DNA from: Oscillospiraceae bacterium
GTDB lineage: Bacteria; Bacillota; Clostridia; Oscillospirales; Oscillospiraceae
Assembly (NCBI GenBank): GCA_910575505.1
Contig: CAJTFK010000007.1
Span: 1 to 64,000 of the forward strand
Direction: 5' to 3'
DNA length: 64,000 bases
Each line of letters begins with the position of its first letter. Position 1 is the first letter of the stretch. Below the pieces are notes generated by a model, which saw only the letters and a program-made list of their open reading frames with translations, was not told the origin of the DNA and ran no database searches. Of this stretch, positions 1 to 64,000 are shown in pieces. Both the position numbers and the translations under genes were made by a program.

Positions 1-810
1 CCCCGCCAGGGCGGACACGTCTCCGTCGTTAATCACGCAGCAGGGAACCTCCCCGAAGGTGTCGCGGATGGCCCGGATATAGATGTCCTTGACCTTTTTG
101 TCATAGAGCTCCTTGGGCACCTTGAGGAACAATGAGGCGTTCATGGTGCGGTTGTTGATGAACACGCCGGCAGAGCTGACGCCCACTGCGTCTACCCGGG
201 GCATGTGCTCCGCGGCGGATTTCAGGGCGGAGACGATGCCGTCATAGTGATAGTCCGGATCGGCATTGGTCTTGGGGAACCAGACCACCTCCTCGGAGTA
301 GACCGTCTCGCCGTCGATGACGGCGGAGACCTTCCGGTCGGACCCGCCGGCGTCAAAGCCGATGCGGCAGCCCTCCAGATGGCCGCCGATGGCCTTGGGG
401 GAGTCCTTCGCCTCGGGAATGTCGTCCACCAGAACCACCTCGAAGGGGTGCTCGAACACGTTGGCCATGTAGTCCCAGTCGAATTCCTGCTGTCCGCCGG
501 GGCCGTACACGGATTTCAGATAGCCGTAAATGCCCTCGTCGCCGCTGACATAGACCTTGAAGCCGCCCTTCATCCACAAAATGGTCTTCACCAGACGCTC
601 GATATAATAGCGGTCGGCCTCCCGCATCTCCGGGGTGCCGTGGATGAAGGTGCGGCAGGCGGCCATCTGGCCGTTGGAACGCTCCACGGCGATGCCGACG
701 GGCTTTTTTGCGCCGGCCAGGAAGGCGCGGTTGAAGCGCATGAGGGGGATAAAGTCCGGGTCCAGAGAGGGGACATGCCTGAGTTCCACTTGGATGCCAA
801 ATCGGTTCAT
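1..810 (-). CDS. ROK-family (sugar kinase-like) protein, 3' end outside window
   Basis: The minus-strand frame is open from an ATG at 808-810 to the window edge (270 codons), so the C-terminus is missing. An AGGAG ribosome site sits about 6 bases upstream. From about residue 145 there is an ASKHA-type phosphate-binding motif (GFDAGGSDRKVSAV), then DAVGVSSAGVFINNRT and the start of CCVINDGDVSALAG, which fit ROK proteins (glucokinase, NagC and relatives). About 140 residues precede the ATPase core. They do not look like the winged helix of NagC-type repressors, which suggests a ROK subgroup with its own N-terminal domain. Whether it phosphorylates a sugar cannot be judged because the catalytic DxGxxx and zinc motifs would lie outside the window. 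Confidence 0.8.
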   Translation of the reverse strand, partial: MNRFGIQVELRHVPSLDPDFIPLMRFNRAFLAGAKKPVGIAVERSNGQMAACRTFIHGTPEMREADRYYIERLVKTILWMKGGFKVYVSGDEGIYGYLKSVYGPGGQQEFDWDYMANVFEHPFEVVLVDDIPEAKDSPKAIGGHLEGCRIGFDAGGSDRKVSAVIDGETVYSEEVVWFPKTNADPDYHYDGIVSALKSAAEHMPRVDAVGVSSAGVFINNRTMNASLFLKVPKELYDKKVKDIYIRAIRDTFGEVPCCVINDGDVSALAG

Positions 811-834
811 AGCAATTCTCCTTTATCTTTATCG

Positions 835-966
835 CCTGTATTCACAACCCTTGAACGCTGTCTGAGCAGTCTTTTTTCCGCCATACCGCGCCGGGGTCTG
901 CGAAAGATCTCCCTGCCCGGCAGGAAGTATCCCCGCTTACCCGGCATCCCCCGGCTGTGAATACAG
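835..966. mobile_element. MITE-like inverted-repeat element, copy 1 (internally deleted)
   Basis: A 131-bp element is bounded by CTGTATTCACA (836-846) and its exact inverse TGTGAATACAG (956-966). It aligns along its length with the elements at 19789-19948 and, inverted, 58240-58398, but lacks their central hairpin of about 28 bp. It lies in the leader between the presumed promoter and the ROK gene and would be transcribed as part of that leader. It has no coding capacity, so any movement would need transposase from elsewhere. Confidence 0.75.
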
Positions 967-1098
967 ATTCCTGATCTGGGCGTTCCACAGCCGGCACGGC
1001 TGAAAAAATCCGGAGGATTTTCTTCAGAAGAGCGCCGTATCGCGGCGCTCCGGGCGCGTGACCCCGCGGGGGAGGCGGACTGCGGTGACTCCACAACC

Positions 1099-1127
1099 AA
1101 TATACCATGATTCTGCCAAAATTACAA
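1099..1127 (-). promoter_or_regulatory. Predicted sigma-A promoter for the ROK gene
   Basis: On the minus strand TTGTAA (1122-1127) is followed after 17 bp by TATATT (1099-1104), in an AT-rich island within GC-rich sequence. It would give a leader of about 290 nt that contains the copy-1 inverted-repeat element. Confidence 0.5.
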
Positions 1128-1129
1128 TT

Positions 1130-1586
1130 AAATCAAATAGTAATTTTGTACGAACTATACAACGAAAGGGTACGGACAGGGAGCGGATACAGGGACGCCG
1201 CGTTCAGAACCGGAGCGGCGGCGGGAATTTCGGGCTGGGGAGAGCCCTGCTTGGAGATTCTTTGCAGAGCCTGCCCTGCACCACATTCTCCAGATAAAAT
1301 GCGTGCACAGACACTGTCAGAAAAGATACGTGCATTAGCCCGTAACCCCTGTCCCGATACCGCCGCGAACCCAACAGAGCGGTTCGCGGCGGAAAGCGAA
1401 GAAATTCCCACCGCAGTGCAGTTTTCGGCGGAGCCGGAAACGGAACGAAGGCGGGAATTTCTGAGCTGCAATAAGTGGGTAAAATCGATTTTATTTCGAG
1501 ATTGCGCCCAAAACCAAATCGAAGCCCAGCGAAGCGGGTTCGATTTGGAAAGGAGGAGCAGCGCAATGAGCGCGCTCTGACTTTTG
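1130..1586. other. Non-coding stretch with inverted and direct repeats
   Basis: No convincing gene. GGCGGGAATTTC occurs near 1216 and 1451 and, nearly inverted, as GAAATTCCCACC near 1402. CCAAATCGAA/TTCGATTTGG forms a 10-bp stem at about 1514-1549, and a GAACC/GGTTC stem lies near 1366-1390. It lies downstream of the tRNA terminator. It could be decayed mobile sequence or an unannotated structured RNA. Confidence 0.4.
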
Positions 1587-1623
1587 AAAAAGTCGGAGCA
1601 AGCGATATGCAGCTTGCTCCGAC
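1587..1623 (-). terminator. Rho-independent terminator of the tRNA-Leu operon
   Basis: A perfect 12-bp stem (GTCGGAGCAAGC with its inverse) closes an 8-nt loop and is followed by five U on the minus strand. It begins immediately after the last tRNA CCA end. Confidence 0.9.
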
Positions 1624-1624
1624 G

Positions 1625-1712
1625 TGGTGCGCGAGGCGGGACTTGAACCCGCACGTCCGTAAAGGACACTAGAACCTGAATCTAGCGAGTCTGCCAATTC
1701 CACCACTCGCGC
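1625..1712 (-). tRNA. tRNA-Leu (anticodon CAG), copy 2
   Basis: The minus strand folds as a class II tRNA. The acceptor stem pairs GCGCGAG with CTCGCGC. The anticodon loop TTCAGGT sits on the stem CTAGA/TCTAG, there is a long variable arm, the T arm is GCGGGTTCAAGTCCCGC, and CCA is encoded. It is identical to the tRNA at 1816-1903. Confidence 0.95.
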
Positions 1713-1815
1713 GCATCGTATGAACTTGGACCGGCGGAAAGAACTTGGACCGGCGAAAAAAACCGGCGCGGGGGAGAGAAAGAGAGGGGCCCCGCTCCGC
1801 CGGAGCGGAGCCCTC

Positions 1816-1903
1816 TGGTGCGCGAGGCGGGACTTGAACCCGCACGTCCGTAAAGGACACTAGAACCTGAATCTAGCGAGTCTGCCAATTCCACCACTCG
1901 CGC
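1816..1903 (-). tRNA. tRNA-Leu (anticodon CAG), copy 1
   Basis: Same sequence as the tRNA at 1625-1712, including the encoded CCA. The spacer between the copies contains GAACTTGGACCGGCG twice in tandem, as expected from a recent local duplication. CUG is a heavily used leucine codon in the neighbouring GC-rich genes, which may favour two copies. Confidence 0.95.
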
Positions 1904-1933
1904 ATGGCATGGCGCCCTTCCGGGAAGGGACTT

Positions 1934-2019
1934 TGGTGCGGCTGACGGGACTTGAACCCACACGTCGATACGACACCAGCACCTCAAGCTGGCCTGTCTA
2001 CCAGTTCCAGCACAGCCGC
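1934..2019 (-). tRNA. tRNA-Leu (anticodon GAG)
   Basis: Class II tRNA on the minus strand. The acceptor stem pairs GCGGCTG with CAGCCGC, the anticodon loop is TTGAGGT between CCAGC and GCTGG, and CCA is encoded. It is the promoter-proximal gene of the three-tRNA operon and reads CUC/CUU codons. Confidence 0.95.
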
Positions 2020-2054
2020 AAATTGCATTGTTCCCCGGAAAAGACTGCTTGATC

Positions 2055-2083
2055 ATTATAGCCAGAACCGGCCCGGTTGTCAA
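2055..2083 (-). promoter_or_regulatory. Consensus promoter of the tRNA-Leu operon
   Basis: Perfect sigma-A boxes on the minus strand: TTGACA (2078-2083), 17-bp spacer, TATAAT (2055-2060). Position +1 would lie about 30 nt upstream of the first tRNA. A fully consensus promoter is typical of stable-RNA operons. Confidence 0.92.
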
Positions 2084-2189
2084 CCCAATTTTTGATTTTC
2101 TCCAAAATTTTTTCTTTTGCGGCTTTACCGCCCGGAAGCCGGCGGCGTCCTTTCCGCGTACCGGAATTTGCCGCGCCGCCGGAGCCTTG

Positions 2190-2221
2190 CCCTGCCCGAA
2201 GGGCGGACCCTTCGGGCAGGG
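2190..2221. terminator. Hairpin downstream of citrate synthase
   Basis: A perfect 14-bp stem (CCCTGCCCGAAGGG and its inverse) with a 4-nt loop starts six bases after the citrate synthase stop. No clear U tract follows on either strand, so it may act as an intrinsic terminator, a roadblock or a 3'-end stabiliser. Confidence 0.6.
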
Positions 2222-2226
2222 GGCGT

Positions 2227-3612
2227 TCAGCGCATTTCCAGGGGCACATAGGAGCGGTGTTCCTCCACGCACTCGTAGCGGGGGCGGATCAGCTTGCCGC
2301 CGGCGCTGAGCTCCTCCATGCGGTGGGCGCTCCAGCCGGCGATCCGGGCCACGGCAAAGAGCGGCGTGTACAGCTCCATGGGCAGGCCCAGCATCTCATA
2401 GACAAAGCCGCTGTAAAAATCAATATTGGTGGAAACGGCGTCCTTGTGCCGCCGCTGCATCAAAAGCTCCTTGCCGATGCGCTCCACGCTGGCGTACAGG
2501 TTCAGCTCCGGCTGGCGGCCCTTTTCCGCGGCCAGGCGGGTGACATAGTCCCGGAAGACCTCGCACCGGGGGTCGCTGCGGGTGTAGACGGCGTGGCCCA
2601 GACCGTAGATCAGGCCGCTGCCGTCGAAGGCCTCCTTGTCCAGAAGCCTGGTGAGATAGTGCCTGACACAGTCCTCGTCGGCCCAGTCCCGGACGTGCTC
2701 CTTGATATTGGCCATCATTTCCATGACCTTGCTGTTGGCGCCCCCGTGGCGGGGGCCCTTCAGGGAGGCCATGGCCGCCGCGATGGCGGAATAGGTGTCC
2801 GTGCCGGAGGAGGTGACCACGTGGTTGGTGAAGGTGGAGTTGTTTCCGCCGCCGTGGTCCGCATGGAGCACCAGAGCCACGTCCAGGGTCCGGGCCTCCA
2901 GCTCGGAATAGCCCCGGTCCTCCCGGAGAAGGCGGAGAAAGTTCTCCGCCGTGGACAGGCTGGGCTGGGGCACGTGGATGAAAAGGCTCTCGCCGTTGTT
3001 GTACCGCCAGGCCTGATAGGCGTAGATGGCCAGCACCGGCATGTTTGCCGTCAGCTGGAGGCACTGGCGCAGCACGTTTTCAAGGCCGGTGTCGTTGGGC
3101 TTGTCGTCGTAGCAGAACAGGGTCAGAATGCCCCGCTGCATGGTGTTCATCAAATCCTTGGGGGGCGTTTTCATGATGACGTCCCGGAAGAAGTTGGTGG
3201 GCAGGGTCCGGTAGGAGGCCAGCTGGATGCAGAAGTCCTTCAGCTGCTCTTCTGTGGGCAGCTCGCCGAAGAGCAGGAGATAGGCCGCTTCCTCAAAGGC
3301 GAAGCGCCCCCGCTGGGCGGAGCCCCGGACCAGCTCCCGGCAGTCGATGCCCCGGTAGTACAGCACGCCGTCGGCGGGGGTGATGTGCTCCCCCTCCGGG
3401 TCCTCCACCACGTTGTAGGACTGGATTTCCGCCACCCGGGTCAGCCCCGTCAGCACGCCCCGTCCGTCCTCGTCCCGAAGGCCCCTCTTTACATTGTACT
3501 CCCGGTACAGCCGGGGGTCGATATAGTTTTTCTTCTCCCACTGCTCCTTCAGAGCCAGAATGGCGGGGGTGATCTCGCAATAGGCGTTTTCCCGGTTTTC
3601 GGTCCAAATCAT
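2227..3612 (-). CDS. gltA: Citrate synthase
   Basis: 461 residues, starting at ATG 3610-3612 behind AAAGGAG. It condenses oxaloacetate and acetyl-CoA to citrate in the cytoplasm. The three catalytic elements of the family are visible: His in LHADHGGGNNSTF, His in GLGHAVYT and Asp in STNIDFYSG, plus the CoA/oxaloacetate region SLKGPRHGGANSKV. It is slightly longer than Gram-positive CitZ proteins (about 370 residues) because of an N-terminal extension, as in other clostridial homologues. It is monocistronic, between the tRNA operon and its own promoter at 3658-3686. In such anaerobes it probably feeds glutamate synthesis through an incomplete oxidative branch. A 2-methylcitrate synthase activity cannot be excluded. 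Confidence 0.93.
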   Translation of the reverse strand: MIWTENRENAYCEITPAILALKEQWEKKNYIDPRLYREYNVKRGLRDEDGRGVLTGLTRVAEIQSYNVVEDPEGEHITPADGVLYYRGIDCRELVRGSAQRGRFAFEEAAYLLLFGELPTEEQLKDFCIQLASYRTLPTNFFRDVIMKTPPKDLMNTMQRGILTLFCYDDKPNDTGLENVLRQCLQLTANMPVLAIYAYQAWRYNNGESLFIHVPQPSLSTAENFLRLLREDRGYSELEARTLDVALVLHADHGGGNNSTFTNHVVTSSGTDTYSAIAAAMASLKGPRHGGANSKVMEMMANIKEHVRDWADEDCVRHYLTRLLDKEAFDGSGLIYGLGHAVYTRSDPRCEVFRDYVTRLAAEKGRQPELNLYASVERIGKELLMQRRHKDAVSTNIDFYSGFVYEMLGLPMELYTPLFAVARIAGWSAHRMEELSAGGKLIRPRYECVEEHRSYVPLEMR

Positions 3613-3657
3613 GGCGGAGCTCCTTTCCCGTTGGCCTTTATTTTTGATAATACTGCA

Positions 3658-3686
3658 ATTCTACCACGACGGACTTTCATTTTCAA
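3658..3686 (-). promoter_or_regulatory. Predicted promoter of citrate synthase
   Basis: TTGAAA (3681-3686), 17-bp spacer, TAGAAT (3658-3663) on the minus strand, about 45 nt before the start codon. The remaining sequence to 3991 holds no gene. A dispersed motif related to sequences near 1289 and 39133 lies at 3921-3952. Confidence 0.6.
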
Positions 3687-3991
3687 TGGCAATTTGCCGG
3701 AAAAAGCGGGATGGGAAGAAAAAATTTGCATAATCCGCACAACATCCTGCATTTTCTGCCCGTTCCGGTCCCGTTTGGCCCCGGCTCCGCCGGCTGGGGC
3801 CGCCGGATGGTCCGCTTTCGCTCCGGGCTCCGGAGAACGCCGCGCCCCCCGGGCCCTGAAGGCCACGGGGGACAGCGGTTTTTTTGAGGGGTGTGCTTGT
3901 CAGGGTAACGGCGGCGGCTGGGAGTGTCCGTTCACGCATTTTATCGGGATAAGGAGGCGGGGAATACGCCTGCCGGGGGAGCGGGGGCGGC

Positions 3992-4351
3992 TCAGGGAGT
4001 CCCGTCGTAGACCAGCCGCCAGGAGCCGTATTCCTGGTCTGCCCGGAGACGGACGGCGGTTCCCTCCCCAAGGATGTCGGCAAAGGATTCACTGACGGTT
4101 TCCCCGTCCTCCGTCTGGAAGGAAACCGTATAGACCAGGTTTTCCTCCTCCGGCAGGGTGAAGCTGCAGAGCTGGGTGTCTGAGATGGCCGCCTCCGAGG
4201 AAAGGGTTTCTTCGCCGCAGACCACCGTGATGTGTGAGATGGATTCGGAGCTGTAATTGGTGAGAATCAGGTTTCCCTCCACCGTCTCCTCCCGTCCGCC
4301 GCAGGCGGAGAGGAGGAGCAGGAGGACCATTGCCATGCAAAGCCGTTTCAT
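3992..4351 (-). CDS. Small lipoprotein, last gene of an ABC transporter operon
   Basis: 119 residues from ATG 4349-4351, which overlaps the stop of the upstream permease gene as ATGA. The N-terminus [19 protein letters not shown] is a lipoprotein signal with lipobox LSAC, so the mature protein should be lipid-anchored outside the membrane. The remaining 100 residues are acidic and beta-rich in appearance and match no family I recognise. Translational coupling to the FtsX permease suggests an accessory or substrate-capture role in that transporter. Confidence 0.75.
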   Translation of the reverse strand: MKRLCMAMVLLLLLSACGGREETVEGNLILTNYSSESISHITVVCGEETLSSEAAISDTQLCSFTLPEEENLVYTVSFQTEDGETVSESFADILGEGTAVRLRADQEYGSWRLVYDGTP

Positions 4352-7041
4352 CCTTCCGCCTCCCGCAAACGCTCCACAATGGTGTGCTTCTCCACGGACC
4401 GGCAGACGCACAGGGGAACCGTAATCCCCAGAACCAGGAACACCGGCAGGATGACCGCAAGGGGCAGGAGGGTCAGCCGGTAGGAGAAGAACCAGAACAG
4501 GTCGTTGAGGGTATCGCCCAGCAGAGGCCCGGCGCAGACCGTCATCACAAGGGAGGCCAGCAGGGCCAGGAGCGTGTAGTAAAGACCCTCGAACACCAGC
4601 ATGGTTTTCAGCTGCTTTCCTGTCATGCCCACGGACTGGAGCACCGCCAGCTCCCGTTTCCGGGTGAGGATGCCCGTGAGGACGGCGTTGACGAAGTTCA
4701 GCACGCCCACCAGGCCGATGATGAAGCTCAAAGTCCCGCCCAGAATATAGAACATGTTCCGGAAGCCCTCGAACTCGGCAATATAGCTGGACCGGCCCTC
4801 GTAGTCATAAAGGGGCTGGACGTTTTCCGTGTAGTCCGCCAGAAAGGCCTCCATCTCCGGTTCCAGCTCATCGGTGGTGTTGAAGCACCAGTGCATAATG
4901 GAGTCCGTGCCGGTAAACTGCTTGAAGACCTCCGCGTTCATTACATACTGGTTCGCGCCGTAGAACCGGTAGTTGACGGTCTGCCGGACCACCACCCGGG
5001 CGCAGACGGTAAAGGTCCGGTCCTCGTAGACCTTGGGGATGGAAAGATAGCGGCCTCCGGTTTCATAGAAGGCGTCGATGTCCTCGATGATCTCGCCGGT
5101 ACCGGCGTCGCGGTATTCATATTCCGCCACACTCCGCAGAGTGACCTGGTCGCCTACCCTGGCCCAGTGGGAATCCGGGTATGGCTCGCTGTAGTCGTTT
5201 TCCATCAGCACGGCGGCGACGGCGTTCTGACCGGGGTCGTAGAGGGCGGAGATATCCCCCTCCACCACGGTGAGAAGATCCAGGGGCAGGTCCTCCATGC
5301 CGTAGACCATGGTCCGGTCCATCAGGAAGCCCCGGTCGTCCCGGACGGCCTCCTTCACCGACAGCTCCACGATCTCCGGCGGGTTCCAGGCTCCGATGCT
5401 CAGACGGTACCAGTCTTCCGGAACGAACTGCTGCACGTCCGTTACCTGGCCATAGGTCCGGCCGCTCTCCGTGATGCCCGCGCCGCCTTTTTCCGCCACA
5501 TCCGCAATGATCTCTTCCGGCAGGGCGTCGCCGGCGGAGCGGAACATTCTGTTGACATTGAAGTAGCTGCCGTCTCCCAGGATGAAGTCCACGTCGGCAT
5601 TCCGGGTCAGGTACTTGTCCATGTCGAAGCCGGTGGCAAAGGTGTAGGTCATGGTGGCCAGCACCACCGCCAGGCTCAGGGAGAGGACCGTCACCACGGT
5701 CTTGCTCCTGCTGCGGCCCAGGTTGGCCCAGGCCATACGGGGCAGTGACGCGCCGCCCCGGACCCGGCGGACCTTCTCCCGCCTGCCGGGCTTTTTCGGC
5801 GTGCCGCCCTCGGTGTAGCGCACCGCCTCCACCGGGGAGACCCTGGCCGCCATGCGGCTGGGCCGGGCACAGGAGAGAAAGACTGTGACCAGGGCAAACA
5901 GGGCCGCCCCAAGGAAAATCAGGGGGTTGAAGGTGACGAAGGCGCGCTTGTAGCTCAGCTGGGCCATGATGATGGGGGTGAGCCTGTTGCCGGTGACGAA
6001 GCCCAGCAGGAGGCCGATGGGGATGCCGATGAGGCTCAAAAGCAGGGCCTGCTGGCGGACAATGCGCTTCAGCTGCTTTCCGGTGGTGCCGATGGTTTTC
6101 AGCAGGCCGTAGAACCGGATGTCGTTGGTGACGGAAATCTGGAAGACGTTGTAGATAATGAGATACCCGGTAAAAATCACCAGGAGGGCCAGAACTGCCA
6201 CCGTCAGAACCGCGCTGATATCCATAGCCTGGGCAAACTTGGCCCCGGTGTAGCCCCAGTTGACGCCGATGTCGATATAGTTGTCCGCTGCGGCGTCCTC
6301 GGACTGATACCCATGGGCTTCCAGAATGGCGTTCAGGTTTTCCTCAATGTGCATGGCGTCCCTGAACATCACATCCAGATTCCACTTGCCGGTCATGGAA
6401 TAGGGGTCCCCGCTGCTCAGGGCGCAGAGCTCCTCCGCGGCGGAGCGGGGCAGGAGCACGTTGCTGGCCACCACGGCGCTGTCGTACTCCCACCAGCCGG
6501 AGAGGGTGAAGGTTCGGGTGACGGGGATGGGATGGCCTGTGAGATCGTCCAGATTGAAGGTGATGGTGAATTCCGCGCCGATTTCCGGCTCTACCCCCAG
6601 CAGAGACAGCACCCGGATATCCGTTGCCGCCTGATTGGTCCCCTCCTCCGGCAGGGTCCCCGCCACGGGGTCGCAGAAGTAATGGGGGGCGGCGGCGGGC
6701 TCCAGGTAGGAGACCTCTACATGGGACTTGCTGAAGGGGGGCTCGGAGGGCATACCCACAAAGAGGCGGGTGAAATGCTCCGCGATCAGGGGATGGGTTT
6801 GCAGCTCCTCCACCTGCGCCAGGGACAGCTCCTTGAAGGTGCCGTGATAGTCGCCGCCGGCCTGGCGGAAATTCTCCTGCTGGTAGGAGGCGTTGATGGA
6901 CCCGGCGATGGTGAACAGGGATGTGAACAGCAGCGTGGTCAGGGCGATGGCGAGAACCGCCACGATGTTGCGGGTCCGGGCGGCTGCCATGGAGCGCAGC
7001 CCCAGGCGGCGGATACAGCCATTGTTGGGAACGTTCAGCAT
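4348..7041 (-). CDS. FtsX/MacB-type ABC transporter permease
   Basis: 897 residues from ATG 7039-7041, preceded by GGGAG; an in-frame GTG at 7048-7050 is an alternative start. There is one transmembrane segment near residues 25-45, a large extracytoplasmic domain, three segments around 270-400, a linker rich in basic residues, then a second copy of the same plan (one segment near 445, an external domain, three C-terminal segments). This is the 10-TM double FtsX architecture of Gram-positive permeases that work with MacB/LolD-like ATPases. Such systems usually export lipids or peptides, or act mechanically on the envelope, rather than importing. It is coupled to the ATPase upstream and the lipoprotein downstream. 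The substrate is unknown. Confidence 0.88.
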
Positions 7042-7046
7042 GGCTC

Positions 7047-7736
7047 TCACTCCCTTCCGCCGGTCTCGCGGGAGGAGCGGATGGTGCCGTCCTCGATGCG
7101 GATGATGCGGTCCGCCAGCTGGGCGATTTCCTCGTTGTGGGTAATCATAACAATGGTCTGGGCGAATTTTTCGCTGGTGATTTTCAGAAGGCCCATGACG
7201 TCCTGGCTGGTTTTGCTGTCCAGGTTGCCGGTGGGCTCGTCGGCCAGGACGATGGCGGGCTTGGCCGCCAGGGCCCGGGCGATGGCCACCCGCTGCTGCT
7301 GGCCGCCGGAGAGCTGGCCGGGCAGGTTCCGCAGCTTTTTTTCCAGACCCAGGGTCTCCACGATCTGGTCCACATAGGCGGTGTCGGGCTTCCGGCCGTC
7401 CAGCTGGATGGGCAGGACGATGTTCTCATAGACGCTGAGTACCGGCACCAGGTTGTAGTTCTGGAAGATGAAGCCCACCTTGCGGCGGCGGAAGATGGTC
7501 AGGGCCTCGTCCTTCAGGGAGAAAATCTCCTGCCCGTCCACGGTGACGGACCCCGAGGTGGGCCGGTCCAGTCCGCCCAGCATGTGAAGCAGGGTGGACT
7601 TGCCGGAACCGGAGGTGCCCACCACCGCCACGAACTCGCCTCTTTCCACCGACAGGTCCACGCCGTCCAGGGCCCGGACCTCGGTGTCCCCTGCGCCGTA
7701 AATTTTCCGCAGGCTGTTTGTCTTCAATACGGTCAT
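7047..7736 (-). CDS. ABC transporter ATP-binding protein (MacB/LolD family)
   Basis: 229 residues, ATG 7734-7736 with GGAGG nine bases upstream. All nucleotide-binding motifs are intact: Walker [11 protein letters not shown]-loop FQNYNLVP, signature LSGGQQQR, Walker [14 protein letters not shown] and H-loop MITHNEE. The DEPTGNLDS form is characteristic of the MacB/LolD/FtsE branch, which partners FtsX-like permeases, and such a permease follows directly. First gene of the three-gene minus operon. Confidence 0.93.
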
Positions 7737-7757
7737 TTCTGATTACCTCCACAGGAA

Positions 7758-7830
7758 AAGTCTGTACTGCCTTTCGACAGTACAGACTTTATCACGGGAA
7801 TCTGTCCAGAATCTTTCTGGAATCTAACAG
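7758..7830. promoter_or_regulatory. Palindromic leader upstream of the MacB-like operon
   Basis: A perfect 12-bp inverted repeat (AAGTCTGTACTG, 8-nt loop, inverse; 7758-7789) lies directly upstream of the ribosome site. A second palindrome, CCAGAA TCT TTCTGG, lies at about 7807-7821, with related TTCTG/CAGAA motifs to 7845. I see no clear sigma-A boxes. It could be an operator for a regulator encoded elsewhere or an RNA hairpin in the leader. Confidence 0.5.
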
Positions 7831-7882
7831 TTCTGAAAGATTCGTGGTTTCTGCCCCTGACAGGGCGGCGGCGGAAAAAACC

Positions 7883-8752
7883 TCAGCCCCGGGTGTGCTC
7901 GTGGGCGAAGATATGGTCCTGGCAGTAGCAGTGATAGCCCTCGCACTTGGAGCAGTAGCGGAATTCCAGGTCCGGCCACTCGGTGTCCGTCCGGCCGCAG
8001 ACCTCGCACCTGTAGCGGTAGCCCTGCCGGGCTTCCTTCTTCCTCTGCCGGCGGGCGGCGGACTGGAACTGGATGGTCTGGCGGGAATTCCTGTGCCGGG
8101 AGAGGGACCGCTGGCGGCCGAACAGGTCCGCGATCTCGCACCAGAAGAACACCGCGACGTTCAGCAGAGCCACCACGGGCAGCAGGGCCTTCAGGTAGTT
8201 CCCCGCAAAGAGAGACCCCAGCATGTCCACAGCGAAGAGGGCCAGGTCCGCGATGGCCAGCCATTTGGCCTTGACGGGAATGATGTACAGCAGCATCAGC
8301 CGGGCATCGGGGTACAGGGCGGCGAAGGCCAGAAACATGGACATGCCCACATAATAGGCGCCCAGGATGGTCCCGCCGCCGAAGGCGTAGTAGCCGATGA
8401 CGCCGGTGAGGACGGTCAGGGCCGCGCCGGAGAGGTAAAAGAGATTGAACTTCGGCGTGCCCCACTCCCGTTCCAGCATGGAGCCGATGAAGTACATGAA
8501 ATACAGGGACAGAATCAGCGTAAAGGGTTCGGTGCTGTCAGGCACGAACAGGAAGGTCGCCAGCCGCCAGACCTCCCCGTGGAGCACCTGCCCCCAGTTG
8601 AAGCCCAGATAGCTCAGGGCCGCGAACCGGGTCAGCCGCAGCAGAAAGAACACAATGACATTGCCGGCGACGATGTACCGCATGAGATTTGGAATTCCGA
8701 AGCGGGGATGGGTCAGGGCAAAACGCTCCATGGCGCTGTTCAGCTTTCTCAA
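7883..8752 (-). CDS. Rhomboid-like membrane protein with C-terminal cysteine-rich segment
   Basis: About 289 residues if translation starts at TTG 8750-8752, which has AGGAGG seven bases upstream; ATG 8729-8731, seven codons later, is the alternative. Six or so hydrophobic segments follow the cytoplasmic N-terminus, with a rhomboid-like layout (WRLATFLFVP; MYFIGSMLEREWG). The serine-protease GxSG motif is absent; the equivalent region reads GAYYVGMSMFLAF, so it is probably not a protease. The tail holds CEVC...YCSKC plus HCYCQDH, a likely metal-binding ribbon. The family is known in clostridia, but I know of no defined function. Confidence 0.7.
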   Translation of the reverse strand: MRKLNSAMERFALTHPRFGIPNLMRYIVAGNVIVFFLLRLTRFAALSYLGFNWGQVLHGEVWRLATFLFVPDSTEPFTLILSLYFMYFIGSMLEREWGTPKFNLFYLSGAALTVLTGVIGYYAFGGGTILGAYYVGMSMFLAFAALYPDARLMLLYIIPVKAKWLAIADLALFAVDMLGSLFAGNYLKALLPVVALLNVAVFFWCEIADLFGRQRSLSRHRNSRQTIQFQSAARRQRKKEARQGYRYRCEVCGRTDTEWPDLEFRYCSKCEGYHCYCQDHIFAHEHTRG

Positions 8753-8794
8753 AAAAATCCCTCCTAAAGATTGGGGTGGCTTCCGTTCAAATGT

Positions 8795-8823
8795 ATTATA
8801 CCCTCTTTGGAGGAAAAAGTCAC
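8795..8823 (-). promoter_or_regulatory. Predicted promoter of the rhomboid-like gene
   Basis: Consensus TATAAT (8795-8800, minus strand), preceded at 17 bp by a weak GTGACT (8818-8823). The 5' leader is about 40 nt. Confidence 0.6.
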
Positions 8824-8877
8824 CCATATTTTTGCCCTCCGCCTGGATCGGAAAACCGGAAAAATAGTCCGGAGCCC

Positions 8878-8905
8878 TTGACAAACGCGCAGGACCTGTT
8901 AAAAT
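8878..8905 (+). promoter_or_regulatory. Promoter of the SAM riboswitch-metK transcript
   Basis: TTGACA (8878-8883), 16-bp spacer, TAAAAT (8900-8905), about 25 nt upstream of the riboswitch aptamer. Confidence 0.8.
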
Positions 8906-8932
8906 GAACTTACCCGGATACAATTACATATC

Positions 8933-9074
8933 CTTATCAAGAGTGGCGGAGGGAACGGCCCAATGAAGCCACGGCAACCTGCTTTGTAAGGTGCCAATTC
9001 CGACGGAGACCGACAGATGAGGAGCGAGCGAGATGTTTCTCCGCACGTTTCGACGTCGAAACGCGCGGTTTTTT
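8933..9074 (+). promoter_or_regulatory. SAM-I (S-box) riboswitch with terminator, controlling metK
   Basis: The leader carries the conserved S-box core in order: TTATCAAGAG, GGCGGAGGGAA, GGCCCAATGAAGCC, CGGCAACC and AAGGTGCCAATTCC. The expression platform is a strong intrinsic terminator at 9041-9074: arms built on CGTTTCGA/TCGAAACG, extended by CCGC/GCGG, then six T. By the known mechanism, SAM binding lets the terminator form and switches metK off. About 170 nt of apparently unstructured leader separate it from metK. Confidence 0.95.
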
Positions 9075-9243
9075 GCATCCGCTTCCGCCTGTCCGTCCCC
9101 CCGGAAAACCCGGCTTCATCCGGTACTCCGCCCGTTTTCAAAGAGACTCCGGCGGTCAGATTCAGCAAAACACGCACATTATCCCCCCGCGCCGGGAACA
9201 GCAGGCGCGGCGCTTCCAGACGGAAGCCGCAAAGGAGAACGCC

Positions 9244-10431
9244 ATGGCAAGACATTATCTCTTTACGTCCGAGTCCGTCACCGAGGGACATCCCGACAAA
9301 ATCTGCGACCAGATTTCCGACGCCGTCCTGGACGCCATTCTGACCCAGGACCCCCAGGGCCGCGTGGCCTGTGAGACCACGGCCTGCACCGGTCTGATTC
9401 ACGTCATGGGCGAGATTTCCACCACCTGTTATGTGGACATCGACAGAATTGTCCGGGAGGTGGTCCGGGAAATCGGCTATGACCGGGGCAAATACGGCTT
9501 TGACTGCGAGACCTGCGGCGTCATCACCTCCATTGACGAGCAGTCCGCCGACATCGCCATGGGCGTGGACAAGTCCCTGGAGAACAAAACCAATGAGGAA
9601 ACCGAGCTGAACCACGGCGCAGGGGATCAGGGCATGATGTTCGGCTATGCCTGCGACGAGACCCCGGAGCTGATGCCCCTGCCCCTGGCCCTGGCCCAGA
9701 GGCTCTGCAAGCAGATGACCCTGGTCCGCAAGAGCGGCCTGGTCTCCTACATGCGGCCCGACGGCAAGAGCCAGGTCACCGTGGAATACGACGAGAACAA
9801 CCGCCCCGTCCGCATCGACACCGTGGTCATCTCCACCCAGCACAACCCCGACGTCAGCCTGGAGCAGATCCGCCGGGACATGATTAATCTGGTGGCCAAG
9901 GAGGTTCTGCCCGCCGGTATGCTGGATGAGCGCACCAAGTATTATGTCAACCCCACCGGCCGCTTTGTCAAGGGCGGTCCCGCCGCCGACGCGGGGCTGA
10001 CGGGCCGGAAAATCATTGTGGATACATACGGCGGCAGCGCCCCCCACGGCGGCGGCTGCTTCTCCGGCAAGGACCCCACCAAGGTGGACCGCTCCGCCGC
10101 CTACGCCGCCCGCTGGGTAGCCAAGAACATCGTGGCGGCAGGCCTGGCCCGGCGCTGTCAGATCGAGCTGGCCTATGCCATCGGCGTGGCCCGGCCTGTG
10201 AGCATCATGGTGGACACCTTCGGCACCGGCACGGTCAGCGACGCCAGGCTGGAGGAGGCCGTCGGCAAGGTCTTCGACCTGCGGCCCAGCGCCATCATCC
10301 GGGACCTGGACCTGCGCAGGCCCATCTACCGGAAGCTGGCCGCCTATGGACACATGGGCCGGGAGGACCTGGGCGTGGCCTGGGAGAAAACCGACCGGGT
10401 GGAGGCCCTGAAGGCCGCCGTGGCGGAATAA
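9244..10431 (+). CDS. metK: S-adenosylmethionine synthetase
   Basis: 395 residues from ATG 9244, with AAGGAG seven bases upstream; longer in-frame extensions are rejected because they cross the riboswitch terminator. It makes SAM from methionine and ATP as a cytoplasmic homotetramer. Family signatures are intact: [18 protein letters not shown] at the N-terminus, [12 protein letters not shown] and the phosphate loop [19 protein letters not shown]. Length is standard. It is controlled by its own product through the upstream SAM-I riboswitch and ends at the terminator at 10439. Confidence 0.98.
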
Positions 10432-10438
10432 ACAGACG

Positions 10439-10465
10439 GCGCGCCCTGGAAGGGGCGCGCTTTTT
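10439..10465 (+). terminator. Intrinsic terminator of metK
   Basis: Stem GCGCGCCC/GGGCGCGC (8 bp), 6-nt loop, then five T, seven bases after the metK stop. Confidence 0.92.
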
Positions 10466-10484
10466 CTAAGGAGCGGGGGAGCGA

Positions 10485-11591
10485 ATGGCACTGTTTTCAG
10501 AAGTGTTTTATGATGCCACAAAAGAGGGGTGCAAAATCCACCAAGGGTACTATTTATCAAAGGGCTTATACCCGATTATGGACCAGGGGCGGAGGCATAT
10601 TTCAGGATACACAAATGAGTCAAGCGGCCTGTTCTGCGACGTTCCGGCCATTATTTTCGGCGATCATACAAGGTGCCTGAAATATGCGGACACACCCTTT
10701 TTCCTCGGTGCCGACGGCGTAAAGCTGCTGAAGGCAAGAGACCCGGACGCAAATTACAAATACTTGTATTATGCTCTCAGCTGCGCAAAAATACCAAATA
10801 CAGGCTATAACCGGCACTTTAAGTGGCTCAAAGAAGTGGATATTCCGCTGCCCGACCGGGAAACGCAGAGCCATATCGTCGCAGTGCTGGATAGACTCAA
10901 CACGCTTGCGCGTCTGCGGAAACATCAGCTTGAAAAGTTGGACGAGTTGGTGAAGGTACGGTTTATTGAGCTTTTCGGCGACATGGAGCTAAATCAGAAA
11001 GGATGGGCGCAAGCCCCTCTTGACAATTTGGCAGATATTGTTTCCGGAATCACGAAAGGCCGAAAAATTCAAGAAAGTTCCCTGCTGGAAGTTCCTTATA
11101 TGGCTGTGTCAAATGTTAAGGATGGATACATAGATTGTACAAACATTAAAACGATTATGGCCGCAAAAGCAGAGGTTGACCGGTATCGCATTTTATCCAA
11201 TGATGTGCTTATGACGGAGGGCGGCGATCCGGACAAGCTGGGCCGCGGCGCTGTCATTCAGGAACCACCGGAGAATTGTATTCACCAAAATCATATTTTT
11301 CGGGTACGCCTGAATCAAAGTATCATTTTACCTGTTTTTTTTGCCGAGTATTTGCAGCATCAAAAGGCAAAGCGGTATTTTTTAGGGTGCGCCAAGCAGA
11401 CAACAGGAATCGCGAGCATCAATATGAAACAACTTCGGGCACTGCCTGTGCTGGCACCGCCTATCGACCAGCAAAATCTATTTTCTGATTTTGTTAAAAA
11501 GATAGACTGGCAAAAATCGGCCATCCGGCAGAGCTTGGATAAACTGGAAGTGCTGAAAAAGTCTCTGATGCAGGAGTATTTCGCGCCATGA
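10485..11591 (+). CDS. hsdS: Orphan type I restriction-modification specificity subunit
   Basis: 368 residues. Two target-recognition domains (about 1-125 and 175-320) alternate with conserved coiled-coil regions (about 126-170: ETQSHIVAVLDRLNTLARL; 330-368), the standard HsdS plan. HsdS directs HsdM methylase and HsdR nuclease to a bipartite DNA site. No hsdM or hsdR lies in this window, so it would act with a system elsewhere or be inert. Base composition is clearly lower in GC than both neighbours and codon choice differs, which indicates horizontal acquisition. It begins just past the metK terminator, and its TGA overlaps the next start as ATGA. The start has only a loose purine-rich ribosome site. 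Confidence 0.88.
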   Translation: MALFSEVFYDATKEGCKIHQGYYLSKGLYPIMDQGRRHISGYTNESSGLFCDVPAIIFGDHTRCLKYADTPFFLGADGVKLLKARDPDANYKYLYYALSCAKIPNTGYNRHFKWLKEVDIPLPDRETQSHIVAVLDRLNTLARLRKHQLEKLDELVKVRFIELFGDMELNQKGWAQAPLDNLADIVSGITKGRKIQESSLLEVPYMAVSNVKDGYIDCTNIKTIMAAKAEVDRYRILSNDVLMTEGGDPDKLGRGAVIQEPPENCIHQNHIFRVRLNQSIILPVFFAEYLQHQKAKRYFLGCAKQTTGIASINMKQLRALPVLAPPIDQQNLFSDFVKKIDWQKSAIRQSLDKLEVLKKSLMQEYFAP

Positions 11592-12784
11592 ACAAGGACC
11601 GTCTCTCTAAAATTTTCAAGGGCCTGGCCGTTTGCGCCGGATACGCCGCCGCCATCTTCGGCGTGCTGGCGGTGAAGGCCGTCCTCATTATCCTGCTCTG
11701 CATGGCTCTGCTGGCGGGAAGCCTCCGGGCCTGCCTGACGGAGCACGCCTCCCCCCACAGCCGCCGGGAGGTGCAGGAGTATCTGGAACAGGCCTATCCC
11801 GGTCAGGACTTCACCGTGGCCAGAAAATATTACGAGCTGCCCAACGAGGAGGCCAGCCTCACCACGATTCGGGTGTGGGACTGCTGGTTTGAGGACATGC
11901 CGGAGCTGGTGTTCCATGTGGAGAGCGCCTGGTGGGGCGGGGGCCATTTCCCGGCCAAGGCGGGCTATGACCTGTCCAACGACGTCAAGACGACCCTGTG
12001 GGACTACTATCTGAACCGGTATCCGGGTTCTCTGGACGCCTGGACCGTGGAGGACGGGCGGCTGACCATGGAATTCACCTCCATGGCGGAGGCGGAGCCG
12101 GCGGCGGCGCAGCTCCAGGACCTTCTGGACTGGTATGACGCCCAGCCCCACGCCCTGCGGGCCATGTCCGCCGTCTGTGAGCTGGGGGAGATGCCCCTGC
12201 CCACGGACCCCCTCTGGCGGATGGACGACTGGTTTTTTATCGAGCATAACCTGCCGGAGGACAACGTGGTGGGCTGGACCAACTCCTATGACCACATGAT
12301 GGGCCGGTGCCGGTGGGTGCTGATGTACTATTACGGCTTTTACAACGTCCCCGGCCCGGATTTCACGGCGGAGTCCCTGGCGGACTTCGGTTGGCGGACC
12401 TGGGTCTGGTCCTGCGACCCCACACATCGGGACTACCCCAATTTCATCACGCCCATGGGGGAGCAGACCGCCCTGCCCTATGAGGAGTGGGGGCCCCTGC
12501 TCCGGGGGGTGGGGGTCTTTGACCGCCGGGTCAGCTTCGGCGGGCTCTATGAAATATTGGTCCGGCTGGACCGGGCCCCGGAGGGAACGCCGGAGCGCTT
12601 CGCCGTCCGGGGAGAGGACGGCTGCCTTTACGAGTTTTCCTATGAATTCCGGGAGCCGGAGGGGGAGGAAGAAGTCTGGTACTATCTCAGGGACGGGGAG
12701 CGCTGTGGGCTGAAGGACCCCATTCTGGAGCTGAAGAGCGGTCCGGTGTCCCAGACCACGGGGCTGTGGTTCCAATACCCGTAA
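11588..12784 (+). CDS. Membrane-anchored protein of unknown function
   Basis: 398 residues. A hydrophobic segment at about residues 15-45 is followed by a soluble domain rich in Trp and acidic residues, presumably extracytoplasmic. No family recognised. The ATG overlaps the hsdS stop by four bases, yet this gene has the high GC of the chromosome, so the tight junction may mark the edge of the hsdS insertion rather than a functional operon. AGGAG lies 11 bases upstream, inside hsdS. Confidence 0.65.
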   Translation: MNKDRLSKIFKGLAVCAGYAAAIFGVLAVKAVLIILLCMALLAGSLRACLTEHASPHSRREVQEYLEQAYPGQDFTVARKYYELPNEEASLTTIRVWDCWFEDMPELVFHVESAWWGGGHFPAKAGYDLSNDVKTTLWDYYLNRYPGSLDAWTVEDGRLTMEFTSMAEAEPAAAQLQDLLDWYDAQPHALRAMSAVCELGEMPLPTDPLWRMDDWFFIEHNLPEDNVVGWTNSYDHMMGRCRWVLMYYYGFYNVPGPDFTAESLADFGWRTWVWSCDPTHRDYPNFITPMGEQTALPYEEWGPLLRGVGVFDRRVSFGGLYEILVRLDRAPEGTPERFAVRGEDGCLYEFSYEFREPEGEEEVWYYLRDGERCGLKDPILELKSGPVSQTTGLWFQYP

Positions 12785-12857
12785 GGACGTCCCCATTCGC
12801 TCTCGTGTCCCCGATGGGGCGCGCCGCGATCGTCTGAGCGGGCCGGGAGCAGAAGCG

Positions 12858-12890
12858 AAGCGGAGGGAGCCTTGAACGGTCCCTCCGCTT
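12858..12890. terminator. Terminator-like hairpin between convergent genes
   Basis: AAGCGGAGGGA and its inverse (11 bp) around an 11-nt loop, between the stops of the plus-strand membrane protein and the minus-strand GNAT gene. Flanking T runs are short. Confidence 0.65.
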
Positions 12891-12905
12891 CCTGTTTCCG
12901 TGTTT

Positions 12906-13346
12906 CTACAGCTCCATAGACAGCATCACCATATCCGTCAGCTGCCGGCCGGCCTCGAAAATGGGGTGGTCGTAGTGTTTCAGAAAGAAATCCTTGACCC
13001 GCCCGCATTCCCGGAAGCCGCAGGCCTCATAAAAGGGAAGCGTCAGAGGACTGTCCCCGGTGCCCACGAGAAGACGCCGGCCCCGGCACTGCCGGACCGT
13101 GTGCTCCACCATGGCCCGGCCATAGCCTCGCTGCTGGCTCTCCGGGGCCACGGCGAGGTTTTTGATTTCAAAATCTCCGTGTCCCTCCCCGGTTACCACG
13201 CACACGGCCCGAAGGAGGCCGCCGTCATAGAGGGCGGTGAGGGTTCCCCGGTCCAGATAGCGGAGAATCATGTCCTCCTGCTCGTCCCCCAGGAGGAGCA
13301 GAGGGAGGAAGTCCCGTTTGCTGTCAAAAATTGTTCGGAATTCCAT
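12906..13346 (-). CDS. GNAT-family N-acetyltransferase
   Basis: 146 residues, ATG 13344-13346 behind AAAGGAG. Motif A, VAPESQQRGYGRAMV, contains the acetyl-CoA pyrophosphate loop (Q/R-x-x-G-x-G). LPFYEACGFRECGRVKDFF is the usual C-terminal motif B. Length is standard for a single GNAT domain. The acceptor is unknown. Single gene. Confidence 0.88.
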   Translation of the reverse strand: MEFRTIFDSKRDFLPLLLLGDEQEDMILRYLDRGTLTALYDGGLLRAVCVVTGEGHGDFEIKNLAVAPESQQRGYGRAMVEHTVRQCRGRRLLVGTGDSPLTLPFYEACGFRECGRVKDFFLKHYDHPIFEAGRQLTDMVMLSMEL

Positions 13347-13394
13347 AACACGCTCCTTTCAAAACCGGGCATGATATAACCGGAGGTGATTGGA

Positions 13395-13589
13395 ATGAAT
13401 CACGAGAACGGAAACTATCTCTGCCTGTCGGACCTGCTGGATCAGGACCTGTCCGCCTATGAGTTCTATCAGACCCTGTCGCCGGAGGAACGGCGCCAGC
13501 TGGAGCGGGAGGAGGACGGCGTCACGTCCTTTTCCAATCTTCTCTCCCGGCTGGAGCGAATCCGGGATGCCGGCATTGTCCCGGATTGA
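13395..13589 (+). CDS. Small acidic protein of unknown function
   Basis: 64 residues from ATG 13395, with a good GGAGGTG ribosome site; an in-frame GTG at 13386 overlaps that site and is less likely. It is acidic and probably helical (LDQDLSAYEFYQTLSPEERRQLEREED). A strong terminator follows within five bases, which supports a real, independently transcribed gene. Confidence 0.65.
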   Translation: MNHENGNYLCLSDLLDQDLSAYEFYQTLSPEERRQLEREEDGVTSFSNLLSRLERIRDAGIVPD

Positions 13590-13592
13590 GAG

Positions 13593-13634
13593 AGTCCGCG
13601 CCGGCGGAATTTTCCGCCGGCGCGGACTTTTGTT
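13593..13634 (+). terminator. Intrinsic terminator
   Basis: 15-bp stem (AGTCCGCGCCGGCGG and inverse) with a 6-nt AATTTT loop, then TTTGTTTT. It serves the 64-residue protein gene and lies just beyond the 3' end of the convergent chemoreceptor gene. Confidence 0.92.
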
Positions 13635-13651
13635 TTCAGTATGAGCCGGAC

Positions 13652-15304
13652 TCAGCTCCGCTTGAGGCGGAACTTCTTCGTCTCGGTCTCCAGGGCGTGG
13701 ACCTGGTCGAAGAGCTCGGAGCTGACGGCGGCGGATTCCTCGCTGCTGGCGGAGTTGGTCTGCACCACGGAGGAGATCTGACCGATGCCCTCGCTGACCT
13801 GGGCGATGGATTCGGCCTCGTGCTCCACGGCCTGGGCAATCTCGCTGATGGCCGTGTTGGACTGCATGACCAGCTCCAGGGCCTTCTGCAGGGACACGGA
13901 GACCTCGCCCACAATGCGGCTGCCCTGCTCCGTGGCTTGGACAGAGTTTTCAATCAGGTCCTTGGTGGCCTTGGCGGCCTCGTCGGAGCGGACGGACAGG
14001 CTGCGCACCTCGTCGGCCACCACGGCAAAGCCCTTGCCGGCGGTGCCGGCCCGGGCGGCCTCCACGGCGGCGTTCAGAGCCAGAATGTTGGTCTGGAAGG
14101 CGATGTCCTCGATGGTCTTGATAATCCGCCCGATTTCCTGGGAGGAGGTGGAGATATTGGCCATGGCGGCCACCATCTCCTCCATCTGATGGCTGGAGAT
14201 GGTGACCTGCTCGCCGGTCTGGCGGGCGTTCTCCTGGGCGGCGGCGGCGACCTTTACGTTCTGGGCCGCGCTCTTGGAAAGGTCGTCCACGGTGGCGTAA
14301 ATCTCCTGCACCGCACTGGCCTGCTCAGTCGCGCCCTGGGCCAGCGCCTGGGCGCCGCTGGAGAGCTGCTCGGCGTGGCCGGAAACCCGGCTCTGCGTCT
14401 GAACAATGCTGGAAAGGGTGCTGGAAATGGTGGCGGTAAAGGTGTTCAGGGACTCCTCAATGCTGCGGAAATCACCGATGTAGTTCACAGAGGGAGACAC
14501 GTTGAAATTGCCCTGGGCCAGCTCACCCATCAGCCGGTTCAGGTCCTCCACATAGCTGTGAATGGCCTGGAGCGAGGTCCGCAGAGTCCCGGCCAGATCG
14601 CCCAGCTCGTTGTCGGCCTGGTAGTCGATTCTCAGATCCAGACGGCCCTCCTGAAGAGGCTGGGCCTGCTCTGTGATGCGGAGAATGGGCTTTACCACGT
14701 GCTTGGCCACAAAGGTCACCAGGCTGGTCAGGCTGACCAGGGCGAGAATCAGGCAGATGAAGCAGACCAGCTGCATCTGGAGAATCATGGAGTGCAGGCG
14801 GGCCTGCCCCTCCTCGCTGGCCTGGGTTTCGTGCTCCACCACCTGATCCAGGTGGTTCACCAGGGAGTTGATGTTGCTCAGGATGGTCTCCTGATAGTAG
14901 TCCTGGGCCTGCCTGGGGTTCCGCTCCAGCAGGTCCAGCACATAGGTGGCGGACTCATGGACGGCCTTGTGAATGGGCTCCATCTGGCTCCGCAGCTCCA
15001 GAACGGCGGCGTTGTCCGTCTCCGCATCGCCGTAGAGCCACTTGCCCAGCACGCAGCTGGTGGGGTCGATGCTGCCGGTGAAGTCCATTCCGGCATAGAG
15101 GGCGTTGCTGAGATTGCTGGCCCATTTGTAGTGGGCGGCTTCCGCCGTCACCGCCCGCTGAAGCAGAGCGGCGGCCTGGGTATTGCTGGCCTGGACCGAC
15201 TGGATGCGAAGGATGTTGGCTGTGGTGACGAAGCTGAACAGCAGAATGGAGGCCAGCGCCGCCACCGCACGGATCAGTACCATTTTCTTGATGCTTTTTC
15301 GCAT
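13652..15304 (-). CDS. Methyl-accepting chemotaxis protein with CZB-type zinc motif in the sensor region
   Basis: 550 residues from ATG 15302-15304 (GGGAGG upstream). TM1 is at about 8-31, the sensor at 32-170, TM2 at about 172-200, a HAMP region to about 255, and a long coiled-coil signalling domain with the receptor tip EDIAFQTNILALNAAVEAARAG. The sensor contains HxxW (H58, W61), CxLGxW (C84-W89) and HxxxH (H112, H116) with the spacing of the chemoreceptor zinc-binding (CZB) domain. CZB domains are usually cytoplasmic; here the motif lies between the two TMs, so it should face outside. No other chemotaxis genes are in the window. Confidence 0.92.
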   Translation of the reverse strand: MRKSIKKMVLIRAVAALASILLFSFVTTANILRIQSVQASNTQAAALLQRAVTAEAAHYKWASNLSNALYAGMDFTGSIDPTSCVLGKWLYGDAETDNAAVLELRSQMEPIHKAVHESATYVLDLLERNPRQAQDYYQETILSNINSLVNHLDQVVEHETQASEEGQARLHSMILQMQLVCFICLILALVSLTSLVTFVAKHVVKPILRITEQAQPLQEGRLDLRIDYQADNELGDLAGTLRTSLQAIHSYVEDLNRLMGELAQGNFNVSPSVNYIGDFRSIEESLNTFTATISSTLSSIVQTQSRVSGHAEQLSSGAQALAQGATEQASAVQEIYATVDDLSKSAAQNVKVAAAAQENARQTGEQVTISSHQMEEMVAAMANISTSSQEIGRIIKTIEDIAFQTNILALNAAVEAARAGTAGKGFAVVADEVRSLSVRSDEAAKATKDLIENSVQATEQGSRIVGEVSVSLQKALELVMQSNTAISEIAQAVEHEAESIAQVSEGIGQISSVVQTNSASSEESAAVSSELFDQVHALETETKKFRLKRS

Positions 15305-15380
15305 AACTATGTATCCTCCCTCTTTTTGCGCTCCCGTCTGCCGGGGCAGACGGTTCCCATGGAAATGAAGATATGGACTC

Positions 15381-15408
15381 ATTATATCATATTCCCGCCG
15401 CAATGCAA
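15381..15408 (-). promoter_or_regulatory. Predicted promoter of the chemoreceptor gene
   Basis: TTGCAT (15403-15408), 16-bp spacer, TATAAT (15381-15386) on the minus strand. It fits sigma-A rather than a sigma-D flagellar promoter. Confidence 0.7.
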
Positions 15409-15530
15409 CAAAAACCAATTTTTGGTTTCTGGATTTTTGGAAAGAGCCCCGGCCCTGCCGTCAGGGGGGACCGCCGGACGCCGGCGCGGCTCAGGCGGGC
15501 GCTTTCTGAGGGCCGTCCGCGCCTCCCTCT

Positions 15531-17090
15531 TTATCCCTCCGCGGGAAACAGCTCCTGCCAGAGATACCGGAAATCCACGGAGGCGCCCCACAGCTTCCGG
15601 CCCTCCGGGCCCTCCAGGGCCTGCTTCAGATCCCGCCGGGCTCCCTCGTCGTCGCCGGTCCAGTGAAGCCGGTAGGCCCGGCTGACCAGGTACTCCCTGG
15701 CGTGGGCGGGGTCCAGCTCCATCAGCCGGGTCAGGTCCCCCACGTGCCGCTGGTAGCGGGTTCGGGTGGACACCGTGGGACACCGGGCCCGGAGTATGAG
15801 CACGTTGTCCGGATCCAGCTCCAGGGCGGCGGTGAGGCAGCGGTCCATCTCCGGCGTTTTCCGAAGCCCCTTGAAGCACCAGGCCCGCAGCACCTGGAGC
15901 CGCCAGTCCGGCGCCTCCTCAAAGCGCCGGGCGCACCACTCCGCCGCCTCCTTGTACGCGCTTTTATCCAGCAGGGCGAAGGCCTCCGGGTACGCCTCCC
16001 GGCAGAGCTGGCCGGCATGGCTGAGGGCGTTGTCCTCCAGGATGTCCGGGAGATCCAGCAGGGGAGAAGGGGCCGCCTGGCCCGCCGCGCCGCTGGAGCT
16101 GTTCCCTTTTTTTGTTTCCGGCTTTTTTGCTTCCGGCTTCGCCGGTTTTTTTGCTTCCGGCTCCGCCAGCGCCTTCTCTTCGGGCTTTGCCGGTTTTTTT
16201 GCTCCCGGCTTCGCCGGTTTTTTTGCTTCCGGCTTTGCCGGCTTTTTGGTTTCCGGCGGCGCGGTGTATTCCGGCGCGTCGAACTGGGGGTCGAAGGCCC
16301 CGATGAGGCCCTCCATCACATCCGACTGTTTCCCGCAGGCGGGACAGACATAGCCGCCGTAATAGCAGGCCAGCAGCTCTTCTCCCTCCCAGTCTCCCAT
16401 CTGGTGAAGGATGCGGCGGAAGCGTGTGAACGCCGCCGGTTTTTTCTGCCAGAAGCGGAGGGGCCGGAGCTTCCGCCGCTGCTTTCCGTCGATGAGCTCC
16501 AGGTCCTCGTCCAGATAGCCGCAGTGCGTGCAGTGGACATAGCAGGTTTCCCACTGGTTCATCACCAGGGCGAAGGCCTCCCGCCGGTCCCCCAGCAGGC
16601 CGTACAGCCCCAGGCAGAGCCGCCGCCGCTCAAAGGTTCCCTCCCGGCGGAGCTTTTTCCTGTTTTCCTTTAAAAAGCGCTCCGCCCGCTCCGCCAGAAT
16701 GGCGGCGGCCTCCCGGCAGCTCTCCGTGATGTCCTCCGGCAGCCTGGGGGCAGGTTCGTTCTCCCAGGTTACGTCGGTGGCGAGGCAGATTCCGATTTCC
16801 GAGAAAATCAGCAGCTGCCAGTCGTAGTCCCCGGCCTTTTGGCCCAGCAGCTTTACCATGTAGGGCAGGGCCAGGTACAGCGCCGGGTAGAAGCTCATCT
16901 GGTGGGACAGGTTTTCACACAGGTTGTCAAAGGCGACGCGCTCCTGGTCCTTCTCCTCCGGGTCCAGCCGCCGCAGCTTCACCCGGGGAGCCGTGGATTC
17001 CCCCATTAAAAACGCAATCTCCCCGGAAACGCTGCCATACGCGCCGGGGTACTGCTCCCAGAGCGCAGAATCCAGCGGAATGAATTTCAT
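15531..17090 (-). CDS. Hypothetical protein with KPAKPEA-repeat linker and TPR-like C-terminus
   Basis: 519 residues, ATG 17088-17090 behind GGAGG. The N-terminal half (about 1-270) is a globular region with two Cys pairs (CTHCG near 190, CPACG near 250), possibly one or two zinc ribbons. Residues about 285-335 are an imperfect tandem repeat of KKPAKPEA, a flexible linker encoded by a GC-rich direct repeat. The C-terminal part (about 350-519) has helical pairs like tetratricopeptide repeats. No signal peptide. It lies 33 bp downstream of the DHHW gene and may be the last gene of that operon. Function unknown. Confidence 0.7.
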   Translation of the reverse strand: MKFIPLDSALWEQYPGAYGSVSGEIAFLMGESTAPRVKLRRLDPEEKDQERVAFDNLCENLSHQMSFYPALYLALPYMVKLLGQKAGDYDWQLLIFSEIGICLATDVTWENEPAPRLPEDITESCREAAAILAERAERFLKENRKKLRREGTFERRRLCLGLYGLLGDRREAFALVMNQWETCYVHCTHCGYLDEDLELIDGKQRRKLRPLRFWQKKPAAFTRFRRILHQMGDWEGEELLACYYGGYVCPACGKQSDVMEGLIGAFDPQFDAPEYTAPPETKKPAKPEAKKPAKPGAKKPAKPEEKALAEPEAKKPAKPEAKKPETKKGNSSSGAAGQAAPSPLLDLPDILEDNALSHAGQLCREAYPEAFALLDKSAYKEAAEWCARRFEEAPDWRLQVLRAWCFKGLRKTPEMDRCLTAALELDPDNVLILRARCPTVSTRTRYQRHVGDLTRLMELDPAHAREYLVSRAYRLHWTGDDEGARRDLKQALEGPEGRKLWGASVDFRYLWQELFPAEG

Positions 17091-17123
17091 GGCCTTCAGC
17101 CTCCTTGTTCAGAATCAGGGCGT

Positions 17124-18236
17124 TCACTGGACCAGGAACACCAGGTTGGAATCCGTGATGAAATTTGGCACGCTGTACACCGCCGCGATGCTGTCAATGC
17201 CGTTTTCCTCCGCGTACTGGGCCGCGGACCGCCGGTAATACCGGAGGTCCATCAGGTGCACCTCCTCGAAATGCAGGGCCAGGAAGGGGGCCAGGGCGTC
17301 GGAATAGGAGTCCCGGAGCAGCAGCAGCTTTCCCGTTCCCTCCGGGTTCCGGATGACGCACAGGGGCTGGTTCCCGCCGAGAAAGGCCGAATATTTGTCC
17401 TTGGTCTCCAGACGGGACCAGTCATACAGCGTCCCGGGCTCCGGTGTGCCGTTCCGCCAGGAGGTGACCTCAAAGGCATCCGCCGTCCGGAACTCAATGG
17501 TGTCCGGCTCCAGCCAGTGGACGCCGGACTGGGAATACAGCGTCCCCTGGAATGCCTCACTGGCGGTTATCAGGGGAAGCTCTGCCCTGGGCCGCGGGTC
17601 CCGGCCCAGGGCTTCCATCAGGGCGGTATAGCCATAGTAGGCCCCCAGGGTGGTCCAATGGTGGTCCGTGCGGTAGTAGATGGGTTCGCCCCCATGGGCG
17701 GCCAGGGCGGTCTGGAAATCAACGGGCTCCACGCCCTCCGCTTCCGCCGCCCGGCTGATAAAGGCCGTCTGATCCCAGCTCTCCGCCCCCTCCGGAAGAC
17801 GGTCCCGCCAGATCTCCGCCGCCGAGGGGATGAGCCCCAGGTACACCGGAATGTCCGTCCGCTCCGCCAGCCGGGCGATATAGCTGAGATTCTTCTCCTC
17901 CAGGCCCTCCCGGGGGGGCTCCACCTTGGAGATCAGGGCGTCCCCGCAGAGGTAGACCCCGTGAAATTCCCGCTTGCCCAGGGCCTGTTCCGTCCGGGCC
18001 TTGAGGCCGGTCCACTGGTCCCGGAGGGGGAACTGGTCGGCAAAATACTCCTCCACGGACCTGGTAAAGCTGCCGTCCCGCAGCCCCGCCCAGGAGAAGG
18101 AGGGCGTCTGGGCCAGGGTCCTGTTCTCCGCCTCGGAGCGCTCCCGGTCCGGCAGAAGGATGTGCCAGGCCAGCAGTCCCCCCAGAAAAAGGCAGAACAG
18201 CGCCGCCGTCAGACGGCTGTATGCGTGTGCTGTCAT
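17124..18236 (-). CDS. DHHW-motif protein, AlgX/AlgJ-like partner of an MBOAT acyltransferase
   Basis: 370 residues, ATG behind AAGGAGG. One N-terminal transmembrane anchor (about 7-27) precedes an extracytoplasmic SGNH-like domain. The signature YYRTDHHWTTLGAYYGY lies near the middle, and LLLRDSYSDAL resembles the Ser-containing segment of the AlgJ/AlgX group. These proteins take acyl groups delivered by an MBOAT protein and place them on surface polysaccharide. The MBOAT gene is directly upstream (15-bp gap), so the pair probably O-acetylates a cell-wall or secreted glycan. Acceptor unknown. Confidence 0.88.
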   Translation of the reverse strand: MTAHAYSRLTAALFCLFLGGLLAWHILLPDRERSEAENRTLAQTPSFSWAGLRDGSFTRSVEEYFADQFPLRDQWTGLKARTEQALGKREFHGVYLCGDALISKVEPPREGLEEKNLSYIARLAERTDIPVYLGLIPSAAEIWRDRLPEGAESWDQTAFISRAAEAEGVEPVDFQTALAAHGGEPIYYRTDHHWTTLGAYYGYTALMEALGRDPRPRAELPLITASEAFQGTLYSQSGVHWLEPDTIEFRTADAFEVTSWRNGTPEPGTLYDWSRLETKDKYSAFLGGNQPLCVIRNPEGTGKLLLLRDSYSDALAPFLALHFEEVHLMDLRYYRRSAAQYAEENGIDSIAAVYSVPNFITDSNLVFLVQ

Positions 18237-18251
18237 GGTCCCGCCTCCTTC

Positions 18252-19652
18252 TTAAAACCGGAAATACAGAAAGGGATTATAGCTGCCGTCCACCAGATAG
18301 GCGGTGGAGAGAATCAGTCCCAGCAGCATCAGAACCGGCGTCAGAGCCCGCCGGACCCGCTCCGGCCGCCGCCTCCAGAGCCTCAGCGGCCAGGGGGTGG
18401 AGCCCAGGACCATCAACAAAAGCAGCAGTCCATAGCTCCGCAGCCGCCAGCCGTCGGCGGCGCTCCAGGCGGGCCCGCCGCCGAAGCACACCGAGAGGTA
18501 GGACCCGCAGATTCCCAGGTCCTCAATGGCAAAGAGGCCCCAGCCCACAAACACTACCGCCAGCGTGTACAGCCGTTTTACCCAGACCGGCGTCCGGGTA
18601 AGGAGGTCCCGGAGCACGAAGCGCTCCAGAATCAGCCACAGGCCGAAGTACAGCCCCCAGAGGATGAAATTCCAGCTGGCCCCGTGCCACAGCCCTGTGC
18701 AGAGCCAGACAATCAGCAGATTCCGCAGGGTCCTCCGGGTTCCGGCCCGGCTGCCCCCCAGGGGGAAATAGAGGTATTCCCGGAACCAGGAGGTCAGGGA
18801 CATGTGCCACCGCCGCCAGAACTCCCCCACGGAGACGGCGCAGTAGGGATGGTCAAAGTTTTCATCGAAGCGGAAGCCCAGCATCCGCCCCAGGCCGATG
18901 GCCATGTCGGAATAGCCGGAGAAGTCGAAATAGAGCTGAAGGCCGAAGGCCGCAAGGCCCATCCAGCCCCCTGCCGCCGTCAGGGCTCCGGCGGCCTGGG
19001 CATCCCGGCAGCTCTGCCACAGCTCCCCCGCCGGGTTGGCCAGAAGACACTTTTTAGCCAGGCCCGCCGTGAAGCGGCAGGCCCCCTGAGCGAAGTCCCC
19101 AGAGGTTACGGACCGCTTGGCCAGATCCGCCGCCACGGTCTTGTATTTGACAATGGGCCCGGCGATCAGCTGGGGAAAGAGGGTGACGAAGGCCCCGAAA
19201 TCCACGATGTTTCGCTGCACCGGCGCGTCCCGGCGGTAGACGTCGATGGTATAGCTCATGGTCTGAAAGGTGAAAAAGGAAATGCCCAGAGGCAGAGGCA
19301 GCCCCAGCACCGGCAGGGAGAGCCCCGGAATCCGGGAGAGATTGGCTGCCAGAAAGTCCCAGTATTTGAAAAAGGCCAGCAGCAGCAGGTTGAACACCAC
19401 CGACTCCCCCACGAACCACCGGGCCAGCCGGTCCCGGCCCCGGCTCAGGGCCCGCTCCACCAGGAAGCCGTGGGTGTAGTCAATAAGAATGGAGAGTATC
19501 ATGATGCTGACATACACCGGCTCGCCCCAGCCATAAAAAAAGAGGCTGACCGCCAGAAGCGTCAGATTCCTCAGCCTCCGGGGCGCCAAAAAATACGCCG
19601 CCAGCGTCAGCGGCAGAAATCCGTATAAAAAGGTGAGACTGCTGAAAACCAT
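18252..19652 (-). CDS. MBOAT-family O-acyltransferase (AlgI/DltB-like)
   Basis: 466 residues, polytopic with about ten or more hydrophobic segments. The MBOAT core is present: HMSLTSWFREYLYFPLGGSR and LCTGLWHGASWNFILWGLYFG, which holds the invariant His. It moves an acyl group from a cytoplasmic donor across the membrane. The DHHW gene downstream makes this an AlgI/AlgJ-type pair rather than a dlt operon, since no DltA/C/D are present. The start has only a weak AAGGA site; a later Met is possible. Confidence 0.92.
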   Translation of the reverse strand: MVFSSLTFLYGFLPLTLAAYFLAPRRLRNLTLLAVSLFFYGWGEPVYVSIMILSILIDYTHGFLVERALSRGRDRLARWFVGESVVFNLLLLAFFKYWDFLAANLSRIPGLSLPVLGLPLPLGISFFTFQTMSYTIDVYRRDAPVQRNIVDFGAFVTLFPQLIAGPIVKYKTVAADLAKRSVTSGDFAQGACRFTAGLAKKCLLANPAGELWQSCRDAQAAGALTAAGGWMGLAAFGLQLYFDFSGYSDMAIGLGRMLGFRFDENFDHPYCAVSVGEFWRRWHMSLTSWFREYLYFPLGGSRAGTRRTLRNLLIVWLCTGLWHGASWNFILWGLYFGLWLILERFVLRDLLTRTPVWVKRLYTLAVVFVGWGLFAIEDLGICGSYLSVCFGGGPAWSAADGWRLRSYGLLLLLMVLGSTPWPLRLWRRRPERVRRALTPVLMLLGLILSTAYLVDGSYNPFLYFRF

Positions 19653-19788
19653 GAAAGAACCGTCCTTTATGTGGGGATAGGGGGAACCCCGGCGGCAGAA
19701 CGGTCCTGCCGTCCCGCCGCTGTTTTGCAGCCGAAACGCAGTCCGGACTCCTTTTCAACCGCTGAGATTCGCCCGTTAAACTCAGAAG
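19653..19788. other. Upstream region of the MBOAT operon
   Basis: 136 bp with no gene and no convincing promoter boxes. It continues into the inverted-repeat element at 19789, so the operon's promoter may lie within or beyond that element. Confidence 0.4.
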
Positions 19789-19948
19789 CTGTATTCATAA
19801 CCGCTGAACGCTGCCTGAACGGGCTTTTTCCCGCCATGCCGCGCCGGTTTCCCCAGCAATCCGTCAGGATTGCTGGGGGGCGCGAACGATTTCCCTGTCT
19901 GACAGGAAAAATTCCCGCCCATCCGGCATTCCCCGGCTATGAATACAG
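19789..19948. mobile_element. MITE-like inverted-repeat element, copy 2 (full length)
   Basis: 160 bp from CTGTATTCATA (19789-19799) to TATGAATACAG (19938-19948). Inside are a strong hairpin, CAGCAATCC-GTCA-GGATTGCTG (about 19854-19875), and a short palindrome, CCTGTCTGACAGG. It aligns nearly base for base with the inverse of copy 3 (58240-58398). It separates the MBOAT operon from the DUF4358 gene. Non-coding. Confidence 0.8.
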
Positions 19949-19983
19949 GTCATCAGTTTGATAGCGTCTGCCGGACGCCGCCG

Positions 19984-20469
19984 TCACGAAAGCGCGGCGG
20001 AAACCTGCTCCTCCAGCTCCGTCTGACAGGCCCCGGAGGCAATCAGGACCGCGTAGGTTCCCTGCCGCAGCACGGCGGCCTTCTCCCAGGCCGCCAGGGT
20101 TTCCGGGTACCAGGCCCCGCCCTCGATCTGGCTGTCGATCCGGGCCTGAAAAATGGCGGCGGCGCTCTCCGCGTCCTCCTCCGTCTCCCCCTGGAAGAGG
20201 ACAATCTCGTTGACGTCGGAGCTCATGGCGGGGACCATGGCAACCAGCTGCTTCGCGGGGAGCCCGGAGAGTCCCGGGTAGTAGCCCTCCAGCAGGTCGC
20301 CCTCCAGGGCGGTCATGTAATCCTCTCCCCAGCCGCAGGCCGCCTCCATGCCGGCGTACAGGCTGCTCAGGGCCACATCCGCATCCTCCGCCCCGCCTGC
20401 GTCCGCCTGCCCGCCGCAGCCCGTCAGAAACGCCAGCGCCAGCGCCGCCAGCAGCATCCCCTTTTTCAT
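19984..20469 (-). CDS. DUF4358-type lipoprotein
   Basis: 161 residues from ATG 20467-20469. The signal MKKGMLLAALALAFLTGCGG has lipobox LTGC. The body, with PAMSSDVNEIVLFQG, is typical of the clostridial DUF4358 family of surface lipoproteins of unknown role. It is transcribed from a promoter that overlaps the divergent threonine aldolase promoter. Confidence 0.8.
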   Translation of the reverse strand: MKKGMLLAALALAFLTGCGGQADAGGAEDADVALSSLYAGMEAACGWGEDYMTALEGDLLEGYYPGLSGLPAKQLVAMVPAMSSDVNEIVLFQGETEEDAESAAAIFQARIDSQIEGGAWYPETLAAWEKAAVLRQGTYAVLIASGACQTELEEQVSAALS

Positions 20470-20518
20470 CCGCCATCCTCCCGTTTTCCCCAAAAATCCA
20501 AAGCTGTCAATTCATTCC

Positions 20519-20552
20519 TTGCCTTTATACAAAAACCGAGTTATAATTTCAA
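20519..20552. promoter_or_regulatory. Fully overlapping divergent promoters
   Basis: Plus strand: TTGCCT (20519-20524), 17 bp, TATAAT (20542-20547), reading to the threonine aldolase. Minus strand: TTGAAA (20547-20552), 17 bp, TATAAA (20524-20529), reading to the lipoprotein. Each -10 touches the other's -35, so the two cannot be occupied at once. Confidence 0.7.
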
Positions 20553-20616
20553 CATCAAAACTGTAACATTCCGTAACAATTCCACAGGCGGTTTGTTACT
20601 TTCTGGAGGTTGAAGC

Positions 20617-21657
20617 ATGATGTACAGTTTTCGCAACGACTACAGCGAGGGCGCCCACCCCAGGGTGCTCCAGGCCCTGACGGACACCAACCTGGAACAG
20701 ACCGACGGCTATGGCACGGACCCCCGCTGCCTGGCGGCGGCGGACCTGGTCCGGCAGCTCTGCCAGGCTCCGGAGGCGGACGTCCATTTCCTGGTGGGGG
20801 GCACCCAGACCAATCTGGTGGTCATCGAGTCCGTCCTGAAGCCCTTTGAGGCGGTGATTGCCGCCGGCACCGGACACGTCAACGTCCACGAGACCGGGGC
20901 CATCGAGGCCACCGGCCACAAGGTCTGCGCCGTCCCCGCGCCGGACGGGAAGCTGACCCCCGCCCTGATTGAGTCCGTGGCCCTGGGACATACCGGCGAG
21001 CACATGGTGTTCCCCCGGCTGGTCTATATCTCCAATACCACGGAGGTGGGCACCGTTTACTCCAGAGAAGAGCTTGCCGCCCTTCACGGCTGCTGCCGGG
21101 AGCGGGACCTGTTCCTCTACCTGGACGGGGCACGGCTGGGCTCCTCTCTGGCGGCGGGGGATCTGACTCTGCCGGACCTGGTCCGCCTCACCGACGCCTT
21201 TACCATCGGCGGCACAAAAAACGGCCTGCTCTTCGGCGAGGCCCTGCTCTTCGCCCAGGCCCGGCCGGACTTCCGCTGGTACATGAAGCGCCGGGGCGCC
21301 ATGCTGGCCAAGGGCCGTCTGCTGGGGGTCCAGTTCCAGGCCCTTCTGGAGGACGGCCTCCTGCTGGAGACGGCCCGCCACGCCAACGCCCTGGCCCTCC
21401 GCCTCCGGGACGGAATCGCCGCCCTGGGCTATCCCTTCTGGGTGGACTCCCCCTCTAACCAGCAGTTCCCCATCCTGCCCAACGACGTGATGGAGTCCCT
21501 TCTGGCCATGGGATACCGGTTTGAGGCCCAGCACAGCCCGGACCAGGGCCATACCTGCGTCCGCCTGGTCACCAGCTGGGCCACCCCGGAACAGGCGGTG
21601 GAGGACTTCCTGTGGGATCTCTCCCTCTCCTCCGGAGCGGGGAAGGAAACACTCTGA
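20617..21657 (+). CDS. Low-specificity threonine aldolase / beta-eliminating lyase family
   Basis: 346 residues, ATG 20617 with GGAGG seven bases upstream (a second ATG follows at once). PLP fold type I. The Schiff-base lysine is K201 in FTIGGTKNGLLFGEA, GGTQTNL (61-67) is the cofactor phosphate region, and LDGARLGSSLAA carries the conserved Asp. Expected reaction: L-threonine or L-allo-threonine to glycine and acetaldehyde in the cytoplasm. Length fits LtaE. Monocistronic, closed by the terminator at 21669. Confidence 0.9.
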   Translation: MMYSFRNDYSEGAHPRVLQALTDTNLEQTDGYGTDPRCLAAADLVRQLCQAPEADVHFLVGGTQTNLVVIESVLKPFEAVIAAGTGHVNVHETGAIEATGHKVCAVPAPDGKLTPALIESVALGHTGEHMVFPRLVYISNTTEVGTVYSREELAALHGCCRERDLFLYLDGARLGSSLAAGDLTLPDLVRLTDAFTIGGTKNGLLFGEALLFAQARPDFRWYMKRRGAMLAKGRLLGVQFQALLEDGLLLETARHANALALRLRDGIAALGYPFWVDSPSNQQFPILPNDVMESLLAMGYRFEAQHSPDQGHTCVRLVTSWATPEQAVEDFLWDLSLSSGAGKETL

Positions 21658-21668
21658 TTGTTCTGGCT

Positions 21669-21700
21669 GCCGCCCGCCGCAAGGCGGGCGGCTCTTTTTT
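21669..21700 (+). terminator. Intrinsic terminator of threonine aldolase
   Basis: GCCGCCCGCC/GGCGGGCGGC stem (10 bp), GCAA tetraloop, T-rich tail. A weaker related hairpin follows at about 21798-21821. Confidence 0.92.
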
Positions 21701-21834
21701 CGGTTTCCGCACCCCGCAGGGGCCAGGCGCTGTCCCGGTCCGCTTCACCTTGCCGGAGTATGTCCGGCGGCCCGGACGGCACTGGAATCTTTTTTGCTCC
21801 CGCCTGCCTTGCGGCGGGCGGTTCCCTTTTTATG

Positions 21835-21866
21835 GGGGCGGGGAAGAATCCCCCGCCCCTTTTTCG
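21835..21866. terminator. Bidirectional hairpin between convergent genes
   Basis: GGGGGCGGGG and a matching CCCCCGCCCC arm around AAGAAT, with TTTTT on the plus side and an AT-rich flank on the minus side, just after the stop of the 64-residue minus ORF. Confidence 0.7.
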
Positions 21867-21869
21867 CCG

Positions 21870-22064
21870 TTACTCGATGTGCTCCTCGCAGAAATTGTCC
21901 AGCACCCGGAACCCCATTTCTTCCGATGTTGCCAGCGGATACTTGTAAATGCTGTCCGGGTCCACAATGGGACACATCCGCTTTTCCGGCTCCAGCCGGA
22001 GACAGGGCATGCCGTCGTGCCGGCTGTTGACCGACCTGCGGTCCTTTTGATTCTGAGACGTCAA
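21870..22064 (-). CDS. Short hypothetical ORF (possibly a remnant)
   Basis: 64 residues, reading from TTG 22062-22064 behind GGGGTGAT. The C-terminal half (RMCPIVDPDSIYKYPLATSEEMGFRVLDNF) looks like real protein, but the whole matches no family I know. It follows a broken methyltransferase gene and may itself be a truncated gene. Confidence 0.4.
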   Translation of the reverse strand: MTSQNQKDRRSVNSRHDGMPCLRLEPEKRMCPIVDPDSIYKYPLATSEEMGFRVLDNFCEEHIE

Positions 22065-22124
22065 TCTATCACCCCGGTGTGAAGTATGTGCCGTTCCCGG
22101 GGGATTATGCCTGTTCCGCCGCCC

Positions 22125-22972
22125 TCAGCCCCTGACGGCCTTCACCAGCAGCATCATGGGCCGGCGCATCTCGTCGGGCAGCTCTGCCTGCATGGTCTCC
22201 GGCGGCATGGCCTCCTCCACCGCCGTGAGGCGGAAGCCCAGCTGCGGCAGCGGATTGAGAATCTGCGTCAGGGTGTGGTGCCGCTTCGTCACCTCCCGGC
22301 CCAGAAACCGCGTCTGCCGGGGACCCGGCCTGTAATATGATTTCCGAATTAAAAATTCGGAAATCATACATTTGATTTAAGCCGTTTTGCTCGCCGCCTT
22401 AAACGGCGGCAACCGCAAAACATGGCACCTATTACTTCCGACCTTTCAGTTCGGAAGTAATAGCCGTCCACCGGCCAATACAGGGCGTTTCCCGCTCCGT
22501 CATAGACCCAGTCCTGACCCACGCCGGCGGTGAAAACCGGATGCTCGATGTTGAAGAGGAAGCAGCCGCCCGGTCTCAGAGCGCGGAAGACCGTCCGGTA
22601 GACCGCCGTCAGGTCCTCCACATAGTGCAGGGCCAGGTTGGACAGCACCAGATCGTAGTTCTCCGGCGGACAGCTGTAAGACGCCAGGTCCCCGACCTCA
22701 TAGCGGATGGTCGGGGCGCTGTGTTCCGCCCTGGCCTTTCCGATCATTTTTTCGCTGATGTCCAGTCCCAGGACAAAGGCCGCCCCCATCCGGGCGGCAT
22801 AGGCGCAGTGCCAGCCGTAGCCGCAGCCCAGGTCCAGCACCCGTTTTCCCTCCAGGCGGGGAAACAGCAGGCGGAGCCGGCTTCACTCCCCGGCGGCGCT
22901 CAGTCCCTCCCGGCTTCGGGGCATCTCCCCGTAGGCGGCGAAAAAGGCTTCGTTGTCATAGATGCCCGGCAC
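22125..22972 (-). pseudogene. Disrupted class I SAM-dependent methyltransferase
   Basis: The reading frame can be followed from GTG 22970-22972 (GAGGGAGG upstream) through YDNEAFFAAYGEMPRSREG, an in-frame TGA at 22883-22885, then LDLGCGYGWH (SAM motif I), LVLSNLALHYVED and FNIEHPVFT to about 22463. A 125-bp hairpin-rich insertion (22338-22462) shifts the frame. After it the protein resumes with YRPGPRQTRFLG and MRRPMMLLVKA to 22125. Nonsense mutation plus insertion mean no functional enzyme. It was the gene after ktrA (12-bp gap). Confidence 0.9.
22338..22462. mobile_element. 125-bp hairpin-rich insertion in the methyltransferase gene
   Basis: Inserted sequence flanked by the direct repeat GTAATA (22332-22337 and 22457-22462). 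Its two ends are hairpins: ATGATTTCCGAA/TTCGGAAATCAT (about 22338-22368) and TATTACTTCCGA/TCGGAAGTAATA (about 22430-22462). A third hairpin based on GCCGCC/GGCGGC, with GTTTTGC/GCAAAAC arms, lies between. Removing it restores the methyltransferase frame exactly. It has no ORF and is unrelated to the CTGTATTCA elements. Confidence 0.85.
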
Positions 22973-22984
22973 GGTTTTCCTCCC

Positions 22985-23638
22985 TCACGCCTCGGTGTTC
23001 ATCAGGCGGATGCCCGACTCCTTGTCCCCGGCGATAATCAGATGGGCGTCGGCCTGGAAGCGGTATTTGGGGTCCAGCAGGGGGACCACCGTGTCCCCCA
23101 CCTTCACGCCCAGAATGTTCACGTTGTACCGGCGGCGGACGTCCATTTCCAGCACCGTTTTCCCCTCCCATTCCACGGGGGTCTCAATCTCGAAGACGGC
23201 GAACTTGGGCGTCAGCTCGAAGTAGTCAAAGGCATTCCGGGCGGAAAAGCGCATGGCCGCCCGGGCGGCCATGTCCATCTCCGTGTGAATCACGAAGTCC
23301 GCCCCGATCTTCCTCAGAAACTTGATCTGCTTCTCCTGGTCCGCCCGGGCCACCACGTACCGGGCGCCCAGCTCCTTCAGGGTGGAGGTGACCTCCAGAG
23401 AGCACTGGAAGTCGTCCCGGACGCAGACGAAGCACACGTCGAAATTCCGCACGCCCAGGGATTCCAGAACCTGCTCGTCCTGGCAGTCCCCCACGCAGGC
23501 GGCGGTGACGGCGCTGGCCATCCGGGCCACCAGCTCCTCGTCCTGGTCCACCACCATGACCTCGTTGCCCAGCTCTGTGAGCTTTCTGGCCAGGTGCCGC
23601 CCGAAGCGGCCCAGGCCGATCACTAAAAATGATTTCAT
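22985..23638 (-). CDS. ktrA: Potassium uptake regulatory subunit (TrkA/KtrA family)
   Basis: 217 residues. The N-terminal RCK-N Rossmann fold has GLGRFGRHLARKL and VVDQDEE, which binds nucleotide. The C-terminal RCK-C region begins at about residue 135. Length matches KtrA. This cytoplasmic ring gates the membrane subunit KtrB, which is encoded two genes upstream with a VOC-family gene between them. Confidence 0.92.
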   Translation of the reverse strand: MKSFLVIGLGRFGRHLARKLTELGNEVMVVDQDEELVARMASAVTAACVGDCQDEQVLESLGVRNFDVCFVCVRDDFQCSLEVTSTLKELGARYVVARADQEKQIKFLRKIGADFVIHTEMDMAARAAMRFSARNAFDYFELTPKFAVFEIETPVEWEGKTVLEMDVRRRYNVNILGVKVGDTVVPLLDPKYRFQADAHLIIAGDKESGIRLMNTEA

Positions 23639-23656
23639 CTTGTTCCTCCTGTTCCG

Positions 23657-24112
23657 TCACAGACACGCCTGCACATACTCCAGCGGTACGTCCATCCGGC
23701 GGGCCGTCTCCTCCACAGTCATTCCGCCGTTCATAAACCGACGGCAGACGCTGTTCATCGTCTCTCCCACCTCGACGATGTGCCGGTCCGGGTCGTAAAG
23801 GCGCACCACCCGCTGTCCCCAGGCGTGTTCTTTCACCGGGTGGACATAAGCGACGTCCAACGTTTCCAGTCTCGCGGCGAAGGCGTCAAAATCATCCTCC
23901 TCAAAATAGATCTCGGTACTGTTGGAGTCGAAGGACACCCTGTCGGTTCCAATGAATTCCCGCCAGCTCTCCAGGGTCTGGAGGGCCAGACCGCCGGTCA
24001 GGGTTTTGTTCGCCCCGAAGTCCAGTTCCACCCGAAGACCCAGGACCTCTCGATAGAAATTCAGCGTCCGGTCCATATCCGTCACTACCAGCATGGGATT
24101 TTTCAGCTGCAT
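23657..24112 (-). CDS. VOC-superfamily (glyoxalase-like) protein
   Basis: 151 residues from ATG 24110-24112, with AGGAGG nine bases upstream; an earlier in-frame GTG overlaps that site. The VOC fold is clear at the N-terminus (MLVVTDMDRTLNFYREVLGL) and in YDPDRHIVEVGE. The last 35 residues (NSVCRRFMNGGMTVEETARRMDVPLEYVQACL) form an added helical segment resembling a DNA-binding helix-turn-helix. Its position inside a K+ transporter operon is unusual. Metal ligands and substrate cannot be assigned. Confidence 0.82.
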   Translation of the reverse strand: MQLKNPMLVVTDMDRTLNFYREVLGLRVELDFGANKTLTGGLALQTLESWREFIGTDRVSFDSNSTEIYFEEDDFDAFAARLETLDVAYVHPVKEHAWGQRVVRLYDPDRHIVEVGETMNSVCRRFMNGGMTVEETARRMDVPLEYVQACL

Positions 24113-24133
24113 AGGCGTTTTCCTCCTCACAGG

Positions 24134-25459
24134 TCAGCCGATCAGGATCTTCTCCGGCACGTTCCGCCGCTTGGGCTGGGGCTTATCCTTGGTCACCGCC
24201 ATGGCCACCGACATGCTGCCCACCCGCCCGGCGAACATCATCAGCAGCACGGTCCACTGGGACAGAAGGGGCAGGCTCCCGGTGACGCCCCGGGAGAGGC
24301 CCACGGTGCCGATGGCGGAAATGGCCTCAAACAGGGCGTCGTCCAGGGCGATTCCCTGAATGCAGAGCACCATGCACCCGGCGAGACACGCCATCAGGTA
24401 CAAACTGACGGAGGAATAGGCCTTTTGAATAGTGCCGCCGTCCAGACGGCGCCGGAAGATGTTCACGTCCTCCTGCCGCCGGACCTGGGCGAAGGCGCTG
24501 AGCAGCAGCACGGCGAAGGTGTTCACCTTGACGCCGCCGCCGGTGGACCCGGAGCCCGCCCCCACGAACATCAAAAGGAACATCAGCAGGGTGCTGCTCT
24601 GGCTCAGGGCGGCCTGGTCCACGGTGGCAAAGCCCGCCGTCCGGGCGGTGACGGACTGGAAGGCGGACATCAGCAGCTGCTGGGACAGGGGCAGGCCCGC
24701 AAAGGCCCGGTCCCGCTCCAGCAGGTAAAAGGCCAGCCCGCCCCCCAGGAAGAGGACGGCGGTGAACACCGCCACAATTTTGGAGTGCAGCCGCCAGCGG
24801 CGGAACTGGGAGCCGTGGGTCAGGATGTCGTCCCACACCAGAAAGCCCAGGCCGCCGCAGATAATCAGGGCCATGATGACGAGGTTCAGCAGGGGTTCCC
24901 CCGCCTCCGATGTCAGGGAGGACCCGGTACCCAGCAGATCGAAGCCGGCGTTGCAGTAGGCGGAAACGGCGTGGAACACGGCCATCCAGAGCCCCCGGCC
25001 CAGGCCGTACCGGGGACAGAACCACAGCGCCAGCAGCGCCGCGCCGCCCCCCTCGCAGACGGCCGTCACCCGCAGGCCCCGGCGGACCAGACGGACGATG
25101 CCCCCCAGCTGGAGGGCCCCCACGGTATCCATCAGCACCGCCCGGCGGTGGAGCCCCACCCGCTGGCGCAGCAGGACGGAGACCAGAATGGACACCGTCA
25201 TGAAGCCCAGGCCGCCAATCTGAATCAGCAGCAGGATGACCGCCTGGCCGAAGAGGCTGAAGCGGCTGGCGGTGTCGAAGAGGGAGAGGCCCGTCACGCA
25301 GGAGGCGGAGGTGGCGGTAAACAGGGCGTCCTCAAAGGCCACCGCCTGCCCGTTCCGGGCGGCCAGGGGAAAGGACAGCAGCGCGCCGCCAATGAGAATC
25401 AGCAGCGCGAAACCGGCGGTCAGGGTCTGTACGGCGTTGAGCCGGACGCGGCGAGGCAT
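24134..25459 (-). CDS. ktrB: Potassium uptake channel subunit (TrkH/KtrB family)
   Basis: 441 residues from ATG 25457-25459, with AAGGTGG six bases upstream. Four pore repeats are visible by their filter motifs: SASCVTGLSLFD, SAYCNAGFDLLG, TARTAGFATVD and SAIGTVGLSRGV. The filter glycine is kept in each, as required for K+ selectivity. Length matches KtrB. First gene of ktrB-VOC-ktrA-(methyltransferase pseudogene), with a promoter at 25542-25570. Confidence 0.94.
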   Translation of the reverse strand: MPRRVRLNAVQTLTAGFALLILIGGALLSFPLAARNGQAVAFEDALFTATSASCVTGLSLFDTASRFSLFGQAVILLLIQIGGLGFMTVSILVSVLLRQRVGLHRRAVLMDTVGALQLGGIVRLVRRGLRVTAVCEGGGAALLALWFCPRYGLGRGLWMAVFHAVSAYCNAGFDLLGTGSSLTSEAGEPLLNLVIMALIICGGLGFLVWDDILTHGSQFRRWRLHSKIVAVFTAVLFLGGGLAFYLLERDRAFAGLPLSQQLLMSAFQSVTARTAGFATVDQAALSQSSTLLMFLLMFVGAGSGSTGGGVKVNTFAVLLLSAFAQVRRQEDVNIFRRRLDGGTIQKAYSSVSLYLMACLAGCMVLCIQGIALDDALFEAISAIGTVGLSRGVTGSLPLLSQWTVLLMMFAGRVGSMSVAMAVTKDKPQPKRRNVPEKILIG

Positions 25460-25541
25460 GTTCGTCCACCTTCCTCCAAGTGAATCGCGGAAAACCGCGC
25501 CGTCCGCCCCCGAAACCCGGAGGCGTCCGATGATAAAAACC

Positions 25542-25570
25542 ATTATACCCTCTTTTTTCCCGCCGCGCAA
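25542..25570 (-). promoter_or_regulatory. Predicted promoter of the ktr operon
   Basis: TTGCGC (25565-25570), 17-bp spacer, TATAAT (25542-25547) on the minus strand, with an 80-nt leader before ktrB. Confidence 0.65.
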
Positions 25571-25627
25571 GTCCGGCCTGTCCCGGGGCGTGTCCATCCG
25601 CGCAATTTATAACGGGGATGCCATGCA

Positions 25628-25700
25628 GGGGAGGGGCTCTGTCCCCTCCCGTTTTTCTCTCCATGCTTTCGGGGGACGGGACAGAGCCCGGCCCCCGCAG
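25628..25700. repeat. Two GGGCTCTGTCCC hairpins
   Basis: GGGGAGGGGCTCTGTCCCCTCCC (25628-25650, written here as one palindromic unit with loop CTCTGT) is followed by GTTTTTC; a second hairpin with the same loop, inverted, lies at 25672-25695. The same loop with GC arms recurs at 34385-34410 and about 39096-39122. These are probably intrinsic terminators amplified as a sequence family. Confidence 0.55.
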
Positions 25701-25708
25701 CGGAAGAC

Positions 25709-25736
25709 AAAAGGGCGGGCACAAGGCCCGCCCCGC
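25709..25736 (-). terminator. Terminator of the dehydratase-activase operon
   Basis: On the minus strand GGGCGGGC, a 5-nt loop, GCCCGCCC and TTTTG, about 80 nt past the stop of the HgdB-like gene. Confidence 0.8.
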
Positions 25737-25756
25737 AGATGCCTGGGGAATACAGA

Positions 25757-25817
25757 TGTGAGCTTGTGAATCCGACTCAGCCCGCCGGGGGCTGCCCATG
25801 AAGATCAGGGCCCTCAT
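25757..25817 (-). pseudogene. Remnant of a flavodoxin-like / FMN reductase gene
   Basis: ATG 25815-25817 overlaps the stop of the preceding gene as ATGA and reads MRALIFMGSPRRAESDS. This closely resembles the start and FMN-phosphate loop (GSPR) of NADPH-dependent FMN reductases. The similarity stops after about 17 codons, and a terminator lies 20-50 bp further on. The rest of the gene appears to be deleted. Confidence 0.55.
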
Positions 25818-27163
25818 CCCAGAGCGCCGGCCCGCCGGGGCCGTGCCGTCAGAACCGGCTCGTTGGCCGCCGGAGCCGCCTCCGGAGCCCCGCCGTCTCC
25901 GCCGGTCCGCTCCGTCAGACGCTCCCGGGCCACCGCCAGCATCAGCTTGATGCGGTTTTCCTGGTTCACACGGGTGGCGCTGGGGTCGTAGTCAATGGGG
26001 GTGATGTTGGCCTGGGGATAGAGCTCCCGGATTTTGTTGATCATGCCCTTGCCGCAGATGTGGTTCGGCAGACACCCGAAGGGCTGGGCGCAGACGATGT
26101 TCTCATATCCCGCCCGGACCAGCTCGATCATCTCGGCGGTGAGAAGCCAGCCTTCACCCATCTTGTCCCCGGTGCTGATGATGCCGTCCGTCAGGCGGAT
26201 CAGCTCCCTGAAGGGCAGGGGCGCATGATAGCCATGGTCCTTCAGCGCCTTGATGAGGACGCTTTCCATGCCCTCAATGTAGCCCAGAACCAGGTCGGAA
26301 ATATGCTTTTCCAGAAAGCTCCCGCCGTAGAGCCGGGCGGTTTCCGAAGGGTTGTAGGCGCAGTACTGGACAAAGCCCATCAGCCCCGGCAGATTCACCT
26401 CGCAGTCCTGGGAGCGGAGGAAGTCCTCCAGGCCGTTGTTCCCCAGGGGAGAGTATTTCACGTAGATTTCGCCAACCACGCCCACCTTCACCTTGGGGAC
26501 CCGGCGGACGGGAATGGCGGCGAAGTCTGCCGCAATCTCCGGCATGGCGGCCTTCATCTCCCGCTGGCTGTAGCCCCGGTCCTCCCGGACCCAGCCGCAG
26601 ACGGTGTCCAGCCACTTGTCCTGCATGGCCCGGGCCGCGCCCTTTTCCGTCTCATAGGGCTCCGTCTGGGCTTTCAGCGCCGCCAGCAGGTCGCCGTAGC
26701 AGACCACCGCCAGGAGCCTGCGGAGGAAGGGCAGGGTCATGGGCAGGCCGGAGTCCTTCTCCAAACCGGAGAAGTTCAGGCTCACCACGGGGACCTGGGG
26801 ATAGCCCGCCTTCACCAGGGCCTTGCGCAGAAGGTGGATGTAGTTGGAGGCCCGGCAGCCCCCGCCGGTCTGGGTGATGATGAGGGCGGTGCGGTCCAGG
26901 TCGTATTTCCCGGATCCCAGAGCGTCCAGGAACTGGCCGATGACCAGCAGGGCGGGGTAACAGGTGTCGTTGTGCACGTACTTCAGGCCCAGCTCGCTGA
27001 CCTGGCTGCCGCAGTTCTCCAGCAGCTCGCAGGTATAGCCCGCCTGTTCCATCACCGCCGCCAGGATCCGGAACTGTACCGGGGCCATGTTGGGTATGAG
27101 GATCTTATGGGTCTTTTTCATCTCCGGCGTAAACCTGGGGTATTCAGGAGTCAGCAGCTCCAT
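25814..27163 (-). CDS. 2-hydroxyacyl-CoA dehydratase (HgdB/BcrBC)-like protein
   Basis: 449 residues. ATG 27161-27163 lies four bases after the upstream stop, with AAGGAGG in the last codons of that gene. It has Cys-containing motifs of the family (VHNDTCYPALLVIGQ; TQTGGGCRASNY; CAQPFGCLPNHICGKG), likely ligands of an iron-sulfur cluster. In many clostridia this region is the C-terminal part of one protein of about 1,400 residues that also contains the two activase domains; here it is a separate gene. The physiological substrate is not known. The last 30 residues are Ala/Pro/Gly-rich and look unstructured. Confidence 0.85.
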   Translation of the reverse strand: MELLTPEYPRFTPEMKKTHKILIPNMAPVQFRILAAVMEQAGYTCELLENCGSQVSELGLKYVHNDTCYPALLVIGQFLDALGSGKYDLDRTALIITQTGGGCRASNYIHLLRKALVKAGYPQVPVVSLNFSGLEKDSGLPMTLPFLRRLLAVVCYGDLLAALKAQTEPYETEKGAARAMQDKWLDTVCGWVREDRGYSQREMKAAMPEIAADFAAIPVRRVPKVKVGVVGEIYVKYSPLGNNGLEDFLRSQDCEVNLPGLMGFVQYCAYNPSETARLYGGSFLEKHISDLVLGYIEGMESVLIKALKDHGYHAPLPFRELIRLTDGIISTGDKMGEGWLLTAEMIELVRAGYENIVCAQPFGCLPNHICGKGMINKIRELYPQANITPIDYDPSATRVNQENRIKLMLAVARERLTERTGGDGGAPEAAPAANEPVLTARPRRAGALG

Positions 27164-27167
27164 GTCC

Positions 27168-30095
27168 TCACGCCTCCTTTCCCTTGCCGTCTTGTTCGTC
27201 CAGGGCGGCGAAGAGGCTCCGCAGGCGGATGCGCACCGCGCCCAGGTTGGTAATCTCGTCGATTTTCAGCTCCGTGTACAGCTTCCCCCCGGCCTGCAGA
27301 ATGGCCTGGGTCTCGTCGGTGGTAATGGCGTCCACGCCGCAGCCGAAGCTGACCAGCTGCACCAGGTCGCAGTCCCGGTGCTCCACGCAATACCGGGCGG
27401 CGGCGTAGAGCCGGGAGTGATAGGTCCACTGGTTGAGCACCGTGGTGGGGAACTTTTCCACCCGGTTGGAAATGGAATCCTCTGTCACCACCGCCGCCCC
27501 GGAGCGGGTAATCAGGGTGTCGATGCCGTGGTTGATCTCCGGGTCCGCGTGATAGGGCCGTCCCGCCAGAACGATGATGCGGCGGCCCTCCGTCCGGGCC
27601 TGGTCCATGATGCGCCCGCCCTCTCTGCGGATCTGGGCCATGTGGTGGGCGTACTCGGCATAGGCCGCGTCGGTGGCGTCCCGGACCTCTTTCCGGGTGA
27701 GGTCCGGGAAGTGCCTGCGGAGGATGTCGAAAATCTTTCTGGTGAAATCCTTGGGCCGGTGGAGGCCCACATAGTCATAGATGAATTTCGTGTCCCTGAT
27801 TTCCGGGCAGTTCCCGGCGATGACCTCCGGGTAATAGGCCACCACGGGGCAGTTGTAGTGATTGTCCCCCAGGCCCTCGTCGATGTTGTAGGTCATGCAG
27901 GGGTAAAAAATGGCGTCCAGCCCCAGCCTGGAGAGGAACTGAATGTGCCCGTGGGCCAGCTTGGCGGGGAAGCAGGCGGTGTCGCTGGGAATGGTGGCCT
28001 GTCCCTTTAAATAGAGGTCCCGGCTGGAGAGGGGACTGTGGTACACGGCGAAGCCCAGCCTGGTGAAAAAGGCGTGCCAGAAGGGCAGCAGCTCCCACAT
28101 GTTCAGGCACAGGGGAATCCCGATTTTTCCCCGCTTCCCCGGGACGGGCCTGTAGTCCAGAAGCAGCTTCCGCTTATAGGCGTACAGGTTCCGCTCGCCG
28201 GTGTCCGCCTTTCCCGTTACGGGCCGGTCGCAGCGGTTGCCGCTGATGAAGGTCTCGCCGGTTCCAAAGGTGTTCACGGTGAGCTGGCAGTTGTTGCCGC
28301 ACAGGCCGCAGAGCCGGTTTTCCGTTTCCTGGGAGAAATTCCGCAGGTCCTCCCGGCCCAGCAGGGCGCTGGTTTGCCCCGGGGCGGCCTTCCCCCTGCC
28401 GTAAAGGGCCGCGCCGAAGGCCCCCATGAGCCCGGCGATGTCCGGGCGGATGACCTCCACCCCCATCTCCTTCTCAAAGGCCCGGAGGACGGCCTCGTTG
28501 TAAAACGTCCCTCCCTGGACCACCACGTTCCTGCCCAGCTCCTCGGGGCTGGCGGCCCGGATGACCTTGTAAATGGCGTTTTTCACCACGGAGATGGACA
28601 GGCCCGCCGAGATGTTCTCCACGGTGGCCCCGTCCTTCTGGGCCTGCTTCACGCTGGAGTTCATGAACACGGTGCACCGGCTCCCCAGGTCCACGGGGCG
28701 GCCGGCGAACAGGCCCAGCCCGGCGAAGTCCCGCACGTCGTACCCCAGGGCCTGGGCAAAGGTCTGCAAAAAGCTGCCGCAGCCGGAGGAGCAGGCCTCG
28801 TTCAGAAAGATATTGCTGATGGCCCCGTCCTCAATCTTGAAGCACTTCATGTCCTGTCCGCCGATGTCGATGATGAAATCCACGTTGGGCAGGAAGTGCC
28901 GGGCGGCGGTGAAGTGGGCCACGGTTTCCACCACGCCGTAATCCGCGTGGAAGGCGTTTTTCGCCAGCTCCTCACCGTAGCCCGTGGTGGTGACGGAGGC
29001 CACGGCCAGGGCCGGGTGTTCGTCATAGAGCTGCTGCAAAACGCCCCGGATCAGGGGGACGGGATTGCCCAGGTTGGGCCGGTAGTCGGTGAAGAGCAGC
29101 CGGGCGTCCTGGTCGATGACCGCCACCTTGACGGTGGTGGACCCGGAGTCGATGCCGATATGGACCGGGGCGGCGTAGTCCGGGCCGAAGGGGGCCCGGT
29201 CCACCCTGGCCCTGGCGTGGCGGGCCTGGAAGGCGGCGTATTCCTCCTGTGTCTCAAACAGGGGCGGCTGGGAACGGTAGGTCTCCGAGGCCCCCCGCTC
29301 CCGGAGGCGGTCCGCCACCTCTCTCAGGTCAAAGCTCCGGTCGGAGTAGAAGGCGGCCCCCAGGGCCACGAACAGAAGGCTGTGGTCCGGGCAGGTCCCG
29401 GCCACGCCCAGGGTTTTGTCAAAGCTCCGGCGCAGGCACCGGGAGAAGGTCAGGGGTCCCCCCAGATATAAAACGTTTCCCTTGATGGGCCGGCCCTGGG
29501 CCAGGCCTGCGATGGTCTGGTTCACCACCGCCTGATAGATGCTGGCGGCGATGTCCTCGGCCTTCGCCCCCTGATTGATGAGGGGCTGGACGTCGCTCTT
29601 GGCGAAGACGCCGCAGCGGGAGGCGATGGTGTAGGTTTTTTCCGCCTTCCCCGCCGCCTCGTCCATCTCGTCGGCGGTCATTTTCAGCAGGGTGGCCATC
29701 TGGTCGATGAAGGCGCCGGTGCCTCCGGCGCAGGAGCCGTTCATCCGGACCTCCATGCCGCCGGTGAGGAAGAGGATCTTGGCGTCCTCGCCCCCCAGCT
29801 CAATGACCACGTCGGTGCCGGGGGCCAGCCTGTTGGCGGCCACACGGGTGGCGAACACCTCCTGCACAAAGGGGACCCCCACGCTCTCCGCCATGCCCAT
29901 CCCCGCGGACCCGGAGATGGCCAGCTCCGCCCTGCCGGCGGGAATGTGCCGCTCCGCCACCCGGCGGAGAAGCTCCTCGGATTTTTCAAGAATGTGGCTG
30001 AAGTGCCGTTCATATGTACTGTATACGATCTGTTCCGCGTTGTCCAGCACCACGCATTTGATGGTGGTGGAGCCAACATCGAGACCTACCTTCAA
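27168..30095 (-). CDS. Double acyl-CoA dehydratase activase (BadF/BcrA/HgdC family) with DUF2229 region
   Basis: 975 residues from TTG 30093-30095, with AAGGAGG eight bases upstream; the frame extends further upstream but without a ribosome site. Two ASKHA ATPase copies are seen: VGLDVGSTTIKCVVLD with GSCAGGTGAFIDQMA (about 3-265), and IGIDSGSTTVKVAVID with NEACSSGCGSFLQTFA (about 310-585). The Cys residues are the expected ligands of the [4Fe-4S] cluster that activases bridge. CGLCGNNCQ starts the DUF2229 region (about 630-975). Activases use ATP to drive low-potential electrons into dehydratases. The next gene encodes the HgdB-like partner. Confidence 0.9.
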   Translation of the reverse strand: MKVGLDVGSTTIKCVVLDNAEQIVYSTYERHFSHILEKSEELLRRVAERHIPAGRAELAISGSAGMGMAESVGVPFVQEVFATRVAANRLAPGTDVVIELGGEDAKILFLTGGMEVRMNGSCAGGTGAFIDQMATLLKMTADEMDEAAGKAEKTYTIASRCGVFAKSDVQPLINQGAKAEDIAASIYQAVVNQTIAGLAQGRPIKGNVLYLGGPLTFSRCLRRSFDKTLGVAGTCPDHSLLFVALGAAFYSDRSFDLREVADRLRERGASETYRSQPPLFETQEEYAAFQARHARARVDRAPFGPDYAAPVHIGIDSGSTTVKVAVIDQDARLLFTDYRPNLGNPVPLIRGVLQQLYDEHPALAVASVTTTGYGEELAKNAFHADYGVVETVAHFTAARHFLPNVDFIIDIGGQDMKCFKIEDGAISNIFLNEACSSGCGSFLQTFAQALGYDVRDFAGLGLFAGRPVDLGSRCTVFMNSSVKQAQKDGATVENISAGLSISVVKNAIYKVIRAASPEELGRNVVVQGGTFYNEAVLRAFEKEMGVEVIRPDIAGLMGAFGAALYGRGKAAPGQTSALLGREDLRNFSQETENRLCGLCGNNCQLTVNTFGTGETFISGNRCDRPVTGKADTGERNLYAYKRKLLLDYRPVPGKRGKIGIPLCLNMWELLPFWHAFFTRLGFAVYHSPLSSRDLYLKGQATIPSDTACFPAKLAHGHIQFLSRLGLDAIFYPCMTYNIDEGLGDNHYNCPVVAYYPEVIAGNCPEIRDTKFIYDYVGLHRPKDFTRKIFDILRRHFPDLTRKEVRDATDAAYAEYAHHMAQIRREGGRIMDQARTEGRRIIVLAGRPYHADPEINHGIDTLITRSGAAVVTEDSISNRVEKFPTTVLNQWTYHSRLYAAARYCVEHRDCDLVQLVSFGCGVDAITTDETQAILQAGGKLYTELKIDEITNLGAVRIRLRSLFAALDEQDGKGKEA

Positions 30096-30171
30096 CGTCC
30101 GTTCCTCCTTTAGGCAATCGGTTGCGCCGCCATGTTCCGGCACCGAACCGCAGATTAACATATTCGATGGT

Positions 30172-30200
30172 ATCATACACGGTTTCGACGGCATTTTCAA
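30172..30200 (-). promoter_or_regulatory. Promoter of the activase operon
   Basis: TTGAAA (30195-30200), 17-bp spacer, TATGAT (30172-30177) on the minus strand, about 75 nt before the TTG start. Confidence 0.72.
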
Positions 30201-30289
30201 TCGGCAATCTTTTGAAAGACTGTAAAGAATCCGTTAAAATTGGACAGCAAACCTCACAAATTCCCGGGGCTTTGCCAGGGGACCGGGGC

Positions 30290-30317
30290 TTGTCTTTTTC
30301 GGAATCAATGCTATACT
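30290..30317 (+). promoter_or_regulatory. Promoter of queH
   Basis: TTGTCT (30290-30295), 16-bp spacer, TATACT (30312-30317), 32 bp before the ATG. Confidence 0.7.
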
Positions 30318-30349
30318 AAGCTTATTCAAACGAAAAGCGAGGCATACCT

Positions 30350-30922
30350 ATGAGCTCTGTTTTGCTTCACTGCTGCTGCGCTCCCTGCTCCCTCAGCTGC
30401 ATTGACCCTCTCCGGGCCGAGGGCATTGAGCCCACCGCCTTCTGGTACAATCCCAATATCCACCCCTGGAAGGAGTATCAGGCCCGGCGGGACTGTCTGC
30501 TGGAGTATGCTCCCACCATCGGCATGGAAATCCGGGTACAGGAGGACTATGGCCTGAAGGAATTCTGCCGCCAGGTGGCGGGGGACATTGAGCACCGCTG
30601 CGGCTACTGCTATGAGCACCGTCTTGCGGGAACGGCGCAATACGCCGCGGAACACGGCTTTTCCGCCTTCACCACCACTCTGCTGGCAAGCCTGTACCAG
30701 GACCACGAGGGCATCGCCCGGGCGGCGGAACGGTACGCCGGGCAGTACGGCGTGGAATTTCTCTACCGGGATTTCCGGCCCAATTTCCGGGCGGGGAACC
30801 AGCGGGCCCGGGAACTGGGCCTGTACATGCAGAAATACTGCGGCTGCGTCTTCTCCGAGCAGGACCGCTACCAAAAGCAGATTGACCGGGACCGGCTGAA
30901 ATTCGCGGAGAGCGGGACGTGA
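30350..30922 (+). CDS. queH: Epoxyqueuosine reductase QueH
   Basis: 190 residues. It carries the QueH (formerly DUF208) Cys motifs: LLHCCCAPCS at the N-terminus, HRCGYCYEHRL in the middle and YCGCVFSEQDRY near the end. Other family landmarks are WYNPNIHPWKEYQARR and FTTTLLASLYQDH. These cysteines bind an Fe-S cluster and a nearby metal. The enzyme reduces epoxyqueuosine in tRNA to queuosine, the last step of the modification, as a cobalamin-free alternative to QueG. Single gene with its own promoter; no other queuosine genes are in the window. Confidence 0.94.
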   Translation: MSSVLLHCCCAPCSLSCIDPLRAEGIEPTAFWYNPNIHPWKEYQARRDCLLEYAPTIGMEIRVQEDYGLKEFCRQVAGDIEHRCGYCYEHRLAGTAQYAAEHGFSAFTTTLLASLYQDHEGIARAAERYAGQYGVEFLYRDFRPNFRAGNQRARELGLYMQKYCGCVFSEQDRYQKQIDRDRLKFAESGT

Positions 30923-31124
30923 CGGCCTCCGGGGCCGGACGTACCGGTTTTCCGGGGATTTCTGCCGCCCGGGGAACCAAAACGGCTGCGGCCGTGCCGG
31001 GGCCCGTCAGGCGGACGTTCCGGGACAGCGCTTTGAGGCTCTGAGATCGCCCTTCGGGCTGGCGGCTTTTGGGGAGGCGGGCCGTTTCCGCCGGTACAAA
31101 TCAGTTTTGAGGGCATTCCGAATA

Positions 31125-31153
31125 TTGACATAGAAGCTCAACGTTGATAGAAT
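31125..31153 (+). promoter_or_regulatory. Promoter of the hybrid histidine kinase
   Basis: TTGACA (31125-31130), 17-bp spacer, TAGAAT (31148-31153), about 62 bp before the ATG. The preceding 30923-31124 holds no gene. Confidence 0.8.
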
Positions 31154-31215
31154 GGAACGGAATAGGGGGTTGGCGTCTGGAGAGCCGGCCCCTGAAGGCA
31201 GCGGGAGGGCTACAT

Positions 31216-34200
31216 ATGTATCATTGTCAAACGCATATCTATCTGACCGGGCGGCAGCGCGGCCCACTGGAGTTTTTAAAGGACTTACCCCCGCTTGCGT
31301 GCTTCAGCCACCAGTTCACCGAGAGCGAGGAGCCGGACAGCGCCCTGGCCGCCGCCGCGGACGTAACCTTTGCCGACCTCCGGGGTCTGGACCCGGCGGA
31401 GGCCGCGGCGGTTCTGACGGCGGGCAAGCTGGACGCCGCCGATCTGATTCTGCTGATGGAGGCGGGCCAGCCCCTGCCCCCGGAGGCGTTTCTGGGCCAG
31501 ATCACAGATATCTGGAGGCTGCCCCTGTCCGAAACGGAGCTGCGTTTCCGCTTTGCCCGCTGGCAGCAGGACTGGAAGCTGCGCCAGGATCTTTGGGAGG
31601 CCCGGCAGTACCTGGACGCCGTCATCAACAGTTCTCCCAGCCTTGTCTGGTACAAGACCAAAGACGGCGTCCACGAGAAGGTGAACGACAGCTTCTGCCA
31701 GACGGTGGGCAAGACCCAGGAGCAGGTCCAGGGCCAGCGGCACGCCTATATCTGGGACGTGGAGCAGGACGATCCCGCCTGCGTCGAATCGGAGCGCATC
31801 GTCATGGAGAGCCGGGAAACCTGCGTCTCCGAGGAGGTTGTCCAGACCGGCGAGGGCAAGCGGCTGCTGACCACCTATAAATCCCCCCTGTACGACCTGG
31901 ACGGCAGCGTCATGGGCACCGTGGGCGTGGCCATCGACGTGACCCAGGAACGGGCCTATGAGCAGGAGATCATTCAGAAGAACATCATGCTGGAGACCAT
32001 GTTCACCACCATGGACTGCGGCGTGCTGTGCCACTCCCTGGACGGGACCCGCATCCTGAGCATCAACCGGGCGGCCCTCCAGATTCTGGGCTATGAGACC
32101 GAGGAGGAGCTGATGGCCGGCGGCTTTGACATGGTGGCCCCCTCTGTGGTGGAGGAGGATAAGCCGCTGCTGCGGGAGTGCATCGAGGCGCTGAAAAAGG
32201 TCGGAGACAGCGAGAGCATCGAGTACCGGGTGCAGCACCCGGACGGCAAAGTGATCCACGTCATGGGCAACGTCAAGCTGGCGGAGGAGAACGGAGAGCC
32301 CTTCTATCAGCGCTTCCTTCTGGACTGCACCGTTCAGAAGCTCCGGGCCCAGCAGGAGCGGGACGAGAGCGAGCGGCGGCAGATGGAGCTGATTCACGCG
32401 CTGTGTATTGACTACAGCCTGGTCTGCGTCTTTGACCTGAGCACCGGCCAGGGCGGCGCCCTGCGGACCAGCGGCTGCGAGTACGGCGTGCTGAACGAGC
32501 TCTTTTCCGGCATGCTGTCCCTGGACGAGTGCATGGAGCGCTACATCGGCCGCTGCGTCTATGCCGAGGACAGGGAGCTGGTGCGTCAGGCCTGCTCCGT
32601 ACAGCACCTGAAAAGGGAGCTGGAGGAGAAAAATCAGAGCTACATCAATTACCGCACCCTCTGCGGCGGCAATATGCGCTATTTCCAGATGAAGATTGTC
32701 CGGGCCGGCGACTGGGAAAACAACCACACCGCCGTGCTGGGCGTGCGCAACGTGGATGAAGAGACCCAGATGGAGATGGAGAAAAAGAGCCTGCTGGAGG
32801 ACGCCCTGTTCCAGGCCAAGCGGGCCAACCGGGCCAAGAGCACCTTCCTCTCCAATATGTCCCACGATATCCGCACCCCCATGAACGCCATTGTGGGCTT
32901 TACCGCCCTGGCCATCAGCCACATCGACCGGAAGGAGCAGGTGGAGGAGTATCTGAAAAAAATCCTCACCTCCGGAAACCACCTGGTCAGCCTCATCAAC
33001 GACATTCTGGACATGAGCCGCATTGAAAGCGGAAAAATGCGGCTGGACGAAACCCTCTGCAACCTGCCCGATATTCTCCACGGACTCCAGAGCATCCTCC
33101 AGGCCGATATCCGGGCCAAGCAGCTGGAGCTTTACATCGACACGGTGGACGTCCTGGATGAGGACATCTACTGCGACAAGCTCCGGCTGAACCAGGTGCT
33201 TCTGAACCTTCTGAGCAACGCGGTGAAATATACCGGGTCCGGCGGCACCATCAGCATGCGCATCACGGAAAAGCCCGGCGCGCCGGAGGGCTGCGCCAAC
33301 TACGTGTTCCAGGTCAAGGATTCCGGCATCGGCATGAGCAAGGAATTCGTCTCCCACATCTTCGAGCCCTTCGAGCGGGAGCGGAACACCACCATCAGCG
33401 GCATCCAGGGAACCGGACTGGGCATGGCCATCACCAAGAACATCGTCGACATGATGCACGGCTCCATCTCGGTGGAGAGCGAGCAGGGCGTGGGCACGGA
33501 GTTCACCGCCTCCTTCACCTTCCGCCTGCCCACAGGGCCCAAGGAGGTGCGGACCATTCCGGCGCTGTCGGGCTGCCGGGCCCTGGTGGTGGATGACGAT
33601 TTCAACACCTGCGACAGCGTCTCCTACATGCTCCAGCAGGTGGGCATGCGGGCGGAATGGACCATGTCGGGCCGGGAAGCCGTGCTGCGCACCCGGCAGG
33701 CGGTGATGCGGAAGGACACCTACAGCGTCTATGTCATCGACTGGCTGATGCCGGATATGAACGGCGTGGAGGTGGCCCGGCGCATCCGGCAGGTGGCGGG
33801 GGACAACGCCCCCATCATCGTTCTCACGGCCTATGACTGGACCGACATTGAGGACGAGGCCAGAGAGGCCGGCGTCACCGCCTTCTGTGAAAAGCCTCTG
33901 TTTCTCTCGGAGCTCAGGAGCTGCCTGAACAATGTGGTGGGCACGGAGGAGGCGGCACCCCGGAAGGACGGTTCTCCCATCCGCAAGACCCACTCGGGCC
34001 GCATTCTGCTGGCGGAGGACAACGAGCTGAACCAGGAAATCGCCATGGCCATTCTGGACGAGGCGGGCCTGACCACGGAGGTGGCCCAGAACGGCCAGAT
34101 CGCCGTGGATATGCTGAAGGCCTCCGAGCCCGGCTACTACCGTCTGATTCTGATGGATGTGCAGATGCCGGTGATGGACGGCTACGCTGCCACCAAGCTC

Positions 34201-34371
34201 ATCCGGGAGCTGGAGGACCCCGGGCTGGCCCAGATTCCCATTCTGGCCATGACGGCCAACGCCTTTGAGGAGGACCGGCAGGAGGCTCTGAAATGCGGCA
34301 TGAACGGCCACATTGCGAAACCCATTGACATCGACGAGCTGATGGATACTCTGGATCAGATCCTCGAATAA
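31216..34371 (+). CDS. PAS-containing hybrid histidine kinase with two receiver domains
   Basis: 1,051 residues from ATG 31216 (GGAGG upstream); the frame is open further upstream but has no better start. The first 110 residues look like a degenerate receiver. PAS domains follow at about 120-250 and 255-375, and a probable third at about 380-525. HisKA has phospho-acceptor H550 (SNMSHDIRTPMN), followed by the HATPase (NLLSNAVKYTGSGG, DSGIGM, GTGLGMAI). Two receivers end the protein, with acceptor Asp near D842 (YVIDWLMPDMNG) and D981 (LILMDVQMPVMDG). No transmembrane segment, so it should sense a cytoplasmic signal. No output domain is present and no partner regulator is adjacent. Confidence 0.93.
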   Translation: MYHCQTHIYLTGRQRGPLEFLKDLPPLACFSHQFTESEEPDSALAAAADVTFADLRGLDPAEAAAVLTAGKLDAADLILLMEAGQPLPPEAFLGQITDIWRLPLSETELRFRFARWQQDWKLRQDLWEARQYLDAVINSSPSLVWYKTKDGVHEKVNDSFCQTVGKTQEQVQGQRHAYIWDVEQDDPACVESERIVMESRETCVSEEVVQTGEGKRLLTTYKSPLYDLDGSVMGTVGVAIDVTQERAYEQEIIQKNIMLETMFTTMDCGVLCHSLDGTRILSINRAALQILGYETEEELMAGGFDMVAPSVVEEDKPLLRECIEALKKVGDSESIEYRVQHPDGKVIHVMGNVKLAEENGEPFYQRFLLDCTVQKLRAQQERDESERRQMELIHALCIDYSLVCVFDLSTGQGGALRTSGCEYGVLNELFSGMLSLDECMERYIGRCVYAEDRELVRQACSVQHLKRELEEKNQSYINYRTLCGGNMRYFQMKIVRAGDWENNHTAVLGVRNVDEETQMEMEKKSLLEDALFQAKRANRAKSTFLSNMSHDIRTPMNAIVGFTALAISHIDRKEQVEEYLKKILTSGNHLVSLINDILDMSRIESGKMRLDETLCNLPDILHGLQSILQADIRAKQLELYIDTVDVLDEDIYCDKLRLNQVLLNLLSNAVKYTGSGGTISMRITEKPGAPEGCANYVFQVKDSGIGMSKEFVSHIFEPFERERNTTISGIQGTGLGMAITKNIVDMMHGSISVESEQGVGTEFTASFTFRLPTGPKEVRTIPALSGCRALVVDDDFNTCDSVSYMLQQVGMRAEWTMSGREAVLRTRQAVMRKDTYSVYVIDWLMPDMNGVEVARRIRQVAGDNAPIIVLTAYDWTDIEDEAREAGVTAFCEKPLFLSELRSCLNNVVGTEEAAPRKDGSPIRKTHSGRILLAEDNELNQEIAMAILDEAGLTTEVAQNGQIAVDMLKASEPGYYRLILMDVQMPVMDGYAATKLIRELEDPGLAQIPILAMTANAFEEDRQEALKCGMNGHIAKPIDIDELMDTLDQILE

Positions 34372-34384
34372 TAAAATCATGCAG

Positions 34385-34413
34385 GAGGGCCGGGCTCTGT
34401 CCCGGCCCTCTTT
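34385..34413 (+). terminator. Intrinsic terminator of the kinase gene
   Basis: GAGGGCCGGG/CCCGGCCCTC stem (10 bp), CTCTGT loop, TTT tail, 13 bp after the stop. Same CTCTGT-loop family as the hairpins at 25628-25700. Confidence 0.8.
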
Positions 34414-34461
34414 CCGCACCGCTCCGGTCTCCTCCGCATAGGATGGCTCAGCACCATCAGA

Positions 34462-34502
34462 AAGGAGGACGCCGGAAGCCACCTTCCGGCTGATCGTATA
34501 TG
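34462..34502 (+). promoter_or_regulatory. Ribosome site separated from the start codon by a hairpin
   Basis: AAGGAGG (34462-34468) is 31 nt upstream of ATG 34500, too far for normal use. A perfect 8-bp hairpin GCCGGAAG-CCAC-CTTCCGGC (34471-34490) fills the gap; if folded it leaves an effective spacing of about 11 nt. A 16-codon ORF (34443-34493) also spans the site. Confidence 0.5.
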
Positions 34503-35552
34503 GAACAAACAACTGCAAACCGCTTCGCCTCTCCCCGGCGGGCCGGCGGCGGACGCACCGCCGCGGAGCCCGTGATCCCTCTGCCCAATCCCGGCGAGGG
34601 CGGGCCCGTCTATCCCGGCAGCCCTGATCCCGGCCAGATTCCCGTAATTCCTCTGCCCAATCCCGGCGAGGGCGGGCCCGTCTACCCCGGCAACTCTGAT
34701 CCCGGTCAGATTCCCGTGATTCCCCTGCCCAATCCCGGTGAGGGCGGCCCGGTCTATCCCGGCGACGACGGCTCTGTGGTGGAGCCCGTGATCCCTCTGC
34801 CCAATCCCGGCGAGGGCGGGCCCGTCTATCCCGGCAACAACTGGAGCTGCCCCAGCGGCATCTGCGGGGGCATCACCATCCTGCCGGGCATCATCGGCAC
34901 GGTCTGGCCCGGCGCGTCCAAGGTCCGCTTCCTCAACGCCGCCTTCGGATACCCCAATTTCCGCATCTTCGTGAACAACAACCGCTTTGTGAATCTGCTG
35001 AATTACGCCTCTGTCACCGGCTACGGCCGGGTGGCCGCAGGCTATCAGACGGTCACGGTGGCCGGTCCGGACGGCTATATCTACATTCAGAAGACTCTGC
35101 CCTTCCAGGTGGGTGCGGCCACCACCGTTGCCATCATCAACACCGCCGGAGGCATGGACCTGCTGCAGATTGCCGACAGCTGCTGCCCGCCCACCAACGG
35201 ATTTTCCAATTTCCGCATCGGCAACCTGGCCTTTAACAGCGGACCCCTGGACGTCATCATGAGCGACGGACGGGTGGTTTACGGCGACCTGCGCTTCAAG
35301 GAGATCGGCGCCTTCAAGCGCATCATGCCCGGAACCTATCAGTTCTTCTACGCGGAGACGGACCTGGTGCCCATGCCTGCCTCCGTGGACATCGAGACCC
35401 TGGACTCCGCGTGGCTGGGGGTTTACCCGCCTCACGAGACCTTCGGCTCCCTGTATCTGAATGTCACCAGCAACGCCATTTACAGCGTCTACCTGCTCCA
35501 GAGCGGCTCGGGCCGGAACAATATTCAGAATTTGATTCTGATGGACCGCTGA
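34500..35552 (+). CDS. DUF4397 protein with four 24-residue proline/glycine repeats
   Basis: 350 residues. Residues 24-119 are four tandem copies of a 24-residue unit built on PVIPLPNPGEGGPVYPG, encoded by 72-bp repeats (34569-34856). A Cys-containing linker (SCPSGICGG) follows, then two DUF4397-like beta domains (from about 140, KVRFLNAAFGYPNFRIFVNN; from about 235, NFRIGNLAFNSGPLDVIMSDGR). DUF4397 is found in Firmicute surface and spore-associated proteins. There is no signal peptide and no SLH or sortase motif, so localisation is unclear. Function unknown. Confidence 0.82.
   Translation: MEQTTANRFASPRRAGGGRTAAEPVIPLPNPGEGGPVYPGSPDPGQIPVIPLPNPGEGGPVYPGNSDPGQIPVIPLPNPGEGGPVYPGDDGSVVEPVIPLPNPGEGGPVYPGNNWSCPSGICGGITILPGIIGTVWPGASKVRFLNAAFGYPNFRIFVNNNRFVNLLNYASVTGYGRVAAGYQTVTVAGPDGYIYIQKTLPFQVGAATTVAIINTAGGMDLLQIADSCCPPTNGFSNFRIGNLAFNSGPLDVIMSDGRVVYGDLRFKEIGAFKRIMPGTYQFFYAETDLVPMPASVDIETLDSAWLGVYPPHETFGSLYLNVTSNAIYSVYLLQSGSGRNNIQNLILMDR
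34569..34856 (+). repeat. 72-bp coding tandem repeat, four units
   Basis: Four in-frame 72-bp units encode the PLPNPGEGGPVYPG repeat. Units 1-2 are most alike; the last codons of units 3-4 diverge (GDDGSVVE, GNNWSCPS). Because 72 is a multiple of three, gain or loss of units keeps the frame. Confidence 0.85.
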
Positions 35553-35593
35553 GGCCCGTCTCCCTCCTCTTCCGCGTCTGTTCTGCAAAAGGA

Positions 35594-35635
35594 ACCGCGG
35601 GGCGGCCCCAATGGGACCGCCCCGCGGTGCTTTTT
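35594..35635. terminator. Bidirectional terminator
   Basis: ACCGCGGGGCGG with its inverse arm, GCTTTTT on the plus side and TTTTGC on the minus side. It ends the DUF4397 gene and faces the decayed minus-strand gene at 35727. The 35640-35720 interval is T-rich with CGAG/CTCG repeats and holds no gene. Confidence 0.88.
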
Positions 35636-35726
35636 CGCCTTTTCGCACTTTTTTGCGCGTTCCGGCTCTTTCGAGCGTTTCGAACCCTTCGAGCCTTTTC
35701 CGGTTTTTGCAAAAGTGCCGCTGTCC

Positions 35727-35950
35727 TTAGAAAAGCTTCTTCAGATCCTCCAGCCTGCCGCCAATACCGGCGGCCATCAGACTGGCCTTCACGCCGGACA
35801 CCAGGGGCTGAAGCCTGCCGCCGGGAAGGTCCGCGCCCGGCAGCTGTTCCGCCGTCCCGACAGGGTCCTTCTGAAGGCTCCGGAGAAGGGCGGGGTTCCC
35901 CTGGATTTTCCGACCAGCTCCTCAACGGTTTCCCTGATGCCGGCGTTCGT
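35727..35950 (-). pseudogene. Decayed small gene (frameshift and lost start codon)
   Basis: A natural start would lie at 35948-35950, eight bases after AAAAGGAG, but the codon there is ACG. The frame reads NAGIRETVEELVGK and then needs one extra base in a run of four A near 35905. In the next frame it continues as KIQGNPALLRSLQKDP to the end GGRLEDLKKLF and a stop at 35727. The rejoined product would have about 74 residues. Two independent lesions favour true decay over a sequencing error. Family not recognised. Confidence 0.6.
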
Positions 35951-36176
35951 GCTCTCTGCTCCTTTTCTGGTGTTCCTCCGCGGCCCGGGCCGCTGTTTCC
36001 TGGTCTTACCGGCTCCCCGCCGCTTTGTCATCGGGATTCCCCGCAGGGGAACCGCTGTTTGCGCGTTTCATCGGGAGACGGGCCCGCTATCCGGTCCCGG
36101 TCATTTGGGGAAGGGGGCGCAAAGAGTTTCCGGCGGGAGGGCTTCCAACAGGCATTTCCCGGGAGAACGCGGCCTG
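35951..36176. other. Intergenic sequence without a recognisable gene
   Basis: 226 bp between the decayed gene and the Nudix gene. Both strands were read. There are only short overlapping ORFs without ribosome sites, and no promoter or terminator stands out. Confidence 0.4.
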
Positions 36177-36797
36177 TCACTCCGGAAGCCGGGAGACGAT
36201 ATCCCGGGTCATCCGGGCGGTCATGCCCCAGACGGCGTGACCCTGCCAGTACCACACCGGCACCTCCACCCGGCCCCTGGACCAGCGGTAGTCCCTGGGG
36301 ATGCCTACCGGCCCATAGGGGAAGTCCTCCGGCACGCTGGGCAGAAGCTCATAGGCCCAGGGCTCCGGCGGCGTCTCCCGGAAGAAGGCCAGCGGCGCGG
36401 TGAATACCTCCGCCACCTCCGCCGGAGAGGGCCGCAGGGCCGCGAAGCCCGCCTGAGACACCAGTCCCAGAACGGGCCGCAGCAGAAAACCGGCCTGATT
36501 GGCGATGAAATCCGGTGTGCCCAGCAGGCGGATTTCCGCCCGGGGAATGGACAGCTCCTCCTGCGTCTCCCGGAGGGCGCAGTCCTCCGGCGTCTCGCCG
36601 GGCTCCATCCGCCCGCCGGGAAAGCACACCTCGCCTCCCTGGCTCAGCTGGGCTGCCCGGACCTCAAAAATCAGGTGGAGCCCGTCGGGCCGCTCCACCA
36701 GGGGGCAGAGCACGGCGTAACAGTGCCGGGCCCCCAGCAGGCCTGGCTCATGGCCCCGAAAACTGCGCTCCAGGGCCTCCAGCGCCCGGCCCCTCAC
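36177..36797 (-). CDS. Nudix hydrolase (CoA pyrophosphatase-like)
   Basis: 206 residues, GTG start overlapping the upstream stop by four bases. The Nudix box GGRMEPGETPEDCALRETQEELSI matches GX5EX7REUXEEXGU closely, with a hydrophobic residue at the last glycine position. The preceding segment LSQGGEVCFP resembles the LSxHxGEVxFPGG CoA motif of NudL-type pyrophosphatases, which cleave CoA to phosphopantetheine and 3',5'-ADP. Translationally coupled to the lipid-kinase-like gene upstream. Confidence 0.88.
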   Translation of the reverse strand: MRGRALEALERSFRGHEPGLLGARHCYAVLCPLVERPDGLHLIFEVRAAQLSQGGEVCFPGGRMEPGETPEDCALRETQEELSIPRAEIRLLGTPDFIANQAGFLLRPVLGLVSQAGFAALRPSPAEVAEVFTAPLAFFRETPPEPWAYELLPSVPEDFPYGPVGIPRDYRWSRGRVEVPVWYWQGHAVWGMTARMTRDIVSRLPE

Positions 36798-37681
36798 AGC
36801 AGCATGGCCAGGCCCTGGCGGATGTTGCGCAGCTCCACCGCCGGGACGCCGGGGGCATATTCCCCGTCCAGAGACCAGGGCAGGTCCCCCTCCGTCTCAA
36901 CCCGGACGGAGGAAACATGGCGGAAGACGAGGCCCTGGCTGTCATACTGCTGGTTCAAAAGCGCGTGAACCAGACTCTGAAGCTCGGCGGCGGTTTTGGG
37001 GCTGGGAATCAACAGCAGTTCGAACAGGCCGTCGTCCAGGACCACGCGCTCCGGGTTCAGCTTCATCAGCCCGCCGATGGAGGTGGAATTGCACACGGCG
37101 CCAAAGAGATATTCCCCGTCCAGCAGCTCCCCGCCGGCGTCCACCCGGATGTGATAGGGCCGGAGGGTGTTCAGGTCCTTCATGCCCTCCAGGATGTAGG
37201 CAAAGTGCCCCAGGGCGTTCTTCTGGCTCTGGGCCGCGGCGTAGGACGTGCGGGTAAAGGCCCCGAAGGAAGCCACATACATAAAATACCGCTCGTTCCA
37301 GCGGCCTACGTCCAGCTGCCGGGGCACGTTCCGGGTAATGGACGCCGCCGCCCGGACAGGGTCGCCGGGGATTTTCAGACTGGCGGCGAAGTCGTTGGTG
37401 CTGCCCTGGGGCAGATAGCCCAGCAGGGGCCGCTTTTCCAGCTTCATCAGGCCGGAAGCCACCTCGTTCAGGGTGCCGTCTCCGCCTACGGCCACCACAA
37501 CGTCGTACCGTCCGCCCTCCCGGGCGGCGGTTTCTGCCCCGTCGCCGGGGGCGGAAGTCATATGAATTGAAATCAGGTATCCGGCCCCGGAGAGGGCCGC
37601 CGCCGCGTCGAACAGCGGCCCCCGGGACTTGCTCCGGCCCGCCCGGGGATTTACAATCATCAGAAGCTTCCGTTGTTTCAT
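36794..37681 (-). CDS. Diacylglycerol/sphingosine kinase-family lipid kinase (YegS/DgkB-like)
   Basis: 295 residues. The DAGK catalytic domain shows IVNPRAGR at the N-terminus, AVGGDGTLNEVASGL (nucleotide loop, about 65-80) and GYLPQGSTNDFAASL. Near the C-terminus DDGLFELLLI and SLDGEYA are typical of the family. It likely phosphorylates a membrane diacylglycerol or related lipid at the cytoplasmic face, for phospholipid recycling. First gene of a two-gene unit with the Nudix hydrolase. Confidence 0.92.
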   Translation of the reverse strand: MKQRKLLMIVNPRAGRSKSRGPLFDAAAALSGAGYLISIHMTSAPGDGAETAAREGGRYDVVVAVGGDGTLNEVASGLMKLEKRPLLGYLPQGSTNDFAASLKIPGDPVRAAASITRNVPRQLDVGRWNERYFMYVASFGAFTRTSYAAAQSQKNALGHFAYILEGMKDLNTLRPYHIRVDAGGELLDGEYLFGAVCNSTSIGGLMKLNPERVVLDDGLFELLLIPSPKTAAELQSLVHALLNQQYDSQGLVFRHVSSVRVETEGDLPWSLDGEYAPGVPAVELRNIRQGLAMLL

Positions 37682-37727
37682 GCCGCTCCTCCTGCTCTGT
37701 CAAGAAATCGTTTGAACACAGGTTCTC

Positions 37728-37779
37728 AGTATACCATGGGAAAATGAGGATTGCAATTCCCGGCGGCTTTGTGTAAAAT
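37728..37779. promoter_or_regulatory. Divergent promoters sharing one palindromic -35 box
   Basis: The palindrome TTGCAA (37751-37756) is the -35 of both promoters. On the minus strand a 17-bp spacer leads to TATACT (37728-37733) for the lipid-kinase gene. On the plus strand a 17-bp spacer leads to TAAAAT (37774-37779) for the AI-2E exporter. Confidence 0.75.
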
Positions 37780-37805
37780 AGATTTAACGAAAGAGGTGAC
37801 GCGGG

Positions 37806-39026
37806 ATGCGGGACAATAAATATTTTCAAATGGGTCTGACGGCCTTCGCTGCGGCGGCGGCCATTCTGCTGTTTTACGATACGCTTTTCGGCGGGAAGGC
37901 CATTCTGGCCCTGGCGGCGGCGATGGGACCCATTCTTATGGGGGCCTTCATCGCCTATATGCTGGCCCCCATGGTGAACTTTTTTGAGCGGCGCCTGTTT
38001 CCCCTCCAGCCGGGCCGGGAACGCCGGCGCTCCGCTGCGGCGGCGGTGCGAACCGCCGGGATTCTTCTGAGCTGGCTGGTAATCTGCTTCTTTTTCTATC
38101 TGCTGGCCTCGGTGCTGCTGCCGGAGCTGTACAAAAGCGTGTTACAGCTGATTGACAACGCTGACAACTACTACCGGACCATCAGCGGATGGGTGATTCA
38201 CCTGCTGGAAACCAATCCGGCGGTGGCCGACTGGGTGGCCCAGCAGATGGCCTCCTACTTCCAGGACATCGACAAGTGGCTCACCAGCGGCGTCCTGCCC
38301 CAGCTTCAGACGGTGATGTCCACCGTCTCCGGCGGCGTTCTCAGCCTGCTGAACTTCCTGAAAAACCTGCTGGTGGGCCTGATTGTCTCCATCTATCTGC
38401 TGGCCACCAAGGAGCGCTGCGCCGCCTATGGGCGGAAGCTGGCCTGCGCCCTCTTCTCCCGGGAAAACGTCCGCTGGGTCCTCCGGGGGGCGGCCAAGGC
38501 GGACCAGATTTTTTCCGGCTTCGTCCGGGGCAAGCTGCTGGACTCCATCATCATCGGTATTCTCTGCTTCGTCTGCTGTTCTATTCTGAAATTCCCCTAT
38601 ACCCCCCTGGTGTCCGTCATTGTGGGCATCACCAACATCATCCCCTTCTTCGGTCCCTTCCTGGGAGCCGTCCCCAGCACCTTCCTGATTCTGCTGGTGT
38701 CCCCCATGAAAGCTCTGTATTTCGTCATCTTCGTTCTGGCGCTCCAGCAGCTGGACGGCAACGTGATCGGACCCAAGATTCTGGGGGACAAGACGGGCCT
38801 CTCCAGCCTCTGGGTCATCATCGCCATTCTGGTGGGCGGCAGCTTCTTCGGCATCATCGGCATGTTCTTCGGTGTGCCGGTGTGTGCCTGCATCCACTGC
38901 GCCGTGAACTTTTTCCTGGACGCGGCCCTGCGGAAAAAGGGCCTGCCGGAGGACCCCGCCGCCTATTTCACCGGTCCCTCGGACGGGGAGAACTGGGAGG
39001 GGCCGCCTGAGGCGCGGCACCGGTGA
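37806..39026 (+). CDS. AI-2E (TerC/YdbI) family transporter
   Basis: 406 residues with GAGGTGA ribosome site. Eight or so transmembrane segments in the family pattern: paired N-terminal helices, a helical external/cytosolic domain (about 110-190), then FVRGKLLDSIIIGILCF, GITNIIPFFGPFLGAVPS and LQQLDGNVIGPKILGDKTGL, which are hallmark motifs. Family members export small molecules; E. coli TqsA is linked to AI-2. The substrate here is unknown. The stop codon lies inside the first unit of the downstream 83-bp repeat array. Confidence 0.92.
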   Translation: MRDNKYFQMGLTAFAAAAAILLFYDTLFGGKAILALAAAMGPILMGAFIAYMLAPMVNFFERRLFPLQPGRERRRSAAAAVRTAGILLSWLVICFFFYLLASVLLPELYKSVLQLIDNADNYYRTISGWVIHLLETNPAVADWVAQQMASYFQDIDKWLTSGVLPQLQTVMSTVSGGVLSLLNFLKNLLVGLIVSIYLLATKERCAAYGRKLACALFSRENVRWVLRGAAKADQIFSGFVRGKLLDSIIIGILCFVCCSILKFPYTPLVSVIVGITNIIPFFGPFLGAVPSTFLILLVSPMKALYFVIFVLALQQLDGNVIGPKILGDKTGLSSLWVIIAILVGGSFFGIIGMFFGVPVCACIHCAVNFFLDAALRKKGLPEDPAAYFTGPSDGENWEGPPEARHR

Positions 39027-39411
39027 GCGGGGCTGCGGGATTCGGGAGAGTTCCAGCCGGGCGGGGCCGTTTTCCGGAGGCGCGGCGCTTCCGAAGGACG
39101 GGGCGGGACAGAGCCCGCCCCCTACAGGGCTTCTTCCTGATAAAGTGCGTGAGCGGGTATGCCTCGTGATACCGGCGAATGGAGGCACGAGATTCGGGAG
39201 AGTTCCAGCCGTGTGGGGCCGGCCTCCTCATTCTACCTGACCCCAGGCGCGGCACTAGTGAATAGGGCTGCAAGTTTCGGAAGATTCCCATCCGCGTGGG
39301 GCTATCTTCCGCATTCCGCCTGACTCCAGGCGCGGCCCAGATGAACAGAGTTTCAAGTTTCGGAAGACTCCCATCTGCGTGCTTCTATTTTCCGCTTTCC
39401 GCCTGACCCCA
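39011..39411. repeat. Degenerate 83-bp tandem repeat array
   Basis: Two exact-length 83-bp units (39246-39328 and 39329-39411) each begin GGCGCGGC and end CCTGAC(T/C)CCA. A third, more diverged unit precedes them (39163-39245), and a fourth partial unit starts at 39011 inside the 3' end of the AI-2E gene. The stretch between the first and second units carries a CTCTGT-loop hairpin (39096-39122). In the best units CGGAAGA pairs with TCTTCCG (or TTTTCCG), so each unit can form a hairpin. No ORF. Confidence 0.85.
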
Positions 39412-39444
39412 GGCGCGGCCTCAAAAAGAAGTTTTGGAAAGGCC

Positions 39445-39473
39445 TTGCAATTTAGAGACGCTTCGTGTACAAT
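39445..39473 (+). promoter_or_regulatory. Promoter of the peptide-type ABC importer operon
   Basis: TTGCAA (39445-39450), 17-bp spacer, TACAAT (39468-39473). It gives a GC-rich leader of about 190 nt that may be structured but matches no riboswitch I recognise. Confidence 0.72.
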
Positions 39474-39669
39474 ACAGCCTTGCGGACGGTCTCCGACAAA
39501 GATCTTCCGCAGGGCTTTATTGGGTTTGCCGGGCTGATTCGGGGGCGTTTCCCCGGACTTTGCCCAGCCGAAACCGCCCGGACAACTGAATAGAGCCGGC
39601 CATTCTGTCAGGGCGGGACAGTTCCCGTCCAACACTGACCCGAAGCGGCAGTGATGAAAAGGAGACATT

Positions 39670-41232
39670 ATGAAGCGTAAACTCTTGGCCCTCCTTCTTC
39701 TGGCCAGCCTCCTGGGCGCCGTACTCAGCGGATGCGGAGACGGCAGCGCGGCGCAGGCCCCCGAAGACGGACAGACGAACGGCTCCACCGCTGGCGCGGC
39801 GTCCCCGGAGACTCTGAAGAACGAGATCACCGTGGGCATCGCCCAGGACCTGGACAACAGTCTTGACCCTCATAAAACCATGAAGGCAGGAACTCGCGAG
39901 GTCATGTTCAACGTATTCGAGGGGCTGGTCAAGCCCGCCCCCAACGGAGATTTGATCCCTGCCATCGCCGAGGACTACACGGTTTCCGAGGATCACCGGA
40001 CCTACACCTTTACCCTGCGGGAGGGGGTGAGGTTCCACAACGGCGACACGGTGACGGCAGAGGATGTGGTATATTCCATCCAGCGCTGCGCTTCCGCCGA
40101 CGAGACAGGCATTGTCCCGGTGGAGGCGTTTTCTTCTATCACGGAGCTGACGGCGGCGGATGAGCGGACCGTCGCCATCACCATCAGCGAACCCAGCAAT
40201 GAATTTCTGTCCTATCTGACCACCGCCGTCATCCCGGCGGACTACACGGAGCAGGATACCGCCCCTGTGGGCACCGGCCCCTTCAAATTCATCTCCCGGG
40301 CCGCCCAGGACAACATCGTCCTGGAGCGCTTCGAGGACTACTGGGGTGAGCCTGCCAAGCTGGACCGGGTAACCCTGAAAATCATGGAGAACGCCGACAG
40401 CATCCTCATGAGCCTCCAGAGCGGGGCTGTGGACCTCTGCGCCCACCTCACCAGCATTCAGACCGCCCAGCTGGGAGACGATTTCTACATTGCCGAGGGC
40501 ACCATGAATCTGGTGCAGGCTCTGTATCTCAACAACGCCGAAAAGCCCTTTGACGACGTGCGGGTCCGTCAGGCCCTGTGCTATGCCGTGGACCGGGAAC
40601 AGATTCTGGATCTGGCCTTTGACGGCTACGGCGCACTGATCGGCTCCAGCATGTACCCTGCGTTCAGCAAATATTTCGACGAGAGCCTCACAAACTACTA
40701 CCCCCACGACGTGGAGAAGGCCAAGGCCCTGCTGGCGGACGCCGGCTATCCCGACGGCTTCTCCATGACCATCACCGTCCCCTCCAACTACCAGCCCCAC
40801 ATGGACACCGCCCAGGTCATCGTGGAACAGCTGCGGGAGGCGGGCGTCAGCGCCGAGATTGTCCCCATTGAGTGGGAGAGCTGGGTGAACGACGTGTATG
40901 TGGGCCGGCAGTTCCAGTCCACCGTGGTGGGCGTGGACGCCTCCAACATGACCGCCCGGGCCCTGCTGGAGCGGTTTACCTCCGACTATGGCAAAAATTT
41001 CATCAACTACAACAGCCCGGCCTATGACGCGTTGTTCCAGCAGGCCATTGCCAGCTATGACGACGCCGAGCAGACCGCCCTCTATAAGGAGATGGAGGCG
41101 GACCTGACCCAGAACGCCGCCAATGTGTACATCCAGGACCTGGCGGACCTGGTTGCCGTGCGGAAGGGACTGGAGGGCGTGACCTTCTATCCCATCTATG
41201 TGCTGGATCTGGCCAACGTCCACTTCAGCTGA
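39670..41232 (+). CDS. Peptide/nickel-type ABC transporter substrate-binding lipoprotein
   Basis: 520 residues, AAAAGGAG upstream. A lipoprotein signal with lipobox LSGC is followed by a short Gly/Ala/Pro linker. The SBP family 5 fold shows ITVGIAQDLDNSLDPHKT, FNVFEGLVKPAPNG, YTFTLREGVRFHNGDTVTAEDVVYS and FDDVRVRQALCYAVDRE. It binds the ligand outside the cell and delivers it to the permeases encoded downstream. Oligopeptide, nickel-chelate or other ligands are possible; the sequence alone does not decide. Confidence 0.92.
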   Translation: MKRKLLALLLLASLLGAVLSGCGDGSAAQAPEDGQTNGSTAGAASPETLKNEITVGIAQDLDNSLDPHKTMKAGTREVMFNVFEGLVKPAPNGDLIPAIAEDYTVSEDHRTYTFTLREGVRFHNGDTVTAEDVVYSIQRCASADETGIVPVEAFSSITELTAADERTVAITISEPSNEFLSYLTTAVIPADYTEQDTAPVGTGPFKFISRAAQDNIVLERFEDYWGEPAKLDRVTLKIMENADSILMSLQSGAVDLCAHLTSIQTAQLGDDFYIAEGTMNLVQALYLNNAEKPFDDVRVRQALCYAVDREQILDLAFDGYGALIGSSMYPAFSKYFDESLTNYYPHDVEKAKALLADAGYPDGFSMTITVPSNYQPHMDTAQVIVEQLREAGVSAEIVPIEWESWVNDVYVGRQFQSTVVGVDASNMTARALLERFTSDYGKNFINYNSPAYDALFQQAIASYDDAEQTALYKEMEADLTQNAANVYIQDLADLVAVRKGLEGVTFYPIYVLDLANVHFS

Positions 41233-41240
41233 GTGAGACA

Positions 41241-41302
41241 GGAGAGTGGAGAGTGAGGAGTGGAGATGTTTTTGACAACCGTATCTCAGCTCTCCACTCT
41301 CC
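41241..41302 (+). other. Intercistronic stem-loop between binding protein and permease genes
   Basis: GGAGAGTGGAGAG (41241-41253) pairs perfectly with CTCTCCACTCTCC (41290-41302), followed by more CTC repeats. No T run, so it is likely an mRNA 3'-end stabiliser or attenuator that raises binding-protein expression over the permeases. Confidence 0.7.
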
Positions 41303-41356
41303 GCTCTCATCTCAGACATCTCAGATTTCGGCTTTCAACTAAACGGAGAATTTATT

Positions 41357-42301
41357 ATGAGGTATATACTGCGGCGTATGGCGGCTCTGCTGGCCACCAT
41401 GCTTCTGGTGTCCCTGCTGGCCTTCATCGCCTTCGACCTGATTTCTGGCGACGCCGCCACCGCCATGCTGGGCACTGAGGCCACCGAGGAGTCCCTGGCG
41501 GCTCTGCGGGCGGAGCTGGGGCTGGACAGGCCTCTTCCCGTGCGCTACGGCGAGTGGCTGGCGGGCTTTTTTACCGGGGACATGGGGACCTCCCAGAACT
41601 ATCATCAGCCGGTGTGGGAGCTACTGGCCCCCAAGGTGGGGGTGACGCTGCGGCTGAGCCTGCTCAGCTTCCTTTTAATCACAGCCGTGTCCATCCCCAT
41701 GGGGCTCTGGTCCGCCGGGCGGACCCGGGGCGAGGGGCTGCGGACGGGGCTCAATCAGCTCTGCATGGCGGTGCCCCCCTTTTTCACAGGCATTCTGCTG
41801 TCCTGGGTGTTCGGCATCGTCCTGAAATGGTTCACGCCGGGGCAGCTGCCCGACAGGGCCGCGGACCCCGCCGGGGCTTTCCGCTATCTGCTGTTTGCCG
41901 CCGGGGCCATCGCCCTGCCCCGCGTCGCCATGACGGTGCGGATGCTCCGGGGAGTGGTCAACGACGAAATGCGGAAGGACTATGTCCGCACCGCCATCTC
42001 CCGGGGCAACGACCGCGCCGGCGTCCTCCGCCGCCATGTGCTGAAAAACGCTCTGGCTCCGGTGGTGACCTTCCTGGCCCAGACCATGGCGGAGATTGTG
42101 GCGGGGAGCATTGTGGTGGAGCAGGTGTTTGCCATTCCCGGCCTGGGCCGGATGCTGGTGACCTCCATCTCCAACCGGGACTATCCGGTGGTTCAGGCCA
42201 TCGTTGTCATCCTGGCCTTCTGGGTGGTGCTGGCGGGCACGGCGGCGGACCTCATCAACGCCCGGATCGATCCCCGCCTGCGGCTGGGAGACGGGGCGTG
42301 A
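41357..42301 (+). CDS. dppB: Peptide/nickel-type ABC transporter permease (DppB family)
   Basis: 314 residues, six transmembrane segments. N-terminal MRYILRRMAALLATMLLVSLLAF is typical of DppB/OppB. The EAA loop (YVRTAISRGNDRAGVLRRHVLKNAL) docks the ATPases, and VVEQVFAIPGLGRMLVTSISNRDYPVVQ is the family signature. Confidence 0.93.
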   Translation: MRYILRRMAALLATMLLVSLLAFIAFDLISGDAATAMLGTEATEESLAALRAELGLDRPLPVRYGEWLAGFFTGDMGTSQNYHQPVWELLAPKVGVTLRLSLLSFLLITAVSIPMGLWSAGRTRGEGLRTGLNQLCMAVPPFFTGILLSWVFGIVLKWFTPGQLPDRAADPAGAFRYLLFAAGAIALPRVAMTVRMLRGVVNDEMRKDYVRTAISRGNDRAGVLRRHVLKNALAPVVTFLAQTMAEIVAGSIVVEQVFAIPGLGRMLVTSISNRDYPVVQAIVVILAFWVVLAGTAADLINARIDPRLRLGDGA

Positions 42302-42315
42302 ACAGGAGTGTGCCC

Positions 42316-43155
42316 ATGAAAAGAACGAAAAGAGCGAAAAGAGCGAAAAGAGCGAAAAACAGCTGTCTGACGGCAGGCCTGGTTCTGACCGGCATTCTGG
42401 CGGCGCTGATCCTGCTGGGCTTTTTCTGGACGCCCCACGACCCCAACGCCATGGCCGCCGGGCCCAAGTTCGACCCGCCGTCCCTCCGGCATCTGCTGGG
42501 AACCGACAGCTTCGGACGCGACATCTTCAGCCGGGTGCTTCAGGGGGCCGGGGCCACCGCCTCCATCGCCCTGACCACCCTGGCCATCGGCGCCGGCGGC
42601 GGCATCCTGCTGGGGGCCCTGACGGGGTACTTCGGCGGCCTGGCCGACGAGATTTTGACCCGGGTGGGGGACGTGCTGACGGCCTTCCCCAGTATCCTGC
42701 TGGCTCTTGTGGTCATTTCCATCCTGGGACCCGGCAGCCGGCTCAACGTCATGCTGTCCCTGGGGCTGGTGTTCATCCCCAGCTTTGCCCGGGTGACCCG
42801 GACGGCCTTCGCCGCCCTCCGGGACGTGAACTATGTGAAAAGCGCCCGGCTCATGGGGGCGGGCAGCGGGCGCATCCTGGCGGTGCACATCCTGCCCAAC
42901 ACCGCGCCGGTGCTGCTGCCGGCCCTGACCATCGGGTTCAACAACGCCGTGCTGGCAGAGGCCTCCATGAGCTTTCTGGGCATCGGCGTTACGCCGCCGG
43001 ACGCCTCTCTGGGCTATATGCTCTCCGAGGCCCAGGGAATGCTGCTGGCGGCCCCCTGGTACGCCGGGGCCACCGGCCTTGTGATTGTGCTGCTGGTGTT
43101 CGGCGTGGGCCTCATTGGCGAGGGACTGCGCCGGGATGAGAGGGGGGTGCTGTGA
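42316..43155 (+). CDS. dppC: Peptide/nickel-type ABC transporter permease (DppC family)
   Basis: 279 residues from ATG 42316 (AGGAG seven bases upstream); a GTG at 42298 overlapping the dppB stop is less likely. HLLGTDSFGRDIFSRVLQGA and the EAA loop YVKSARLMGAGSGRILAVHILPN identify DppC. The first 14 residues are an unusual basic run (KRTKRAKRAKRAK) encoded by about four copies of the 9-mer AAAAGAGCG. Confidence 0.93.
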   Translation: MKRTKRAKRAKRAKNSCLTAGLVLTGILAALILLGFFWTPHDPNAMAAGPKFDPPSLRHLLGTDSFGRDIFSRVLQGAGATASIALTTLAIGAGGGILLGALTGYFGGLADEILTRVGDVLTAFPSILLALVVISILGPGSRLNVMLSLGLVFIPSFARVTRTAFAALRDVNYVKSARLMGAGSGRILAVHILPNTAPVLLPALTIGFNNAVLAEASMSFLGIGVTPPDASLGYMLSEAQGMLLAAPWYAGATGLVIVLLVFGVGLIGEGLRRDERGVL

Positions 43156-43946
43156 TGCTGGAGATCCGGGATCTCCGGGTCCGCTTCCATAACCGGGACC
43201 GGGACGCGGTGGCCGGAATCAGCCTCTCCATTCAGGACGGGGAAATCCTGGGCCTGGTGGGGGAATCCGGCTCCGGCAAGTCCGTCACCGCCATGAGCGT
43301 GGCGGGCCTGCTGCCCCGGAAGCAGTGCGATTACTCCGGGCAGGTGCTTCTGGACGGCAGGGAGCTGCTCCACGCGGACCGGGCCGTCCTGCGGACCGTT
43401 CAGGGCCGGGACATCGGCGTGGTGTTCCAGGAGCCCCAGAGCGCCCTGGACCCCCTGACCCGCATCGGGCCCCAGGTGGAGGAGTCCCTGCGCGTCCATA
43501 CGGATCAGAACCGGGCCCAACGGCGGGCCCTGGCCCTGGAGGCCCTGGAGGCGGTGGAGCTGCCCCGGCCTGAGGAGGTCTACCGCAAATATCCCCACGA
43601 GCTTTCCGGGGGCATGCTCCAGCGGGTCTGCATCGCCGCCGCCGTCATCACACGGCCCCGGCTGCTGCTGCTGGACGAGCCCACCACCGCCCTGGACGTG
43701 ACCATTCAGGCCCAGATTCTGGAGCTGCTGAAAAAGCTGAACCGGGAGTCCGGCGTATCCATGCTCTTCATCTCCCACAACCTGAACGTGGTGCGGAAGC
43801 TCTGCGGACGGGTGGCGGTGATGCAGCGGGGAACGCTGGTGGAGGAGGGCCTCTCCGGCGAGGTGTTCCGCTGCCCCCGGCATCCCTACACGCAGCGTCT
43901 GGTTGCCGCCATCCCCACCCGAACCCGAAGGGAGGCCCGGCCATGA
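43155..43946 (+). CDS. dppD: Peptide/nickel-type ABC transporter ATPase (DppD family)
   Basis: 263 residues from ATG 43155, overlapping the dppC stop (TGATG). Walker [11 protein letters not shown]-loop [10 protein letters not shown], signature LSGGMLQR, Walker [14 protein letters not shown]-loop ISHNL. It is shorter than E. coli DppD and ends without the usual Cys-rich C-terminal extension (PxCxxxxC), so a cluster-binding tail is missing. Confidence 0.92.
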
Positions 43947-44011
43947 CGGAAGGGCGCAGACAGGGCGTCTGCCTCCGGGACGCGCCTCAAAAAACGGAAG
44001 GAGGAGCCCCT

Positions 44012-44755
44012 ATGAGCGAGCAGAGGCCTCTGGTGCTGTCCCTGCGGCATGTGGACAGCGGCTATAACCGGCGGGGCGGCCTCTTCCGCCGGCGGGAACG
44101 GCAGGAGGTCCTTCACGACGTGACCTTTGACGTGTACCACGGGGAAATTCTGGGTCTGGTGGGGGAGTCCGGCACCGGCAAATCCACCCTGGCCCGGACC
44201 ATTCTGGGGCTGGTGGAGCCGGACCGGGGGCAGGTCATCCACTACACCAGGCGGCCCCAGATGATTTTTCAGGACCCCTACAGCTCCCTGAATCCCGCCT
44301 ACAGTGTGGCCTGGATTCTGGAGGAGCCCCTGCGGGTTTACGGAAAATACGGCGCGGCGGAGCGGAAGCGCCGGGTCCGGGAGATGCTGGAGCGGGTGGA
44401 GCTGCCCCCCGAGTGCCTGGCCGCCCGGCCCGACGAGCTCTCCGGCGGACAGCGGCAGCGGGTCAGCATTGCCGCCGCCCTGATCCGGCGGCCCCGGTTC
44501 CTCATTGCCGACGAGCCGGTGTCCGCCCTGGACGTCACCATCCAGGCCCAGATTCTGGCCCTGCTCCAGGACCTGCGGCGGGATCTGGAGCTGAGCTTCC
44601 TCTTCATCTCCCACGACCTGAACGTGGTTTACCAGCTCTGCGACCGGGTATTGGTGATGAAGGAGGGGCGCATCGTGGAGCAGGGAACGGCGGACGAGAT
44701 TTTTGACCGCCCGAAGGAGGACTACACGAAACAGCTGCTGGCGGCGGCGGACTAA
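44012..44755 (+). CDS. dppF: Peptide/nickel-type ABC transporter ATPase (DppF family)
   Basis: 247 residues from ATG 44012 with GGAGGAG upstream; an alternative ATG at 43943 overlaps the previous stop. Walker [24 protein letters not shown], signature LSGGQRQR, Walker [14 protein letters not shown]-loop ISHDL. It pairs with the DppD homologue as the ATPase heterodimer. Confidence 0.92.
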
Positions 44756-44756
44756 A

Positions 44757-44916
44757 GCCTGCCCGCATAAACCGGATGTGCGGATTTCCGAGCAGATTTT
44801 TGCCGGATGCAAGGCAGAAATTTACAGGCGTACTGACGCACGTCAAGGGTTTTTAACGAAGCAGACGGCAAAATTTGCCGGAGAGACGTGCGTGTGGGCT
44901 TATGTAAACAGGCCCT
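44757..44916. other. About 160-bp non-coding element with imperfect inverted ends
   Basis: The ends GCCTGCCCGCATAA and TTATGTAAACAGGC are imperfect inverses (10 of 14). Inside are TTTTGCCGGATGCAAGGCAG and the palindrome GGCAAAATTTGCC (about 44870-44882). It fills the gap between dppF and the DUF3810 gene. No U tract. Either a structured RNA or a second kind of short inverted-repeat element. Confidence 0.45.
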
Positions 44917-44935
44917 GAGCCCGGGAAAGTGAGAC

Positions 44936-46033
44936 ATGAACGTGAAAGCCTTTTTCCTGTCCCATAAAAAACTGCATATCTGGCTGCTGGCGGACCTGGT
45001 TCTGCTGTTCCTCTTCCCTCTGGTCCGCCGCCGGAGGAGCTGGATGAACGCCCTGAACGACCGGTTTACCGGCCCCCTCCGGCGGGCCCTGGGGCGGCTG
45101 AGCTACCGGACCGAGGTCTCCGTCATGGAGGTCCTCTGGGTTCTGCTGGTTCTGACGGCGGCGGTGTATCTCATCTGGAGTATCCGGGCCGCGGTCCGGG
45201 CGGGCAGAGGGCACAGGGCCCGGCGGGTCTATGCCGCGGCGCTGGGGGCGGTCTGCGCCGGGCTGTCCGTCTGGGCGCTGTTCTGCCTGCTCTGGGGGGT
45301 GAACCACTGGACCGACGGCTTTCAGGACCGGTCCGGCATTTATGCACAGCCTGTGGCCCTGGAGGACCTGCGGGCGGTGACGGAGCTCTTTGCCCGGCGG
45401 GCGGCGGAGACGGCGGACGCCGTGGAGCGGGACGAAAACGGCCTGTTTGCCGTCCCCCGGGAGGAGATTCTGGCGGACAGCGTCCATGCCTATGACGGGC
45501 TCACCGAGGACTTCCCCTTTCTGGCCTTCGACGACCCGGGAGTAAAGGCCATGCGCTTCTCCCGGCTTATGAGCGCCCTGGATTTTACCGGGGTCTACTC
45601 CTCCTATACTGGAGAGTCCAACGTCAATGTGGACAGCCCCGCCTGCTTCCTCCCCGCCACCATCGCCCATGAGCTGGGGCATCAGCGGGGCTTTGCCTCG
45701 GAACAGGAGTGCAATTTCCTGTCCGTTCTGGCCTCCACCACCTGCGGCAATCCCGCCTATGTCTATTCCGGCTGGCTGATCGGCTATGTATACCTGGGCA
45801 ATGCCCTGTATCCCCAGGACCCGGAGGCCTATTGGGCCATCCGGGAGCTTGTGCCGGAGACGGTCCGGGCGGACCTGCGGTTTAATAACGCCTATTGGGC
45901 TCAGTTCCAGAACACGCCGGCCCAGCAGGTCTCCAACAAACTCTATGACGGGATGCTGAAAAGCTTCGGAGACCAGCGGGGCATACAGTCCTATGGGACG
46001 GTGGTGGATTTGCTGGTGGCCTACTATGCCTGA
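44936..46033 (+). CDS. DUF3810 membrane protein with HELGH metallopeptidase-like motif
   Basis: 365 residues. Three hydrophobic segments lie at about 14-30, 65-85 and 100-122; the C-terminal domain carries PATIAHELGHQRGFASEQECNFLS (about residues 240-263), an HExxH zinc motif with a downstream Glu. This is the hallmark of DUF3810, predicted zinc-dependent membrane peptidases. Substrate and role are unknown. It is transcribed toward the terminator at 46048. Confidence 0.85.
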   Translation: MNVKAFFLSHKKLHIWLLADLVLLFLFPLVRRRRSWMNALNDRFTGPLRRALGRLSYRTEVSVMEVLWVLLVLTAAVYLIWSIRAAVRAGRGHRARRVYAAALGAVCAGLSVWALFCLLWGVNHWTDGFQDRSGIYAQPVALEDLRAVTELFARRAAETADAVERDENGLFAVPREEILADSVHAYDGLTEDFPFLAFDDPGVKAMRFSRLMSALDFTGVYSSYTGESNVNVDSPACFLPATIAHELGHQRGFASEQECNFLSVLASTTCGNPAYVYSGWLIGYVYLGNALYPQDPEAYWAIRELVPETVRADLRFNNAYWAQFQNTPAQQVSNKLYDGMLKSFGDQRGIQSYGTVVDLLVAYYA

Positions 46034-46047
46034 CAGCGTCCTTTGTC

Positions 46048-46072
46048 CCGCCCGACAGGGCGGGGCTTTTTC
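46048..46072 (+). terminator. Intrinsic terminator of the DUF3810 gene
   Basis: CCCGCCC-GACA-GGGCGGG stem followed by GCTTTTTC, about 15 bp after the stop. Confidence 0.88.
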
Positions 46073-46075
46073 TTG

Positions 46076-46341
46076 CCCTGACGGGCAGGAACCACTGCTG
46101 TGGGGGCCCAAAGGGGCCAGCCCCTTTGGAATCCCCGTCAGGGGGGACATCTCCCTGCATCCCCCCGATGACGGGGGTTTTTGAAATGAGGTACGGGCTG
46201 CTTTTTCCGCCCATAAAATCCCCCGTTATGGGGGAGTTCCAGAGGGGGGTTCCACCTCTGGTGGAAAGTCCGGAGAGGCAAAGCCTCTCTGGTTCCCCGC
46301 GAAAGCGGTCCACGCGGCAGCGTCCCCCGCCGGGAAGCAGG
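46076..46341. other. Array of hairpins between convergent genes
   Basis: No gene in 266 bp, but at least four consecutive potential hairpins: CCAAAGGGG/CCCCTTTGG (about 46109-46131), CCCGTCA/TGACGGG (about 46136-46187), a CCCC(G)TTATGGGG-type stem (about 46209-46233) and GAGAGGC/GCCTCTC (about 46273-46290). Read on the minus strand this follows the ZIP gene stop directly. Probably a mixture of terminators and repeated extragenic hairpins. Confidence 0.45.
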
Positions 46342-47064
46342 TTAGTCCCCAATCACCATGCCCACCAGCACCCCCAGCACCGCGGACAGGGCGGGGACCC
46401 TGCTGCTCCACAGCCCTGCCGACTCCGGCAGGAGCTCCCCGAACACCACATACAGCATGGCCCCAGCGGCAAAGCTCAGGGTCGCCGTCAGCGCCGCCGG
46501 GCCCAGGGTTCCCAGGGTGAACCCCAGCGCCGCCCCCAGCACCGTAGGCGCTCCGGTGAGGGCCGCCAGGGCCGCCGCCTTCCGCCGCCTCTGGCCTCCG
46601 GCCACCAGCGGCGCGGCCACGGCCATGCCCTCCGGCAGATTGTGCAGGCCGATGACCGCGGCCATGGTCCAGCCCTGGCGGACGGTCTCGCCGCCGGCAA
46701 AGGAGGCCCCGATGACCATGCCCTCCGGCACGTTGTGAAGCGCGATGGCCGCCGCCATGACCAGCCCCGCCAGAGCCAGCCCGTTGGAGGTCCGGCGGCG
46801 CTCCAGAACGCTGTTCAGCGCCGCCGTCACGGCACAGCCCCCCAGCACCCCCAGGCCCACCGCCCAAAGGGGCTCCCCGGCGGCGGCCGCGTCCGTCAGA
46901 AGCCCGAAGCACACCACCGACACCATCACGCCCCCGGCGAAGCTCAGCAGCAGGCTGGTGCTCCGCCCCGAGTCCCGCCGGAGCACACAGGCCCCGCAGC
47001 CTCCCAGGCCGGTGCCGCCGATTCCCGCCCCGGCGGTAATCAATAAGGTCTCCCACAGTCCCAT
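46342..47064 (-). CDS. ZIP-family metal transporter
   Basis: 240 residues from ATG 47062-47064 with GGGGGG six bases upstream; another ATG lies two codons earlier. Eight hydrophobic segments. TM4 and TM5 carry the metal-binding HNVPEG and HNLPEG motifs of ZIP/ZupT proteins, which import zinc or other divalent metals. The long loop between TM3 and TM4 is short and lacks the His-rich stretch of many ZIPs. Single gene. Confidence 0.92.
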   Translation of the reverse strand: MGLWETLLITAGAGIGGTGLGGCGACVLRRDSGRSTSLLLSFAGGVMVSVVCFGLLTDAAAAGEPLWAVGLGVLGGCAVTAALNSVLERRRTSNGLALAGLVMAAAIALHNVPEGMVIGASFAGGETVRQGWTMAAVIGLHNLPEGMAVAAPLVAGGQRRRKAAALAALTGAPTVLGAALGFTLGTLGPAALTATLSFAAGAMLYVVFGELLPESAGLWSSRVPALSAVLGVLVGMVIGD

Positions 47065-47159
47065 TCGCATCCCCCCGGTAGTAGTGTTATATTTCCGGAA
47101 TCATCCTATTCTCCGGGGGAGACAAACATGCCGGACCGCAGTGTTAAGCGCCGGAAGAA

Positions 47160-47191
47160 AAGGAGCCCGGCTGTTCAGACGGGCTCCTTTT
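47160..47191. terminator. Isolated terminator-like hairpin
   Basis: AAGGAGCCCG/CGGGCTCCTT stem (10 bp) with T runs on both strands, upstream of the divergently oriented ZIP and tail-fibre-like genes. No gene end lies within 90 bp; it may insulate the two units. Confidence 0.65.
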
Positions 47192-47211
47192 CCTTCTGCC
47201 ATTCCCTTAAA

Positions 47212-47240
47212 TTTTGACACTTTTCTGTAAAGTGTCAAAA
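47212..47240. repeat. TTTTGACACTTT palindrome
   Basis: Perfect 12-bp inverted repeat (TTTTGACACTTT, 5-nt loop, inverse). A closely related but longer palindrome occurs at 52276-52308. Confidence 0.6.
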
Positions 47241-47392
47241 AACAACTCTCCTTTGTTACAGTTATATAGCAAATAATTTGAACTGTTTTGGAAAATGCTG
47301 CACGTCGGCGTGCAACTTCCCGGGTTTGGGCCCCTCCTTCGAGGTCTTTGTTACGTTTATGTATCTCATTTTCAGAAGGAGGATTTTGCCAA

Positions 47393-48025
47393 ATGGAAAA
47401 GACCCCTCGTTATCAGCTCTCCCAGTGGGAGAAAACCGACCGCATTCTCATGGAGGACTTCAACGCCGACAACGCCAACCTGGAGGCCGCCCTCACCGCC
47501 CTGAACACAGGAAAAGCCGATCTTGCCGCCTTCAACAGCGCAAAAAGCGCCCTCCAGACGGAGGACGCACGGCTGAACAGCGTCAAGCTTCAGTTGGTGG
47601 ACCTGGGAAGCGTCACCCTCAATGTGCCTGGCGGAACCCGGATGGAGCAGACCGCCATCAACGGGGCCCTGCTGGGGCAATGCGCCGTCGCGTTCCTTGA
47701 TGTGACGGCCAGCAGGGCCCTTGGCGACTCGGTGGGCGTTCTGGCCAACGGCAGCGGGAGCATGGTCTTCCGAAACACCAGCGACTACTACCGGGGCCTC
47801 ACCCTGCTCCGCTCCAATTTCACCAGCCGCCTGATTTTCTTTCCTCTGGGAGACCTGGACAGCCGGGTGACCAGTCTTTGCCTGTCCATGGCCCCCAGTG
47901 TCGCCTATTCGGACTGTACCTTCCGCGGCTTTACGAACGTCGGGATTTACGCCAACGGCAGCGGGTCCCCTACGCTCTTAGAGGGAACGGTCCAGTTCCA
48001 CATGTGGGGGCTGAAAGGCATGTAA
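47393..48025 (+). CDS. Tail-fibre-like secreted or phage-derived protein of unknown function
   Basis: 210 residues from ATG 47393, with GGAGG ten bases upstream. The N-terminus RYQLSQWEKTDRILMEDFNADNANLEAAL resembles the N-terminal module of clostridial prophage tail or base-plate proteins. The rest is beta-rich with Gly/Ser/Asn repeats. No signal peptide and no phage genes nearby, so it is either a domesticated orphan or a member of a non-phage family with the same module. The 160-bp leader upstream holds no gene and no clear promoter. Confidence 0.6.
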   Translation: MEKTPRYQLSQWEKTDRILMEDFNADNANLEAALTALNTGKADLAAFNSAKSALQTEDARLNSVKLQLVDLGSVTLNVPGGTRMEQTAINGALLGQCAVAFLDVTASRALGDSVGVLANGSGSMVFRNTSDYYRGLTLLRSNFTSRLIFFPLGDLDSRVTSLCLSMAPSVAYSDCTFRGFTNVGIYANGSGSPTLLEGTVQFHMWGLKGM

Positions 48026-48046
48026 AACGCCGGAAATAAACGAAAG

Positions 48047-48077
48047 AGGACCCCGCCTCCATAGGAGGCGGGGTCCT
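48047..48077. terminator. Terminator hairpin between convergent genes
   Basis: Perfect 14-bp stem AGGACCCCGCCTCC-ATA-inverse. A short CTTTCG run follows on the minus strand, so it probably serves the S-layer gene more than the plus-strand gene. Confidence 0.75.
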
Positions 48078-48124
48078 CCCCGCTTAGACTTGATTCAAAT
48101 CACAGAAGAGTGGTCAATCAAATC

Positions 48125-51100
48125 TTACTTAACGTCGGTGATGGCGACGGTCGTAGCGGTAGCGGGCATCTCGAAGGTGATGGTCAGAACGGCCTTCACC
48201 GCAGCCACAGCGTCGTTGTTGCCGGTACGGGTGTAATAGGTGTTGCCGCTGATGTTGTTATTCGCAGAGAATGTGGCCTCGGTACCGGTCTGGTCGGAAT
48301 AAAGGTCCATGGCGTTCAGCGCAGCTGCCTCGTCGGCGGTGATGTTGGTGTTGTCAGTCACAGTCGGGGTATACTGAGTATAGGTGTAGGTCTCAGCAGA
48401 GGCAGTCACACCCGTGGTGTTGCTGTAAGTCGCGCCAGCGGGGATGCCGGTCTCGCCAGCCAGGCTGGGGATGGAGTCGGCGGCCAGAGTGGCGCCGGTC
48501 ACCTGGGTCAGGCTGATGGTCACGGTCGCGCCGGGAGTAACATCGTCACCGGAAGTAATGGCGGTTCCATCAGCGGTGATGGTCAGGTTCTCCCAAGCCG
48601 CGTCGTTGTTGGAAACGGTCAGCGCTACGGGAGCCACATACAGGTCGATGGTGATGGTCAGAGTGGTGTCGCCGGAAGTGGCGGGAGTCACCAGAATCTG
48701 ATTGCCGACCTTGGTGGCAGAAGCGCCGGTGCCGGTGCAGGAGATGCTGACAACATCGTCACCGTTGGCAACATTCAGGGGGATGGCAACAGCAGAGCCG
48801 CGGGAAGCGGTAAAGCTGCCGGTGCTGCTGATGATCTTGGTGCTGTCGCCGTTGGGAACGGTCACATAGCCGGTGGAAGTGCCGTTAACGGTGACGTTCA
48901 CGGTGCCCTCAGCAGAGGGAGGAGGCACCACAGGGCCAGCGCCGACGCGGGTCGCTTCCTCAATGATGATCATGGCAACATCGCGGAAGCCGTCGGACTC
49001 GACGTTATCGTTGACGACCATGGCCACGGTCAGGGGCTTGGTGTTGTCGCCCAGGATGAAGTCCTTCATGTCCTTGGGAGAAGCGATGTGGTTGCCGGTC
49101 AGGTCGACCCACTGGGTCTTGCCGCTGACGCGGACACGGTCCACCAGCTCGCCGATCAGCTTGTCTTCAGTGCCGTCATAGTCGATGGTGCTGATGGCGG
49201 GAAGGTCGGTACGGGTACCGCCGGACTGACCGGGAGTGGTGCCGGTGGCAGTGCCAACGCTGGTGCCACGGTCCTCGGGCACAACGTAGGTGCTGGGATC
49301 GAGGATCAGGATGTTGTTGTTGCTCTCCAGAACCTGAGCCACGTTGACCACGAAGGAAGTGGTGGTCTTATCGACGCGGTTGGTGTGCTGGCGCAGCTTG
49401 TAGAAGTCGGAAACCTGATCGTTCTGGACCTCGGCGTAGCTGGCGAAGGAGCCCACGCTCAGGTTCTCATAGGAGTAGATGGTCTTCGCCTCGCCGGCCA
49501 GGCCGTCGGAGGTGTTCATCACCACGGTGTAACCGTAGATGATCTTGTTGCTGCTGTCGGTCTTCTGAGCAGAACCCAGATAGTCGCGGATGTACAGCAG
49601 GTTGCTGGAGATGGCGGTGTTGCTCTCGCGCTTGATGACAACGGCCTTGACGGCGACGTCGCCGTCAGCAGTCTTGCCGCTGACATAAGCCTCGGCAGTG
49701 TTCCAGTTGTTCTTCACATACTCGGTGGTGATGGTAGCGGGGTCATTGCAGGCCTTCAGCTCCGCGTTGGAGGCAGCCTGGACGCCCTTGCGGATTTCAA
49801 CGCTCTCGACCTCGTTGTCGTCGTTGAACTCCACATAGATGAACTTGATGCCGCTGGCAAAGTCAACCGTGGTGGGAGTGCCGGGAGTGCTGCTGATGGT
49901 CACGTCGCCGTTGGCAGTAGCACCGCCGGTGGTATCCTGAACCAGGGCGACCTTGGTGTTGTAAGCGGTGATCTGATAGCCGTTGCTGTTGGCGGTGTGG
50001 TCAACCGCATAGATCTTGCCGGGGTTGCCGGGAGTTCTGGCGTCCTGCAGCTTCCACTCGGCGGAGCCGGTGGTGTTGCTGATGTAGCGGACCAGATCGC
50101 CGGGCTTCATCGCGCTATCCTTGCCGTCACGGCCCAGGTTCAGGTCAATCTCGTTGCCGTCCACATCCCAGCCGTGGACATAGTCGACCAGACGGCCGTT
50201 CTCCAGGGACTGGTAGTAGTTGCCAATGATCATGTAATCCTTGGTGGCACCCACATCCTCGGCCAGCAGGGCGTTGCCGTACTTGTCCATGGTCAGGGTG
50301 ACATCCTTCTTGGTGGCCTTGATGTCCTCGCCGGAGATGCCGATGATGTCCTTGCTCCACTCAGCGGCCTTGTAAGCAGTGCCGCCGACGGTCAGGCCGA
50401 TGGTGCCGCGGTTGCTGGAGCTGGAACCGTAGGTGTCAACGCGGGTCAGAGAGCCGGTCACGGTCTCGGGAACATAAGCTTCCCAAACGTCGAAGCGGGC
50501 GTTGCTGCCGTCCTCGGACACGGGGACAACCACAACCTTGTCGCCAGCCTTCAGGCCGGAGAGCACGCCATAGCCGCGGTCCTCAACCTGAACGTCGTTG
50601 AAGCTCTTGGAGGCAGCCAGGCCGCCGTCGCTCACCAGGTCGAACGCGTTGCGGTTGAAGCCTTCCTTGGCCTGGTTGTCGTCAGCGCCGTCGGTGTCAT
50701 ACTTGCCCAGGGTGACATAGTCGGAGCCAACGCGCTTGACTTCCACCAGAGCGGACTGGATGACAACAACGTCGGTGATCAGGTCGGCGTTGGTCTCGGA
50801 AACATAAACCTCAACCACGGTGCCGTTGTCGGTGTAGTTGGCAATGTTGGCAACCTTGCCCAGGTCGATGTTGCTCTCATAGCCGTTCAGCCAGACCTGA
50901 GTGCTGCCGTCCACCTCATAGCCGTTCAGCTTCAGAGCGCGGACCTTGCTGGCGTCGGTGCTGGACTTGTCGTTGTGAGCGACCAGCTCGGTGTAGCGGA
51001 AGTCGGGCTCCAGGGCATAGGTGCCGATGGTGACCTTCTTGTAGCTCCACTCAGCGGAGGGCTGGCCCAGGTCGTTGGGGGTGGGGTTCTTCTTGTCGTG

Positions 51101-51883
51101 CTCCAGACGCAGGTCAACGAAGTGCTCCTCACCGAACTCAACGGTGTAGTACTCGCTGCTGTTGGCGGCGGTCTTGGCGTTGATGTTGGTGGCGAAGTCC
51201 TGGTTGCTGGTCTTGTAGCTGCGGTTGGGGTTCACAACCACGGTCTGATTGCCATTGGTGACGTTCATGCCGCCGCTGTACTCAACCAGAGTGGCCTTCA
51301 GGGTGTTCAGAGCCAGCTGGCAGGCCTGCTCGCGGTTGACGGTCTCGTTGCCCTTGAAGCTCAGGCGGTCGAACAGGCCGGCCTCGTTGCCCAGGGCGGC
51401 AACCTTCATGTTCCAGCCGGCGCCGGTGAAGCCCTCAAGCTCGCCCTTGTAGCCCAGAGCGCCCAGCAGCATCTTCGCGAAGGCATAGCCGCTCAGGGTT
51501 CCCTCGGGCTTGAAGGAGCCGTCCTGATAGCCGTTGATGATCTTGCTGGTCTTGCAGTAGCTGATCACGCCCGCGAAGGTGTGATTCACAGGAACATCGG
51601 TATACGGAGCGGTGGAGGCCACCAGGTTAGAGGCGGCGTCGGTGCCGATCAGCAGGGACACGATGATCTTGGCGGCAGCGCCGCGGGTCAGCTCCTTCTT
51701 GGGCTGGAAGCTGCCATCGGTGTAGCCGGTGATGATGCCGAGACGGTTCAGAACCGCAACGGCTTCCTCGTACTGAATCTCATCCTTGTCGGTGAGATCC
51801 TTGTACTCGGCGGCGCCGGCGCTGATGGTGACCAGGGACATGGTCATAACCAGTGCAAGCACCAGGGACAGGAATTTCTTCAT
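48125..51883 (-). CDS. S-layer protein with three SLH domains
   Basis: 1,252 residues; GGAGG precedes ATG 51881-51883. A signal peptide (MKKFLSLVLALVMTMSLVTISAGAA) is followed by three SLH domains at about 26-75, 90-145 and 150-200 (GYTDGSFQPKKELTRG; GYQDGSFKPEGTLSGYAFAK; NREQACQLAL), which bind pyruvylated cell-wall polysaccharide. A long Thr/Ser/Val/Asp-rich body follows, with Ig-like beta segments toward the C-terminus (about 930-1250). Size, composition, low cysteine content and strong tandem promoters suggest a main surface-layer protein. No sortase motif. Confidence 0.93.
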   Translation of the reverse strand: MKKFLSLVLALVMTMSLVTISAGAAEYKDLTDKDEIQYEEAVAVLNRLGIITGYTDGSFQPKKELTRGAAAKIIVSLLIGTDAASNLVASTAPYTDVPVNHTFAGVISYCKTSKIINGYQDGSFKPEGTLSGYAFAKMLLGALGYKGELEGFTGAGWNMKVAALGNEAGLFDRLSFKGNETVNREQACQLALNTLKATLVEYSGGMNVTNGNQTVVVNPNRSYKTSNQDFATNINAKTAANSSEYYTVEFGEEHFVDLRLEHDKKNPTPNDLGQPSAEWSYKKVTIGTYALEPDFRYTELVAHNDKSSTDASKVRALKLNGYEVDGSTQVWLNGYESNIDLGKVANIANYTDNGTVVEVYVSETNADLITDVVVIQSALVEVKRVGSDYVTLGKYDTDGADDNQAKEGFNRNAFDLVSDGGLAASKSFNDVQVEDRGYGVLSGLKAGDKVVVVPVSEDGSNARFDVWEAYVPETVTGSLTRVDTYGSSSSNRGTIGLTVGGTAYKAAEWSKDIIGISGEDIKATKKDVTLTMDKYGNALLAEDVGATKDYMIIGNYYQSLENGRLVDYVHGWDVDGNEIDLNLGRDGKDSAMKPGDLVRYISNTTGSAEWKLQDARTPGNPGKIYAVDHTANSNGYQITAYNTKVALVQDTTGGATANGDVTISSTPGTPTTVDFASGIKFIYVEFNDDNEVESVEIRKGVQAASNAELKACNDPATITTEYVKNNWNTAEAYVSGKTADGDVAVKAVVIKRESNTAISSNLLYIRDYLGSAQKTDSSNKIIYGYTVVMNTSDGLAGEAKTIYSYENLSVGSFASYAEVQNDQVSDFYKLRQHTNRVDKTTTSFVVNVAQVLESNNNILILDPSTYVVPEDRGTSVGTATGTTPGQSGGTRTDLPAISTIDYDGTEDKLIGELVDRVRVSGKTQWVDLTGNHIASPKDMKDFILGDNTKPLTVAMVVNDNVESDGFRDVAMIIIEEATRVGAGPVVPPPSAEGTVNVTVNGTSTGYVTVPNGDSTKIISSTGSFTASRGSAVAIPLNVANGDDVVSISCTGTGASATKVGNQILVTPATSGDTTLTITIDLYVAPVALTVSNNDAAWENLTITADGTAITSGDDVTPGATVTISLTQVTGATLAADSIPSLAGETGIPAGATYSNTTGVTASAETYTYTQYTPTVTDNTNITADEAAALNAMDLYSDQTGTEATFSANNNISGNTYYTRTGNNDAVAAVKAVLTITFEMPATATTVAITDVK

Positions 51884-52030
51884 GGATGTTCATCCTCCTT
51901 ATGTAGGCGGTGAAGAACCCGCCGTATTTTGCGGAACGGAGTCGTCCGGTCTTTGGCCCGGCGCACATACAGTGGCTAGCCGTTCCCGTATCTACTCCGG
52001 GAGGACCGCCTTGATCCGTGCCGCATGATG
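51884..52030 (-). promoter_or_regulatory. Long 5' leader of the S-layer mRNA
   Basis: The proximal promoter gives a leader of about 140 nt, the distal one about 250 nt. It contains several GC-rich inverted segments (CCGGTC...GGCCCGG; CTCCGGGAGG) but no recognised riboswitch. Long stable leaders are common for S-layer mRNAs. Confidence 0.5.
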
Positions 52031-52059
52031 AATATAACACAGCGATTTTCGAAAAGCAA
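52031..52059 (-). promoter_or_regulatory. S-layer gene proximal promoter
   Basis: TTGCTT (52054-52059), 17-bp spacer, TATATT (52031-52036) on the minus strand. Confidence 0.7.
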
Positions 52060-52139
52060 TACGTTATACATAGTTGTAACATAACAGTAACAAAGTGTCC
52101 TGCGGCTTCCATCCCTGCCTGTAAGGAGGAAATAACGCC

Positions 52140-52168
52140 AGTATACCGGTGTTCCGGCGGTTTTGCAA
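52140..52168 (-). promoter_or_regulatory. S-layer gene distal promoter
   Basis: TTGCAA (52163-52168), 17-bp spacer, TATACT (52140-52145) on the minus strand, about 110 bp upstream of the proximal promoter. Confidence 0.68.
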
Positions 52169-52238
52169 GGGTTTTGGTGTACCGTATGAAGACGGTTTTG
52201 CGGATTGCTTTTATTATATATGTGTAACGGAGCATTTG

Positions 52239-52308
52239 GCCGCCGGGGGGGAGTCCCCGGCGGCTTTCCGCTTTGTTTTTTGACATTTTATAATAAAATG
52301 TCAAAAAA
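52239..52308. terminator. GC hairpin followed by a 33-bp AT-rich palindrome
   Basis: GCCGCCGGGG/CCCCGGCGGC (52239-52264) with a T-rich tail is followed at once by TTTTTTGACATTTTAT and its exact inverse around one base (52276-52308). No gene ends here; the two structures lie between the divergent S-layer and ABC-exporter promoters. They may act as an insulator or operator. Confidence 0.55.
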
Positions 52309-52337
52309 GCGCTGTGCGCCGTCTTTGAAATCCCGGA

Positions 52338-52397
52338 TTGACTTACAGACTCCTTTTAAGGTATCATAGATGAAACAGCGGTCCGCAAACGTTTGAG
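52338..52397 (+). promoter_or_regulatory. ABC-exporter promoter with LacI-type operator
   Basis: TTGACT (52338-52343), 18-bp spacer, TATCAT (52362-52367), then the near-palindrome CGCAAACGTTTGAG at 52384-52397, just past the expected start point. AAACGTTT is the core usual for LacI-family operators. The same arrangement occurs at 56025-56081. Confidence 0.65.
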
Positions 52398-52426
52398 CAA
52401 ATCTGACGGGGAGGAGGGACCCATCT

Positions 52427-54136
52427 GTGAAAACGGTTTTAGGCTATCTGCGGCCCCATGCCCGGCGGGTGGCCGTGGGAATCAGCATCAAGTTCACCGC
52501 CGCCATGTTGGAGCTTGCCCTGCCGCTGCTGCTGGCCCATATCATCGACGACTGCGTTCCCGCGGGGGAACTGGGGGCCATCCGGCGGGCGGGGCTGGGC
52601 ATGATGGTCCTGGCCTTCGGCGCGGCGTTCTGCAACGTCACCGCCAACCGCATGGCGGCCCGGGTCTCCATGGAGATGACCCGGGACCTGCGCCGGGATT
52701 TGTACCGCCGGGCCCAGAGCCTGTCCTGCGCCCAGGCGGACCGGATATCCCTGTCCTCTCTGGTCTCCCGGCTGACCAACGACACCTACAATGTGCATCA
52801 GATGTTCGACAAAATCCAGCGGGGGGGCATCCGGGCCCCCATGCTGGTGCTGGGGGGCCTGACGCTGACGTTTCTCCAGGCGCCGCTTCTGGGGCTGGTG
52901 CAGCTGGGGGCCTGCGGCCTGACCTTCCTGGCCATCGCCCTGGTGACCCGCCGGGGCATCCCCCACTATACCAGGGCCCAGGAGGCCGTGGACACGGTGG
53001 TGCGCATTCTGCGGGAAAACGCCTCCGGCGTCCGGGTCATCAAGGCCATGGCCTGCCAGGGCCGGGAGCGGGCGCGGTTTGAGGAGGCCAACCGGGCCGC
53101 CCGGCGGGCGGAGGAAACCGCCGGCGGCATCATGGCTGCGGCCAATCCTCTGTCCGACTTCCTGCTGAATACCGGTCTGGTGCTGGTGGTGGCGGCGGGA
53201 GCGGTTCTGGTGAATGCCGGGTGGCTGGCCTCCGGACAGATTGTGGCCTTTCTCTCCTGCTTCACATTGATTCAAACCGCCACCCTGGGCCTGGCCAAGC
53301 TCTTCGTCAAGCTCAGCAAGGGCGTGGCCTCCGCCCGGCGGATTGAGGAGATTCTCCTGGCCCCTGAGGACCAGCCCGCCCGCCCCGGCGCGGGGCGGAA
53401 CGGCCCGGAGCTGGGAATGGAGAAGGTCTCCTTTTCCTACCTGGGCATGGAACAGGACCTGGAGGACGCCTCCTTCACCTTAAATAAAGGGGAGACCCTG
53501 GGCATCCTGGGCCCCACCGGCGCGGGAAAGACCACCCTGATATCCCTGCTGCTCCGGCTCTACGACGCCGGCGAGGGGGTGGTCTGGGTGGGAGGCCGGG
53601 ATGCTGCCGGCCTGGACCGGACGGACCTGGGCAGCCGCTTCGGCGTGGTGTTTCAGAATGAAGCCCTTCTGAACGACAGCATTTATGAAAACATCTCCTT
53701 CCTTCGGAGTCTTCCCCGCGAGGATGTGGAGGCGGCGGCCGGAACCGCCCAGATCGGGGACTTCATCCGGTCCCTGCCGGAGGGGCTGGACACCCGTGTG
53801 GACATCCGGGGAGCCAATCTCTCCGGCGGCCAGCGCCAGCGGCTGCTGATTGCCCGGGCCCTGGCGGCCCGGCCCGGCGTTCTGATTCTGGACAGCGCCG
53901 ACAGCGCCCTGGACTACCGCACCGCCGCCGGCCTGTATGCCGCCCTCCGGCGGGACTATCCCGGCGTGACGCTGGTGGTGATTTCCGAGCGGGTGGCCGC
54001 TCTTCAGGAGGCGGACCACATCCTCGTGCTGGAGGAGGGACGCATTGCCGCCCAGGGGAGCCACGCCCAACTGCTGAAAACCAATCAACGCTACCGCAAA
54101 ATGGCGGAGCTCCAGATGGGAGGCGGTCTGACATGA
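52427..54136 (+). CDS. Heterodimeric ABC exporter, subunit with degenerate ATP site
   Basis: 569 residues, GTG start behind GGAGGAGG. Six-TM exporter domain (about 1-310), then an ATPase: Walker A GPTGAGKTT, Q-loop FQNEALLNDS, signature LSGGQRQR. The residue after Walker B is Ser instead of catalytic Glu (LILDSADSALD), and the switch His is replaced by Glu (VISERVAALQ). It therefore supplies the non-hydrolytic site elements of a heterodimer. Overlaps the next gene by four bases. Confidence 0.9.
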   Translation: MKTVLGYLRPHARRVAVGISIKFTAAMLELALPLLLAHIIDDCVPAGELGAIRRAGLGMMVLAFGAAFCNVTANRMAARVSMEMTRDLRRDLYRRAQSLSCAQADRISLSSLVSRLTNDTYNVHQMFDKIQRGGIRAPMLVLGGLTLTFLQAPLLGLVQLGACGLTFLAIALVTRRGIPHYTRAQEAVDTVVRILRENASGVRVIKAMACQGRERARFEEANRAARRAEETAGGIMAAANPLSDFLLNTGLVLVVAAGAVLVNAGWLASGQIVAFLSCFTLIQTATLGLAKLFVKLSKGVASARRIEEILLAPEDQPARPGAGRNGPELGMEKVSFSYLGMEQDLEDASFTLNKGETLGILGPTGAGKTTLISLLLRLYDAGEGVVWVGGRDAAGLDRTDLGSRFGVVFQNEALLNDSIYENISFLRSLPREDVEAAAGTAQIGDFIRSLPEGLDTRVDIRGANLSGGQRQRLLIARALAARPGVLILDSADSALDYRTAAGLYAALRRDYPGVTLVVISERVAALQEADHILVLEEGRIAAQGSHAQLLKTNQRYRKMAELQMGGGLT

Positions 54137-55863
54137 GTAAGCGGCTGCTTCCTTTCCTGCGGCCATACGCCGTCCGGTTCCTGACGCTGCTGGGCCTGCT
54201 GCTGGCAGGGAATCTGCTGGCCCTGGCTGCGCCCCTGCTGTCCGGCCGGGCGGTGGACGCCGTCGGCGTAAGGGCCGGCGGGGTGGACTTTCCCGGCGTG
54301 CTGCGGAACTGCGCCGGGATGCTGGCCTGTTATGCCCTCTCGGCCCTTCTGAACTATTTCACGGCCTCACGGCTGATCCGGCTGGGTCAGGCGGTGTCCC
54401 ACGACCTGCGGAAGGCCGCCTTCGACCGGGTCAGCGAGCTGCCGGTGGAGTATTTTGACACCCATCCGGCAGGGGACCTGATCAGCCGGGTCTGCTATGA
54501 TGTGGACACCGTCAACGCCGCCATCTCCACGGACCTGCTCCAGCTGGGCACCAGCGCCCTGACGGTGGCGGGCTCCTTCCTGATGCTGCTGCTGATTTCC
54601 CCCCGGCTGACCCTGGTGTTTTTTGTCACCGTGCCCCTGTCCACGCTGCTGACCCGGTTCCAGATGAAGCGGATTCACCCCCTGTTCCGCCAACGCTCCC
54701 AGGCGCTGGGGGCTCTGAACGGCTTCACGGAGGAGCGGATGAACTGCCGCCGCAGCCTCCGGGTCTACGGGGTGGAGGACGAGGACCTGTCCCGCTTTCA
54801 GGTCTGCAACGAGGCGGCCTCCCGGGCCTATTACGAGGCGGACCGGGCCAGCGCCGCCCTGGGGCCCTCGGTGAACTTCATCAACAACCTGTCCCTGGCG
54901 TGCATCAGCATGTTCGGTGCGCTGCTGTACCTGAGGGGCGGCCTGACGCTGGGCAATCTCTCCTCCTTTGTTCTGTACTCCCGGAAATTCTCCGGCCCCA
55001 TCCGGGAGGCCGCCAATCTGCTCAGCGAGCTCCAGTCCAGCGCGGCGGCTGCGGAACGGGTGCTGGACCTGCTGGAGGAAGCGCCGGAGCCCCCCGACGC
55101 GCCGGAGGCCGCCGAAGCGGACCGCCTGCGGGGGGACATCCGCTTTGAGAGCGTCACCTTCGGCTATGATTCTGCCCGGCCCGTCCTGCGGGACTTTACC
55201 GTCCACATCCCCGCGGGGAGTCTGGTGGCGGTGGTGGGTCCCACCGGCGCGGGAAAAACCACCCTGGTTTCCCTGCTCCTCCGGTTCTATGAGCCCCAGT
55301 CCGGCGGCATCAGCGTGGACGGCGTCCCCATCGGGGCCTACCGCCGGGACGGTCTCCGCCGCCGCCTGGGCCTGGTGCTTCAGGATACCTGGCTCTTCGG
55401 CGGCACCATTGCGGAGAACATCGCCTACGGCTCTCCCAATGCCGGCAGGGAGGACGTCATTGCCGCCGCGAAGGCCGCCCGCATCCACCGCTTCATCTCC
55501 TCCCTGCCAGAGGGCTACGACACCGTCCTCACCGACGAGGGCGCGGGCATCTCCAAGGGCCAGCGGCAGCTGCTGGCCATTGCCCGGTGCCTCCTCAGCG
55601 ACGCGGACATTGTCATCCTGGACGAGGCCACCAGCAGCGTGGACACCGAGACGGAGGAGGCCGTCGGCGCCGCCTTCCAGCGCCTGCGCCAGGGCCGGAC
55701 CTGCTTTGTCATCGCCCACCGCCTTTCCACCATTCAGGGAGCGGACCGTATTCTGGTGCTGGACCAGGGCGGCGCGGCGGAGCAGGGCACCCACGGGGAG
55801 CTCCTGGCGGCAGGCGGAATTTACGCCGGCCTCTATGCCGCCCAGACCTGGAAGCACGGCTGA
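54133..55863 (+). CDS. Heterodimeric ABC exporter, catalytic subunit
   Basis: 576 residues, ATG overlapping the previous stop. Six-TM domain followed by a canonical ATPase: Walker A GPTGAGKTT, Q-loop LQDTWLFGG, signature ISKGQRQL (Lys in place of the second Gly position), Walker B IVILDEATSSVD with catalytic Glu, H-loop VIAHRLST. The pair forms a type IV exporter for lipids, drugs or peptides. Substrate unknown. Confidence 0.93.
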   Translation: MSKRLLPFLRPYAVRFLTLLGLLLAGNLLALAAPLLSGRAVDAVGVRAGGVDFPGVLRNCAGMLACYALSALLNYFTASRLIRLGQAVSHDLRKAAFDRVSELPVEYFDTHPAGDLISRVCYDVDTVNAAISTDLLQLGTSALTVAGSFLMLLLISPRLTLVFFVTVPLSTLLTRFQMKRIHPLFRQRSQALGALNGFTEERMNCRRSLRVYGVEDEDLSRFQVCNEAASRAYYEADRASAALGPSVNFINNLSLACISMFGALLYLRGGLTLGNLSSFVLYSRKFSGPIREAANLLSELQSSAAAAERVLDLLEEAPEPPDAPEAAEADRLRGDIRFESVTFGYDSARPVLRDFTVHIPAGSLVAVVGPTGAGKTTLVSLLLRFYEPQSGGISVDGVPIGAYRRDGLRRRLGLVLQDTWLFGGTIAENIAYGSPNAGREDVIAAAKAARIHRFISSLPEGYDTVLTDEGAGISKGQRQLLAIARCLLSDADIVILDEATSSVDTETEEAVGAAFQRLRQGRTCFVIAHRLSTIQGADRILVLDQGGAAEQGTHGELLAAGGIYAGLYAAQTWKHG

Positions 55864-56024
55864 ATCCCGCCGGGGAACAGGGGAAATTTTACGAAAACGT
55901 ATTCTTAAATTCTGGGTAATTTCCCAGGAAACTGCCGAAAAAAACTTCCTTATTTTTTGGATGTTCCGGCTGATAATTGTGAAATTGAATAAAAATCTCC
56001 TTCGAAAATGGCTAACTATATCAA

Positions 56025-56081
56025 TTGACAAACCCGACAGCAATTCTTTATAATAAAAGCAGGAAATCGCAAACGTTTGCG
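56025..56081 (+). promoter_or_regulatory. ABC-importer promoter with LacI-type operator
   Basis: TTGACA (56025-56030), 18-bp spacer, TATAAT (56049-56054), then the perfect 14-bp palindrome CGCAAACGTTTGCG at 56068-56081 over the initial transcribed region. A leader hairpin AAAACGGCC/GGCCGTTTT (56094-56131) follows. 55864-56024 is AT-rich with no gene. Confidence 0.8.
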
Positions 56082-56199
56082 CAAACTGGCCTTAAAACGG
56101 CCGTGCAAACAGCCTTTGGCAGGGCCGTTTTCAAAGAGGAACAGAGGGAAGTGGTTCTGTCTGAGCAAGCTCCGGCAGTATTCAGAAAGAGGTGTTATC

Positions 56200-58059
56200 G
56201 TGTCAAATGTAACCGTAGTGAAGAAGGAACCTCCGGCAAAGGAACGTCCCCCGCGGAAAAAGATGACGGGGAAGCGGCTGAAGAACCTGATCCTGAACGT
56301 ACTGAAGAATCCCTTCAACATGGTCGTGCTGGTCAGCCTGGTGGTGCTGTTCTGCCTGATTGTCATTCCCCTGCTGACCATGATCAAGTCCACCTTCACC
56401 CTGGCCCAGGGCGAGCTGCGCCGGGTGGACGGCAAGGTGGGCGACTTCACGCTCTATTACTGGCAGTACATGATTGCCAGCAACATGTCCAAGGCCGTGC
56501 TGTGGGAACCTCTGATGCACTCCTTCGTCTGCGGCTTCTTCACCACGCTGATTTCCGTGCCTCTGGGCTCGGTGCTGGCCTGGCTGATGATCCGCACGGA
56601 CCTCCCCGGAAAGAAAATCCTGGGCATTCTCATCACCGTGCCCTACATGATTCCCTCCTGGACCAAGGCCATCGCCTGGCTGGCGGTGTTCCGGACGCCC
56701 ACCAGCGGCGCAAACGGATTCCTCACAGGCATGGGCATTCCGATTCCCGACTGGCTGGCCTACGGGCCCACGGCCATTGTGCTGTGCATGTCCATGCACT
56801 ATTATGCGTTCTCGTACATCCAGGTCTCCGGCGCTCTCCGCTCCATCAATTCGGAGCTGGAGGAAATGGGCGAGATCCAGGGCGCCAACAAGGCCCAGAT
56901 CCTCCGCTACATCACCCTGCCGCTGATCCTGCCCTCCGTGCTCTCCGCCCTGGTCATGACCGTCTCCAAGTCCATCGGCACTTACGGCGTGGCGGCCAAC
57001 CTGGGAAACCGCATCGGCTACTATACGCTGGCCACCCGCATGCGCGTTTACATCGACCAGGGTCCCCGGGGCGTGGGCTATGCCATGTCCATCGTTCTGG
57101 TGGGTCTGGCGGCTCTGATTCTGATGAGCAACCAGAAGGCCATCGGCGTCCGCAAGTCCTATGCCACCGTGGGCGGCAAGGGCGGACGCAGCACCCTGAT
57201 GCCTCTGGGCGCGGCCAAGAAGCCCATGATGGCGTTCCTGGGCGTCTTCCTGTTCCTGGCCATGGTGATGCCCTTCTTCGTGCTGATTATGGAGACCTTC
57301 CAGATCACCACCGGCGCGGGCTACGGCGCGGACAATCTGACCCTTTACAACTGGATCGGCCAGGCCGGCGAGGCGGAGAGATACACCAACTATGAGGGCA
57401 TTTTCCGCAATCCCGAGTTCTTCAGCGCCCTGTGGAACACGGTCCGCCTGACCATCATCACCTCCCTCATCACCGCCTTCTGCGGCCAGTTCCTGGGCTA
57501 CATCAGTTCCCGGGGCCGGGGCAAGTGGTACGGCAACCTTACCGAGCAGCTGGTGTTCGTGCCCTATCTGATGAGCGGTGTGGCCTTCTCTACCATGTAC
57601 TTCTCCATGTTCAGCGTGCCCCACTTCGGCGGCCTGCTGCCCTCCCTGTACGGCACCTTTACCCTGATCGTTCTGACCTCCGTGGTGAAGCACTTCCCCT
57701 TTGCCAGCCGCTCCGGCACGGCAAATATGCTCTCCATCAGCGTGGAGCTGGAGGAGGCGGCGGACATCGCCGGCGCCAGCTTCTGGAAGCGCATGGCCAC
57801 CATCATCGTCCCCCTGGCAAAGAACGGCTTCGTCTCCGGCCTGATGCTGGTCTTCATTTCCATCGCCAAGGAGCTGGACCTGATCATCATCATGATGACC
57901 CCCACCACCCGGACCATGTCCTATCTGGCCTTCACCTATTCCCAGGAGGGTTACGCCCAGATGTCCGACGCCATTTCCGTGTGCGTGCTGCTGTTCATTC
58001 TGTTCTGCTACATCTTCGCCAACAAGGTTGCCGGCGCGGATATTGGCAAGAGCTGGTAA
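56200..58059 (+). CDS. Two-domain ABC permease (ferric-iron/polyamine importer type)
   Basis: 619 residues from GTG 56200 (AGAGGTG upstream). Two fused permease halves, each with about six transmembrane segments and an EAA loop (SELEEMGEIQGANKAQILRYITLPLILP near 225; VELEEAADIAGASFWKRMATIIVPLAKNG near 530). The fused FbpB/AfuB-like layout is common for Fe3+ importers and some 2-aminoethylphosphonate or sugar-phosphate systems. The basic N-terminal tail of about 40 residues is cytoplasmic. Confidence 0.9.
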   Translation: MSNVTVVKKEPPAKERPPRKKMTGKRLKNLILNVLKNPFNMVVLVSLVVLFCLIVIPLLTMIKSTFTLAQGELRRVDGKVGDFTLYYWQYMIASNMSKAVLWEPLMHSFVCGFFTTLISVPLGSVLAWLMIRTDLPGKKILGILITVPYMIPSWTKAIAWLAVFRTPTSGANGFLTGMGIPIPDWLAYGPTAIVLCMSMHYYAFSYIQVSGALRSINSELEEMGEIQGANKAQILRYITLPLILPSVLSALVMTVSKSIGTYGVAANLGNRIGYYTLATRMRVYIDQGPRGVGYAMSIVLVGLAALILMSNQKAIGVRKSYATVGGKGGRSTLMPLGAAKKPMMAFLGVFLFLAMVMPFFVLIMETFQITTGAGYGADNLTLYNWIGQAGEAERYTNYEGIFRNPEFFSALWNTVRLTIITSLITAFCGQFLGYISSRGRGKWYGNLTEQLVFVPYLMSGVAFSTMYFSMFSVPHFGGLLPSLYGTFTLIVLTSVVKHFPFASRSGTANMLSISVELEEAADIAGASFWKRMATIIVPLAKNGFVSGLMLVFISIAKELDLIIIMMTPTTRTMSYLAFTYSQEGYAQMSDAISVCVLLFILFCYIFANKVAGADIGKSW

Positions 58060-58082
58060 GACGTCGCTGCAAGCTCCACATC

Positions 58083-58123
58083 CCCCGCCCCGCCGGACCC
58101 GCTCCGGCGGGGGGCCGGGGGTG
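58083..58123 (+). terminator. Intercistronic GC hairpin after the permease gene
   Basis: CCCCGCCGGA/TCCGGCGGGG arms with extended C/G runs; no T tract. A possible attenuator within the operon. Confidence 0.5.
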
Positions 58124-58239
58124 AGAAACGCTCCCCTGCTCCGCCTCCCTTCAGGGGGGGAACCCTTCTCCCTGCGGGGGGATGGGAGATGGGGCCGCCG
58201 ACGCACGGCGGGCTGTATCGGGATTCTATGTTTAAGAAC

Positions 58240-58398
58240 CTGTATTCATAGCCGGGGGATGCTGGATGGGCGGGAATTTTTCCTGTCAGACAGGGAGATC
58301 TTTCGTGCCCGCAGCAATCCTGACGGATTGCAGGGGAAACCGACGCAGTATGGCAGGAAAAAGGCCGTTCAGACAGCGTTCGGCGGTTGTGAATACAG
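58240..58398. mobile_element. MITE-like inverted-repeat element, copy 3 (inverted, full length)
   Basis: 159 bp from CTGTATTCATA (58240-58250) to TGTGAATACAG (58388-58398), aligned in inverse orientation with copy 2, including the GGATTGC/GCAATCC hairpin. The immediate flanks extend the inverted repeat (AGAAC / GTTCT). It sits between the permease and ATPase genes of one operon, 34 bp before the ATPase start, so it is transcribed with them. Confidence 0.8.
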
Positions 58399-58432
58399 GT
58401 TCTAAGATAAGATCAGAAAGGAAATGTGCCAT

Positions 58433-59554
58433 ATGAGCCGCATTGAACTGAAAAATATTGATAAATTCTATGGGAACAACCATGTCCTGCGCAACATCAA
58501 TCTGACCATTGAAGACGGCGACTTCATGACCCTGCTGGGCCCCTCCGGCTGCGGCAAGACCACCACCCTCCGCGTCGTCTCCGGTCTGGAGAAGCCCCAG
58601 AACGGCATCATGACCATTGACGGGGTGGAAATGATCAATGCCGACGACGCCTACTATGCCGAGCCCAGCAAGCGCGGGCTGAACCTGGTGTTCCAGTCCT
58701 ATGCGCTGTGGCCCCATATGACGGTGTACAACAACATCTCATTCGGCCTGAAAATTCAGAAAATGAGCCACGAGGAGATTGACCGCCGGGTCATGGACTC
58801 CCTGCGGATGATGCGCATTGACATGTACAAGGACCGCTATCCCACCGAGCTCTCCGGCGGCCAGCAGCAGCGCGTGGCCATTGCCCGTGCCGTGGCCTCC
58901 AGCCCCAAGCTGCTGCTGCTCGACGAGCCCCTGTCCAACCTGGACGCCAAGCTCCGCATCGACATGCGTTCCGAGCTCCAGCGCCTCCACAAGGAGCTGG
59001 GCACCACGATTATCTATGTCACCCATGACCAGGTGGAGGCCCTGACCATGTCCACCAAGATCGCCCTGTTCAAGGCCGGCGAGCTGAACCAGGTGGCCAC
59101 CCCCATGGAGCTGTACAACAACCCCATCGACCTGGAGGCCGCCGACTTCATCGGCAACCCCCGGATCAACCTGGTCCCCGGCCGGGCCGAGATGAAGAAC
59201 GGCCAGCTGGTGGTCAAGAGCGAGCTGGGCGGCCACACCTTTGCCTCCGAGTTCCTCACGGAGGAGAAGAGGCCCGCCAGCGGCGAGTTCGACTGTGTGC
59301 TGGCCGTCCGTCCCGAGCAGATTCTGATTTCCCGGGAGCCCGTGGAGGGCGCTCTGCCTGTCACCGTGTACGCCAGCCAGCCCGCCGGTTCCGAGACCAT
59401 CGTCACCCTGAAGGCCGGCGAGGACGAATTCCTCTCCAAGGAAATCGGCCAGGCCCACTATGACATCGACCAGAAGGTCTGGGCCATCATTGACCAGGAC
59501 AAAATCAACGTGTACAATAAAGAAACCACCCGGCTTATCAAGCGCGCGGTCTGA
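58433..59554 (+). CDS. ABC importer ATPase (PotA/FbpC/UgpC family)
   Basis: 373 residues from ATG 58433; an ATG three codons earlier abuts the AAAGGA site. Walker A GPSGCGKTT, Q-loop FQSYALWPHM, signature LSGGQQQR, Walker B LLLLDEPLSNLD, H-loop THDQ. After about residue 240 a TOBE-like regulatory domain (VRPEQILIS) follows, as in MalK/PotA/FbpC. It energises the two-domain permease encoded upstream. Confidence 0.94.
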   Translation: MSRIELKNIDKFYGNNHVLRNINLTIEDGDFMTLLGPSGCGKTTTLRVVSGLEKPQNGIMTIDGVEMINADDAYYAEPSKRGLNLVFQSYALWPHMTVYNNISFGLKIQKMSHEEIDRRVMDSLRMMRIDMYKDRYPTELSGGQQQRVAIARAVASSPKLLLLDEPLSNLDAKLRIDMRSELQRLHKELGTTIIYVTHDQVEALTMSTKIALFKAGELNQVATPMELYNNPIDLEAADFIGNPRINLVPGRAEMKNGQLVVKSELGGHTFASEFLTEEKRPASGEFDCVLAVRPEQILISREPVEGALPVTVYASQPAGSETIVTLKAGEDEFLSKEIGQAHYDIDQKVWAIIDQDKINVYNKETTRLIKRAV

Positions 59555-59570
59555 GCGGCACTCCAGTGAA

Positions 59571-59625
59571 TTAAGCCGCGTTTCCTCCGGGGCGCAGAGA
59601 GAGACAGTCCCCGGAGGCGGCTTAA
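59571..59625 (+). other. Large intercistronic stem-loop before the binding-protein gene
   Basis: TTAAGCCG and CCTCCGGGG arms pair with CCCCGGAGG and CGGCTTAA (59571-59592 with 59609-59625), with a four-base bulge. No T tract. Probably protects the downstream binding-protein mRNA. Confidence 0.65.
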
Positions 59626-59669
59626 TCAAATATTCTGAAATCGCCCAAAATGAAAGGAGAAGATTTCTG

Positions 59670-60995
59670 ATGAAAAAGAAGCTCTTTGCACTGCTGCTGG
59701 CCCTGTCCATGGTCCTCAGCATGGCCGCCTGCGGCGGCGGCAAGGACGGCGGCGCCTCCTCCAACGGCGGAGATGCTGCCGGCGGCGACGCCTCCGGTTC
59801 TGCCGAATCCACTCTGCACGTTGGCTATGACATGGCCACCGATACCAACAACTACGGCCCCTATTATGACGAGTGGAGCGACATGACCGACGAGGAGCTC
59901 TACGAAATGGCCAAGGAAGAAGCGGCGAACGGCGCAAAGGAAATCACCGTCTATGCCACCTCCTCCAAGATGCTGAAGGCCGAGGAGCCCTTTGAAGACC
60001 TGTACCCCGAGCTGGACCTGGTTGTGGCCGACCTGGACTCCGACGAGGTTCTGAGCAAGGCCGAAATCGAAAATCAGACCAACAATATTACGGCGGACGT
60101 GCTCCAGACCAAGGACGTCAACGGCGAGGTCTTCCATGAGTACTATGCCAACGGGGTTATCGAGCCCTTCTATCCCCGGGACATCTGCACCCACATCTCC
60201 GAGGAGAACCTGAAGTACAGCTATCCTCTGTACTCCTCTCAGGCCTTCTGGTACTACAATACCGAGGCCTTCCCTGACGGCCAGCCTATCACCAGCTGGT
60301 GGCAGATCATTGAGAAGGACGACGCCGGCAATCAGCACTATCAGCTCTTCACCAAGGAGATTGGTCAGGAAACCGCCTACCTCTCCCTGTTTGCCAGCTT
60401 CATCAACAATGCCGACGAAATGGCCCAGTCCTACAAGGACATCTACGGCAAGGATCTGGAATACACCTATGATGCGTCCAGCTTCAATTTTGAGGTTCCC
60501 GAGAACAACGCCGGCGTGGAATATCTGTGGCGCTTCACCCAGGCCAAGATGACCTTCATCGGTGACGGCGACGAGCTGGTTCTGGCCGTGCACAACTCCA
60601 CCAAGGATAAGCCCGCCCTGGCTCTGGCCTCCGCCGGCAAGATTGAGAACCGGGAGGAATCCGGCTACAACATTGGCTGGTGCATCAACCTCAGTCCCTA
60701 CACCGCTCTTCTGAACACCGAGTCCATGTTCGTGGTTCAGGGCTGCGACAACCCCGCCGGCGCCCGTCTCTTCATCCGCTACATCACCGGCGGCGCGGAC
60801 TGCCAGAGCGGCGGCCTGAAGCCCTTCACCAAGACCGGCAACTGGCCCCTCCGCGACGACTTCGTGGACGAGAAGAACCCCGCCAAGCTCTCTGAGCTGG
60901 GCGCCCGGGCCAACGACCTGGTTTCCATTTACGATATTTATCCCGACGTTCAGGATATGTGGCTGTACTGGCTGAGCCAGAGCCCCAACAAGTAA
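59670..60995 (+). CDS. ABC importer substrate-binding lipoprotein (ferric/polyamine type)
   Basis: 441 residues, AAAGGAG upstream. Signal with lipobox MAAC, then a Gly/Ser/Ala linker to about residue 50. The family 1-like two-lobe fold includes EITVYATSSKMLKAEEPFEDLYPELDL near the N-terminus and SSQAFWYYNTEAFPDGQPITSWWQI in the middle. Rich in Tyr, Trp and acidic residues. The ligand could be a metal complex, polyamine or phosphorylated compound; no residue set seen here settles it. Confidence 0.88.
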   Translation: MKKKLFALLLALSMVLSMAACGGGKDGGASSNGGDAAGGDASGSAESTLHVGYDMATDTNNYGPYYDEWSDMTDEELYEMAKEEAANGAKEITVYATSSKMLKAEEPFEDLYPELDLVVADLDSDEVLSKAEIENQTNNITADVLQTKDVNGEVFHEYYANGVIEPFYPRDICTHISEENLKYSYPLYSSQAFWYYNTEAFPDGQPITSWWQIIEKDDAGNQHYQLFTKEIGQETAYLSLFASFINNADEMAQSYKDIYGKDLEYTYDASSFNFEVPENNAGVEYLWRFTQAKMTFIGDGDELVLAVHNSTKDKPALALASAGKIENREESGYNIGWCINLSPYTALLNTESMFVVQGCDNPAGARLFIRYITGGADCQSGGLKPFTKTGNWPLRDDFVDEKNPAKLSELGARANDLVSIYDIYPDVQDMWLYWLSQSPNK

Positions 60996-61017
60996 GCGTC
61001 CGCTGCATCCATGTTCA

Positions 61018-61050
61018 GGCGGGCGGCCAGCGGGCCGCCCGCCCTTTTTA
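61018..61050 (+). terminator. Terminator after the binding-protein gene
   Basis: GGCGGGCGGCC/GGCCGCCCGCC stem with 4-nt loop and CTTTTT tail, just before the ribosome site of the next gene, so downstream genes may be expressed by read-through. Confidence 0.85.
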
Positions 61051-61064
61051 AAAAGGAGGCCTCT

Positions 61065-61595
61065 ATGCTCAGCAACAGCAACCCCATCCGGCAAAAAGAG
61101 ATCGACGAACGAATCGGCAGATTTGCCGACAGCTTCTGGGGCGCGTTCCAGATGACGGAAAACGGGAAGGTGAAAAGCACCCTCCTGCTCTATTCCTTCT
61201 GCCTCTGCTGGGTCTTCATCGCCGTATACTGCGGCTGCTATGCCCTGCTGAATCCTCCGCTGGACCGGCTGCTTGCCGGCGCTCCGGTACCGCTGGTCAG
61301 CCTCATAGAGGCCCTGGTTCCCTCCGCTCTGGGAACGGCGCTCTGCTGTCTGGTCTGGCTGCTTCCCGGCGACAAGCGGCTGCTGCCCGCCGGTTATCTC
61401 TGGATGGCGCTGCTGCTGCTGGCCTGTCTGGCGGCGCTGATGGTTCTCATGGGCTGGGAGAATGTCCCCTGGATTCTTCAATTCTTTGGAATGTTTGCGC
61501 TGGCTCCTATTCTGCTGGGCGGAGGGCTGTCGCTGCTGCTGTACTACCGCTACTGGAAGAAGCATCCCCCCCGCCGTAAAACCGGCAACGCTTAA
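61065..61595 (+). CDS. Small membrane protein of unknown function
   Basis: 176 residues from ATG 61065, AGGAGG five bases upstream. A 45-residue hydrophilic N-terminus is followed by four hydrophobic segments (about 45-65, 80-105, 115-135, 142-165). No family recognised. Likely in the same transcript as the importer and the HAD hydrolase (16-bp gap). Confidence 0.7.
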   Translation: MLSNSNPIRQKEIDERIGRFADSFWGAFQMTENGKVKSTLLLYSFCLCWVFIAVYCGCYALLNPPLDRLLAGAPVPLVSLIEALVPSALGTALCCLVWLLPGDKRLLPAGYLWMALLLLACLAALMVLMGWENVPWILQFFGMFALAPILLGGGLSLLLYYRYWKKHPPRRKTGNA

Positions 61596-61611
61596 AGAAG
61601 GCAGTGATATT

Positions 61612-62373
61612 ATGATCAATACCGTATTGTTTGACATGGGCGGAACGCTGGAAGACATCTATATTGACGAGACCAGCAAACAGGAGTCCGCTCAGGGCGT
61701 TCTCCGCATCCTCCGGGCCCATGGGCTGGGCCTGGATCTGGATACTCCTGCGGCGGTCCGCCTTCTGGCGGAGGGCTGGGACCGCTACGCCGCCTACCGG
61801 GGCCCCACCAACCGGGAGCTGAAGCCCGAGGAAATCTGGGGCAATTATGTTCTGACGGAAACGGGGCTGGACTTTGACGCCGTCAGGCCCTTTGCTGAGG
61901 AGCTGGCCCACATGTGGGAGGTCACCCATTACCACCGCCGTCTCCGCCCCCGCGTCAAGGAGATGCTGGAGGGGCTGAAGGGCCTTGGCATGAAGCTGGG
62001 CGTCATCAGCAACACCGCCGCCCTCTATCAGGTCTTCCGCACCCTGGAGGACTATGGCATCCGGGACTATTTCCAGGACGTCACCCTCTCCTCCGTCACC
62101 GGCTACCGCAAGCCGGACCCCAACATCTTCCTGGTTGCTCTGAATCAGGTCCGCTCCACCCCGGCAGAATGCGCCTATGTAGGGGACACCTATTCCCGGG
62201 ATGTGATTGGCCCGCAGAAGCTGGGCTTCGGAGCCACGTTCCACATCCATTCCTTCCTCACCCAGTCCCGGGACGGGGACGTGCCCAAGGAGGTGCGGGC
62301 GACCTATACCATTCAGGACATCTACGAGGTCTATACCATCCTCCGGGACCAGGCGCTTCAGGGCGCCTGCTGA
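61612..62373 (+). CDS. HAD-superfamily hydrolase with altered motif I
   Basis: 253 residues from ATG 61612 (weak AAGG site). Motif I is FDMGGTLED: the nucleophile D8 is present, but the usual general acid Asp two residues later is Gly10. Motif II lies in LGVISNTA, and motifs III-IV in GYRKPDPNIF and AYVGDTYSRDVIG. A helical cap lies at about 20-95. Most HAD phosphatases need Asp+2, so activity may differ (for example phosphonatase-like) or be low. Third gene after the importer; it could process an imported phosphorylated compound, but that is inference. Confidence 0.85.
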   Translation: MINTVLFDMGGTLEDIYIDETSKQESAQGVLRILRAHGLGLDLDTPAAVRLLAEGWDRYAAYRGPTNRELKPEEIWGNYVLTETGLDFDAVRPFAEELAHMWEVTHYHRRLRPRVKEMLEGLKGLGMKLGVISNTAALYQVFRTLEDYGIRDYFQDVTLSSVTGYRKPDPNIFLVALNQVRSTPAECAYVGDTYSRDVIGPQKLGFGATFHIHSFLTQSRDGDVPKEVRATYTIQDIYEVYTILRDQALQGAC

Positions 62374-62447
62374 GCCCGTTTGGAAGGCTGAAACACACCG
62401 GCCGTCTCCGGCCCTGACGCCGGAACCGCGGCCTACAAGGAGGATTT

Positions 62448-62807
62448 ATGCCAACCTTCAACCATTTTAATTTCAATGTCACAGATCTGGACCGTTCCAT
62501 CCGCTTCTACAAGGACGCCCTGGGCCTGGAGCCCATCCGCCGGAAGGAGGCGGACGATGGCAGCTTTGTACTGGTCTTTCTGGGAGACCGCCGGACCACC
62601 TTCCGTCTGGAGCTGACCTGGCTCCGGGACCACCCCCAGAAATACGACCTGGGCGAGTGCGAGTTCCATCTTGCCATGAAGGCGGAGGACTACGAGGCCT
62701 CCTATGCCAGGCACAAGGAAATGGGCTGCATCTGCTTTGAGAACCCCGCCATGGGGATTTACTTCATCAGCGACCCGGACGGGTACTGGATTGAGATTGT
62801 CCCATGA
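62448..62807 (+). CDS. VOC-superfamily protein (lactoylglutathione lyase-like)
   Basis: 119 residues, AAGGAGG upstream. Two beta-alpha-beta-beta-beta halves are visible: NHFNFNVTDLDRSIRFYKDALGL with putative metal ligand His5, TTFRLEL, CEFHLAMKAEDYE with His, and DPDGYWIEIVP with the C-terminal Glu. The H/E/H/E metal set of glyoxalase I is largely present. Substrate uncertain. Last gene of the importer cluster. Confidence 0.88.
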   Translation: MPTFNHFNFNVTDLDRSIRFYKDALGLEPIRRKEADDGSFVLVFLGDRRTTFRLELTWLRDHPQKYDLGECEFHLAMKAEDYEASYARHKEMGCICFENPAMGIYFISDPDGYWIEIVP

Positions 62808-62895
62808 CCCACGAGGGGTCATGGGATGCCCTGCGGCCTGCAGGCCGCAGGGCTGTTTGATTGAAAACGAAAGGAACCCCTGATGGGTTCCTTTC
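62803..62895. terminator. Three consecutive hairpins
   Basis: CCCATGACCC/GGGTCATGGG overlaps the VOC stop codon. It is followed by GCCCTGCGGCCTG/CAGGCCGCAGGGC (62828-62853) and CGAAAGGAACCC/GGGTTCCTTTCG (62866-62895). The second has a TGTTTG tail; together they end the plus-strand operon. Confidence 0.75.
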
Positions 62896-62945
62896 GTAGC
62901 TATCTTCCTTTCCGACACTTTTACAATACTGTTTTTTGACAAGCT

Positions 62946-62971
62946 GAGGGGGAACCAGAGGTTCCCCCTCA
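62946..62971 (-). terminator. Hairpin downstream of the YfcC-like gene
   Basis: GAGGGGGAACC/GGTTCCCCCTC with a 3-nt loop, about 55 bp past the minus-strand stop, followed by a U-poor tail. Confidence 0.6.
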
Positions 62972-63024
62972 AACGCCCCTTCCATTCCGAAACGAAGGAA
63001 AATACCCGTGTTTTCGGATGGTCC

Positions 63025-64000
63025 TTATCCAATGACAGCGCCAACTGTCAAAAACACGATGGTCAGCAGCAGAAAATACAGAATCAGCTTCCAGACATAT
63101 TTCACCCAGCGGTCATAGGGCACGTGGCCCAGGGCCAGGGCGCCCATGACCACCGCCGCCGTGGGGGTGATGATGTTCACAAGGCCGGAGGCGGACTGAA
63201 AGGCCGTCACCACCAGGTCGCCTCCCACCCCGGCGAAGCGGCCCAGGGGGGCCATGATGGGCACCGACAGGGTGGCCAGTCCCGAGGACGAGGGAATCAG
63301 AATGGTCAGCGGCAGGTAAATCAGGTACACCAGCAGAACGAAGCTGACAGGTCCCGCGCCGGTCAGAGCCGTCTCGCCCCAGTGGAGAACGGTGTCGGTG
63401 ATCTGCCCGTCGTTCATCAGCACCGTGATGCCCCGGCTGATGCCGATGATGAGGGCCACCCCCAGCAGGTCGGCGCAGCCCGCCACGAAGGTCTCGGCAA
63501 TCTCGTCCTCCCGCTGGCGGTCGATGAGGCCGATGACCACGCCCGCCGCCAGGAACAGGGCGCTGAGCTCCGGGAACCACCAGTTCAAAACCGGCAGGGG
63601 CAGGCCCATTTCGTCAAAGGGAATCACGCCGTAGACCATCACCAGAAAGGTCAGGGTGAACAGGGCCATGATGACCTTCCGCCGGGGTGTAAATTCCACG
63701 GTTTCCTCCATATTGGCCTGAATCTTTCCCGCGCCTACGCCGACAACGGACCGGGCGGGATTTTTTTTGACCCTGGCGGCGTAGGCCATGACATACCAGA
63801 TGGCGGCGCTCTCAAACACGACCCACTGGAGGGCCCGGAGCAGGATGCCCTCCCCCAGGGATACCCCGGCAAAGCCCGCCGCGATACCCGTGGCGAAGGG
63901 GTTGACGGTGGAGCCGATGATTCCGGCTCCGGCCCCCAGCAAAATCACGGAGATGCCCACCACCGCGTCATAGCCCGCCGCCAGGAACACGGGGATCAGC
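63025..64000 (-). CDS. YfcC/C4-dicarboxylate-type transporter, 5' end outside window
   Basis: The frame is open to the window edge (325 codons seen), so the N-terminus is missing. The visible part has eight or more hydrophobic segments, with paired half-motifs GSTVNPFATGIAAG and LIPSSSGLATLSVPIMAPLG typical of the YfcC/DcuC (ion transporter) superfamily: two inverted repeats with substrate-binding hairpins. Known or suspected substrates are basic amino acids, peptides or dicarboxylates. Upstream context is not visible. Confidence 0.85.
   Translation of the reverse strand, partial: LIPVFLAAGYDAVVGISVILLGAGAGIIGSTVNPFATGIAAGFAGVSLGEGILLRALQWVVFESAAIWYVMAYAARVKKNPARSVVGVGAGKIQANMEETVEFTPRRKVIMALFTLTFLVMVYGVIPFDEMGLPLPVLNWWFPELSALFLAAGVVIGLIDRQREDEIAETFVAGCADLLGVALIIGISRGITVLMNDGQITDTVLHWGETALTGAGPVSFVLLVYLIYLPLTILIPSSSGLATLSVPIMAPLGRFAGVGGDLVVTAFQSASGLVNIITPTAAVVMGALALGHVPYDRWVKYVWKLILYFLLLTIVFLTVGAVIG

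Follow-up and report, generated by a model that had tools for sequence, protein, structure and literature searches.

The repeats and their neighbours

The 64,000-nucleotide stretch of an Oscillospiraceae genome analysed here (the window) carries three copies of a short repeat, designated MITE family A, and a fourth, divergent member of the same kind (Table 1). The genome comprises 4.26 Mb in 115 contigs and is 94.9% complete. An earlier note, made from the sequence alone, had described three segments with shared ends, the third of them inverted, and all three were found as described; the true ends of the family, GAACCTGTATTCAYA...TRTGAATACAGGTTC (GAAC...GTTC), lie about 4 bp further out on each side. 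The fourth member had been missed. The end pattern CTGTATTCAYARCC, allowing up to 2 mismatches, occurs 7 times in the window, where 0.57 occurrences are expected and 0 of 100 shuffles reach that number; 6 of these 7 are ends of the three copies, which align with one another at 83–93% along stretches of 60–99 nt.

Copy 1 is flanked by TTA and CTG, its duplication being no longer intact, and lies upstream of an open frame that matches no Pfam family, about 20 bp from its start codon (810, minus strand). Copy 3 has a permease-type gene (PF00528) on one side and, on the other, an ABC-transporter ATPase gene (PF00005); it ends 21 bp upstream of the start codon of the latter at 58424. The TAA at 44753–44755 beside the fourth member is the stop codon of the ORF 43943–44755; this member is written on the minus strand because its stable fold, like that of copy 3, reads on the plus strand. 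The GC-rich hairpin repeat preceding copy 3 also looks mobile or variable, since variants of it occur in genomes G151 and G150 and it is missing in G154, G155 and G162.

Table 1. Repeats and other features of the window; family A copies are given with refined ends
Feature	Position	Strand	Remarks
MITE family A copy 1	832..970	+	Decayed; an internal deletion took out the terminal hairpin
tRNA genes	1628..2019	-	Three genes, two in identical 88-bp copies
SAM riboswitch	8931..9023		85.5 bits
Direct repeats	16115..16281		Spacing 24 bp
MITE family A copy 2	19785..19952	+	Full length; script-called flanks TCA/TCA
Direct repeats	34543..34836		Spacing 72 bp
Direct repeats	39177..39425		Spacing 83 bp
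Fourth member	44755..44915	-	Ends GGGCCTGTTTACATAA / AAGCCTGCCCGCATAA; flanks TAA/TGA; covariance model R2 64.9 bits, E 4.4e-14
Hairpin repeat	58060..58230		GC-rich; between the permease-type gene and copy 3
MITE family A copy 3	58236..58402	-	Full length; TAA/TAA duplication
Terminal hairpin of copy 3	58314..58331		Arms GCAATCC and GGATTGC, the internal hairpin of the earlier note

Searching the whole genome with a sequence-only model (R1) gave at least 100 A-type regions at E<=1e-5, 79 of them full length and 56 on the minus and 44 on the plus strand, among the best 150 of 2624 candidates that were scored; the expectation of dozens of copies genome-wide was an understatement. With 13 regions of a family B and 2 others, the total at this threshold is at least 115. 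A blast search returned at least 46 matches, 40 of them strong (best 40 of 126 candidates scored). The elements are short, multi-copy, present in both orientations and without a transposase frame, as MITEs are. The earlier description of them as non-coding is right for most copies but not proven for all, 14 of 76 lying inside a gene in our home-made gene calls. Six deletion derivatives of 46–84 bp keep little beyond both ends, and five MITEs of related genomes carry an extra inserted module (e.g. ...GGAAGAAATTCCGCTC...CGCTCCATTCCTTCC...), complete module-bearing elements measuring 239–327 bp against the usual 161 bp. A motif similar to this module stands at an intergenic site in G151.

Target duplication, an empty site and distribution

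TNA stands on both sides of 46 of the 76 refined copies in the genome, and the middle base is the same in 32 of these 46 (12.3 expected; 0 of 100,000 permutations). Identical TNA pairs likewise flank 43 of 68 elements in genomes of relatives. The remaining 14 TNA-flanked copies differ in the middle base. In 12 of them the two flanks pair TAA with TGA or TCA with TTA, and reading meets a TAA stop first and a TGA second in 11 of these 12. Read on one strand or the other, any TNA spells a stop codon. According to home-made gene calls, insertions fall exactly at a called stop for 5 of 76 copies of this genome and for 11 of 58 elements of relatives, a further 10 of the 68 having been dropped for short flanks; an earlier, poorer gene caller had placed 6 of 76 at stops, against 100 of 1198 other intergenic TNA sites.

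The copy 3 site, the one site compared between relatives, lacks the element at nine orthologous congener junction loci, and copies are thus not always held at orthologous positions. At the closest empty locus (L248, in G151) the flanks of copy 3 are nearly contiguous and read GGGATTCTAAGTTAAGATCAG, where this genome has GGGATTCTATGTTTAA[element]TAAGATAAGATCAG; a few further bases differ. Presence is patchy: matches occur in 18 of 150 family genomes (this one included) and in 9 of 24 congeners, counts that include some core-only matches to other element families. A scan of a genome collection yielded 99 stretches, and the 80 listed are titled Oscillibacter, Flavonifractor, Pseudoflavonifractor, Intestinimonas, Oscillospiraceae or Clostridia, apart from one titled only 'uncultured bacterium'. 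Elements also insert into each other, a family B element lying inside a family A element at one locus and an A inside an A at another, and at G000:C7:124560-124886 (G000 being the genome of the window) two elements of different families adjoin with a single TNA triplet (TTA, plus strand) between them.

An insertion sequence with matching ends

Among PF01609 matches in 15 genomes we found, in a congener (L260:1154-1978), an 825-bp IS whose ends, GAATCTGTATTCACAA and GAAGCTGTATTCATAA, are each flanked on the outside by TTA. Its transposase, an intact 256-aa frame, passes the NCBIfam IS5 model NF033580 (176.6 bits, cut-off 110) and matches PF13340 and PF01609. Over 16 bp the left end of copy 2 and the right end of this IS agree in every base; the sequence common to MITE and IS comprises only these roughly 16 bp at the ends, and no long match was found between the interior of the IS and the MITE. 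An 824-bp relative, 88% identical in the best segment and flanked by TAA/TAA, lies on a viral contig (L270). Six other close relatives, partly broken, have GTATTCA with CAC on the left and CAT on the right, and a more distant one (60%) has CAG, that is, another base after GTATTCA; at position 14 of the MITE ends, C is present at 72 of 76 left ends and T at 59 of 76 right ends. The L260 IS is a likely autonomous partner of the family A MITEs.

Both the L260 and the L270 IS fit the published IS1031 group of the IS5 family, for which a TNA target and a 3-bp duplication are described (PMC12016507), and this fit supports the suggestion that the repeats are transposon derivatives, as do the TNA duplications, the nine empty loci and the patchy presence. 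A described member of the IS1031 subgroup, ISLrh, measures 857 bp, has 17-bp ends (GAACCTGTCTAGTATCT) and inserts at TNA with a 3-bp repeat; its ends share the start GAACCTGT with the family A MITEs and diverge after 8 bp (PMC12016507). Unlike these, ISLrh is an autonomous IS of Lacticaseibacillus, and the available text on it mentions no structured core (PMC12016507).

The transposase with the same terminal repeats, which the earlier note had proposed to look for, thus exists in relatives but has no match in G000 itself, and a search of 400 family genomes at E<=1e-20 detected the L260 type in just 3, a distribution that counts against the explanation given below. Inverted-repeat scans around the PF01609, PF13340 and PF13586 matches of this genome (12, 4 and 4) gave no IS with these ends. 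Several other candidates were set aside: the end matches on two viral contigs (L031 and L034) are chance matches inside phage genes, three pairs of ends 1–2 kb apart are each two neighbouring elements and no IS, and a 41-bp match in a Novosphingobium plasmid without the GTATTCA end was taken as chance. A fourth pair of ends 1–2 kb apart occurs at L202.

A rod-like fold on one strand

Copies 2 and 3 each form one fold over their whole length that was equalled in 0 of 200 shuffles (z -5.97 and -9.66, respectively); for copy 3 its energy is -91.2 kcal/mol. The GCAATCC/GGATTGC hairpin that the earlier note took to be conserved is present in copies 2 and 3 but lost from copy 1, and it forms only the tip of a single rod of about 161 nt, in which a long stem is interrupted by regular internal loops with CAAGG and CGCAG loop segments. 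The rod is far more stable on one strand, the one beginning GAACCTGTATTCATARCCGG in 75 of 76 copies in the genome and in all 46 copies of relatives, and the corresponding one in all 15 B-like elements. In A2, a set of 47 diverse copies, the consensus energy is -43 on the stable strand and -8 on the other; on set A1 in the orientation of the earlier note, which is the weak strand, RNAalifold reached no more than -23 kcal/mol, with 4 two-sided pairs.

The 52 pairs of the A2 consensus are 95.1% intact, and 161 cells have changed on both sides, against 46.5 in shuffled and at most 63 in slid controls, compensatory changes that bear out the structured character proposed for the repeat. By type, 1974 cells are Watson-Crick, 346 G-U and 52 A-C. 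Both arms contribute to the G-U pairs, one of which (position 14) is accounted for by the asymmetry of the transposon ends. The skew weakens when the register gives G-U and A-C the same treatment (603:347 in this genome, 264:178 in relatives and 139:57 in family B). A one-shot alignment of the 76 copies (5 pairs, 224 columns) was replaced by mapping to the consensus, in which 73 of the 76 were used. Rfam 15 gave no match overlapping the repeats in the window at the gathering threshold, only two poor matches around copy 2 (best E 0.36) and none at E<=0.1 at ten loci with other members.

The same core under other terminal repeats

A covariance model of the element core (R2) was built, and at sites of which R1 had picked up just the central part it recovers the core, mostly at full length. 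It also finds the fourth window member. The core occurs with at least 9 different types of terminal repeat, several known from one or two copies only: TACTAATATCTA, GGCCTTGTTTGAAAA (flanks CTA/TAG), GAGCCTATCCGCAAATAA, GGGTGTATCTGAAAA, CATCCTCTCTTGGCA, AGGCATCACCGCACAATT and more at other loci, GAGCCTGTTTAAAA of family B in this genome, GAAGCTGTACCAATAGG, and the ends of the fourth window member. Some types, with a common GARNCTGT start, may be related. The CTA/TAG type may have an IS5-type partner of its own, because one genome (G117) has an IS that is flanked by CTAG, ends in GGCTTGTTTGAAAAATG and carries a PF13340 frame, split over two ORFs. Element lengths stay near 161 across the ends, and in 29 of the 31 places listed (some doubtful) the strand preference is again that of family A, the exceptions being L296, a partial match, and L229.

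Covariation was evaluated in A3, a set of 27 elements of which none was used to train R2, although their fitting to the model favours it and neither the rows nor the eleven representatives drawn up are independent of one another. Two-sided changes occur at 47 of the 52 pairs and 90.9% of cells pair; 331 cells are doubly changed, against 106.5 after shuffling. Shuffling lowers the covariation score from 0.662 to 0.231, and slid controls score no higher than 0.134. Covariation in the terminal helix follows from the inverted repeats at the transposon ends, and weight is therefore placed on the internal pairs, whose G-U:A-C ratio is 148:21 in A3 and 60:9 in the eleven representatives, some of which share an end type.

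What the fold may be for

In the 73 copies of this genome compared with the consensus, G-U:A-C among changes is 10:4 for singletons, 24:16 for changes in up to 2 copies, 45:40 in up to 3 and 89:79 in up to 5, with no significant skew of low-frequency changes to G-U, and the commoner variants lean to A-C (139:177 in up to 10 copies, 188:267 overall). Orientation relative to co-directional neighbouring genes (20:16 and 14:8, home-made gene calls) shows no significant bias. In the absence of either bias the resident copies, in which no maintenance of the fold was detectable, appear neutral, and within the limited power of these counts we infer that selection, if any, acts on the propagating lineage. 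The role in RNA stability that the earlier note considered gains no support, given neither fold maintenance in resident copies nor an orientation bias.

The simplest alternative is an ordinary IS1031-type MITE whose interior palindrome is a decaying terminal inverted repeat, with a fold that has no role. The TIRs, the TNA target, the IS partner and the empty site would account for presence and spread, and the neutrality of low-frequency changes for pairing (24:16, 45:40) agrees with it. A decaying palindrome loses pairs, yet across differing ends two-sided changes are seen at 47 of 52 pairs, lengths stay near 161 and mismatches favour G-U on one strand, and we regard this alternative as unlikely. 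Selection might also be dispensed with if the G-U excess came from strand-biased mutation (e.g. C to T) in a master lineage. A C-to-T change on the folded strand would yield many of the G-U pairs, and such a process could account for part of the skew; as the whole cause it is improbable, as both arms contribute, the two-sided replacements in A3 are left over and elements of other end types show the skew again.

Two further alternatives grant the fold a role. Host-serving structured RNAs spread by transposition are described for ERIC, Correia and BIME (PMC2229807, PMC3049150), and an mRNA stabiliser, attenuator or RNase target of this kind would suit the very stable fold and the position of copy 3 between two transporter genes. 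The lack of significant orientation bias, the lack of pairing retention in resident copies and the patchy presence even among congeners argue against it, and make it very improbable. The fold could instead act as single-stranded DNA, in the lagging-strand template or in a transposition intermediate. G-T is better than A-C in DNA as well, so the strand asymmetry fits, and a need for the fold only while the element moves agrees with its lack of maintenance in resident copies. TNA duplication and a DDE transposase rather fit double-stranded cut-and-paste, and this alternative is doubtful.

The explanation that we prefer is that the family A repeats are non-autonomous MITEs, and that a transposase of the IS5 family and IS1031 type would move them in trans, recognising GAANCNGTATTCA[C/T]A ends and inserting at TNA; the matching ends and the duplications are read directly from the sequence, from which mobilisation in trans is inferred. 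Family A would belong to a superfamily of Oscillospiraceae elements of about 161 bp that share one conserved single-strand rod under many terminal repeats, and the fold would be selected on the propagating element lineage and not on resident copies. We are confident of the MITE/IS5 part and consider the whole, with a selected shared fold, quite probable; the lean of common resident variants to A-C, the model-fitted A3 and the weaker skew in the alike register speak against the selection part. The fold would most likely act as read-through RNA that makes the insertion tolerable to the host or helps the element to spread, a suggestion that we put forward tentatively, with a role of ssDNA during replication or transposition as the alternative. 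A wider reading, which falls a little short of an even chance, sees in the strand-specific rod of 161 nt a mobile module of structured nucleic acid that has been fitted with the terminal repeats of several different IS5-family groups and has dispersed among Oscillospiraceae; such a selfish RNA (or ssDNA) would exchange its transposon ends and retain its fold.

Relation to known repeats

The closest parallels are small mobile repeats with folds. RUP of S. pneumoniae exists in 108–110 small non-coding copies whose ends match an IS, folds tightly with paired TIRs and is proposed to be mobilized by IS630-Spn1; it differs in its 107-bp length, AT-richness, TA target and IS630 partner, and the available text reports no core common to several TIR types (PMC2229807, PMC3049150). 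ERIC, YPAL and Correia are likewise small mobile repeats whose RNA folds, with effects on mRNA reported for some (PMC2229807, PMC3049150), and differ in having other hosts and other ends, while family A shows no sign of a host-level function. A survey of structured RNAs in the human microbiome lists 250 palindromic candidates, and the element could be among them, unrecognised; the term 'transpos' is absent from its main text (PMC8040213). A partial literature search found no published description of this element. REP sequences are dispersed palindromes of 20–40 bp units, and these repeats resemble them in being palindromic and scattered. REP elements are not known to make a TNA duplication and go with a RAYT, not with a DDE transposase.

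By its ends and behaviour the element is a MITE, and an unusual one, with one conserved strand-specific fold under many ends. MITEs are usually seen as passive IS debris and are characterised by their ends. In these elements the picture is the other way round, with an interior fold that persists under differing ends, which suggests that the interior does something for the element. Why so many mobile repeats of bacteria are tightly folded can thereby be put to the test. The elements are also numerous in some gut Oscillospiraceae, and many of the contigs examined end inside one, so that they may help to break draft assemblies.
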